32,644 nucleotides of DNA from Endomicrobiaceae bacterium. Its GTDB lineage: Bacteria > Elusimicrobiota > Endomicrobiia > Endomicrobiales > Endomicrobiaceae. Under the pieces are notes generated by a model, which was not told the origin of the DNA, searched no databases, and was given only the letters and a program-made list of their open reading frames with translations. This document shows positions 1 to 32,644 of the stretch, one piece after another (the stretch's first letter is position 1; each line of letters opens with the position of its first letter). The DNA lies in the NCBI GenBank assembly GCA_028690485.1, contig JAQVBD010000011.1:10616-43259 (forward strand). The letters are read 5' to 3'. Both the position numbers and the translations under genes were made by a program.

Positions 1-2
1 TG

Positions 3-1283
3 AGACATTTTACTAATTTATCAAGAAGAAATTATGCATTAAGTACAACTTTTTATCCATTGGGTTCATGTACAATGAAATATAATCCGATAGTTAATGA
101 GAAAATTGCAAAATTTGAAGAATTTGCCTCATTACACCCATACCAATCTGAAGAAACAATTCAGGGAAGTTTGGAAGTTATGTATGAACTTGAAAGAGCA
201 TTATGTGAGATTTCGGGTATGGATTATTTTACATTGCAGCCTGCAGCAGGTGCTCATGGTGAATATGCAGGACTTTTAATAATAGCACAATATTTTAAAA
301 GTAAAAAAGAAAAGAGGACAAAAATAATAGTTCCTGATTCTGCACACGGGACAAATCCTGCTTCAGCAGCACTTGCGGGCTTTGAAATTGTTTCATTAAA
401 ATCTGATGAGAATGGAATAATATCACCGGCAAACCTCAAAGAAGTTTTAACACAAGATGTTGCTTGTATGATGATGACTGTTCCGAATACACTTGGTGTT
501 TTTGAAAAGAATATTGCAGAAATTTCTAAGATGATTCATGAAAACGGATCTTTATTATATTATGATGGTGCAAATTTGAATGCTGTTATGGGAATAGCAA
601 GACCAGCCGATATAGGTTTTGATGTAATGCATATAAATTTACATAAAACTTTTTCAACACCTCATGGCGGCGGCGGACCGGGATCCGGACCGGTAGGTGT
701 AAAATCATTTTTAAAAGATTTTTTACCTATGCCTCTAATTATAAAAGAGAATGATGAATTTAAAGTTTCTTTTAATAATAAAAAACAATCAATTGGTAAA
801 ATGAAAGCATTTTTCGGTAATTTTCCTGTTTTACTTAAAGCATGCGCTTATGTTAAAGCTTTAGGAGGCGTAGGATTAAAAGAAGCTTCAACACAAGCAG
901 TTTTAAATGCGAATTATGTATTATCATGTTTAAAGGATAAAGTTTCTATACCTGCAGGTAATGTCTGTATGCATGAATTTGTTCTTTCTTCAAAGGGGCA
1001 TTTAGGAGAAGGTATAAAAACTTTGGATGTTGCAAAAAGACTTCTAGATTATGGATATTATGCACCAACAATTTATTTTCCTTTAATTGTTGAAGAAGCA
1101 ATGATGATAGAGCCTACAGAAACAGAATCAAAACAAGTATTAGATGAATTTATAGATGTGTTATCAAAAATTATTGATGAATCAAAGACTAATCCGGAAA
1201 TAGTTCATAATGCACCTGTAAATACATTCGTTAGTCGTCTTAATGAAGTTGAAGCAGCAAGGAAACCAAAATTACATTGGTAA
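3..1283 (+). CDS. gcvPB: Glycine dehydrogenase (decarboxylating) subunit 2, 5'-truncated
   Basis: This is the C-terminal subunit of the two-gene form of the glycine cleavage P-protein, which decarboxylates glycine with pyridoxal phosphate and passes the aminomethyl group to lipoyl-GcvH. The frame is open from base 3 and reads RHFTNLSRRNYALSTTFYP before the conserved LGSCTMKYNP, so the TTG at 60 is not the real start and the gene begins before the window. The PLP-lysine motif is visible as NLHKTFSTPHGGGGPGSGP. About 426 residues are present against roughly 480 for the family, so perhaps 50-60 are missing. The rest of the cleavage system (gcvT, gcvH, gcvPA) would be expected just upstream. A strong terminator follows. 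Identification is secure. Confidence 0.96.
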   Translation, partial: RHFTNLSRRNYALSTTFYPLGSCTMKYNPIVNEKIAKFEEFASLHPYQSEETIQGSLEVMYELERALCEISGMDYFTLQPAAGAHGEYAGLLIIAQYFKSKKEKRTKIIVPDSAHGTNPASAALAGFEIVSLKSDENGIISPANLKEVLTQDVACMMMTVPNTLGVFEKNIAEISKMIHENGSLLYYDGANLNAVMGIARPADIGFDVMHINLHKTFSTPHGGGGPGSGPVGVKSFLKDFLPMPLIIKENDEFKVSFNNKKQSIGKMKAFFGNFPVLLKACAYVKALGGVGLKEASTQAVLNANYVLSCLKDKVSIPAGNVCMHEFVLSSKGHLGEGIKTLDVAKRLLDYGYYAPTIYFPLIVEEAMMIEPTETESKQVLDEFIDVLSKIIDESKTNPEIVHNAPVNTFVSRLNEVEAARKPKLHW

Positions 1284-1306
1284 ATTGATTTATATATTTT
1301 ATAGAC

Positions 1307-1348
1307 AAACAAAAGTCAGGTAGATGAAAATCAACCTGACTTTTGTTT
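1307..1348 (+). terminator. Rho-independent terminator after gcvPB
   Basis: A perfect 15-bp stem pairs 1307-1321 with 1334-1348 around a 12-nt loop. The left arm starts AAACAAAAGTCAGG, and the right arm ends in a T-rich stretch (CTTTTGTTT). It lies 24 nt after the gcvPB stop and before the hldD promoter, so it separates the glycine cleavage operon from the LPS operon. Confidence 0.9.
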
Positions 1349-1358
1349 AATAAATTTG

Positions 1359-1388
1359 TTGTAGAATAGATTATATTTTTTGTAGAAT
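1359..1388 (+). promoter_or_regulatory. Probable sigma70-type promoter of the LPS operon
   Basis: TTGTAG (1359-1364) and TAGAAT (1383-1388) are separated by 18 nt, placing a start site near 1395 and a leader of about 25 nt containing the AGAGG ribosome site of hldD. It sits directly after the gcvPB terminator, where a new promoter is needed. AT-rich sequence makes chance matches common, so this is moderate. Confidence 0.45.
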
Positions 1389-1419
1389 ATACAAATAATT
1401 AGATAAAAGAGGTTTTTAT

Positions 1420-2379
1420 ATGATAATACTTACAGGCGGAGCAGGTTTTATTGGCAGTTGTTTTCTATGGAAGTTGAATCAAGAAGGAATAGATGATGTT
1501 TTAGTAGTTGATCATCTTGATGATAGCGAAAAATGGAAAAACCTTATTGGTAAAAAATATAAAGATTATATGCAGAAAGAAGATTTTTTAGAAGCAGTCA
1601 AATTAGGCAAAATAGCAAAACCTGAAGCAATAGTTCATTTAGGAGCTTGTAGTTCCACAACTTTAACAGATGCAAATTATTATATTCATAATAATTTTGA
1701 ATATTCAAAAACTCTTTCATTATGGGCAATGGAATTAAACATTCCTTTTGTTTATGCATCTTCAGCAGCGACTTATGGCAATGGCGAAAATGGATATGAT
1801 GATACAATTGATATAGATAAACTTGCTCCTTTAAATATGTACGGTTATTCAAAACAAATGTTTGATTTATGGCTGTTGAGAAATAATTATTCAGATAAAG
1901 TAACAGGAATAAAATTTTTTAATGTTTTTGGACCAAATGAGTACCATAAAGGTTCAATGAAAAGTGTTATATGCAAAAGTTATGATGATGTTGAACAAAA
2001 AGGTGTAATGAAATTATTTAAGTCATATAAAAAAGAATATCAGCATGGAGAACAAAAAAGAGATTTTATATATATTAAAGATGCAGTTGAAGTTATGTGG
2101 TTATTGCTAAAAAATCCTAAACAAACAGGTATTTATAATTTAGGTACAGCAAAAGCAAGAAGCTGGAATGATATTGCCAATTCTATGTTTGCAGCAGTAG
2201 GTAAAAAATCAAATATTGAGTATATTGAAATGCCTGATATTTTACAAGAAAAATATCAATACTTTACAGAAGCTACAATGAAAAAAATAGAAAAAGCAGG
2301 TTGTAAACATCAGTTTATGTCATTAGAAGATTCAGTAAAAGATTATTGTCAGTATTTAAAAAATAAAACTTATTTATAA
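1420..2379 (+). CDS. hldD: ADP-L-glycero-D-manno-heptose 6-epimerase
   Basis: HldD (RfaD/GmhD) converts ADP-D-glycero-beta-D-manno-heptose to the L-glycero form used in the LPS inner core. The 319-aa length matches the family. The N-terminus is a Rossmann GGAGFIG dinucleotide site of the extended short-chain dehydrogenase type. The family stretch VVDHLDDSEKWKNL follows, then SSAATYG and the catalytic YxxxK in MYGYSKQMFD near residue 143. The start has an AGAGG ribosome site about 7 nt upstream. It is the first gene of the operon, with the heptose kinase next and the Kdo genes after it. The cytoplasmic enzyme depends on hldE products. No gmhA or gmhB is seen here. Confidence 0.93.
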   Translation: MIILTGGAGFIGSCFLWKLNQEGIDDVLVVDHLDDSEKWKNLIGKKYKDYMQKEDFLEAVKLGKIAKPEAIVHLGACSSTTLTDANYYIHNNFEYSKTLSLWAMELNIPFVYASSAATYGNGENGYDDTIDIDKLAPLNMYGYSKQMFDLWLLRNNYSDKVTGIKFFNVFGPNEYHKGSMKSVICKSYDDVEQKGVMKLFKSYKKEYQHGEQKRDFIYIKDAVEVMWLLLKNPKQTGIYNLGTAKARSWNDIANSMFAAVGKKSNIEYIEMPDILQEKYQYFTEATMKKIEKAGCKHQFMSLEDSVKDYCQYLKNKTYL

Positions 2380-2394
2380 TTAATGAGGAAAAAC

Positions 2395-3378
2395 ATGAAA
2401 TTAGTAGACATAATTCCAAAATTAGCAAAGCAATCTGTTTTGGTTGTTGGTGATACAATGGTTGATAAATTCATATGGGGAAAAGTTTCTAGAATTTCTC
2501 CGGAAGCCCCGGTTCCGGTTGTAGAAGTTTCAAATGAAACAGAAACATTAGGCGGAGCAGGTAATGTTGCAAGTAATATAACTTCTTTAGGTGCAACATC
2601 ATATTTGGTTACAGTTATTGGTGATGATAATGACGGTAAGAATATGAAAGATATGTTAAATAAAAAGAATATTAATACAGATTTTGTCATTGTTGATAAA
2701 AATCGTCCAACTACAATAAAAACAAGAATTATTGCATCACATCAACAGGTTGTCAGAGTAGATAAAGAAATAAAAGGTTCATTCTCTGGTGGGACTGAAA
2801 CTAATATTTTAAAAAATATTGAAAAAGTTATTGAAAAAGTTGATGGTGTAATAATTTCAGATTATGCAAAAGGTGTCTTAAGTTCAAAAATTTTAAAGAA
2901 AATAATTACATTAGCAAAGAAAAAAAATATACCGGTCACAGTTGATCCAAAAATTGAAAATTTTAAAAAATATAAATATATTACTTGTATTACTCCAAAT
3001 ACAAAAGAAGCAATAGAAGGTATGAATGCAAAAAATATTTCTACAGATAATGATATTGCTGCCCTTGGTAATAAAATTTTGAAAATATTAAAATCCGAAT
3101 CTGTCCTTATAACTAGGGGAGAAAAAGGAATGACTATAATTGAAAAAAATAATAAAATAACTCATATACCAACTAGGGCAAAAGAAGTTTATGATGTTAC
3201 CGGTGCAGGAGATACAGTTATTGCAACAATGACTTTGGCATTATCTGCAAAAATTGATTTGGTTACTTCTGCTGAAATCGCAAATTTTGCAGCAGGTATT
3301 GTGGTTGGTAAAGTTGGTACGGCAACAGTTTCTCCTAGTGAACTTATTCAAACGATAGAGGATTTTAATAGAAAATGA
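2395..3378 (+). CDS. hldE: D-glycero-beta-D-manno-heptose-7-phosphate kinase
   Basis: A PfkB-family sugar kinase equal to domain 1 of HldE (RfaE1), which phosphorylates heptose 7-phosphate at C1 for ADP-heptose synthesis. It shows the HldE-type stretch SRISPEAPVPVVE, a GGAGNVA substrate site, and the PfkB signature DVTGAGDT with its catalytic aspartate near the C-terminus. At 327 residues it lacks the C-terminal nucleotidyltransferase domain of the fused E. coli enzyme, so a separate hldE2 (rfaE2) should exist elsewhere. I chose the ATG at 2395 because AGGA at 2386-2389 sits at normal ribosome-site distance; the in-frame ATG at 2383 has none. It overlaps kdsB by 4 nt (ATGA), suggesting translational coupling. 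Confidence 0.9.
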   Translation: MKLVDIIPKLAKQSVLVVGDTMVDKFIWGKVSRISPEAPVPVVEVSNETETLGGAGNVASNITSLGATSYLVTVIGDDNDGKNMKDMLNKKNINTDFVIVDKNRPTTIKTRIIASHQQVVRVDKEIKGSFSGGTETNILKNIEKVIEKVDGVIISDYAKGVLSSKILKKIITLAKKKNIPVTVDPKIENFKKYKYITCITPNTKEAIEGMNAKNISTDNDIAALGNKILKILKSESVLITRGEKGMTIIEKNNKITHIPTRAKEVYDVTGAGDTVIATMTLALSAKIDLVTSAEIANFAAGIVVGKVGTATVSPSELIQTIEDFNRK

Positions 3379-4103
3379 AAACAGCAGTAGTTATTCCGGC
3401 AAGATATGCTTCTTCCAGGTTTCCCGGTAAACCTTTATTTTTAGTTAAAAATAAACCTTTGATATTACATGTTGTAAGTAAAGTTATAACCTGTAAAACT
3501 GTTGATTGTGTTGTTGTTGCAACAGATGACAAAAGAATTTTTGATGTAGTTAAAAATGCAGGATATAATGTTTATATGACACCAAAAAATCTTAAAAGCG
3601 GAACAGACAGAGTTGCCTATGTAGCAGAAAAATATTTGAAAAATTTTGATGTGTTTATTAATGTCCAAGGTGATGAACCATTAATAGATAAAAAACTTGT
3701 TGAAAAAATGGTAAATGAATTTAAACAAGATAAAAAAATAGAATATTTGACTATCGCATATAAAATGAAATCTGGTGATGATATAAATAATCCAAATACA
3801 GTTAAAGTAATTTTCGATAAAAATATGAATGCGATTTATTTTTCAAGATTCCCAATACCTTATTTAAGAGATAAGACAAAAATAAAATCAGAGTATTATA
3901 AACACATTGGTGTATATGGTTACAGAAGAAATTTTGTAATAAATTTTGCAAAAACAAAACAAACAGATTTGGAAAGAAAAGAATCTTTAGAGCAGTTAAG
4001 AGCTATAGAAAACGGTAAAAAAATAAAAATTATTATATCCGGTAAAGATTTACAGGATGTTAATGTTTTTGAGGATATTGCCAAAGTTGAAGATAAATTA
4101 TAA
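3375..4103 (+). CDS. kdsB: 3-deoxy-manno-octulosonate cytidylyltransferase (CMP-Kdo synthetase)
   Basis: KdsB activates Kdo with CTP to form CMP-Kdo, the donor for the first sugars on lipid A. The 242-aa protein starts with the nucleotide-binding VVIPARYASSRFPGKPL, followed by KSGTDRVA and NVQGDEPLI, all diagnostic of KdsB. The C-terminal DLERKESLEQLRAIENGKKI block is also typical. It starts inside the stop of hldE (ATGA overlap). With kdsA, kdsC and kdsD in this window, the Kdo activation route is complete. The activity is cytoplasmic. Confidence 0.95.
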   Translation: MKTAVVIPARYASSRFPGKPLFLVKNKPLILHVVSKVITCKTVDCVVVATDDKRIFDVVKNAGYNVYMTPKNLKSGTDRVAYVAEKYLKNFDVFINVQGDEPLIDKKLVEKMVNEFKQDKKIEYLTIAYKMKSGDDINNPNTVKVIFDKNMNAIYFSRFPIPYLRDKTKIKSEYYKHIGVYGYRRNFVINFAKTKQTDLERKESLEQLRAIENGKKIKIIISGKDLQDVNVFEDIAKVEDKL

Positions 4104-4113
4104 TAAAAAGTAG

Positions 4114-4119
4114 TATAAT
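4114..4119 (+). promoter_or_regulatory. -10 element for a possible leaderless kdsA transcript
   Basis: A perfect TATAAT ends 6 nt before the kdsA ATG at 4126, so transcription would start at or next to the start codon. No Shine-Dalgarno sequence lies between kdsB and kdsA. No convincing -35 is seen at 16-18 nt spacing. The same -10 to ATG distance is seen for miaA and hisD. Confidence 0.5.
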
Positions 4120-4125
4120 ATAAAA

Positions 4126-4950
4126 ATGAATAAAATTAAGATCACAGAAAAAATCATTGTATCAAATGACTTACCATTATCAGTTATAGCAGGTCCATGT
4201 ATTATCGAAAGTAAAAAACAGGCATTTGAGATAGCAAAAAAGTTAAAAGATATTTGTGCTAAGTTAAAAGTAAATTTTATTTTTAAGGCTTCTTATGACA
4301 AAGCTAACAGGTCTTCGATAGATTCATTTAGAGGCCCGGGTCTTGAAAAAGGATTAGCTATTTTATCAGAGATAAAAAATATTTTAAAAATTCCGGTTCT
4401 TACAGATGTTCATTGTTCTTATGATGTTAAGAAAGTTGCAGAGGTTGTAGATATTATCCAAATACCTGCTTTTTTGTGCAGACAAACAGATTTAATTGTT
4501 GCTTGTGCAAATACGAACTTACCAATAAATATAAAAAAAGGACAGTTTCTTGCACCTGAAGATACATTACAAATAATCAAAAAAGTTAATGCATGTAAAA
4601 ATAATAAACTTTCCTTAACAGAAAGAGGATCAAGTTTCGGTTATAGAAATTTAGTTGTTGATTTTAGATCAATTGAAATAATGAAACAATTTGGATGTCC
4701 TGTAATTTTTGATGCTACACACAGTGTTCAAAAGCCGGGAGGTCTTGGTACTTCAAGTGGTGGTGATAGACAATTTGTATTACCGCTTGCAAAAGCAGCA
4801 GTTGCTGTTGGAGTAGCAGCATTATTTGTAGAAGTTCATCCTAATCCTGATAAAGCTCTTTCTGATGGAGCAAATAGTATAGATTTTAAAATGTTTAAAG
4901 ATATGATGCAGGAAGTTGTTAAAATAGATAAAATTATTAAGAGAAAGTAA
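4126..4950 (+). CDS. kdsA: 2-dehydro-3-deoxyphosphooctonate aldolase (Kdo-8-phosphate synthase)
   Basis: KdsA condenses phosphoenolpyruvate with arabinose 5-phosphate to give Kdo 8-phosphate. The 274-aa DAHP/KDOPS TIM-barrel protein carries AGPCIIES, FKASYDKANRSS, the KdsA-type SFRGPGLEKGL, LTDVH, and the late DATHSVQKPGG and EVHPNPDKALSDG. A cysteine in AGPC matches the metal-binding cysteine known from metal-dependent KDOPS, which suggests that class. The start ATG lies 22 nt after kdsB with no ribosome site but a TATAAT 6 nt upstream, so it may be made from a leaderless message as well as by readthrough. The gene is followed 1 nt later by a small membrane protein gene. Confidence 0.95.
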   Translation: MNKIKITEKIIVSNDLPLSVIAGPCIIESKKQAFEIAKKLKDICAKLKVNFIFKASYDKANRSSIDSFRGPGLEKGLAILSEIKNILKIPVLTDVHCSYDVKKVAEVVDIIQIPAFLCRQTDLIVACANTNLPINIKKGQFLAPEDTLQIIKKVNACKNNKLSLTERGSSFGYRNLVVDFRSIEIMKQFGCPVIFDATHSVQKPGGLGTSSGGDRQFVLPLAKAAVAVGVAALFVEVHPNPDKALSDGANSIDFKMFKDMMQEVVKIDKIIKRK

Positions 4951-4951
4951 T

Positions 4952-5143
4952 ATGTCTAAAAATCAAAAAGAATATACTTGGATGCCATCTTTAAAGTGGA
5001 TGTTAAAAACATTAATTATAATATATATAGTAATTATAGTTGCTTATTTTTCTTTAAATATTTTACTTAAGCCATATATGAGAGATATTCCAAAAGAATT
5101 AACACCCTGGTTAGATAAAACATCTTCTGTGGAGAATAAATGA
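4952..5143 (+). CDS. Small single-pass membrane protein between kdsA and kdsC
   Basis: A 63-aa protein I do not recognise. Residues about 17-40 form one hydrophobic segment (core IIIYIVIIVAYFSLNILL) after a basic, aromatic N-terminus with KEYTWMPSLKW. The C-terminal 20 residues are polar with prolines. The positive N-terminus suggests N-in, C-out in the inner membrane. It starts 1 nt after the kdsA stop with AGAGAAAG upstream, and its end overlaps kdsC by 4 nt (ATGA). The tight packing supports translation and a link to Kdo or LPS assembly, but no function can be assigned. Confidence 0.75.
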   Translation: MSKNQKEYTWMPSLKWMLKTLIIIYIVIIVAYFSLNILLKPYMRDIPKELTPWLDKTSSVENK

Positions 5144-5670
5144 AGAAATATTCAAAACAACTTCTTTCTGATGCAAAAAAAATAAAATTAGTAGCTACAG
5201 ATATAGATGGTGTTTTAACAGCAGGTGAAGTTATACTTTTAGAAAATAATGAAGAAATAAAAATATGGAATGTAAAAGATAGATTAGGTGCGCATTTATT
5301 AAAGCAGTATTTACCGGATGTTAAAGTTGCTTGGATAACAGGAAGACAGTCTAAACAAGTAGCTTTAAGAGCTAAAGAATTATCAGTTGATTATCTTGTC
5401 CAATCATGTAAAGATAAAAATAAAACCCTTCTACAAATTGCAAATGAATTAAGTATAGATTTTTCGCAAATTTTATATATTGGTGATGATATTATTGATA
5501 TATGTGTTTTAAAGTATGTGGGGTTGTCTGTATGTCCGAAAGATGCTGTCGACGAAGCAAAAAAATATTCAAAATATATTTCACAATATAATGGTGGCAA
5601 AGGTGTTTTCAGAGAAGCTTGTGAACTTTTGCTCAAAGCTCATAATTTGTGGAAGGAAATAGTAGGTTAA
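5140..5670 (+). CDS. kdsC: 3-deoxy-D-manno-octulosonate 8-phosphate phosphatase
   Basis: KdsC removes the phosphate from Kdo 8-phosphate, the step between KdsA and KdsB. The 176-aa protein is a C0-type HAD hydrolase without a large cap, as usual for this tetrameric family. It shows the nucleophile motif ATDIDGVLT, WNVKDRLG, the WITGRQSKQV motif, the lysine region CKDKNK, and the acidic metal motif YIGDDIID. The C-terminal GGKGVFREACELLL is typical. It overlaps the upstream small membrane gene by 4 nt and runs directly into the acyltransferase gene. Confidence 0.94.
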   Translation: MKKYSKQLLSDAKKIKLVATDIDGVLTAGEVILLENNEEIKIWNVKDRLGAHLLKQYLPDVKVAWITGRQSKQVALRAKELSVDYLVQSCKDKNKTLLQIANELSIDFSQILYIGDDIIDICVLKYVGLSVCPKDAVDEAKKYSKYISQYNGGKGVFREACELLLKAHNLWKEIVG

Positions 5671-5675
5671 AATTA

Positions 5676-6578
5676 ATGAAAAAATATATTAGAAAATGTT
5701 ATTTTTACGGGGCATATATTTTTTCAAAGTTAGTTTTGGTGTTACCATATAAATTTTCAGTTGGAAAACTCGCTGATGCTTTAGGCGCTGTTGCTTACTA
5801 TATTGTCAAGGATGCAAGAGAAAAAGCAAGAAAACATCTGACTTTGTGTTTCCCTGATAAAACATCAAAAGAAATTGAGCAAATAATAAAAACAATTTTT
5901 AAATATCAAGCAAAAAATTTTTTTGAATTACTTAATTTTCCAAGGATTAATAAAGATTTTTTTGATTCAATAGCTTCTATGTCTCAAAGAGATATAGAAA
6001 TATATAAAAAAGCTCTTTCAAAAAATAAAGGTCTTTTAATTGCGAGTGCACATTGTGGTAATTGGGAGATTTTAGCTTCCGGAGTTGCAGCAAAAAATTT
6101 CTCTGTAAATGTTATTGCAAAAAGAATTTATATTGAAGAATTAAATCAAATGTTGGTTTCATATAGAGAGTCTAAAAATGTTAATGTAATTTTAAGATCA
6201 GAAAGAGATACTGCCAGGAAAATGTTAAAAGCACTAAAAAATAATGAAATTATTGCAATGTTGATAGATCAAGATACATCCGTTCAAAGTGTTTTTGTTG
6301 ATTTTTTTGGTATGCCGGCATCTACACCGTCAGGGCTTGCAACAATAGCATTGAAAATGGGAACACCTGTTATTATGACAGTAAGTAAAAGGTTACCTAA
6401 TGGTACCCATACTTTTGTTGTAAGTGATGAAATAGAGCCGGATAAAACAACTGGTGTTTTTGAACAGGATGTCATTAATTTTACAGGGAAAGTAACAAAA
6501 TATATAGAAAATTATATAAAAGAAAATCCGGAACAATGGGTGTGGTTTCATGAAAGATGGAAAACTAAAAAAATATAA
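5676..6578 (+). CDS. Lipid A biosynthesis (Kdo)2-lipid acyltransferase, LpxL/HtrB family
   Basis: A 300-aa member of the LpxL/LpxM (HtrB/MsbB) late acyltransferase family, which adds secondary acyl chains to lipid A at the inner membrane. The catalytic HX4E appears as SAHCGNWEI, followed by IDQDTSVQSVFVDFFG and the C-terminal NPEQWVWFHERWK. An N-terminal hydrophobic stretch follows MKKYIRKCYFYGAYIF. I chose ATG 5676, which has AGG 9 nt upstream and lies just past kdsC; a GTG at 5649 would extend the protein by nine residues inside kdsC. Its 3' end overlaps lptC by 29 nt. Acyl specificity (LpxL or LpxM) cannot be told from sequence. Confidence 0.9.
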   Translation: MKKYIRKCYFYGAYIFSKLVLVLPYKFSVGKLADALGAVAYYIVKDAREKARKHLTLCFPDKTSKEIEQIIKTIFKYQAKNFFELLNFPRINKDFFDSIASMSQRDIEIYKKALSKNKGLLIASAHCGNWEILASGVAAKNFSVNVIAKRIYIEELNQMLVSYRESKNVNVILRSERDTARKMLKALKNNEIIAMLIDQDTSVQSVFVDFFGMPASTPSGLATIALKMGTPVIMTVSKRLPNGTHTFVVSDEIEPDKTTGVFEQDVINFTGKVTKYIENYIKENPEQWVWFHERWKTKKI

Positions 6579-7086
6579 ATATATTTTAATTGTTTTATCT
6601 TTAAATTTAATGTTATCTTTTTCAGGTTGTCTGGAAGAAGAAACAATAATTGAAGAAACTCCGCCAACAACAGAACAAACAATAGAAAATTTTGTTGTTA
6701 CAGAAACACAAGATGGCAAAATAAAAACAATTCTTGAATCTGAATCTGCAATAATTGATGATAATCAAAAAAAAGCCTATTTAACTTTGCCTAAAGTTAA
6801 ATTTTATGAAGATGGGAAATATACATCAATTTTGATTTCAGAATCCGGTGAGATTGATTTAGCCACAAATGATATAAAAGCTTTAGGAAAATGTACTGTA
6901 GATACCGTTCGAAATGAATATTTACAAACAAGAGATGTATCATATAATGCTAAAAATAAGCTCATATCATCAGATAGTGATATTAAAATTACTAGAGGAA
7001 AGGATGTTATTTACGGTAAAGGGTTTCAGTCTGATACAGATTTAGATAATGTTGTTATAAAAAATGAAAGAGCTATAATTGATTAA
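6550..7086 (+). CDS. lptC: LPS export periplasmic protein LptC, probable lipoprotein form
   Basis: LptC bridges the inner membrane LptBFG transporter to LptA and passes LPS along a beta-jellyroll groove. The 178-aa protein lies directly before lptA and lptB and has the family pattern of beta-strands ending in polar turns (GKIKTILESESAIID, KAYLTLPKVKFYEDGK, GEIDLATNDIKALG). Its N-terminus is basic then hydrophobic, ending in LSFSGC, which fits a lipobox, so it may be lipid-anchored rather than held by a transmembrane helix as in E. coli. The start lies within the LpxL-like gene with no strong ribosome site, consistent with coupling. Family assignment rests on pattern and neighbours. Confidence 0.82.
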   Translation: MKDGKLKKYKYILIVLSLNLMLSFSGCLEEETIIEETPPTTEQTIENFVVTETQDGKIKTILESESAIIDDNQKKAYLTLPKVKFYEDGKYTSILISESGEIDLATNDIKALGKCTVDTVRNEYLQTRDVSYNAKNKLISSDSDIKITRGKDVIYGKGFQSDTDLDNVVIKNERAIID

Positions 7087-7756
7087 AAAAATTAGTTGCT
7101 TATTTATATTTTGTTTATTTGTTTCTTTTTCTTTTGCAAAAGAAAAAGAGAAGACAGTAGTCACTGGTGACAGAATGGAAATTAAAAAATCTGGAGAAAA
7201 AACAATAGTTAAAGGCAATGCAAAAATTGTAAGGAGTTCTAATACAGTAACATCAGATAAAATGACTTATTATAAAAACAATTCGAATGTTGATGCCAGT
7301 GGTAATGTTGTTTTTTTTGTTAATAATGAAGATGGCAGTATTATTAAAGCGACATCGGAAGAAGCTGTTTATAATACAAATGATTCAAGTGGACAGTTAT
7401 GGGGAGGAAGACCTACTATTGAATATAATCTTAAAAATTCTACTGACACGATGTATCTTTATGCAGATAAGCTTTATGTAGATAATGATTTTGAATATGC
7501 TGATGCTGAAGGTAATGTCGAAATTGTTTCTTCTTCCGGTACAATAATATCTGAAAATGCTTTATTAGATAAAAAAGCAAATACATTGTTTATGCATAAG
7601 AATAAAAAGAAACCACAAATAAATGCTTACCAAAATGATAAAAAAGCAGAATTCAAAGCAGATGAGATATCATTGTTTTATAATGAAAAAACTGTAAAAA
7701 TGAATAAAAATGTTGAAGGCAAAATTACTATGGATACATTAGAGGGGAAAGAATGA
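7079..7756 (+). CDS. lptA: LPS transport protein LptA (OstA-like periplasmic bridge)
   Basis: LptA forms the periplasmic oligomeric bridge that carries LPS between LptC and LptD. The 225-aa protein has a signal peptide (KKISCLFIFCLFVSFSFA) and then the OstA repeat pattern: VVTGDRMEIKKSG, TIVKGNAKIVRSSNTVTSDKM, VDASGNVVFFV, ADAEGNVEIVSSSGTIIS. I accept TTG at 7079 as start because the next ATG (7174) would delete the signal peptide. The TTG overlaps the end of lptC. It overlaps lptB by 4 nt. It is slightly longer than E. coli LptA (185 aa). Confidence 0.88.
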   Translation: MIKKISCLFIFCLFVSFSFAKEKEKTVVTGDRMEIKKSGEKTIVKGNAKIVRSSNTVTSDKMTYYKNNSNVDASGNVVFFVNNEDGSIIKATSEEAVYNTNDSSGQLWGGRPTIEYNLKNSTDTMYLYADKLYVDNDFEYADAEGNVEIVSSSGTIISENALLDKKANTLFMHKNKKKPQINAYQNDKKAEFKADEISLFYNEKTVKMNKNVEGKITMDTLEGKE

Positions 7757-8472
7757 TATTATCTGCTCAATCATTGTATAAAAAATATAAACATAGAATG
7801 GTTGTAAATTCAATCAGCATAAAAGTTGAACAGGGTGAAATAGTTGGTTTGCTTGGACCTAATGGGGCAGGAAAAACAACGACTTTTTATATGACAGTTG
7901 GACTAGTTGAACCTTATGAAGGTAATATTTATCTTGACCAGAAAGATATAACTTATGCCCCAATGTATGAAAGAGCAAGGGCAGGTATTGGATATTTGCC
8001 ACAAGAATCATCTATTTTCAGGGGTCTTTCTGTTGAAGATAATTTGATGGCAATAGCTCAGACATTGCCTATATCAACAAAACAGCAAAAAGAAAAAGTT
8101 GATTCTTTGCTTGAAGATTTTGGACTTACAAAATTAAGAAAACAAATTAGTGTAACATTGTCTGGCGGTGAAAAAAGAAGATGTGAGATAGCAAGAGCTT
8201 TAGTTAATAATCCAAAATTTTTATTATTAGATGAACCTTTTGTTGGAATAGACCCAATAACTGTTTCAGATATTCAGGGTATAATTTCAAGATTGAGAGA
8301 TAAAGGATTAGGAATACTTATTACTGATCATAATGTCAGGGAAACTCTTGAAATTATAGATAGAGCATATATAATTTATGAAGGTAAAATTTTACTTGAA
8401 GGCAGTGCTGATGAACTTTTAAATAGTCCTGAGGCTAGAAAAGTTTATTTAGGTGAAAATTTCAAGATGTAA
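7753..8472 (+). CDS. lptB: LPS export ABC transporter ATP-binding protein
   Basis: LptB is the ATPase that drives LPS extraction by LptFG from the inner membrane. The 239-aa protein has Walker A GPNGAGKTT, Q-loop LPQESSIFRGL, signature LSGGEKRRCEIARAL, Walker B LLLDEPFVGID and H-loop TDHNVRET. The stretch TVGLVEPYEGNIYLDQKDIT and the C-terminal EGSADELLNSPEARKVYLGENF are LptB hallmarks that separate it from branched-chain amino acid ATPases. It overlaps lptA by 4 nt and ends the operon. lptF, lptG and lptD are not in the window. Confidence 0.95.
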   Translation: MILSAQSLYKKYKHRMVVNSISIKVEQGEIVGLLGPNGAGKTTTFYMTVGLVEPYEGNIYLDQKDITYAPMYERARAGIGYLPQESSIFRGLSVEDNLMAIAQTLPISTKQQKEKVDSLLEDFGLTKLRKQISVTLSGGEKRRCEIARALVNNPKFLLLDEPFVGIDPITVSDIQGIISRLRDKGLGILITDHNVRETLEIIDRAYIIYEGKILLEGSADELLNSPEARKVYLGENFKM

Positions 8473-8562
8473 AGTATTAAATTGGCTATATGTAAATCTT
8501 CTGTTTATAAGTAATAAAGATTAAGTATTTTGTTTAAAACTATCTTAATAATAATCTCTAAA

Positions 8563-8568
8563 TAAAAT
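8563..8568 (+). promoter_or_regulatory. -10 element for a possible leaderless miaA transcript
   Basis: TAAAAT ends 6 nt before the miaA ATG (8575), with no purine-rich ribosome site in the 102-nt gap after lptB. No good -35 is visible at 16-18 nt. The arrangement matches kdsA and hisD. Confidence 0.4.
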
Positions 8569-8574
8569 CGGTAT

Positions 8575-9498
8575 ATGAACAATCAAAAAATTATCATTTC
8601 AGGTCCCACAGCCGTTGGTAAAACATATATTGCTGTTGAACTTTGTAAACAAATAAATGGTTCTATCATTTCTGCCGATTCCAGACAAGTATATAAATAT
8701 CTTGATATTGGTACAAATAAAGACGGCAAGTTGGGAAAGGACAATGTTAGAAAAATAGATAACATTTCTCAATATTTGACAGATATTATTGAACCAAATC
8801 AAAAATATAGTGCTAAAAATTTTGAACAAGATGCAGAAAAATATGAAAAAATTATTTTGCAAGAAAATAAAATTCCTGTTATTGTTGGCGGTACAGGATT
8901 ATATATAAAGTCTTTTTTATATGGTCTTGATGATTTACCTGATGCAGATGAGACAATTAGATTTTCCATTCAAAAAGATATAGATAATAATGGTTTAGAT
9001 TATGTATATGATGAGCTCTCTAGAGTTGATATTTGTTCTGCCCAAAAGAATAAAGGGAATACTCAAAGAATTATAAGAGCTTTAGAAGTATATAAGCTTA
9101 CAGGAAAAACAATGACAGAATTATTAAATAAAAAAATAGTTAAAAATAAAAATTTTAAACATTTTGTTATTTTAAAAGACAGGGAACAATTATATAGTGA
9201 TATAAATACCAGATGTGCAAAAATGATAACTTCCGGTATGATAGAAGAAGTAGAAAAAGTCTTAAATATGGGGTATGACAAAAATTGTTATGCTTTAACA
9301 GGAGTTGGCTATAAACATATAGTAAAATATTTAGATAACAAAATTACAAAACAAGAACTTATAGAACAATTTTCAAAAGACACAAGACAATATGCAAAAA
9401 GACAAATTACATGGTTTAAAAATCAGATGGATATTGAATTAATTGATATTATTGGCGGGAATTACAAGTCTGCAGTTGAAATGATTTTGAGATATTGA
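8575..9498 (+). CDS. miaA: tRNA dimethylallyltransferase
   Basis: MiaA transfers a dimethylallyl group to the N6 of A37 in tRNAs reading codons that begin with U. The 307-aa protein begins with the P-loop ISGPTAVGKTYIA, then SADSRQVYKYLDIGTNK and VIVGGTGLYIKSFLYGL, all family motifs. The C-terminal half includes NTQRIIRALEVYKLTGK, ALTGVGYKHIVKYL and the DTRQYAKRQITWFKNQ tRNA-binding region. No Shine-Dalgarno site precedes the ATG; a TAAAAT at 6 nt suggests a leaderless message. It stands alone between the LPS operon and the metal-regulation block. Identification is secure. Confidence 0.96.
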   Translation: MNNQKIIISGPTAVGKTYIAVELCKQINGSIISADSRQVYKYLDIGTNKDGKLGKDNVRKIDNISQYLTDIIEPNQKYSAKNFEQDAEKYEKIILQENKIPVIVGGTGLYIKSFLYGLDDLPDADETIRFSIQKDIDNNGLDYVYDELSRVDICSAQKNKGNTQRIIRALEVYKLTGKTMTELLNKKIVKNKNFKHFVILKDREQLYSDINTRCAKMITSGMIEEVEKVLNMGYDKNCYALTGVGYKHIVKYLDNKITKQELIEQFSKDTRQYAKRQITWFKNQMDIELIDIIGGNYKSAVEMILRY

Positions 9499-9523
9499 CA
9501 AATATAAAAAAAAATGTTAGTAT
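9495..9523 (+). promoter_or_regulatory. Promoter of the DtxR-type regulator gene
   Basis: A consensus TTGACA (9495-9500, overlapping the miaA stop) and TAGTAT (9518-9523) are spaced 17 nt apart. Transcription would begin near 9530, giving a short leader to the ATG at 9554. The -10 overlaps a likely operator, so autoregulation is expected. Confidence 0.7.
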
Positions 9524-9531
9524 GACCAAAC
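9516..9531 (+). promoter_or_regulatory. Putative DtxR-type operator at the regulator promoter
   Basis: GTTAGTATGACCAAAC matches 12 of 16 positions of the core of the perfect palindrome at 10001-10024 (GTTAGTTTAAACTAAC). It covers the -10 and the expected start site. It is weaker than the other boxes in its right half. Confidence 0.45.
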
Positions 9532-9553
9532 AAAATATGGCAAGGCTAAATTT

Positions 9554-9973
9554 ATGATTGAAAAATTAAGTGAATCATTGGAAAATTATTTAGAGACTAT
9601 AGCATTTTTAAAAAGAGAAAATAAAGTAGCTAGAGTCAAAGATATAAGTAAAATGCTGAATGTGAAAAATTCAAGCGTTAACATTGCTTTGAATGTTCTT
9701 ATGGATAAAGGGTTTGTGTTACATGAGAAATACGGATATGTAGATCTTACTCCGAAAGGTCAGACAATAGCTGACGATATTCAAAAAAAAGAAGATTTGT
9801 TGTTTTTGTTTTTACATGACATACTTGGAGTTGAAAAAGAAATTGCTCTTAAAGATGCCTGTAAAATGGAGCACACCATAAGTGATGAATCTTTGGCTAA
9901 ATTGATATATTTTGTAGGATTGTTGGATAAAGAACCTGTTTTAAAGAGAAATATTCAGAAAAAGACGAAATAG
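9554..9973 (+). CDS. Metal-dependent transcriptional regulator, DtxR/MntR family
   Basis: A 139-aa two-domain repressor. Residues about 5-70 form the winged helix-turn-helix (LENYLETIAFL, RVKDISKMLNVKNSSVNIALNVLMDKGFV, YVDLTPKGQ). Residues about 71-130 form the metal-binding dimerisation domain, with the typical EIALKDACKMEHTISDESLAKL, whose Cys, Glu and His are the expected ligands. It lacks the C-terminal SH3-like domain, so it is MntR-sized. It sits before a permease and feoAAB, all preceded by matching palindromes, so it most likely represses them when metal is plentiful. Iron is the natural signal because of feo, but manganese or zinc cannot be excluded. Confidence 0.88.
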   Translation: MIEKLSESLENYLETIAFLKRENKVARVKDISKMLNVKNSSVNIALNVLMDKGFVLHEKYGYVDLTPKGQTIADDIQKKEDLLFLFLHDILGVEKEIALKDACKMEHTISDESLAKLIYFVGLLDKEPVLKRNIQKKTK

Positions 9974-10000
9974 AGAAAGGTTTTATTATTTTTTTGATTA

Positions 10001-10024
10001 ATAAGTTAGTTTAAACTAACTTAT
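10001..10024. promoter_or_regulatory. 24-bp perfect palindromic operator (DtxR-type box)
   Basis: The half ATAAGTTAGTTT is followed exactly by its reverse complement, centred at 10012/10013. It lies 22 nt before the permease ATG, and TTGATT at 9994-9999 could be a -35. The TTAG/CTAA arms resemble known DtxR/IdeR boxes. Variants recur upstream of feoA, so it is probably the regulator's binding site. Confidence 0.8.
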
Positions 10025-10046
10025 ATGAAATTTTAAGGATTTTAAT

Positions 10047-11288
10047 ATGCAGTATTTTAATATTTTCTTTTCTATGTTTAATGAAATGGCTCCATACTTG
10101 TTGCTCGGGTTCTTTTTTGCCGGACTTTTGCATGTTTTTATACCACAAAGTATTTTTTCAAAATATTTGTCGAGAAATAATTTCTTTTCTGTTTTTGCGG
10201 CAGCTTTATTCGGAGTTCCTTTACCGTTGTGTTCATGCGGAGTTATTCCTGCGGCAATGGCTTTGCGCAAAGAAGGATCTTCACGTGGGGCAGTAATATC
10301 TTTTTTAATTGCAACGCCTCAGACCGGGATTGATTCTATAATGGCGACATATTCTTTGTTGGGGTTTCCTTTTGCCGTCATTCGTCCGATAGCGGCTTTT
10401 GTTACGGCTATATTAGGAGGTTTTGTCTCTAATATATTTTTAAAGAAAGAAAAAGATGATGAAAATAACGGGATATTTCCTACATGCGACATAGGAATGA
10501 CTGTTGCTGCAAATAAGATTCTTGCGGCTTTAAAATACGGTTTTGTCGACATAATCAGAGATATAGGAAAAAGACTTATTTTAGGATTGTTATTGGCTGC
10601 TTTAATTACTTATTTTGTACCTGAAAGTTTTTTTAGTATATTTGCAGGCAGTACTGTTTTAAGTATTTTATTCGTATTGTTATTGTCTATACCTATGTAT
10701 ATATGTGCTACGGGTTCAATACCAATAGCGATAGCTTTAATGATGAAAGGTTTTTCTCCCGGGACAGCTCTTGTTTTGCTTATGGCAGGACCGGCTACAA
10801 ACATTGTTTCTATTTTAGTTATTTCTAAAATTCTAGGGAAAAGATCTCTAATATTTTATTTAGGGTCAATAATTTTAGGTTCGATAATCTTTGCATTAAT
10901 TATAGATTTTTTACTGCCGTCGGCATGGTTTAGTTTACCATTAATGACAGATATGGTTAATAGCCATACTTCTTTTTATTGGATAAAAGTTTTTTCAGGA
11001 ATTATTTTATTAGTTTTAATAATTAATTCTTTTATAGTTAATTATTTATCAAATAAAAGGGTAGCTGGAAATATTATCGGTAAATCTTCTTATAAAGTAG
11101 ACGGAATGCATTGTGAAAATTGTAAAAACAGCATAATAAAATTCTTGAAAAAAATAGATGGCGTGGAATCAGTTGAAGTTAATTTAAAAGACGGAATAGT
11201 ATATATAAAAGGGAATCCGGAAGAAGTAAAAATAAAAGAGACAGTTTCTTCTCTTGGCTTTTTATACAAAGGGAAAATAGGCAACTGA
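10047..11288 (+). CDS. COG0701-type permease with C-terminal heavy-metal-associated domain (SO_0444-like)
   Basis: A 413-aa inner membrane protein with about eight to ten hydrophobic segments, followed by an HMA domain (about residues 345-413). The permease part has the family's GVPLPLCSCGVIPAAMALRKEG, TPQTGIDS and the repeat-half partner GSIPIAIALMMKG with LMAGPATN. The HMA domain carries MHCENC, the usual CxxC metal site, and a second half of beta-alpha-beta form. Proteins of this layout are annotated as SO_0444-family Cu/Zn efflux transporters; the substrate here is unproved. A ribosome site AAGGA lies 7 nt upstream. The perfect palindrome just before it suggests control by the adjacent DtxR-type repressor, an unusual pairing for an efflux permease. 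Confidence 0.83.
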   Translation: MQYFNIFFSMFNEMAPYLLLGFFFAGLLHVFIPQSIFSKYLSRNNFFSVFAAALFGVPLPLCSCGVIPAAMALRKEGSSRGAVISFLIATPQTGIDSIMATYSLLGFPFAVIRPIAAFVTAILGGFVSNIFLKKEKDDENNGIFPTCDIGMTVAANKILAALKYGFVDIIRDIGKRLILGLLLAALITYFVPESFFSIFAGSTVLSILFVLLLSIPMYICATGSIPIAIALMMKGFSPGTALVLLMAGPATNIVSILVISKILGKRSLIFYLGSIILGSIIFALIIDFLLPSAWFSLPLMTDMVNSHTSFYWIKVFSGIILLVLIINSFIVNYLSNKRVAGNIIGKSSYKVDGMHCENCKNSIIKFLKKIDGVESVEVNLKDGIVYIKGNPEEVKIKETVSSLGFLYKGKIGN

Positions 11289-11321
11289 GACAGGTTAAGT
11301 TGTTTAATATTTTTTTGTTCT

Positions 11322-11345
11322 TTAAGTTAGGCAAAACTAATAAAG
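11322..11345. promoter_or_regulatory. DtxR-type box A upstream of feoA
   Basis: Contains TTAAGTTAGGCAAAACTAAT, matching the strong palindrome at 10001-10024 in both TTAG and ACTAA arms. TTGTTC (11315-11320) and TAATAA (11338-11343), spaced 17 nt, would make a promoter covered by this box. It is about 35 nt after the permease stop. Confidence 0.6.
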
Positions 11346-11378
11346 ATTTAAAAGACTAACAAATTTAGTTTTTAAATA

Positions 11379-11423
11379 CCAACGTCAATCCGTTTGATTG
11401 AATATCGGGTTGGCATATTTTTT
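11379..11423 (+). terminator. Bulged hairpin with T-run between permease and feoA
   Basis: An outer 5-bp stem CCAAC/GTTGG (11379-11383 with 11409-11413) encloses an inner 5-bp stem CAATC/GATTG (11386-11390 with 11396-11400), with an asymmetric internal bulge. A run of six Ts follows at 11418-11423. It could end the permease transcript, or attenuate transcripts starting at box A. Stability is modest. Confidence 0.45.
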
Positions 11424-11428
11424 AAACA

Positions 11429-11469
11429 TTAAGTTAGATAAAACTAAAAAACATAAGTTAGACTAAAAA
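11429..11469. promoter_or_regulatory. DtxR-type boxes B and C at the feoA promoter
   Basis: Box B (11429-11452) reads TTAAGTTAGATAAAACTAAA and box C (11453-11469) reads ATAAGTTAGACTAAAAA, in which TTAG and CTAA are only 1 nt apart. TTGGCA (11410-11415) with TTAGAT (11434-11439), 18 nt apart, is a plausible feo promoter whose -10 lies inside box B. Box C lies between that promoter and the feoA ribosome site. Tandem boxes suggest cooperative repression. Confidence 0.6.
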
Positions 11470-11483
11470 AAGGAGAATAAATT

Positions 11484-11720
11484 ATGAGGAAATTATTAAG
11501 TGTTTTTAAAGTAAACGAATCAGGTACAGTTGCCAAGATATCGTCCGAAGACGATAATTTATCGAAAAAAATACTTGCTATGGGGATTACAAAGGGAATT
11601 CCTGTAACTGTAGTTAAAAAATCACTGCTTGGAGATCCTATCAATATAAGTGTAAGGGGGTATTCATTAAGTTTAAGAAAATATGAGGCTGCGGCAATAT
11701 TAATGGAGGTTTCAAAATGA
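11484..11720 (+). CDS. feoA: FeoA family protein, first copy
   Basis: A 78-aa SH3-like FeoA, a small cytoplasmic partner needed for FeoB-driven Fe2+ uptake. It carries the family features of a short beta-barrel with ILAMGITKGIPVTVVKKSLLGDPINISVRGYSLSLRKYEAAAI, where the ..MGI..G..V and GDP...RGY.LSLRK.EA patterns are typical. A strong AGGAG lies 8 nt before the ATG. It overlaps the second feoA copy by 4 nt (ATGA). The upstream region holds three candidate DtxR-type boxes. Confidence 0.93.
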   Translation: MRKLLSVFKVNESGTVAKISSEDDNLSKKILAMGITKGIPVTVVKKSLLGDPINISVRGYSLSLRKYEAAAILMEVSK

Positions 11721-11950
11721 GTCCTTTAACAAAAGCAAAAAAAGATACGATGCTTGTTTTCTCTGCTTTTAGGAATATAGTTGACAGTGAGAAACAGAAA
11801 CTTACAGTACTTGGACTTATTCCGGGAGAAAGAATAATGTTGCTTAATGAAGCAAAAAACGGATACATAACATTTGTTTTAAAAGGAAGCAGAATAGCGT
11901 TGGATTATCACATAGCAGGAGAGATTATAGTAAATGAGGTAAATAAATGA
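11717..11950 (+). CDS. feoA: FeoA family protein, second copy
   Basis: A second, divergent 77-aa FeoA-like protein. It keeps the core pattern (VLGLIPGERIMLLNEAKNGYITFVLKGSRIALDYHIAGEIIV: LGLIPG, then KGSRIALD, then A..I.V), which matches MGI.KG...RGYSLSLR.YEA in the first copy. It starts and ends with 4-nt overlaps (feoA upstream, feoB downstream), so the three are translationally coupled. Tandem FeoA genes before feoB occur in several anaerobes, where the two may bind FeoB differently. Division of labour here is unknown. Confidence 0.86.
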   Translation: MSPLTKAKKDTMLVFSAFRNIVDSEKQKLTVLGLIPGERIMLLNEAKNGYITFVLKGSRIALDYHIAGEIIVNEVNK

Positions 11951-14043
11951 AAAATAATTTAAAAGAAATAAAAATATGTCTTGCAGGAAATCCTAATTGC
12001 GGTAAATCAAGTTTGTTTAATAATTTAACAGGTCTTCATCAACATGTAGGAAATTATCCGGGAGTGACTGTTGAGAAAAAGGAAGGAAGTCTTGTAAAAG
12101 GGAACTATAAAATAAATGTAGTTGATTTGCCGGGTATTTACAGCCTTTCTGCAAGTTCTGAAGATGAAATAGTTGCAAGAAATTTTATTATAGAACAAAA
12201 ACCGGATTTGATAGTAGATGTTGTTGATGCGTCAAATTTTGAGAGAAATTTATATCTTTACACTCAGTTGTCAGAATTAGGCATTAAAGTTATTATAGCA
12301 CTGAATATGATTGATGTCTTAAAAAACAAAGGACAGGAAATAGACTGCGGATTATTGATGAAAAGTTACGGAATACTTGCCGTACCTACAATAGCAAATA
12401 AAAATAAGGGAACGGAAGAACTAATTAAATCGGTAATTGATGTTTATGAAAATAAGATAGATATAAAAAATACAAAGATTGATTATGGTGATTTTATATC
12501 CGGTCATCTTCAAAAAGTTGAAAGCATTATTTATAAAGACATTCTTTTAGTGGCAAAATATTCCGTAAGATATCTTGCTGTCAATTTGATAAAGAAAGAT
12601 AAGTTTGTACTTGAAAAAATAGAAAAATCTACAGTCTCTGAAGAGTTAAAAAAACAGGGTTTTGAAAGCGGGGATAATATATCTGACAAATTTTCAGACA
12701 GCATTGATTCTGTTTTTGCCGATAAAATATATACCTGGATACATTCAGTTTCGGCAATTGTTATAAGGACTGTTGCAAAAAGTAAATACGATGTTTCGGA
12801 TGCTATAGACAGAATAGTGTTAAACAGAATATTTGCTTTGCCTATATTTGCTTTTGTGATGTATGCGATTTTTAAATTTACTTTTACTCTTTCAGCGCCT
12901 TTTGTCGGATGGTTTGAATCAGGAATAGAATTCTTGTCAGGTTATGCAGACAAAATAATTCCTGAAGGGGTATTCCAGTCTTTTGTAGTTGACGGAATTA
13001 TCGGCGGCGTAGGCGGAGTTTTAGGCTTTTTCCCTCTGATTCTTTTTATGTTCTTTGCAATAGCTTTTTTTGAAGATACTGGGTATATGGCAAGAGCCGT
13101 ATTTATTATGGATAAATTCATGAGAAAATTCGGGCTCCACGGTAAATCTTTTGCTTCAATGATTGTGTCTACAAACGGTTGTGCTGTTCCCGGACTTATG
13201 GCGGCAAGAACTATAGAAAGCGAAAAAGACAGACTTATAACATTAATGGTAACTCCTTTTATGATCTGTGGTGCAAAGCTTCCGATATTTGCTCTTTTTA
13301 TAGGAGCTTTCTTTTCAGCAAAGGACGGAGCAAATGTAATGTTTATTATGTATGTCTTAAGCGTTATTCTTGCATTGGGTGCTGCATGGATACTCAAAAA
13401 AACAATTTTAAAAGGAAAACCGGCATATTTTATAATGGAACTTCCTCCGTACAGAATGCCAAGTTTAAAAGGAATACTTTTAAAAATGTGGGAAAGAGGA
13501 TTCCTATATTTGAAAAAAGCGGGAACAATAATTCTTTTAGTGACGATACTTATATGGGCAGGACTTTCTTTTCCAAAAATGGGAGGAGAAAAAGTTGATA
13601 ATGTCAGTGAAGAAAAGGCTGCGAGTATCCAGATAGAACAGAGTTATATAGGTAAGCTTGGTAATTTACTGGAACCTATAATTCAACCTATAGGTTTTGA
13701 CGGGAAAGCAGGGATAGCTTTGATCTCAGGACTTGCGGCAAAAGAGGTTGTAGTGAGCACTCTTGGAACAATATATTCATTGGGCGAAGTTGATCCTGAA
13801 GATGCATCTTCTCTTTCTGAAAAATTACAGCAGGATCCCGACTGGAATAAATTAAAAGCAGTGACATTTTTAATTTTTTGTCTTATCTATCTGCCTTGTA
13901 TTGTTGCAGTTGCAGTTTTTTTCAGAGAATCAGGTTCAAAAATAAAATGGCTGCTTTTCCTTACTTTTTGGACGACGGCTGCCGCATGGGTAATTTCATT
14001 TATCGTTTATCAGGGAGGAAGACTGCTGGGATTTGGAGGTTAA
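11947..14043 (+). CDS. feoB: Ferrous iron transport protein B
   Basis: FeoB imports Fe2+ across the inner membrane, with an N-terminal GTPase domain. The 698-aa protein shows G1 AGNPNCGKSS (residues 13-22), GNYPGVTVEKKEG, G3 DLPGIYSLS (about 60) and G4 NMID (about 119), then a helical linker, then the membrane domain. The membrane part has the gate motif GFFPLILFMFFAIAFFEDTGYMARAVF, the STNGCAVPG cysteine motif, FMICGAKLPIFALF, and the late LAAKEVVVSTLGTIY. Its length is within the family range (about 650-780). It follows two feoA genes and precedes a Cys-rich peptide by 1 nt. A 151-aa reverse-strand frame inside it is a shadow. Confidence 0.97.
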   Translation: MKNNLKEIKICLAGNPNCGKSSLFNNLTGLHQHVGNYPGVTVEKKEGSLVKGNYKINVVDLPGIYSLSASSEDEIVARNFIIEQKPDLIVDVVDASNFERNLYLYTQLSELGIKVIIALNMIDVLKNKGQEIDCGLLMKSYGILAVPTIANKNKGTEELIKSVIDVYENKIDIKNTKIDYGDFISGHLQKVESIIYKDILLVAKYSVRYLAVNLIKKDKFVLEKIEKSTVSEELKKQGFESGDNISDKFSDSIDSVFADKIYTWIHSVSAIVIRTVAKSKYDVSDAIDRIVLNRIFALPIFAFVMYAIFKFTFTLSAPFVGWFESGIEFLSGYADKIIPEGVFQSFVVDGIIGGVGGVLGFFPLILFMFFAIAFFEDTGYMARAVFIMDKFMRKFGLHGKSFASMIVSTNGCAVPGLMAARTIESEKDRLITLMVTPFMICGAKLPIFALFIGAFFSAKDGANVMFIMYVLSVILALGAAWILKKTILKGKPAYFIMELPPYRMPSLKGILLKMWERGFLYLKKAGTIILLVTILIWAGLSFPKMGGEKVDNVSEEKAASIQIEQSYIGKLGNLLEPIIQPIGFDGKAGIALISGLAAKEVVVSTLGTIYSLGEVDPEDASSLSEKLQQDPDWNKLKAVTFLIFCLIYLPCIVAVAVFFRESGSKIKWLLFLTFWTTAAAWVISFIVYQGGRLLGFGG

Positions 14044-14044
14044 A

Positions 14045-14194
14045 ATGGAAATATTGTTTGTAATATCAGTTGTTTTGTTAAGCTGTGTCGGGTTGGCATA
14101 TTTATTCATAAAGCATTTCAAGGGATCATGCAATTGTTGTTCAGGTTGTGAATGCGGGGATAAAAGCAGCAAATCTTGTAACTTTAAAAAATAA
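14045..14194 (+). CDS. Small Cys-rich FeoB-associated membrane protein
   Basis: A 49-aa protein starting 1 nt after feoB. Residues 3-22 are one hydrophobic segment (ILFVISVVLLSCVGLAYLF), followed by a basic patch and a cysteine cluster GSCNCCSGCECGDKSSKSC with six cysteines. Short membrane proteins with a Cys-rich tail directly after feoB are common (the FeoB-associated Cys-rich family). By analogy with FeoC it may bind iron or an Fe-S centre, or stabilise FeoB. The end is followed by a 40-nt gap with the ribosome site of the porin gene. Confidence 0.85.
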   Translation: MEILFVISVVLLSCVGLAYLFIKHFKGSCNCCSGCECGDKSSKSCNFKK

Positions 14195-14234
14195 AGTAAT
14201 TGTCGGTTATTAAATAAAAAAGGGAGGAAGTAGA

Positions 14235-15467
14235 ATGGTTAAGAAGTTTTTATGCAGTTGCGCAGTTTTTTCTGTTTTGATGTTGTCAGGAGGAAATGTC
14301 TTTGCAAGTTCGGGAGAGCATCTGGAAAAAGAACTTGAGAGTTTAAAAGAGAGACTTAATATTCTTGAGAAAAAAACAGAAGAACCAAAAGAAGTTAAAG
14401 GTGTATTGAGCGATTTGGTTATAGGAGGAGGAATAACTTTGGTTTTACAAAATGCTCAGAATGCAAATGCTGATTCAACAGATTTGTATAACGGTAAAAC
14501 TCCTTCAGTTGCTTCATATTCCCTAGATTTAGGTTTTGAAAAAAACTTTGATGAAAACAATAAAATGTTTATTCATCTTGAAACAGGGCATGGAAGCATA
14601 GAAAGTCAGTTAAAAGTTTTTTCAAATGTAAACAGAGACAGCGATGAATCTGACGGAGCAGTTTCTGTAACTGAAGCTTGGTATGAGCATACATTTGCAG
14701 GAACAGGGTTGAAAGTAAATATCGGTAAAATTGATGCTACAGGCGGAGTTGATGAAAATGCTTATGCTAATGATGAGACGGAACAGTTTTTAGGAAATAT
14801 TTTCAGAAATTCTTCAGCTATAGATTTCCCGGATGATAATTCTTTCGGAGTAAAAGTTGCATATGAATCAGATAAAGCTGATGCCTCTTTGCAGTATTTA
14901 AGCGCCGACGGAGCATGGCAGGATGTTACAAAAAATATTTTTGTTTCAGGACAGCTTAATTTAAAGCCTGAATTTATTAAAGAGAAAGAAGGAAATTACA
15001 GGTTTTATGGATGGACAAATACAAAGCAATATGTTAAGTGGACAGATTCATCTAAAAATGATGAAAATAATTACGGTTTCGGCGTAAGCTTTGACCAACA
15101 ATTAACTGATAAAACAGGAGCTTTTGCAAGATACGGTTGGGAAAACCAGGAAGTTTATTGCGATGGCAGCGATTTTTCTTTGTCTCAAAGCTGGAGTTTG
15201 GGATTGCAGTTTTCGGCAAAGTTAATTAGCGCCGAAGACATACTTGCTGTTGCATACGGGCAAGTTATTCCTTCATCAGATTATAAAGATGTAAACGGTC
15301 TTAATGCAAAAACAGAAAATCATATAGAAGTATATTACAAATTACGGATAACGGATTATTTGTCGGTAACTCCTGATATACAAATAATTGAAAATCCTTA
15401 CGGAGGAGATGCAGGAAACAACGACACAATTTTTGTCGGCGGAATGAGAATGCAGATAAGTTTCTAA
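14235..15467 (+). CDS. OprB-like outer membrane porin in the feo operon
   Basis: A 410-aa outer membrane protein. It has a signal peptide (KKFLCSCAVFSVLMLSGGNVFA), then a short coiled coil (about residues 29-50, LEKELESLKERLNILEKK), then alternating beta-strand sequence ending in GGMRMQISF, with the terminal Phe expected for BAM-dependent insertion. Stretches such as TEAWYEH, GKIDATGGVDENAYANDETEQFLGN and YGFGVSFDQQLTDKTGAFARYGW resemble the OprB carbohydrate-porin family. A strong GGGAGGAAG lies before the ATG and no terminator separates it from feoB, so it likely belongs to the metal-controlled operon. Substrate unknown; iron entry is an inference from position. Confidence 0.82.
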   Translation: MVKKFLCSCAVFSVLMLSGGNVFASSGEHLEKELESLKERLNILEKKTEEPKEVKGVLSDLVIGGGITLVLQNAQNANADSTDLYNGKTPSVASYSLDLGFEKNFDENNKMFIHLETGHGSIESQLKVFSNVNRDSDESDGAVSVTEAWYEHTFAGTGLKVNIGKIDATGGVDENAYANDETEQFLGNIFRNSSAIDFPDDNSFGVKVAYESDKADASLQYLSADGAWQDVTKNIFVSGQLNLKPEFIKEKEGNYRFYGWTNTKQYVKWTDSSKNDENNYGFGVSFDQQLTDKTGAFARYGWENQEVYCDGSDFSLSQSWSLGLQFSAKLISAEDILAVAYGQVIPSSDYKDVNGLNAKTENHIEVYYKLRITDYLSVTPDIQIIENPYGGDAGNNDTIFVGGMRMQISF

Positions 15468-15548
15468 AAAAGGATTAACGGCATTTTGCGGCTAAAAAAG
15501 GATTAAGAATATTTTTGTTATTCTTAATCCTGCCGTTAAGAAAAAAAA
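15464..15548. repeat. Nested inverted repeat with a 15-bp direct repeat after the porin gene
   Basis: CTAAAAAAGGATTAA occurs twice (15464-15478 and 15492-15506). The second copy starts a perfect 13-bp hairpin, 15499-15511 with 15519-15531, around a 7-nt loop. A 9-bp outer stem pairs TTAACGGCA (15475-15483) with TGCCGTTAA (15531-15539). Read on the + strand it is followed by an A-run, whereas on the - strand the hairpin is followed directly by six Ts, as in an intrinsic terminator. It probably limits transcription at this gene boundary, but its polarity is odd because no - strand genes are visible. Confidence 0.75.
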
Positions 15549-15569
15549 TTTTAACATCATGGTTTAAAA

Positions 15570-15731
15570 ATGAAAAAATTAATAATTTTAATAACACTAA
15601 CAGTATATTTTATCAATATAATAATCCCGCAGGGAGTAACTGCTGAAAATATAATAAACAGCGAAGTCTTTTCTGCAGACAGCAAAACATTGTGCACAAG
15701 TCTTCCTGTGTCAAGCGGTGTCATCTTTTAA
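15570..15731 (+). CDS. Signal-peptide ORF, probable 5' part of the interrupted downstream gene
   Basis: A 53-codon frame starting ATG at 15570 and ending TAA at 15729-15731. The product has a basic start and hydrophobic core (KKLIILITLTVYFINIIIP) with a likely cleavage site after GVTA, then a short tail ending LPVSSGVIF. It is in the same frame as the 1011-codon ORF that begins two codons after the TAA. The tail resembles the segment that, as I recall, precedes the conserved DLH motif in secreted Tiki/TraB-like proteins. It therefore looks like the cut-off start of that gene rather than an independent peptide. The ribosome site is weak. Confidence 0.6.
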   Translation: MKKLIILITLTVYFINIIIPQGVTAENIINSEVFSADSKTLCTSLPVSSGVIF

Positions 15732-15737
15732 TCTAAT

Positions 15738-18700
15738 TTGAAAAACGGAATCAAACCTGATTTAATCATTATTGAAGATTTGCACTCTAATGCCTATGTT
15801 CAAAAAAACATATTTAACATTATAGATTATTTCAGCAGAGAAATCGGAATAGGTTATATATTTACTGAAGGAGCTCCTGAAGGAGAAATAAATCTTGATT
15901 CTTTGCATTCTCTTACTCCTGAAAAAGTGAAAAATCAAGTTTTAGACAATATGCTGAATAAAGGTTTGTTGGGTGCTGCGGAATATTATGGAGCGGTAAA
16001 CAGAGATGCAAAACTGTACGGATTGGAATCGTGGTCTGTATATATGGGGAATATAGAAAGATACCAGAATATAAACAAAAAAGAGACTTCTTTACTGCAT
16101 ATAATATCTTCTGCTGAAATGAATTTAAATATCGATAAATTAAAAAATTACAATAAAGATATGTTTTTATATGAGGATGTATTTTACGGTAATTCCCGGA
16201 AAGATAAAAAACATTTTGAAAAAATAAATTATCTTACGGAAAAATACGGGATAAAAACAGATTCATATAAAAATATAAAAGCTTTTGCCTCTCTATCTGC
16301 GGACAAAAATAAAGAATATACCGTAGGGAATGATACAAGGTATTTTTCCGGTCTTTTAAGGAATAAGATTTCTTTCTATGAATACAAGAAACTTTTCAAT
16401 GAACAAAAAAATAAAAATTCCGAAGAAAGATTGATAATACTTTACGAAAAATCAAAATTTTTTTTAACATGTGAAGAGAACAAAAAGTATATATATATAC
16501 AAGAATTGAAGAAGAAGTATGAACTTATAAATGTTTTTGATTTAAAAGGATATATTGAAGAAACTAATACTGTAAAACAAATACTGTTTGATAAAATTTC
16601 TAAAGGAAAAGAAGCAAGAAATACAGGAATGATGAGTCTTTTTCTTGCATTGCTTAAAGATTATGTTAAGCTTAATATAATGTTTGAAGATTTAGAGTAT
16701 ATTCAAAACAATAAAGAGAAATTTAAAAGGATTCTATCTGGGAGTTCTTTACAGGATAAAAAAAATATTGCGGATATCATTGATAATAAAGAAATAGAAG
16801 AATACTATGATACAAATCTTAAAAGAAATAAGATTTTTGTTGATATTATAAAAAAGAAAAGAAGTGGGACAAAAACGGATGTGGCTGTTGTAGGAGGATT
16901 TCATCACGGTATAACAAAAATGCTTGAAGATGAAGGCATCAGCTATATTGTGATAATGCCTAAATCAGATAAAACGGATTTGCACAATTATAAAACGACT
17001 ATACTGGATATAACAGTTTCTTCGGATGCTCTTTCTGACGGATTATTGGTTATGGGTTTGTCAAAATATAAACAAAGAGAGTTTTTAACAATATGGATAC
17101 AAGAGTTAAGGAACAGCGGTTTTAAAGATTATGAAATAATAGAGATACTTAACAAATGGGCTAATTCTTATAAAAATTTTTTCGGAGCCAATGAAGAATC
17201 CGTAAGGCAAATACAGGGAAAAGAAGAGACTGAATCCGAATTTGTAAATGATGAACAGGAAAATATCAAAGAAGAGAACAATATATCAGAAACAGCAAAA
17301 GCAGATTCCTCAAATACTCAAACAGAAGAAATAGATTTGTCTGAAGTTGTAAAAGAAAGTAAAAAAATAACAGTTAAAAAACTTTTAATAAGTGCTAAAG
17401 TTGCCGTAAAATCATATTTGGCAAAATTTAAGAAACCGTTTGTTTACAGATATGAGAAAGACAGAGAAAATGCAGTCGATGAAAAAACGGTTAAGAAAAT
17501 GGAATCAAATATACGATATTTTCCTTTTATACAGCTTATGCTTGGCTTTGAACTTGCTTCATCTTTCTCAACAATATTCATGCAGTCAAGCGGATATGAA
17601 TTAAATTTAATCGCCGTAATATTTTCATTCCTTGCTCCTGCCAGTTTCGTTTTTTCGGGATTTTTTGGATTTTTGGGAGACAGAATTCCAAAGAGAACAA
17701 TGCTTATATTGTCGTTGCTTCTCCATACATTGGGAAGCGTTAGTTTTACTGTTATACAATTCTCTCCGGTTCTGTTTATTGCTTCTCAGATTTTGCCTGT
17801 AATAGGAATAGCCGGTCTTGATATAAGTCTCAGTCCATTTCTTTATAAATCTCTTGACAGACTGAAGAAGAAAGAATCTTTTAAGGAAATATATGGGCTG
17901 AATCTCGGTTTATTTTGGATTACTATGTCGTTGTCATCTCTTATAGGAGGAACTCTCGCATTTTTTGTCGGACAGCATATAGTTGTTATAATAGCCGCAA
18001 TGCTTGATGTTGCTGTTTTTGTCGGATCTTTATTCTTTACACATAAAGAAAGCGACGGTAAAGTTGAAAAAGAAGAAGTAAAAGAAGAAACTGGCTGTAA
18101 GAAAAATCGCATTTCTCAAATTTTCAGTCCTTTGAGAGCTCTTTTTACTGATAGAAAAACTTTTATGTCCGTTATTATAAATATGGTGGTAAACAATATA
18201 TTCTTTGTATCGTTAGCATTCTTTTTACAACCTTTATTTATATCAAGCGGATTAAGTGCCATATTTCTTGCGCCTATTTATTTTGCTGCAAATGTACTTC
18301 AGTCGATGGCGTCTCATTTTATAAGCAGATTCGGAATTATTGCGGAAAAGAAACTCTACAGAACATTATTCTTAAGCAGCGCTCTTGTAATGACAGCTCT
18401 TTTTGCTGTTACCGCTCATCCTGTATTTTTATTTGCCGTATATGTTTCAATGAATTTTTGGCAGGGAACAGCTTCTTTAACTGAAGTTTCGTCTGTTTAT
18501 GAAATTCTTGATGATAATATGAGGTCTAAATGGCTTGCATTTAAATCAATGGCAGGCACGGTTGTGGCAAGTTTTACACAAATAGCCATAAGCGGACTTC
18601 TTTCTTTAGGAATAACAGGAGATATGATTATTACGGTTGCCATTTCAGTTGCGGTATTTGCTTCGGTAGTAATACCTAAAATATTTGCAGAAAGACATAA

Positions 18701-18773
18701 GAAACATAAAGAAGTTTTTGAAGCAATAAATATTGATACCAGATATATAAATGCTATTTTAGCTTCCGCATAA
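15738..18773 (+). CDS. Tiki/TraB/ChaN-like domain fused to an MFS transporter, separated from its signal peptide by a stop codon
   Basis: A 1011-aa fusion. Residues about 1-480 look like the Tiki/TraB/ChaN superfamily: IIIEDLHSN (10-18), FTEGAPEGE (about 42-50), GAAEYYGAV, and a late VAVVGGFHHG (about 381) with paired histidines. Residues about 490-545 are a charged linker rich in Glu and Lys. Residues about 593-990 are a 12-helix MFS transporter with motif A GFLGDRIPKR (about 645) after helix 2 and a long charged loop between helices 6 and 7. The only available start is a TTG 6 nt after an in-frame TAA, without a ribosome site; the next Met is at residue 53. The open frame is otherwise intact. 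Substrate and activity are unknown; the ferrous iron neighbours suggest a metal or haem role, which is speculation. Confidence 0.7.
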   Translation: MKNGIKPDLIIIEDLHSNAYVQKNIFNIIDYFSREIGIGYIFTEGAPEGEINLDSLHSLTPEKVKNQVLDNMLNKGLLGAAEYYGAVNRDAKLYGLESWSVYMGNIERYQNINKKETSLLHIISSAEMNLNIDKLKNYNKDMFLYEDVFYGNSRKDKKHFEKINYLTEKYGIKTDSYKNIKAFASLSADKNKEYTVGNDTRYFSGLLRNKISFYEYKKLFNEQKNKNSEERLIILYEKSKFFLTCEENKKYIYIQELKKKYELINVFDLKGYIEETNTVKQILFDKISKGKEARNTGMMSLFLALLKDYVKLNIMFEDLEYIQNNKEKFKRILSGSSLQDKKNIADIIDNKEIEEYYDTNLKRNKIFVDIIKKKRSGTKTDVAVVGGFHHGITKMLEDEGISYIVIMPKSDKTDLHNYKTTILDITVSSDALSDGLLVMGLSKYKQREFLTIWIQELRNSGFKDYEIIEILNKWANSYKNFFGANEESVRQIQGKEETESEFVNDEQENIKEENNISETAKADSSNTQTEEIDLSEVVKESKKITVKKLLISAKVAVKSYLAKFKKPFVYRYEKDRENAVDEKTVKKMESNIRYFPFIQLMLGFELASSFSTIFMQSSGYELNLIAVIFSFLAPASFVFSGFFGFLGDRIPKRTMLILSLLLHTLGSVSFTVIQFSPVLFIASQILPVIGIAGLDISLSPFLYKSLDRLKKKESFKEIYGLNLGLFWITMSLSSLIGGTLAFFVGQHIVVIIAAMLDVAVFVGSLFFTHKESDGKVEKEEVKEETGCKKNRISQIFSPLRALFTDRKTFMSVIINMVVNNIFFVSLAFFLQPLFISSGLSAIFLAPIYFAANVLQSMASHFISRFGIIAEKKLYRTLFLSSALVMTALFAVTAHPVFLFAVYVSMNFWQGTASLTEVSSVYEILDDNMRSKWLAFKSMAGTVVASFTQIAISGLLSLGITGDMIITVAISVAVFASVVIPKIFAERHKKHKEVFEAINIDTRYINAILASA

Positions 18774-18828
18774 CATTTTTATTATATAAAGTCAGATGGC
18801 TACAATTTGCTTGGTTTTATTAAACAAA

Positions 18829-18857
18829 TTGATAATAAATTAACATTTTGCTAAAAT
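18829..18857 (+). promoter_or_regulatory. Promoter of the his operon, leaderless arrangement
   Basis: TTGATA (18829-18834) and TAAAAT (18852-18857) are exactly 17 nt apart, and the ATG of hisD begins 6 nt after the -10. Transcription would start at or within a base or two of the ATG. There is no Shine-Dalgarno site. A weak hairpin CAATTTG/CAAATTG (18803-18809 with 18825-18831) overlaps the -35. Confidence 0.7.
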
Positions 18858-18863
18858 TTACCA

Positions 18864-20045
18864 ATGAGTATAGATATAGCAAAAGCAGTTTCAGATATTA
18901 TTGAAGATGTCAAAATTAATGGTGATATTGCAGTACTAAAATATCTTAAAAAGTTTGATGGGGTTTCTTTTGCTTCATTAAAAGAAGTTAAGGTATCTAA
19001 AAAACAGATATTGTCAGCTAAAAAAAACATAGATAAGAATTTAAAAGATTCTATCCTATCATCATATAGAAATGTTGAATCTTTTCATAAAAGAGAATAT
19101 TCAAATATTAAGAAAAATTGGATATTGTCAGATAATATCAAATCTGTTGGACAGATTTATAATCCAATAGAATCTGTTGGATTATATGTTCCGGGTGGAA
19201 AATTCTCATATCCATCATCAGTTATTATGACTGCTGTTGCAGCAAAAGTTGCCGGTGTAAAAAGAATTGTTATGGTTACACCTCCAAAAAAAATGTCAAA
19301 TGAAGTGCTTTTTGCAGCAAGTATTTGCGGAATAACTGAAATTTATTCTATAGGCGGACCTGTAGCTATAGCAGCACTTGCCTATGGGACAAAAACTATA
19401 AAACCTGTAAATATGATTGTTGGTCCGGGAAATGCATATGTAAATGAAGCTAAAAGACTTGTTTTTGGTAAAGTTGGCATAGATTCTTTAGCAGGACCAA
19501 GTGAAGTGGCAATAATTGCAGATAATGGCGCATGTAAAGATTATATTTACTATGATTTAATGGCACAAATAGAACATGATTCTATGGCAAAAGCATATTT
19601 GTTTTGTCAGTCCGATGAAATTGTAAAATATATTAAAGCAAAATTAGATAAACAACAGTTAAAACAAGTTGAAATTTATAAAACTACTATTGAAAAAGCT
19701 ATTATAAGAGTTAATGATATTGCTCCTGAACATTTGGAATTATTAGTAAAAGAGCCTAAAAAAATAGTAAAATATATAAAGAATGCAGGTGCTATTTTTG
19801 CCGGATACAATACAGCAACAGCAGTTGGAGATTATTGGGCAGGGCCATCTCATGTTTTACCAACAAATGCTTCTGCAAAGTATTCTAGCGGACTTTCTGT
19901 AATGACATTTTTAAAAAGAAGTAGTTACATTGAATTGAAGAATGTAAATTCTAAAATAAAAAGTCAGATTGCAAATTTTGCAAATGCTGAAGGTTTGATA
20001 AATCACAAAAAATCAATTGAAGTTAGGAATGAAAAATGCAAATAG
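18864..20045 (+). CDS. hisD: Histidinol dehydrogenase
   Basis: HisD oxidises L-histidinol to L-histidine in two NAD-dependent steps, the last of the pathway. The 393-aa protein carries VGLYVPGGKFSYPSSVIMTA, MIVGPGNAYVNEAKR, GIDSLAGPSEV, and the zinc ligands Gln and His in MAQIEHD, Asp in AVGDYWAGPSH and the late His in GLINHKKS. APEHLELLV is also present. It is shorter than the usual 420-440 residues: about 30 are absent at the N-terminus and about 20 between the AKLDKQ helix and APEHLE, but all key residues remain. It heads the his operon from a near-consensus promoter and overlaps the next small gene by 10 nt. Confidence 0.95.
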   Translation: MSIDIAKAVSDIIEDVKINGDIAVLKYLKKFDGVSFASLKEVKVSKKQILSAKKNIDKNLKDSILSSYRNVESFHKREYSNIKKNWILSDNIKSVGQIYNPIESVGLYVPGGKFSYPSSVIMTAVAAKVAGVKRIVMVTPPKKMSNEVLFAASICGITEIYSIGGPVAIAALAYGTKTIKPVNMIVGPGNAYVNEAKRLVFGKVGIDSLAGPSEVAIIADNGACKDYIYYDLMAQIEHDSMAKAYLFCQSDEIVKYIKAKLDKQQLKQVEIYKTTIEKAIIRVNDIAPEHLELLVKEPKKIVKYIKNAGAIFAGYNTATAVGDYWAGPSHVLPTNASAKYSSGLSVMTFLKRSSYIELKNVNSKIKSQIANFANAEGLINHKKSIEVRNEKCK

Positions 20046-20239
20046 AATTGTCAGAAAGAGAAATAGAATTAATAGTTCATATGCTTACTGAATCAGTTAC
20101 TAAAACTAATGATGGAAAAGTAAGAATTAATTTTTCTATGGATGAAATTATATTATTAGAGAAGTTAGAACAGAGTTTAAAAATAAAAGATATTGATAGC
20201 TTAGAAACAACAAATAATAGAGTTAAATATTTAAATTAA
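20036..20239 (+). CDS. 67-aa protein of unknown function between hisD and hisB
   Basis: I do not recognise this protein. It starts within the end of hisD and stops 8 nt before hisB, so it is embedded in the operon. The sequence is acidic and helical at the start (ELSEREIELIVHMLTESV), has a central turn (TNDGKVRINF), and a second helix (MDEIILLEKLEQSLKI). No membrane segment, signal peptide, cysteine or metal motif is seen. The position suggests a soluble accessory protein or a local regulator, but nothing in the sequence proves it. Coding is supported by the tight spacing and by the lack of room for anything else. Confidence 0.65.
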   Translation: MQIELSEREIELIVHMLTESVTKTNDGKVRINFSMDEIILLEKLEQSLKIKDIDSLETTNNRVKYLN

Positions 20240-20247
20240 GAGATATT

Positions 20248-20835
20248 ATGAAAATTAGAAAAGCACATCTCAAAAGAGAAACCACAGAAACAAAAGTTGA
20301 TTTAGAAGTTAATCTTGATTCTGCAAAAAAATCTAGTATTAATACAACAATTGATTTTATGGATCATATGTTAACTTTGTTTTCTGCCCATGCGGGAATT
20401 AGCCTTAATATAAAAGCAGAAGGTGATACAAAAATAGATGATCATCATCTTGTTGAAGATATAGGAATTACATTTGGGTTAGCTTTTAAACAAGCAATTG
20501 GAGATAAAAGAGGTATTGTAAGATACGGACATTTTCTTTTGCCAATGGATGAAGCTCTTGCTTATGTTGCATTAGATATTTCGGGGAGACCACATTTAAG
20601 TTATCAAGCAGACATTAAATTTCAAACCACAGGTTTTAATTATGATTTAATTGAAGAATTTTTAATAGCTTTTGTAAATAATGCAGGTATAACATTGCAT
20701 ATTAAAATGATGAAAGGCAGAAATAATCATCATATTGCAGAATCTATTTTTAAATGTTTTGGCAGAGCTATGGCTGATGCAATAAGTGTAAATAAAAAAA
20801 ATAAAAATATACCTTCAACAAAAGGTATTTTGTAA
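20248..20835 (+). CDS. hisB: Imidazoleglycerol-phosphate dehydratase
   Basis: HisB dehydrates imidazole glycerol phosphate to imidazole acetol phosphate. The 195-aa protein is the monofunctional form without the phosphatase domain. It has the family's metal-binding motifs TIDFMDHMLTLFSAHAG and DDHHLVEDIGITFG in the first half, and LIEEFLIAFVNNAGITLHI and GRNNHHIAESIFKCFGRA in the second. A purine-rich AGAGA precedes the ATG by about 6 nt. It lies between the 67-aa unknown gene and hisA; hisH, usually found between hisB and hisA, is absent here. Confidence 0.96.
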   Translation: MKIRKAHLKRETTETKVDLEVNLDSAKKSSINTTIDFMDHMLTLFSAHAGISLNIKAEGDTKIDDHHLVEDIGITFGLAFKQAIGDKRGIVRYGHFLLPMDEALAYVALDISGRPHLSYQADIKFQTTGFNYDLIEEFLIAFVNNAGITLHIKMMKGRNNHHIAESIFKCFGRAMADAISVNKKNKNIPSTKGIL

Positions 20836-20844
20836 GGAAAAAAA

Positions 20845-21576
20845 ATGTTAATAATTCCAGCAGTTGATATTAGGCAAGGTAATTGTGTGATGTTACAACA
20901 AGGTAAAATTGCCGATGAAACAATCTATTCAAAAGATCCTGTTTTTATGGCAAAACTTTGGAAAGCAAAAGGAGCTGAAAGATTGCATGTTGTTGATCTT
21001 GACGGTTCTTTTTCAGGTAATCAATCAAATAATGCTATTATAGGAAATATTTGTTTAAGTGTTGATATGCCTGTGCAGATTGGTGGTGGAATAAGAAGTA
21101 TGAAAAGAATAGATGAAATATTTACTTTGGGTGCTTCATATGCAATTTTAGGAACAGTTGCTATATATAATCCGGATGTAGTTAGACAAGCTATAGACAA
21201 ATATGGTTCAGAGAGAATTATAGTTGCCGTTGATATATTTGAAGATAAAGTAGCTATAGGCGGTTGGAAAGAAATTACACCTGTAACAACTTTAGAAATG
21301 ATAGATAAATTGAAAAATATGGGTGTAAAAGAAATAATTTACACAGATATTTCAAAAGATGGTATGTTAAAAGGTCCAAATATAGATGGTCTTAAAAAAA
21401 TAGCAAAAGCAAGTAAAATGAATGTTATTGCATCTGGCGGAGTAACAACTATTGATGATGTGAAAAAAATTGCAAAATTGGAAAAAATTGGTGTTATAGG
21501 TGCAATAGTAGGTAAAGCATTGTATACAGAAGATTTTAAATTAGAGGAAGCTATTAGAGCTTTAAATAAAAAATAA
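20845..21576 (+). CDS. hisA: ProFAR isomerase (1-(5-phosphoribosyl)-5-[(5-phosphoribosylamino)methylideneamino]imidazole-4-carboxamide isomerase)
   Basis: HisA performs an Amadori rearrangement of ProFAR to PRFAR. The 243-aa half-barrel repeat protein starts [19 protein letters not shown] with the first catalytic Asp, then [13 protein letters not shown] and QIGGGIRSM. The second half has [35 protein letters not shown] with the second catalytic Asp, and [13 protein letters not shown] precedes the ATG. A separate trpF lies downstream, so HisA need not serve both pathways as actinobacterial PriA does. HisF, its usual neighbour, is not in this window. Confidence 0.96.
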
Positions 21577-21599
21577 AAAGATTGTGCAGAGGTGGGAAA

Positions 21600-21989
21600 A
21601 TGTTGGAAATAACAAAACAATTAAAGTTTGATAAAGATGGTTTGATACCGGCAATTGTTCAAGATTATAAAGATGGAACAGTGTTGATGGTTGCATATAT
21701 GAATGCTGCTTCTTTTGAAAAAACTTTAAAAACAAAAAAAGCAACTTATTGGAGTAGATCAAGGCAGAAGTTTTGGATAAAAGGTGAAGAATCCGGAAAT
21801 ATTCAAAAAGTTAAAGAAATTTATTATGACTGTGATGCAGATTGTATATTGTTAAAAGTTCATCAGGTTGGAGATTCTGCATGTCATACCGGATATAGAA
21901 GTTGTTTCTATAGAAAGTTATCTTTTACAGGAAATACAAGAATAGTTGGTAAAAAAATATTTGATCCAAAAAAAATATATGGGAAATAG
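21600..21989 (+). CDS. hisI: Phosphoribosyl-AMP cyclohydrolase
   Basis: HisI opens the adenine ring of phosphoribosyl-AMP. The 129-aa protein is the single-domain form without HisE. It has the N-terminal [26 protein letters not shown], the [19 protein letters not shown] segment, and the zinc and metal site [23 protein letters not shown] with its three cysteines. I chose ATG 21600 because AGAGG at 21588-21592 sits at the right distance and family members start here; a TTG at 21582 would add six residues. It sits between hisA and trpF with short gaps. Confidence 0.95.
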
Positions 21990-21992
21990 TCT

Positions 21993-22622
21993 ATGCTTAA
22001 AGTAAAAATTTGCGGTATTACGAATTATGATGATGCGCTCAGTGCAACTAATTTAGGAGCAGATTATATTGGTTTTCAGCTTATCAAAGAATCTCCTAAA
22101 AAGGTTTCAGATAAGATGCTTAAGGAAGTCAATGAAAAATTACCACCATTTGTTTTAGCAGTTGGAGTTTTTTCAGATCAAGATCATAAAACAATCACAA
22201 AAATAGTCAAAAAAACAAATCTTAAAGCAGTTCAATTAAATGGAAATGAAACACCAGAGTTTTGTAAAGCATTATCAATAGCTCTTGGTGTAAAAGTTTT
22301 TAAAATGATGAAATTTACAAATGCTATGTCTGTTATTAATTTACAGCCATTTGTAGGTAATGTGGATTTTTTTATTTTGGATGTATCACAACAAGATGAG
22401 CAAGGTAATATTTCTTTTTCATTTGAAGCTGCTAAAGAAGTTGCAAAATTAGGTGTTCCTTTTTTTGTTACAGGTTCAATAGCTTGTGAAAATGTAAAAG
22501 ATGCTATGGAAAAAGCTAATCCTTACGGAATAGAAGCTGATAGTGGAATTGAAAGGTTACAGAGAAGAAAAGATTTTGACAAGATGAGTTTGTTTATTAA
22601 AAATGTGCATGGTTTAAGGTAA
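21993..22622 (+). CDS. trpF: Phosphoribosylanthranilate isomerase
   Basis: TrpF converts phosphoribosylanthranilate to CdRP in tryptophan synthesis, an Amadori reaction like that of HisA. The 209-aa TIM barrel starts LKVKICGITNYDDA with the catalytic Cys, followed by GADYIGFQ (usually GF.F), LKAVQLNGNE, and FFILDVS with the catalytic Asp. The C-terminal PYGIEADSGIE corresponds to the usual phosphate-binding GVDVSSGVE. It stands alone in a his operon with no other trp gene nearby, 3 nt after hisI and 6 nt before kdsD. The deviations from consensus are moderate, so TrpF identity is likely but a changed substrate is not excluded. Confidence 0.9.
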   Translation: MLKVKICGITNYDDALSATNLGADYIGFQLIKESPKKVSDKMLKEVNEKLPPFVLAVGVFSDQDHKTITKIVKKTNLKAVQLNGNETPEFCKALSIALGVKVFKMMKFTNAMSVINLQPFVGNVDFFILDVSQQDEQGNISFSFEAAKEVAKLGVPFFVTGSIACENVKDAMEKANPYGIEADSGIERLQRRKDFDKMSLFIKNVHGLR

Positions 22623-22628
22623 TATTTT

Positions 22629-23597
22629 ATGAAAAAATTGAATATACAAAGAGCTATAGATACTTTACTTATAGAAGCTCAAGCTATAAAAGATCAAGTT
22701 AAACATCTTGATGTTCAATTTGCTAAAGCTGTTGATTTAATAGAAAAAACTTCCGGTAGAGTTATTGTTATGGGACTTGGTAAATCTGGTCTTATTGGCA
22801 GAAAAATTGCGGCAACAATGTCATCAGTCGGTGTTCCTTCAATGTTTTTACATCCTGCTGAATGTTTGCACGGTGATTTAGGCATGATAATGAAAAATGA
22901 TATAGTTTTAATGTTATCATATTCAGGAGAAACTGATGAGATTAAACAGGTTCTGCCTGTTTTACAAAGAATGAAAATTAAAATTGTTGTTATGACAGGT
23001 AAGATAAAATCGCAAGTTTGGGAAGGTTGCGATTTAATTATTAATTCAGAAATTAAAAAAGAAGCATGTCCATATAATTTAGCTCCAACATCATCAACCT
23101 CTGCAATGTTGGCTTTAGGTGATGCTCTTGCTCTTGTTGTATCAGAAAGAAAAGGTTTTAAAAAAGAAAATTTAGCTTTATTGCATCCTTTAGGAGCAAT
23201 AGGTAAAAAACTTACTATGGATGTTGCAGCTATTATGAGAAAAGGAAAATCTAACCCTGTAATTAAAGATAATTCTACAGTTAAGGAAGCTCTGTTAGTT
23301 ATGACCGGAACAAGAGTCGGCGCAACAAGTATTGTAGATAAAAAAGGGAAACTAGTAGGCTTTTTTACAGATGGAGATTTGAGAAGGCAAATTCAGTTAC
23401 ATGATAATCTTTTAGATAAAAAAATAGCATCTGTTATGACAAAAAATCCGGCAACTGTTACTGCTGACATGTTAGCAGTTGATGTCGCAAAATTATTACA
23501 AGAAAGAAATTTTGATAATATTCCTGTTGTTGATAGTAATAACAAACCAATTGGAATTCTTGATGAAAGAGATTTACTCTCTGAGGGCATTGAATAA
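22629..23597 (+). CDS. kdsD: Arabinose-5-phosphate isomerase (KpsF/GutQ family)
   Basis: KdsD interconverts ribulose 5-phosphate and arabinose 5-phosphate, the substrate of KdsA. The 322-aa protein has an N-terminal SIS domain (about residues 40-180: RVIVMGLGKSGLIGRKIAATMSS, HPAECLHGDLGM, LSYSGETDEI, APTSSTSAMLALGDALA) and two CBS domains (about 205-320, with VGFFTDGDLRR and DERDLLSEGIE). The DLRR motif is typical. It ends the his operon rather than lying in the LPS cluster 14 kb away, yet completes the Kdo pathway. AAGG precedes the start. No clear terminator follows it. Confidence 0.94.
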   Translation: MKKLNIQRAIDTLLIEAQAIKDQVKHLDVQFAKAVDLIEKTSGRVIVMGLGKSGLIGRKIAATMSSVGVPSMFLHPAECLHGDLGMIMKNDIVLMLSYSGETDEIKQVLPVLQRMKIKIVVMTGKIKSQVWEGCDLIINSEIKKEACPYNLAPTSSTSAMLALGDALALVVSERKGFKKENLALLHPLGAIGKKLTMDVAAIMRKGKSNPVIKDNSTVKEALLVMTGTRVGATSIVDKKGKLVGFFTDGDLRRQIQLHDNLLDKKIASVMTKNPATVTADMLAVDVAKLLQERNFDNIPVVDSNNKPIGILDERDLLSEGIE

Positions 23598-23677
23598 AAT
23601 ATAACATAATGGAACCGTCTAAAATCAGTATTTTTGAATTATAACATTGTTTATAAAAAATATAGAGAGGTATTGTT

Positions 23678-24724
23678 ATGAAAATCAAAATGTTTTTAGC
23701 GGTTTTTATTTTATTTTGTTTTGTGGTTTTTTCAATAGCAGCAAATAAGAATAAATCTGTTTTTGTTTCTCACGAATGGGATAAATTGGAAGAAGTTATC
23801 CTTGGCTCCCCTAAAATGTTGACTGTTCCAGGCTACCATCCTACAATAGAATTCGGCTTTAATTACTCAAAAGATAACAAAGACTGGCTTGAAAAAGCCG
23901 GCGGAATTCCTATGGAGATTGCGGATAAAGATTTTTATCAACAATTAGTTGCTCAGTCAGATAATTTAGAAAAAATTTTAAAAGAAAATGGTGTAATAGT
24001 TCACAGATTTGATCCTTCTGTCCTTTCAAAAGAAGAATTGGAATATATGCAAAATTTAGAAAAAGGATTTAACTTCCTTTATCCAAGAGATCCCGTTTTG
24101 GTTATAGGGAATAATGTTATAGAAACTTCTTTAAAAATTCCTATGAGAGCAAGAGAGAAGTTCATTGTCAGGAAAATATTTCAGCCTTTGCTTGAGAAAG
24201 ATAAAAACATAAAATATCTCTCAACGCCTTCTGTATCACCAAACTTTGAAAATGACGGATTGTATCTTGAAGGAGGAGATGTTATTGTAAACGGTCAAGA
24301 AATATATGTAGGTTTTTCAGGGAATGCAACAAGTATTTCAGGTATTAATTGGCTGCAAAGGTATTTGGGGTCTAAATATAAAGTTTATAAAATAGATATT
24401 AAAGATTTTCAGCATCTTGATTGTGTTATGTCTCTTATAAAACCAGGACTTGGCATTATAGTAAAAGATGCAATCATCGGAGACCTTCCTGATTCTATTA
24501 AAAAATGGGATTTTATTGAAATCCCTGTTGAAGATGCAAAAAAATTAGCGGCAAATATTTTTATATTGGATAAAAACAAAGTTATAATAGACGAAACATT
24601 TACATATTTAAAGACTGAACTTGAAAAAAGAGGAGTTACTGTAATAACAGTTCCTTTTAATGCTGTTACCCAAATGGGTGGCGGATTCAGATGTTCTCAT
24701 CATCCTATCAGAAGAAGTAAATAA
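23678..24724 (+). CDS. Exported amidinotransferase-superfamily (guanidino-group-modifying) enzyme
   Basis: A 348-aa member of the guanidino-group-modifying superfamily, nearest in motifs to glycine or inosamine-phosphate amidinotransferases. After a signal-like N-terminus (residues 1-21, FLAVFILFCFVVFSIA) come SHEWDKLEEVILGSP (31-45), LYPRDP (134-139), LEGGDV (197-202), HLDCVM (246-251) and GGGFRCSHHPIRR near the end. Asp201, His246 and Cys339 fit the catalytic Asp-His-Cys triad. Known amidinotransferases and arginine deiminases of this fold are mostly cytoplasmic, so the leader is unusual. An AGAGAGG ribosome site precedes the ATG and a strong terminator follows, so it is a single-gene unit. 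The substrate, hydrolase or transferase, cannot be told. Confidence 0.8.
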   Translation: MKIKMFLAVFILFCFVVFSIAANKNKSVFVSHEWDKLEEVILGSPKMLTVPGYHPTIEFGFNYSKDNKDWLEKAGGIPMEIADKDFYQQLVAQSDNLEKILKENGVIVHRFDPSVLSKEELEYMQNLEKGFNFLYPRDPVLVIGNNVIETSLKIPMRAREKFIVRKIFQPLLEKDKNIKYLSTPSVSPNFENDGLYLEGGDVIVNGQEIYVGFSGNATSISGINWLQRYLGSKYKVYKIDIKDFQHLDCVMSLIKPGLGIIVKDAIIGDLPDSIKKWDFIEIPVEDAKKLAANIFILDKNKVIIDETFTYLKTELEKRGVTVITVPFNAVTQMGGGFRCSHHPIRRSK

Positions 24725-24742
24725 TTTTTTACTATAATAAAA

Positions 24743-24776
24743 AGGTCCTGTTTTTTATAAAACAGGACCTTTTTTT
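24743..24776 (+). terminator. Rho-independent terminator after the amidinotransferase gene
   Basis: A perfect 12-bp stem pairs AGGTCCTGTTTT (24743-24754) with AAAACAGGACCT (24759-24770) around TTAT, followed directly by a T-run and preceded by As that extend the stem. Its A-rich 5' side could also terminate - strand transcripts. Confidence 0.95.
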
Positions 24777-24806
24777 AATGTGTAAATATTTTGTAAAAAG
24801 AAATAC

Positions 24807-24835
24807 TTGCAATTTTTTTATAAAAAGCCTATAAT
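24807..24835 (+). promoter_or_regulatory. Promoter of the TetR-RND efflux operon
   Basis: TTGCAA (24807-24812) and a perfect TATAAT (24830-24835) are 17 nt apart, giving a start near 24842 and a leader of about 30 nt with AAAGG before the ATG at 24871. It lies just after the upstream terminator. Confidence 0.8.
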
Positions 24836-24845
24836 AGACTCAAAT

Positions 24846-24856
24846 ACTAAATTAGT
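24846..24856. promoter_or_regulatory. Possible TetR operator
   Basis: ACTAAATTAGT is a palindrome with 5-bp arms around a central A, placed just after the predicted start site. GACT at 24837 and AGTC at 24854 also mirror each other. The position suits autorepression by the TetR regulator that follows, but 11 bp is short in AT-rich DNA. Confidence 0.4.
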
Positions 24857-24870
24857 CGAAAGGTTTAATT

Positions 24871-25488
24871 ATGAAAAAGATAGATATATTAAGAGAAGAA
24901 CAAACAAGAACAGATATAATTGCTACCGCTCAGAAACTTTTCCAAAAATATGGCATAGATAAGACAACTATGGATGATATAGCCAGAGAAGTTGGAAAAG
25001 GTAAAAGTACACTCTATTATTATTATACAAGCAAAGAAGAAGTATTTTATGCTGTTGTAAATAAAGAAAAAGATGAAGTTATGAAATCAATAAAAAAAAC
25101 AATAAGTAATCTTGAGTCTCCATCGGAACAGCTTAAAACTTTTTTTCTTTCGCATTTCAATGAGTTAAAGCATAAGATAAATCTTTACTCCGTGATACTT
25201 CAGGGGAATGTAAAAAAACATATTGATTTGTTTGGTAGAATTCAAAAAGAAAATATTAGTTCTGAAATTGAAATGATAAAAGAAATTTTATTAAAAGGTA
25301 TTAAAAATGGAGAGTTTAAAAATATTAAAGAGAAAGATTGTGAAGATATAGCTATAATTTGTGTAACAGTAATTCAAGGCTTGGATTCCAGCATTATTTT
25401 TTTCAAAGATGAAGCTCAAAAAGAGTTAAGAATAGAGACCGCAACAGATATCTTCATTAAAGGTTTACAATATAGGAGACAAAAATGA
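24871..25488 (+). CDS. TetR/AcrR family transcriptional regulator
   Basis: A 205-aa TetR-type repressor. Residues about 12-60 form the DNA-binding domain (TDIIATAQKLFQKYGIDKTTMDDIAREVGKGKSTLYYYYTSKEEVFYAVV), which matches the family pattern closely. The rest is a helical ligand-binding domain (about 75-200) rich in charged residues, with no diagnostic motif. It heads an efflux operon and overlaps the adaptor gene by 4 nt (ATGA), so it most probably controls its own promoter and the pump. The inducing ligand is unknown. Confidence 0.92.
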   Translation: MKKIDILREEQTRTDIIATAQKLFQKYGIDKTTMDDIAREVGKGKSTLYYYYTSKEEVFYAVVNKEKDEVMKSIKKTISNLESPSEQLKTFFLSHFNELKHKINLYSVILQGNVKKHIDLFGRIQKENISSEIEMIKEILLKGIKNGEFKNIKEKDCEDIAIICVTVIQGLDSSIIFFKDEAQKELRIETATDIFIKGLQYRRQK

Positions 25489-26516
25489 GTTATAGAAAAT
25501 TAAAAATTAGTTTTTTTCTATTTTGTTTGGTATTTATCTTTGCTGCTTGTAGTAATAATGGCAAAACAATAAATGTTCCATTAAAAGTAAAGACATTCCA
25601 AATAACAAGTAGTTCAATGAAAAACGGATTATATTATAGCGGAACAATAGAAGCCGGTAAAGATATCTCTTTGAGTTTTCTTGCAATGGGGACAGTTAAT
25701 AATATAAATGTAAGAGAAGGCGATAAAGTAGTAAAAGGTCAATTATTAGCACAGTTAGATAGTCAGAGCAGCCAAAATGCTTTGCAGATAGCACAAGCAA
25801 AAGCTTTACAAGCAGAAGATGCTTTTAAAAGGTTTCAACCAATGTATGAGCATGGAAATTTACCGGAAATAAAAATGGTTGAAATTAAGACTGGAAAAAA
25901 TCAAGCGGAACTTGCAGTAAAACTTGCACAAAAAAATCTTGAAGATTGTTCTATATATGCTCCGGAAACAGGTTATATTAGTAAAAGATATATAGAATTA
26001 GGTGATAATGTTGTTCCAGGGAAAACAGTACTAAAAATTGTAACAGTAGATAAAGTTTATGCTGTAATTTCTGTTCCTGAGAAAGAAATCCAAAAAATAA
26101 AAAAAGGTATGGGTACAACAATAGAATTATCTGAAGACAGTAACAATAAACTGAAAGGTAAAGTTGCTGATGTCGGCGTTTCCGCTGATATTTTGTCTAG
26201 AACTTATACAGTTAGAATCCTTATAACAAATTTGAAAACAGATATACTTCCGGGTATGTTATGCAATGTTTATATAGATCAAAAAACAAAAACATCTCAA
26301 ATAATAATTCCTGCAACTGCTATAAAAATTGATGAAACAGGTAAAGAATATGTTTATATTGTAGATTTAACTTCAAAAAAAGTTCATAAACAGTATGTTA
26401 AGTCTAATGGATTTAGAGAAGGGGAAATAATCATTTCTTCAGGGTTGCAACTTAATGATGTAATAGTTAGCCAAGGTGTACAGAAACTTGATGACAATAC
26501 TCTAATAGAATTTTAG
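25485..26516 (+). CDS. RND efflux membrane fusion (periplasmic adaptor) lipoprotein
   Basis: A 343-aa HlyD/AcrA-type adaptor linking the RND pump to the TolC-like channel. The N-terminus is a lipoprotein signal ending FIFAACS, with Cys22 as the lipid site. The barrel and lipoyl parts show LSFLAMGTVNNINVREGDKVVKGQLLAQLD, a short alpha-hairpin (about residues 93-145: AQAKALQAEDAFKR), the second lipoyl half YAPETGYISKRYIELGDNVVPGK, and the beta-barrel with ILPGMLCNVYI. The hairpin is short for a TolC-docking adaptor. It overlaps the regulator by 4 nt and is followed by the pump gene 9 nt later. Confidence 0.92.
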   Translation: MSYRKLKISFFLFCLVFIFAACSNNGKTINVPLKVKTFQITSSSMKNGLYYSGTIEAGKDISLSFLAMGTVNNINVREGDKVVKGQLLAQLDSQSSQNALQIAQAKALQAEDAFKRFQPMYEHGNLPEIKMVEIKTGKNQAELAVKLAQKNLEDCSIYAPETGYISKRYIELGDNVVPGKTVLKIVTVDKVYAVISVPEKEIQKIKKGMGTTIELSEDSNNKLKGKVADVGVSADILSRTYTVRILITNLKTDILPGMLCNVYIDQKTKTSQIIIPATAIKIDETGKEYVYIVDLTSKKVHKQYVKSNGFREGEIIISSGLQLNDVIVSQGVQKLDDNTLIEF

Positions 26517-26525
26517 GATAAAACT

Positions 26526-29500
26526 ATGGAAAATAACGAAAAAAAATCTTTTATAGAACTTGCTTTAAAGTATCGGCAGGTTCCAATATTGATAACTGTT
26601 GTTTTATGTATAATAGGAATATCTGCTCTTTTTAATATGCCAAGACAGGAATTTCCTGAATTTCATGTTAGACAAGGTTTAGTCATTGGAGGGTTTCCGG
26701 GAGCTTCGTCGGAACAAGTTGATGAACAACTTGCAAAACCTCTTCAAAATTATCTTTTCCAATATAAAGAAATAAATAGAAAAAGAACTTATTCTGTTTC
26801 TAAAGAAGGACAAGTTGTTGTTTTTCTTGAAGTAAATGAGAATATAAAAGAACCGGATATTTTTTGGTCTAAATTAAGACTCGGATTGCAAGAATTCAAA
26901 TCACAGTTACCATCACAAGTACTTCTATTAGTAGGTGATAATAATTTTGGAGATGCATCTGCAATATTGCTTTCCATGACATCAAAAGAAAGAAGTTATA
27001 GAGAGTTAGAAGATTATTTAGAAAAATTAGAAAATCTTATCAGACAAAACCCTGCTGTATCTAATGTAAAACATTTTGGACTTCAAAAAGAAAAGATAGT
27101 AATTTATGCAGACCCTAATAAGTTAGCATATTATGGTATACAACCTTCAATAATTATGGCGGCTTTACAACTTGAATCTATGGTTGGTTATGGTGGTACA
27201 GTTACAGATACAAATTTAGTAATGCCGATACATCTTCCCCAACAGTTTAAATCTGAAGCAGATGTCGCTGAACAAATAATTTATACATCGCCAAATGGTT
27301 CTATAGTTAGGATTAGAGATGTTGCCAGAGTAGTCAGAGAATATGATATTGATAAGTCATATGTTGAATTCAATGGTCAAAAGGCATTGGTTTTATCTAT
27401 GGAAATGCACTCAGGCAATAATATCGTGAAATTTGGCAAACAAATAGATAAAACTATAAAAGAATTTAAAAATACAATTCCAAAAGATGTAGAAATATCT
27501 AAAATTGCAGATATGCCGGCAGTTGTTAGTCATTCCATAACCGGTTTTTTTAGAGATTTTGGTATGGCAGTTCTGTCTGTAATTATTGTAATAATGATAT
27601 TTCTTCCTAAACGAGTTGCAGCAGTTGCGGCATTAACAATACCAATTTCTATTTTAATAGCTATGGGGGTATTACAAAGTTTAGGAGTAGAACTGAATAC
27701 AGTATCACTTGCAACATTGGTTCTTGTACTTGGTATGATTGTGGATAATGCCATTGTTGTTATTGATAACCATATAGAAAAATTAGACCACGGTATAGAT
27801 GTTTGGACAGCTGCTTGGAGTAGTGCAAAAGAACTATTTATTCCGGTATTTACAGCAACACTTGCTATTATAGCAGCCTTTTATCCTATGCCAATGTTTA
27901 TGGATGGAATGTATAAAGAGTTTGTTTCTCCTATTCCTATAACTGTTGCAGTAACATTATTTATATCTCTTTTAGTTGCTTCACTATTTGTTCCTATATT
28001 GTCGTACTCATTCATAAAAAAAGGAATTCATTCAAAAGAAAAAACAAATAATAAAAAAACAATGTTAGATAGATTGCAATCATTTTATGATGTAAGAATT
28101 GCTCTTACAATGAGCAAACCAAAACAGTCTATAACAATCGGAGTGGTATGCATTTTTTTAGGAATTTTTTTACTAACATTGATACCACAAGAAACTTTCC
28201 CGAAATTAGAGAGAAATCAATTTGCTGTAGAAATTTATTTTCCTGAAGGTACTAGTCTTGAAGATAATGCAAAGACAACAAAAGAAATGGCAAGAATTCT
28301 TTCCCAAGATAAAAGAGTAACGGATGTAGCATCTTTTATAGGGACAAGTTCACCAAGATTTAATACTCTGTATGCACCGCAAATACCGGCAAAAAATTAT
28401 TCTCAGCTGATAGTAATGACAGATACAAACAAAAATACTAAGAAAGTTTTAGCAGAATATGACCCTAAATATAGAGATGCTTTCCCTAATGCTCATGTAA
28501 GATGGAAGGAACTAGATTTCCTTCCTGCAGCAGCACTTATTGAAATAAGAATTTCAGGAGATACAATTGAAGAAATTAAAACTTTTTCTAACCAAATAAA
28601 AGAGCTTTTAAAACAAGAAAAAGATATTATTTGGGTTAGAGATGATTATCGAAACCCATTACTTTCAATAGATTTGGATATTAATAAAGAAGCAGCTAAC
28701 AGATTGGCAATTACTAGAGGTATGCTCGGACTTTCAACGGCACTTAATCGCAATGGGATGACTGTAGCAACTGTATGGGAAAACGATTATCCAAAAGAAG
28801 TTCTTCTCAAATATGAAGAGTCAAAAACTTCAACTCCGGAAAAACTTAGCAGTCAGTATATTTCTGCCCCATTATCACCTAAACCTGTAATGCTTAGGCA
28901 AGTTGCCAAACTGAAACCAAGTTTTAGTCAAGGGCAAGTTATAAGAAGAAATGGCAGGTATACATTGACAGTATCTGCAGATGTTGCATTTCATAAACTA
29001 TCTAATCCTATATTGAAAAAAGTAGCTAAAAAAATAGACAATTTATCGAAACCTAGCAGTATTAAAGTAGTTTATGGCGGAGAATATGAAAAATCAATAG
29101 AAACTTACGGCCCTTTTAGCAAATCATTAGCTACAAGCATTGTGTTAATATTTTTTATATTGTTTTTCCAATTTAAAAGTATAAGACTAACTTTACTTAT
29201 TATGTGTACCATGCCATTAAGTCTTATAGGCGGTGCATTAGGATTATTAATAATTGGATATCCGTTTGGTATGACATCTTTTATAGGATTTATTGCTCTG
29301 TTTGGTATAGTTGTCAGAAATGGAGTTATTTTGATTAGTTATGCCCATGAACTTGAAAAGAAAGGAATGTCTGTTCGTGATGCAGCGATTGCTGCAGGCA
29401 AAAGAAGAATGAGACCGATATTTTTAACTGCTAGTGCAGCAGCTGTTGGTGTTATACCTTTGATAACATCAGGATCTTTATTGTGGGGGCCTCTTGGAAC

Positions 29501-29612
29501 TGTTATTTGTTTTGGACTTATAGGTTCAACAATTTTAACTTTATATGTTTTACCTGTTGCATATTGGAAGTTAGGGGAAGCAAAGAATAAGGAGCAAAAA
29601 GATGAAAAGTAA
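26526..29612 (+). CDS. RND family efflux transporter (AcrB-like permease)
   Basis: A 1028-aa inner membrane proton antiporter of the hydrophobe/amphiphile efflux type. It shows the start LALKYRQVPILITVVLCIIG, NMPRQEFPEF, FPGASSEQVDEQLAKPL, two large periplasmic loops and two six-helix bundles. The helix 4 motif reads GMIVDNAIVVID, where AcrB has two adjacent Asp residues; here the second is Asn, as in many related pumps. Late motifs include GFIALFGIVVRNGVILI and RMRPIFLTASAAAVGVIPL. Its 3' end overlaps the TolC-like gene by 11 nt. Substrates are unknown; the family typically expels drugs, bile-like agents or lipids. Confidence 0.95.
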   Translation: MENNEKKSFIELALKYRQVPILITVVLCIIGISALFNMPRQEFPEFHVRQGLVIGGFPGASSEQVDEQLAKPLQNYLFQYKEINRKRTYSVSKEGQVVVFLEVNENIKEPDIFWSKLRLGLQEFKSQLPSQVLLLVGDNNFGDASAILLSMTSKERSYRELEDYLEKLENLIRQNPAVSNVKHFGLQKEKIVIYADPNKLAYYGIQPSIIMAALQLESMVGYGGTVTDTNLVMPIHLPQQFKSEADVAEQIIYTSPNGSIVRIRDVARVVREYDIDKSYVEFNGQKALVLSMEMHSGNNIVKFGKQIDKTIKEFKNTIPKDVEISKIADMPAVVSHSITGFFRDFGMAVLSVIIVIMIFLPKRVAAVAALTIPISILIAMGVLQSLGVELNTVSLATLVLVLGMIVDNAIVVIDNHIEKLDHGIDVWTAAWSSAKELFIPVFTATLAIIAAFYPMPMFMDGMYKEFVSPIPITVAVTLFISLLVASLFVPILSYSFIKKGIHSKEKTNNKKTMLDRLQSFYDVRIALTMSKPKQSITIGVVCIFLGIFLLTLIPQETFPKLERNQFAVEIYFPEGTSLEDNAKTTKEMARILSQDKRVTDVASFIGTSSPRFNTLYAPQIPAKNYSQLIVMTDTNKNTKKVLAEYDPKYRDAFPNAHVRWKELDFLPAAALIEIRISGDTIEEIKTFSNQIKELLKQEKDIIWVRDDYRNPLLSIDLDINKEAANRLAITRGMLGLSTALNRNGMTVATVWENDYPKEVLLKYEESKTSTPEKLSSQYISAPLSPKPVMLRQVAKLKPSFSQGQVIRRNGRYTLTVSADVAFHKLSNPILKKVAKKIDNLSKPSSIKVVYGGEYEKSIETYGPFSKSLATSIVLIFFILFFQFKSIRLTLLIMCTMPLSLIGGALGLLIIGYPFGMTSFIGFIALFGIVVRNGVILISYAHELEKKGMSVRDAAIAAGKRRMRPIFLTASAAAVGVIPLITSGSLLWGPLGTVICFGLIGSTILTLYVLPVAYWKLGEAKNKEQKDEK

Positions 29613-30972
29613 TAAATATATATTCATATTATTTTTATGTTTGTTTTCTTGTTCAATATTGAGTGCTGAAACAGATATAACTATTAGTACAGCTACTATT
29701 AATAATGAAAGTCTGGAAAATAATAAACAAACTATAACTTTGAAACAATATCAAGAAATGTCATTAAAAAATAATCATGATCTTCATAAAATAAAGTTAG
29801 AAAGTGACATGGCAGAACAAACATCAAAAGGTGCTTTTACTAAATATTTCCCAAAGATAGTAGCAGGTGGCGGGATTGCAAATACAAATATATTACCTGG
29901 GTTAACAACACCAATAAGTATTTTACCTATAACAGATCAGAGTAATGGCGCTTCTGTTATGATGTTAAGTGTAACACAACCTTTATTTACTGGTGGAAGA
30001 ATAGTAAATGGTAATAAATTAGCTAAAAGTGCAATGAATGCTTCTTTGTATAAATTGCAAATTAAACAAAATGAAGTTTTTGCAGAAGCTGAAAAAAAGT
30101 ATCGTCAATTTCAATTACTTCAAGGTAAAATGCAAACTATTATATCTTATGAAAAAATGTTAGATTCTCTTTATTCACAAGTATCACAGGCTTTTGGGTT
30201 GGGTATATCTTCAAAAAGTGATTATTTAAGAGTTAAACTTAAAAAAGAAGAAGTATCTGTTCAAAAAAGTCAGTTAAGCAAAATGATAGAAATTGCAAAA
30301 AAAGATTTAAAACTTTTTGCAGTACTGGCAGAAGAATATGATGTTCAGATTGATAAAGAATTTTTAGCAATTGAAGAACCTTCTTTCAATACAGATAATT
30401 TTTCTGCTCAACTTAAAGAAAGACCGGAATATAAATTGCTTCAAATTAATGTAGAAGTTGCAAAGTTACAAAAATCTATGAAAGTAGGAAGTTATCTACC
30501 TACTGTAGCGGTTGGTGCAAGTCTTTTTAGAACAGATTATTTTAGCGATAATCATTTTGACAGAAGTGCTATGAATTATCAAGATACTATCGCTTTTGGA
30601 ATGATTAGTATTCCATTAAGTGATTGGTGGGAAGCTGCTCACAGTATAAAGGAAATGAAAATTCAATATGACTCTGCACAAGAACAACTTGAATCTATTG
30701 GGAAATATTTATTGTTAGATATGGAAAGTAAACTAACACAATTAGAAACAGCTTACGAGCAGGTTAAAGTTGCTAAAATAGGTCTTGAATTGGCTCAAAC
30801 AAATAAGCTTGAGTCAGAAGACGGGTATAAAAATGGAACAGAAAAACTTTCTGACTATCTTGAAGCTTTAGCTTTAGAACAGGAAAAAGAAAATAAATTA
30901 GATGAGGCAAAAGCTAATTATTTTCAAGCTAAAACAGCTTTCTTAATATCAACTGCTAATTTGGAATATTAA
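29602..30972 (+). CDS. TolC-like outer membrane efflux protein
   Basis: A 456-aa outer membrane efflux protein completing the tripartite pump. It has a signal sequence (KYIFILFLCLFSCSILSA, probable cleavage before ETD), then the internally duplicated helical barrel: TLKQYQEMSLKNNHDLHKIKLE in the first half and PEYKLLQINVEVAKLQKS in the second. The strands SVTQPLFTGGRIVNG and GMISIPLSDWWEAAHS match the family's membrane and equatorial turns. The final helix region includes ESEDGYKNGTEKLSDYLEALALEQEKEN. It starts inside the pump gene (11-nt overlap) with AAGGAGCAAAAAG upstream. It likely works only with this pump, although TolC proteins can be shared. Confidence 0.92.
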   Translation: MKSNKYIFILFLCLFSCSILSAETDITISTATINNESLENNKQTITLKQYQEMSLKNNHDLHKIKLESDMAEQTSKGAFTKYFPKIVAGGGIANTNILPGLTTPISILPITDQSNGASVMMLSVTQPLFTGGRIVNGNKLAKSAMNASLYKLQIKQNEVFAEAEKKYRQFQLLQGKMQTIISYEKMLDSLYSQVSQAFGLGISSKSDYLRVKLKKEEVSVQKSQLSKMIEIAKKDLKLFAVLAEEYDVQIDKEFLAIEEPSFNTDNFSAQLKERPEYKLLQINVEVAKLQKSMKVGSYLPTVAVGASLFRTDYFSDNHFDRSAMNYQDTIAFGMISIPLSDWWEAAHSIKEMKIQYDSAQEQLESIGKYLLLDMESKLTQLETAYEQVKVAKIGLELAQTNKLESEDGYKNGTEKLSDYLEALALEQEKENKLDEAKANYFQAKTAFLISTANLEY

Positions 30973-31003
30973 TAATTTGTAATTTTGAAAATAAATTATA
31001 TTT

Positions 31004-31031
31004 TTGATAATCTTATAACAATAAGTATTAA
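31004..31031 (+). promoter_or_regulatory. Possible hydE promoter
   Basis: TTGATA (31004-31009) and TATTAA (31026-31031) are 16 nt apart. A start near 31038 would precede the ATG at 31057 by about 20 nt, supporting that start over the upstream TTG at 30985. Confidence is limited by the AT-rich surroundings. Confidence 0.35.
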
Positions 31032-31056
31032 AAAAAATAAATTATTAAAAAAGATT

Positions 31057-32097
31057 ATGCAAAAATTAATTCAAAAAGCTGAAAAAAATCATATTTTAAA
31101 TCAAGAAGAAATAAAATCTCTTTTAGAAAATTCATCTATTGATGATGAACTTTTTAATGCAGCTGATAGAGTAAGGGAAAAGTATGTTGGCAATGAAGTT
31201 CATTTAAGAGCTTTAATTGAATTTTCAAATACTTGCAAGCAGCATTGTAAGTATTGTGGTTTAAGACTGGAAAATAAAAAATTAGACAGATACAACATTG
31301 ATGAAGAAATAATATTTAAATTTGTTGAAAAAGCGGTAAGTTATGGATACAAAACAGTTGTTTTACAGTCAGGTGAAAGTAACTCCTATTCTACAGAACA
31401 AATAATAAATATAATCCGAAAAATAAAATCACTTAATATTTCAATAACTTTAAGTATAGGTGAAAAGACGTTTAAAGAATATGAAGAATATAAAAAAGCA
31501 GGTGCAGATAGATATTTGCTGAGAATAGAAACAACAGATAAAGATTTATATAAAAAAATGCATCCTGAAATGGATTTTGAGAATAGATTAAATTGTCTGT
31601 ATAACTTGAAAAAATTAAATTATGAAGTCGGAACAGGTTGCTTAGTTGGTTTGCCAAATCAGAGTTTAGAGTCTCTTTCAAATGACATTTTGTTTTTTAA
31701 AGAACTTGATGCAGATATGATAGGAATAGGTCCATTTATACCAAACCCAAATACTCCTTTAAAAAATGAAACAGGTGGAAGTTTCAATCTTGCATTAAAA
31801 GTTATGGCTGTAACCCGTCTTCTTTTACCGGATATAAATATCCCTGCAACAACAGCAATGGAAACTTTAAATTCAAATGGAAGAATTATAGCTCTTAAAA
31901 GTGGAGCTAATGTTGTTATGCCAAATGCTACAGAAGGTATTTATAGAAAAAAATATGAAATCTATCCGGGAAAAATTTGTGTCAATGATACGCCTGAAAA
32001 ATGCAGTATATGTATAAATTCAAAAATAATTCAGATAGGACGAACAATTTCTCAAAGTCACGGAATAAGCAACCATTTCATTAATAGAATTAAATAA
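31057..32097 (+). CDS. hydE: [FeFe]-hydrogenase maturation radical SAM protein HydE
   Basis: HydE is a radical SAM enzyme that helps build the dithiolate-bridged H-cluster of [FeFe]-hydrogenase. The 346-aa protein carries the cluster motif SNTCKQHCKYCGLR (CxxxCxxC), then VVLQSGES, RYLLRIETTDKDLYKKMHP, GTGCLVGLPNQS and MIGIGPFIPNPNTPL, which identify HydE rather than BioB or ThiH. I chose ATG 31057 (MQKLIQKAEKNHILNQEE), where the family normally begins; a TTG at 30985 would add 24 AT-biased residues lacking any family match. hydF, hydG and the hydrogenase are not in the window. The start has only a weak AAAGA ribosome site. Confidence 0.93.
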   Translation: MQKLIQKAEKNHILNQEEIKSLLENSSIDDELFNAADRVREKYVGNEVHLRALIEFSNTCKQHCKYCGLRLENKKLDRYNIDEEIIFKFVEKAVSYGYKTVVLQSGESNSYSTEQIINIIRKIKSLNISITLSIGEKTFKEYEEYKKAGADRYLLRIETTDKDLYKKMHPEMDFENRLNCLYNLKKLNYEVGTGCLVGLPNQSLESLSNDILFFKELDADMIGIGPFIPNPNTPLKNETGGSFNLALKVMAVTRLLLPDINIPATTAMETLNSNGRIIALKSGANVVMPNATEGIYRKKYEIYPGKICVNDTPEKCSICINSKIIQIGRTISQSHGISNHFINRIK

Positions 32098-32114
32098 AAA
32101 AATTTACTATATTA

Positions 32115-32144
32115 TTGAAATTCCTATTTAATCTATAGTACAAT
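32115..32144 (+). promoter_or_regulatory. Promoter of the Rrf2 regulator gene
   Basis: TTGAAA (32115-32120) and TACAAT (32139-32144) are 18 nt apart. The start would be near 32151, just before AAGGAG at 32154-32159. CCTATT (32123-32128) and ATTAGG (32143-32148) form an imperfect inverted repeat over the promoter that could be an autoregulatory site. Confidence 0.55.
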
Positions 32145-32164
32145 TAGGTTATTAAGGAGATTTT

Positions 32165-32602
32165 ATGAAAATATCAACAAAAGGAAGATATGCTCTTAGA
32201 CTTATGATAGATTTAGCTGAGCATACTAATGGTAAATATATAACATTAAAAGATATATCTGCCAGACAAAAAATATCTATAAAATATTTAGAACAAATTA
32301 TTACACAACTTTCCAAAGCAGGTCTTCTTAAAAGTGTTCGTGGTCCTCAGGGCGGATACAAATTATCTAAAGATTCAAAAGATTACACAGTTGGTGATAT
32401 TCTCAGAGTTACAGAAGGTAATTTATCTCCTGTGGCATGTCTTGAGTATGACACAAATAAATGTAGTAATTATGAAAAATGTTCAACAGTTGATTTTTGG
32501 ATAGGATTGTATCAGTCAATTCAAAAATATGTTGATAGTGTGACTCTTGAAGATCTTGTGAGCAAACATATTAGTAAAGTTACCGTCGATTTCTCAATTT
32601 AA
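32165..32602 (+). CDS. Rrf2/IscR-family transcriptional regulator with three-cysteine Fe-S site
   Basis: A 145-aa Rrf2 regulator. It starts KISTKGRYALRLMIDLAEH, followed by the winged helix (ISARQKISIKYLEQIITQLSKAGLLKSVRGPQGGYKLSK). Cys92, Cys100 and Cys106 (in ACLEYDTNKC...EKCS) are close to the 92/98/104 spacing of E. coli IscR, so a [2Fe-2S] cluster is likely. AAGGAG lies 5 nt before the ATG. Such regulators often head an iscS-iscU operon, and a new TTGACA occurs right after this gene. Adjacent hydE is consistent with a local Fe-S theme. IscR or another Rrf2 member cannot be separated by sequence alone. Confidence 0.92.
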   Translation: MKISTKGRYALRLMIDLAEHTNGKYITLKDISARQKISIKYLEQIITQLSKAGLLKSVRGPQGGYKLSKDSKDYTVGDILRVTEGNLSPVACLEYDTNKCSNYEKCSTVDFWIGLYQSIQKYVDSVTLEDLVSKHISKVTVDFSI

Positions 32603-32621
32603 AAAAGTATAAATTAAAATA

Positions 32622-32627
32622 TTGACA
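32622..32627 (+). promoter_or_regulatory. -35 element of a promoter cut by the window edge
   Basis: A consensus TTGACA follows the Rrf2 gene by 19 nt. At 17 nt spacing its -10 would begin at 32645, one base past the window. The 42 nt after the Rrf2 stop contain no gene. Confidence 0.4.
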
Positions 32628-32644
32628 TTTAAAAAAATATTTTG

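Follow-up and report, generated by a model that had tools for sequence, protein, structure and literature searches.

An in-frame stop codon in an Endomicrobiaceae gene that joins a signal peptide and a Tiki/ChaN-like domain to an MFS transporter

The ChaN branch of the Tiki superfamily (PF04187, haem-binding uptake) and the Tet/Bcr-type efflux carriers of the MFS are the described systems most like the two halves of the protein discussed here. Its N-terminal domain has the ChaN motif order [D/E]xH - E - N..F/M..I - GxxH, but differs from that branch in its length of ~400 residues, its large helical insertion and the absence of a direct Pfam match over the cut-off. Its C-terminal half matches MFS_1 and has the GDRxPKR loop but, unlike the Tet/Bcr-type carriers, follows a signal peptide and a Tiki-like domain in one fused protein. 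The state of the gene recalls the young nonsense pseudogenes of bacteria, which likewise have one premature stop, a frame otherwise intact, intact relatives and no decay yet; from these it shows no essential difference, the stop base here being known from one MAG consensus.

The window, by which we mean the whole 32,644-nucleotide stretch of DNA that was analysed, lies at C73:10616-43259 in a 1.63-Mb MAG of 122 contigs with N gaps. The nearest genome compared, referred to below as the sister species, is Candidatus Praeruminimicrobium purgamenti, of the same genus (Endomicrobiaceae, Elusimicrobiota). The Candidatus Praeruminimicrobium lineage has been described from anaerobic digesters (PMC11257099).

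The interrupted gene and its relatives

The gene starts with the ATG at 15570-15572 and runs for 53 codons (MKKLIILITLTVYFINIIIPQGVTAENIINSEVFSADSKTLCTSLPVSSGVIF) up to an in-frame TAA, past which the frame stays open, SNLKNGIKPDLIIIEDLH through to the TAA at 18771-18773, just as the first-pass annotation had described it. The earliest possible restart is a TTG 6 nt 3' of the premature TAA, which would give a 1011-aa ORF (Table 1). In the sister species the orthologue (L009:4833-8042, on JAHDQW010000001.1) is a single intact ORF of 1069 aa between the porin gene and hisD, and the order porin - gene - hisD is common to both species. The whole window frame of 1068 codons aligns codon by codon with this ORF, from which it differs by two small in-frame indels, and the two proteins are 88% identical from the signal peptide through the C-terminus. 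The 53 codons on the 5' side match the start of the sister gene (88% over residues 12-53), and codon 54 encodes Glu there. Since the upstream codons align with the sister gene, the full frame aligns and, of the matches listed in the family-wide search, the window copy alone has an internal stop, the open frame is more than chance, and the proposal that the two pieces were one ancestral protein is upheld.

Table 1. Features of the interrupted gene and its 5' neighbourhood (window coordinates)
Feature	Position	Strand	Basis or comparison
OprB-type porin, intact, 5' neighbour in the low-divergence island	14235..15467	+	PF04966 E 1.4e-25; dS 0.116
Hairpin between porin and gene, kept in sister species	15474..15540	+	-23.8 kcal/mol, z -3.3; sequence comparison
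5' fragment: 53 codons (hydrophobic signal peptide, then LPVSSGVIF) and premature TAA	15570..15731	+	Aligns with residues 1-53 of intact L009:4833-8042
Premature in-frame TAA, codon 54	15729..15731	+	Glu in sister species; Glu/Asp in 14/15 intact relatives
3' fragment: 1011 open codons, candidate TTG restart at 15738 without Shine-Dalgarno sequence	15738..18773	+	
N-terminal Tiki/ChaN-like domain: predicted beta-strands with large helical insertion	15762..17006	+	Alignment, AlphaFold2 model, PF04187 bridge
N-domain motifs, intact: D14-L-H16; E44-G45; GGFH	15777-15785; 15867-15872; 16893-16904	+	
MFS transporter domain, Tet/Bcr-type most alike	17526..18689	+	PF07690 E 2.4e-16; weak NCBIfam Tet/Bcr; hydropathy

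A sense codon stands at the stop column in all 15 intact relatives of a 16-sequence alignment, counted by eye: nine have Glu, five Asp and one Ser. The stretch G-x-[IVL]-x-[ED] is found in nearly all intact relatives examined, and an intact paralogue in the same genome (G000:C104, 48-57% identity) carries the same GRIFE stretch. When 77 family genomes were searched with the intact protein, an internal stop was present, among the matches listed, in the window copy only. No intact relative examined is interrupted at the codon-54 column or starts at the equivalent of the TTG, and an N-terminal hydrophobic signal is present in every one of them, stand-alone N-domain genes included, so that neither TTG-started homologues nor unrelated 5' sequence, which would have spoken against an ancestral fusion, came to light. 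In some relatives the gene is split or partly lost, but not at codon 54: either the break falls where the N-domain meets the MFS half, or the N-domain has gone.

Separate neighbouring genes for the two halves occur at G019:C15, G004:C100, G098:C45, G099:C133 and G097:C4, and in the two split pairs that were read each half still has a hydrophobic segment at its N-terminus. A short open frame that retains the MFS half occurs at G019:C3, G097:C70 and G099:C86, loss of the N-domain having been read in one of them (G019:C3). The intact paralogues G000:C104:55903-59037 and G001:C8:196764-199835 lie in a gene order conserved in both species and have a mutual identity of only 54%, most of the genes that flank them being ~75-90% identical; the pair may have either diverged unusually fast or undergone replacement.

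Domain identity, topology and the position of the cut

The residues H16, E44 and GGFH 386-389 are invariant in the 16 sequences, and their order is that of the ChaN proteins L135-L139. The AlphaFold2 model of the N-domain has a pLDDT of 82.7. Searched with PF04187, the window protein gave no match and one of the 16 family members gave E 0.19, below the cut-off, and a direct profile comparison of the N-domain with the five ChaN proteins was not significant. A bridge is provided by L140, a 4034-aa ORF of another Elusimicrobiota genome, which exceeds the PF04187 cut-off (31.2 bits against 27.7) and whose domain matches the N-domain profile at E 4e-36; we therefore call the N-domain Tiki/ChaN-like, an assignment that the motifs and this one bridging sequence suggest. 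The name Tiki in the first-pass annotation is thus partly supported, at the level of the superfamily, by the bridge and the motif order, though not by a direct match, and the name TraB is not supported, as PF01963 (TraB/PrgY/GumN) reached at best E 0.074 in one of 16 members and had no match in the source genome. A PDB profile search with the N-domain gave no match, and the best Foldseek match, 2rad_A, an erythromycin-esterase-like protein, was not significant (E 0.27, probability 0.60, TM 0.20).

The MFS half scores 60 bits against a PF07690 (MFS_1) cut-off of 33.4 and by hydropathy shows 11 clear hydrophobic segments, with 12 in all being likely. The Tet profiles that match it do so weakly, with scores well short of the cut-off, so a drug-resistance function is not implied. 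Stand-alone N-domain genes in relatives encode a hydrophobic N-terminus and no further membrane segment, a pattern consistent with export of the domain. In the intact sister protein (L009:4833-8042, residues 23-652) nothing that is clearly a membrane segment lies between the signal and MFS helix 1, and the charges in the MFS loops require a cytoplasmic N-side, contrary to the N-terminal signal; because of this conflict the location of the N-domain is ambiguous even in the intact protein. The same exported Tiki/ChaN-like domain also occurs in very long ORFs, of 2427-4446 aa in the source genome and of as many as 11894 aa in a relative from its order (G000:C97, C11 and C7; G037:C17:65477-66772; G039:C14; G038:C28). 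A literature search on these proteins in Elusimicrobiota found nothing relevant.

Signal-peptide cleavage is likely after residue 25 (between GVTA and EN, judged by eye), and the premature stop lies ~28 residues beyond this site. The model of the sister species' intact protein, with a pLDDT of 73.9 overall and 76 for this block, predicts a beta-strand at residues 50-55, residue 54 included, and so places the cut within the predicted first beta-strand of the N-domain, beyond the signal peptide. The stop had been described as severing the signal peptide, which it does, but it would sever the start of the domain as well. Because it falls inside the predicted strand, a restart at the TTG (codon 57) would lose both the signal peptide and that strand. 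The gene could nevertheless work from this TTG or a later start, without a signal peptide and with a cytoplasmic N-domain, as the 1011 open codons, the intact motif residues, an MFS positive-inside pattern compatible with a cytoplasmic N-side and the lack of detectable relaxed selection would allow. We consider such a restart improbable, since the TTG has no Shine-Dalgarno sequence, AGG or GGAG being present at many neighbouring genes, the predicted strand would be missing, and the relatives examined start elsewhere. The native ATG is likewise weak in Shine-Dalgarno sequence. With the predicted first strand lost, such a start site and an ambiguous topology in the intact protein, the idea that the stop simply exchanges periplasm for cytoplasm is weakened.

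Age of the stop and alternative explanations

Comparison of four contigs (~254 kb) of the source genome with one 486-kb sister contig covered ~165 genes, among which the window stop is the only convincing internal interruption. The other candidates of this census were set aside as overlong start calls, the stop lying no further than 40 codons into an over-extended ORF. The apparent break in gcvPB was rejected as well, being a run of Ns: a 100-N scaffold gap (G000:C73:10516-10615) directly before window position 1 splits this gene, which is otherwise normal and whose 3' part is therefore the ORF with a TTG start at window 60-1283.

Single-base changes able to create a stop downstream of codon 54 number 472 of 9099 (~5%), and none has occurred; ~22 new stops would be expected had constraint ended when the two copies separated. 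On the assumption of equal rates and of half the divergence on each branch, the 95% limit on the time since loss is ~0.019 substitutions per site, roughly 1/7 of the window branch. Downstream of the stop dN/dS is 0.20, and in the intact adjacent porin it is 0.205, values that are comparable within their shared island only. Of the amino-acid changes polarised with six relatives, 16 fall to the window lineage and 29 to the sister lineage, so that the window lineage shows no excess. The relaxed selection for which the downstream frame was checked is therefore not seen, and the absence of decay means that the stop is either very recent or not real. A very recent single change, as first proposed, agrees with the Glu or Asp of 14 of the 15 intact relatives and with the lack of a second lesion downstream.

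The gene lies in a region of low divergence that spans window 11947-18773. Between the two species dS is 0.116 for the porin, 0.274 for the window gene and 0.557 for feoB, the median of 166 gene pairs being 1.47; nucleotide identity jumps from 82% to 96% at a sharp edge near 14,200 and drops again near 18,600, where the island ends. The simplest reading suggests a recent homologous exchange of the surface porin and the adjoining gene between lineages, with a chimeric contig as an alternative source of the island. The hairpin between the two genes is terminator-like on the minus strand only.

The gene may be intact in the organism and the stop an error of consensus or assembly, or a minor strain variant in the MAG consensus, and for this it can be said that the interruption is the only internal one in the genes compared, that the rest of the gene appears fully constrained and that the source is a fragmented MAG with gaps. 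An error of this kind would have had to strike one of the few stop-making changes, and ~250 kb of the source genome holds no further spurious frameshift or internal stop; as the break in gcvPB consists of Ns, this clean stretch indicates a low error rate. We regard an error as unlikely, although it deserves to be kept in mind. Local misassembly at the stop was rejected, as the 17 nt around it contain four mismatches and ~9% of the gene's windows contain four or more, so that the mismatch density there is not unusual for this gene.

TAA terminates 121 of the 166 matched genes of the source genome and is thus read as a stop there, and an altered genetic code was rejected on this ground. Programmed readthrough that yields some full-length exported protein could draw on the conservation of both sides of the stop in one frame, and yet is scarcely credible, because the stop is not conserved, being absent at this site from every relative examined among the matches listed, and TAA is the main genuine stop. 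Within the window there is no Rfam element, and none of the six tRNAs on the contigs scanned, which form part of the genome, is a suppressor. The T that follows the TAA makes for a strong termination context, which also counts against readthrough here. There is very little chance that the stop is maintained as a switch, with restart or low-level readthrough giving a cytoplasmic Tiki-domain transporter beside or instead of the exported form, in which case one gene would serve two compartments; readthrough or restart as a device finds no support.

Significance of the locus

One very recent nonsense substitution in a gene until then under purifying selection probably explains what is observed: a stop at a column where the relatives are intact and nearly all have an acidic residue, and a frame that shows no decay downstream. 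The intact gene would encode the signal peptide, the Tiki/ChaN-like domain and the MFS transporter as one protein, and translation from the ATG would now end after 53 residues, so that, to judge from the sequence, the fusion protein is most likely no longer produced from the window copy, which may be a nascent pseudogene or a polymorphic null allele. This explanation takes the base to be real and a downstream restart to be presumably of no use, and the loss may be tolerable thanks to the diverged intact paralogue that the genome carries at another locus. Against it, the change is one base in a short-contig MAG, where assembly error or strain mixture is possible, and the absence of downstream decay is equally expected of a gene that still functions. 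Overall, the case is most likely one of an ordinary freshly broken gene, or possibly of an error in sequencing, and not of a new mechanism.

As a premature stop the case carries little weight, given that fresh nonsense alleles occur in bacterial genomes and consensus errors occasionally in MAGs. The loss can be dated very tightly because constraint acted until almost now. Beyond the stop itself, the locus draws notice to the exported Tiki-like domains of Elusimicrobiota, a family that is poorly described and in which some members are joined to an MFS carrier and others stand at the head of a giant protein.

What the first reader, a model, noticed from the sequence alone, without database searches (positions are those of the whole stretch)
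15738..18773. Unusual fusion of a Tiki/TraB/ChaN-like domain to an MFS transporter, with a topology conflict
The N-terminal ~480 residues have EDLHSN, TEGAPEGE and VVGGFHHG elements recalling metal- or haem-linked Tiki/TraB/ChaN proteins. They run through a charged linker into a 12-helix MFS domain whose motif A and basic loops put its N-terminus in the cytoplasm. The cut-off signal peptide would instead send the first domain to the periplasm. Either the fusion is a new cytoplasmic sensor-transporter, or two once-separate proteins were joined and the stop removed the clash. The position after feo genes hints at a metal, haem or peptide role.
Basis: partly seen in the sequence, partly recalled or inferred. 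Interest (0 to 1): 0.7.

Follow-up and report, generated by a model that had tools for sequence, protein, structure and literature searches.

The report
Exported TIKI-type enzyme fused to transporter
The window holds an interrupted copy of a gene that joins a secreted hydrolase-type domain to a membrane transporter, and this gene belongs to a large, apparently undescribed family of long to giant proteins in Endomicrobia and related bacteria that share the same head domain and the same short tail but carry very different middle parts, including sugar-metabolism enzymes.

Summary
The ORF (15738-18773) joins a ~430-residue domain to a 12-helix MFS transporter, and an in-frame TAA (15729-15731) cuts off a signal peptide starting at 15570. 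In the sister species (Ca. Praeruminimicrobium purgamenti) and in a second copy in the same genome the frame is open, so the TTG "start" is probably an artefact of a nonsense mutation or assembly error. Two models match EreC, ChaN, HopBA1 and BcR135; the TIKI-superfamily site pattern (acid-x-His, Glu 28 residues on, late His) is invariant in 56 of 56 members, with Asp for the first Glu. The topology clash is real and conserved even where the modules are separate neighbouring genes, so the stop did not evolve to solve it. The larger find lies outside the window: the domain heads a multi-copy Elusimicrobiota family (58 of 247 genomes; frames up to 12,656 aa) with a signal segment (76 of 77), a C-terminal hLx[ASC]A tail (39 of 45; background 3 of 339) and interchangeable cargo, including PGK, PGI, PGM and adenylate kinase. 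Likely role: exported hydrolase or peptidase head. Where the cargo acts is unresolved.

The parts
15570..15728 (+). Signal-peptide segment of the gene (MKKLIILITLTVYFINIIIPQGVTA...IF), the true start of the frame; now a 53-codon piece
   Evidence: Aligned residue by residue with intact C104 and L022 copies; an N-terminal hydrophobic stretch precedes the domain in 76 of 77 5'-closed members
15729..15731 (+). In-frame TAA that interrupts the gene
   Evidence: sense codon at this place in L022 and C104; the genome search also reports '1 TAA' inside this match
15738..17030 (+). TIKI/EreA/ChaN-fold domain (ORF residues 1-431) with a ~260-residue helical insertion
   Evidence: Models pLDDT 82 and 91.7 for a relative; structural matches; alignment of 56 members
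15777..15785 (+). Asp14-Leu15-His16, first part of the catalytic-type site (acid-x-His)
   Evidence: D14 and H16 in 56 of 56 members
15867..15869 (+). Glu44, 28 residues after His16
   Evidence: 56 of 56; spacing 28 in 51 of 56, the same as in EreC, BcR135 and RRSP by the residue numbers in PMC7979712 and PMC6254334
16902..16904 (+). His389 of the GGFH motif
   Evidence: 56 of 56
17031..17517 (+). Charged linker between domain and transporter
   Evidence: no TM segment found; dN/dS 0.73 against L022 on 160 codons (ORF residues 431-590)
17520..18683 (+). 12-helix MFS transporter domain
   Evidence: PF07690 E 2.4e-16; hydropathy and loop charges; dN/dS 0.14
18753..18770 (+). C-terminal tail AILASA, shared by the family (hydrophobic-Leu-x-[Ala/Ser/Cys]-Ala-COOH)
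   Evidence: 39 of 45 complete members against 3 of 339 other ORFs of 200-900 aa in the same loci

Best explanation
The ORF is an interrupted member of a modular protein family of Elusimicrobiota, built as signal segment + TIKI-superfamily head + interchangeable cargo + short hLx[ASC]A tail. In the intact relatives the head is exported through Sec and probably is a hydrolase or peptidase that uses an acid-x-His / Glu / His site to activate water, as in the erythromycin esterases and the TIKI endopeptidases; here its partner is an MFS transporter of the inner membrane, so the likely job is to process or present a substrate (peptide, ester or glycoconjugate) at the outer face for that transporter. 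Shown: architecture, fold resemblance, conserved site, conservation of the head-MFS partnership (fused or as directly adjacent genes), purifying selection, the stop. Inferred: export, catalysis, substrate, the meaning of the tail, and that the window copy is inactive.
For: Fold: VIA second look at the window domain: EreC Z 9.0 (rmsd 3.3, 142 aligned), ChaN 8.9 (5.7, 181), HopBA1 8.4 (3.9, 144), BcR135 8.1 (3.7, 145), all spanning both halves of the alpha/beta core; a second model from a different member gives the same four proteins as the top six rows (Z 8.6-7.2), next row Z 6.0 on the helical insertion only. Site: D14, H16, E44, H389 in 56 of 56, H-to-E spacing 28 in 51 of 56, equal to H50-E78 (EreC), H85-E113 (BcR135), H3902-E3930 (RRSP) by published numbering. 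Export: N-terminal hydrophobic stretch in 76 of 77, K+R 202 against D+E 21 in the ten residues before it, a signal-peptidase-like site in 73 of 76; in five genomes a stand-alone 498-503-aa signal-peptide + domain protein. Partnership: in those five genomes that gene directly follows, within about ten bases by its first ATG, a signal + MFS + tail gene (in one, L186, the MFS gene runs off the stretch so its start is not seen). Stop: L022 and C104 open. Selection: dN/dS 0.21.
Against: Foldseek alone gives no significant match (best E 0.22 and 0.25) and Z 8-9 is near the level that unrelated models can reach, by the tool's own note. The first superfamily Glu is Asp here. MFS polarity says the linker should be cytoplasmic, which conflicts with export of the head; no crossing segment was found. 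Much cargo of relatives (PGK, adenylate kinase, PPDK) needs ATP, which a periplasm lacks. The signal segments were judged by hydropathy, not by SignalP. No activity data.
Confidence: 0.55

Rival explanations
1. All parts after the first hydrophobic segment are cytoplasmic: the segment is an uncleaved anchor with its N-terminus outside, so head, ATP-using cargo and MFS N-terminus all face the cytoplasm.
For: Resolves both the MFS polarity and ATP-dependent cargo with one assumption.
Against: K/R-rich N-flank (202 against 21 acidic) and signal-peptidase-like sites (73 of 76) predict the opposite orientation; the stand-alone domain has an ordinary-looking signal peptide ending in IYA or CYS.
Confidence: 0.15
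2. A ChaN-like haem or metal carrier that hands its ligand to the MFS, functionally tied to the feo genes upstream.
For: ChaN is among the best structural matches (Z 8.9 and 8.3); feoB and an OprB porin precede the gene; 2 of 56 members give weak PF04187 scores (best E 0.0012).
Against: No PF04187 match in G000; true ChaN genes are separate, in 3 of 41 genomes; hhalign with them 0.1% probability, though from only 3 close sequences; other copies lie far from feo, and 9 of 41 genomes have one next to pgi.
Confidence: 0.1
3. The ORF is a functional cytoplasmic protein started at TTG 15738, a new sensor-transporter.
For: The frame after the stop is open and was under purifying selection since the split from L022 (dN/dS 0.21).
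Against: No Shine-Dalgarno at the TTG (by eye); intact relatives use the upstream ATG; dN/dS cannot see a recent break.
Confidence: 0.07
4. The family are host- or prey-directed effectors, like MARTX toxins that carry a TIKI endopeptidase among several domains.
For: Long modular exported proteins with a TIKI-fold domain; huge proteins are linked to host-associated phyla in print (PMC11573180; PMC10066038).
Against: The genus with the smallest genomes, probably the flagellate endosymbionts, has mostly lost it: 11 of 41 genomes positive, two of those (G089, G172) only multi-stop relics, against 11 of 11 in genus g10. The named cargo is mainly metabolic, not toxic; the head is the constant part, not the variable effector.
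Confidence: 0.1

Closest known systems
Erythromycin esterases EreA/EreC and BcR135
   Same: Same core fold with an inserted helical lobe; acid-x(x)-His, Glu 28 after His, late His
   Different: No sequence similarity found; Asp for the first Glu; insertion ~260 residues; part of an exported multi-domain protein
TIKI endopeptidase RRSP of MARTX toxins (from PMC6254334)
   Same: TIKI core with acid-x-His, Glu +28, late His; sits in a very long modular protein
   Different: RRSP is an injected effector among others in a toxin; here the domain is the invariant head of metabolic or transporter fusions
ChaN haem-binding lipoproteins (PF04187)
   Same: Fold match Z 8-9
   Different: Below PF04187 cut-off; true ChaN genes are separate in the same bacterial family
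HopBA1
   Same: Fold match Z 8.0-8.4
   Different: 217-residue structure without the large helical insertion
Giant ORFs of Omnitrophota and Elusimicrobiota
   Same: Very long frames, signal/TM segments, lineage with reported enrichment (PMC11573180; PMC10066038 passages)
   Different: Those passages describe Omnitrophota giants as poorly conserved with few domains; this family has a conserved head and tail

Membership tests
TIKI superfamily (EreA/ChaN/TraB-like) | Parallel beta-sheet core flanked by helices | tested here: met
   Two predicted models; the structural matches that span the whole domain are led by EreC, ChaN, HopBA1, BcR135. Predicted models only; Z near the tool's noise level, but the same families lead both lists
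TIKI superfamily (EreA/ChaN/TraB-like) | 2His/2Glu active site as described in PMC6254334 | tested here: inconclusive
   His16, Glu44, His389 invariant 56 of 56 with the published His-Glu spacing of 28 in 51 of 56; the first Glu is an invariant Asp. Spatial superposition not done
TIKI superfamily (EreA/ChaN/TraB-like) | Hydrolytic or peptidase activity | not testable with these tools
   needs purified protein
ChaN (PF04187) | Sequence match over the Pfam gathering score | tested here: not met
   2 of 56 members match at all at E<=10, best E 0.0012; no match in G000 at E<=0.001; hhalign probability 0.1%
TraB/GumN and Erythro_esteras Pfam families | Sequence match over the Pfam gathering score | tested here: inconclusive
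   Not among the first 25 of 107 families listed for 56 members; the rest of the list was not shown
Major facilitator superfamily (PF07690) | Match over cut-off and 12 helices with cytoplasmic motif A loop | tested here: met
   60 bits against 33.4; hydropathy and loop charges
Huge proteins (>5000 aa) | Length above 5000 aa | tested here: not met
   The window gene is 1,067 codons from 15570; relatives with the same head reach 12,656 aa
Sec type-I signal peptide | n-h-c structure with cleavage site | tested here: inconclusive
   Hydropathy, charge and small-residue pattern fit; no SignalP run, no cleavage data

The most novel reading that the evidence does not exclude
The family is a head-and-tail polyprotein system. 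A TIKI-type peptidase head and a short C-terminal recognition tail frame interchangeable cargo (transporters, glycolytic and glycogen enzymes, phosphoesterases, a SecA-like piece), and the long chain is cut into separately working proteins, which would explain why modules with incompatible topology and with their own internal signal peptides sit in one frame.
Probability: 0.2. Interest if true: 0.9.

Novelty: new variant of a known kind. Interest (0 to 1): 0.68.

Why it matters
Giant proteins of Elusimicrobiota and Omnitrophota have been counted but hardly explained. A constant head with a recognisable active site, a constant tail, and cargo that includes whole glycolytic enzymes give a testable handle on what a large share of these proteins do, and the small MFS members, which exist both fused and as two adjacent genes, are tractable models of the giants. 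If chains with clashing topology are really made, they would also test how bacteria handle such proteins.

Tried and rejected
Sequence-only routes to a family name failed: Pfam, NCBIfam and PDB phmmer/hmmsearch gave nothing meaningful for the domain; weak hits such as DUF1722 (13 of 56 members, best E 8.7e-6) and CCDC50_N were not pursued, those placed on the protein falling on the helical insertion. Foldseek gave no significant match.

ssrA-like degron reading of the tail: no tmRNA over the Rfam cut-off was found in the genome (the control list shows the search also rings on archaea, so weak rows are uninformative), and the conserved Leu is at -4, not -3 as in the ssrA tag (recalled). Left open.

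Internal translation start at the conserved Met before the MFS: the Met is present in all 9 sequences in which the flanking motif was found (of 13 examined), but I see no Shine-Dalgarno in the nine upstream stretches printed, so not favoured.

Cargo always returned to the cytoplasm by a second helix: some long members have a helix or hairpin within 500 residues after the domain, others none; no general rule found.

PGK of the giant against the normal PGK: the script did not retrieve the normal sequence, so only the presence of signature motifs in the giant copy is known.

Literature: no held paper with Endomicrobi* and 'giant protein'; Elusimicrobi* and 'giant gene' gave 2; the Elusimicrobi/ChaN whole-word search gave only two irrelevant papers; the one held paper naming Praeruminimicrobium (PMC11257099, abstract and term search) has no 'giant', 'signal peptide' or 'secretion'. 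'Undescribed' rests on these searches; the West-Roberts giant-gene preprint was not held and is known to me only from a citation and recall.
Full report
What is in the window. The ORF at 15738-18773 is real and joins a ~430-residue domain, a charged linker and an MFS transporter. Reading the frame upstream gives an ATG at 15570, a signal-peptide-like segment and a TAA at 15729-15731. The orthologue in L022 (JAHDQW010000001.1, Ca. Praeruminimicrobium purgamenti; its contig has the same length, 486,241, as contig C8 of same-genus genome G001) is one open frame of 1070 aa. The second copy in the window's own genome (contig C104, 1068-aa frame) is also open. In both, a sense codon stands where the window has TAA. 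The TTG has no ribosome-binding-like sequence (read by eye), whereas 16 of 24 start sites checked in the window do. I therefore read the window copy as interrupted by a nonsense mutation or an assembly error. dN/dS against L022 is 0.21 overall, 0.25 in the domain and 0.14 in the MFS, so both halves were under selection for most of the divergence; this cannot show whether the copy works today.

What the domain is. Sequence libraries do not name it. The model of the window domain (464 aa, pLDDT 82, pTM 0.77, 56 sequences) has strands at 9-14, 38-47, 92-97, 380-386, 403-408 and a helical insertion between. Foldseek finds no significant match (best E 0.22). The VIA second look ranks EreC (Z 9.0, rmsd 3.3, 142 aligned), ChaN (8.9, 5.7, 181), HopBA1 (8.4, 3.9, 144) and BcR135 (8.1, 3.7, 145) among the top rows; interleaved TTYH rows cover only the helical part. 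A second model, of the L045 member (pLDDT 91.7, pTM 0.85), was run as a replicate: Foldseek rank 1 is EreC (E 0.25), HopBA1 is rank 4 (probability 0.66), and the six best VIA rows are EreC twice, ChaN, HopBA1 and BcR135 twice (Z 8.6 to 7.2), then a fall to 6.0. The two models share most of their alignment rows, so they are not fully independent. Row 9 is 6a7h, titled 'Bacterial protein toxins', whose residue range lies within the VvRRSP range described in PMC6254334; I take it to be RRSP. These Z values alone would be weak.

The site. Passages of PMC6254334 and PMC7979712 give the residues of the superfamily's active site: E3900, H3902, E3930, H4030 in RRSP; E47, H50, E78, H289 in EreC; H85 and E113 in BcR135. 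The His-to-Glu distance is 28 in all three. In this family D14, H16, E44 and H389 are present in 56 of 56 aligned members, and the H16-E44 distance is 28 in 51, 30 in 3 and 27 in 2. EreC carries a four-helix minor lobe; here 246-278 residues, mostly helix, are inserted. The difference from the published motif is Asp in place of the first Glu. Membership in ChaN itself is not supported. The 56 members were chosen from loci that the scan found with a pattern over the DLH stretch, so the invariance of D14 and H16 is partly built in; that of E44 and H389 is not.

The family. The head occurs in at least 12 distinct places of the own genome (15 matches). Of 41 relatives searched, 24 have it, with up to 25 matches in a genome and open frames up to 12,656 aa; of 247 genomes of the phylum, 58, ten of them outside the class with best E-values from 1e-32 to 1e-59. 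The genome-contig scan confirmed 174 relatives and kept 80; 79 of those 80 titles name Elusimicrobia, Endomicrobia or their genera, one (L096) a rumen bin labelled Clostridia. An N-terminal hydrophobic stretch lies before the head in 76 of 77 members whose 5' end is closed, against 235 of 1480 control windows of cargo, with K+R 202 and D+E 21 in the ten residues before it. The C-terminal pattern [LMI]x[ASCG][ASG]-COOH is found in 39 of 45 complete members (Leu at -4 in 40, Ala at -1 in 35) and in 3 of 339 other ORFs of 200-900 aa in the same loci; the six exceptions are L023, L026, L027, L032, L043 and L179. The 45 include a few orthologous pairs, members cut at the 5' side and three MFS members without the head, so they are not 45 independent cases, and the pattern was chosen after seeing the first tails.

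The cargo. Own genome: MFS (window, C104), a calcineurin-like phosphoesterase (C81), a cytidine-deaminase-like domain (C67), none recognised in C7 and C11, and on C97 a 4446-aa frame with adenylate kinase, two phosphoglucomutases, phosphoglycerate kinase and phosphoglucose isomerase. Elsewhere, in 21 and 15 cargo sequences: phosphoesterase (3 of 21), PPDK (2 of 21), PGM (2 of 21), PGI, glycogen debranching, 4-alpha-glucanotransferase, phosphorylase, UDPGP, a SecA DEAD domain, CofD (1 of 21 each), and starch synthase (2 of 15), GH94, protein kinase (1 of 15 each), TPR and others (each list shows 25 of 30 and 32 families). These 36 cargo sequences are 36 of the 80 loci kept. Nine of 41 genomes have a second PGI in a frame longer than 890 aa besides the normal one; head and PGI share one frame by equal frame length and position in G000, G010 and G019. 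In nine of 41 genomes a head gene lies within about 2 kb downstream of the normal pgi on the same strand (G000, G001, G002, G004, G010, G013, G015, G019, G020; coordinates). Normal pgk also exists beside the giant one in G000.

The transporter members and the topology clash. Ten of 41 genomes hold a close relative of the MFS. Of the fused forms fetched, L164, L165, L166, L167, L168, L169, L171 and L176 are complete frames of 1025-1278 aa with signal segment, GGFH motif, MFS and tail (L170, L172 and L177 are cut by contig ends). L173, L174 and L175 (600, 639, 673 aa) have signal segment, MFS and tail without the head. The neighbourhoods show why for two of these three and for three more genomes: in L184 (holding L175), L188 (holding L174), L185, L186 and L187 the head is a separate gene of 498-503 aa with its own signal peptide, directly after the MFS gene (within about ten bases by its first ATG). 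Thus head and MFS stay together whether fused or split, which argues for joint work. It also shows that the clash is not solved by splitting: the MFS half still begins with a signal segment although its loops predict a cytoplasmic N-terminus. I found no helix that would bring the chain back. This stays unexplained.

How it may work. The exported head with an acid-x-His/Glu/His pocket is best read as a hydrolase or peptidase acting outside the cytoplasmic membrane; in the MFS members it would prepare or present a substrate for the transporter. For the enzyme-carrying giants the same export puts ATP-using enzymes where no ATP is expected. Three ways out: an inverted anchor (everything cytoplasmic), delivery into another cell, or cutting of the chain. 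Delivery is made less likely by loss of the family from the genus with the smallest genomes (11 of 41 positive, two of them only multi-stop relics; genus g10 11 of 11); that g8 is the endosymbiont genus Endomicrobiellum is my inference from genome size and the abstract of PMC11257099. Some members carry internal stretches that look like signal peptides or lipoboxes (L076, L090, L095, L099, read by eye), which fits the cutting idea but proves nothing.

Known or new. Enrichment of huge proteins in Elusimicrobiota is in print (PMC11573180, passages), and Omnitrophota giants are described as poorly conserved with few domains (PMC10066038, passages). I found no description of this head, tail or cargo logic in the searches. 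I score it as a new variant of a known kind, since the fold and giant ORFs are known, and leave the polyprotein reading as the bold case.

Noticed in passing
L021:6406-19743 (G000 contig C97): 4446-aa open frame running to the contig end: signal segment, TIKI-like head, adenylate kinase, two phosphoglucomutases, PGK and PGI; a normal pgi gene lies just upstream.
   Followed up: partly
L021, PGM repeat inside the same frame: The two phosphoglucomutase copies are identical over the first 2151 bases, so either a very recent duplication or an assembly artefact.
   Followed up: no
L184, L185, L186, L187, L188: Head and MFS as two directly adjacent genes, with recurring flanking genes (methyltransferase-like upstream in three; a short conserved ORF downstream in four).
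   Followed up: partly
L072, L074, L080, L081, L082, L085, L098: Cargo stretches with WEE..FR motifs after the head that recall CPBP intramembrane proteases (recalled motif).
   Followed up: no
L076, L090, L095, L099: Signal-peptide- or lipobox-like segments in the middle of long frames.
   Followed up: no
L012 end and L019 start; L013, L015, L016 ends (G000 contigs C72, C79, C77, C66, C69): Many family copies lie at contig ends, so the repeats probably break the assembly and copy numbers are minimum values.
   Followed up: no
L096 (CAJOPQ010000152.1): A family member in a rumen bin labelled Clostridia, probably mis-binned Endomicrobia.
   Followed up: no
window 15500-15530: Inverted repeat between the OprB porin gene and this gene (ggattaagaat / attcttaatcc), possibly a terminator; seen by eye.
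   Followed up: no
L152, L153, L154: True ChaN genes (PF04187 E about 1e-52) in 3 of 41 relatives, separate from the family.
   Followed up: partly
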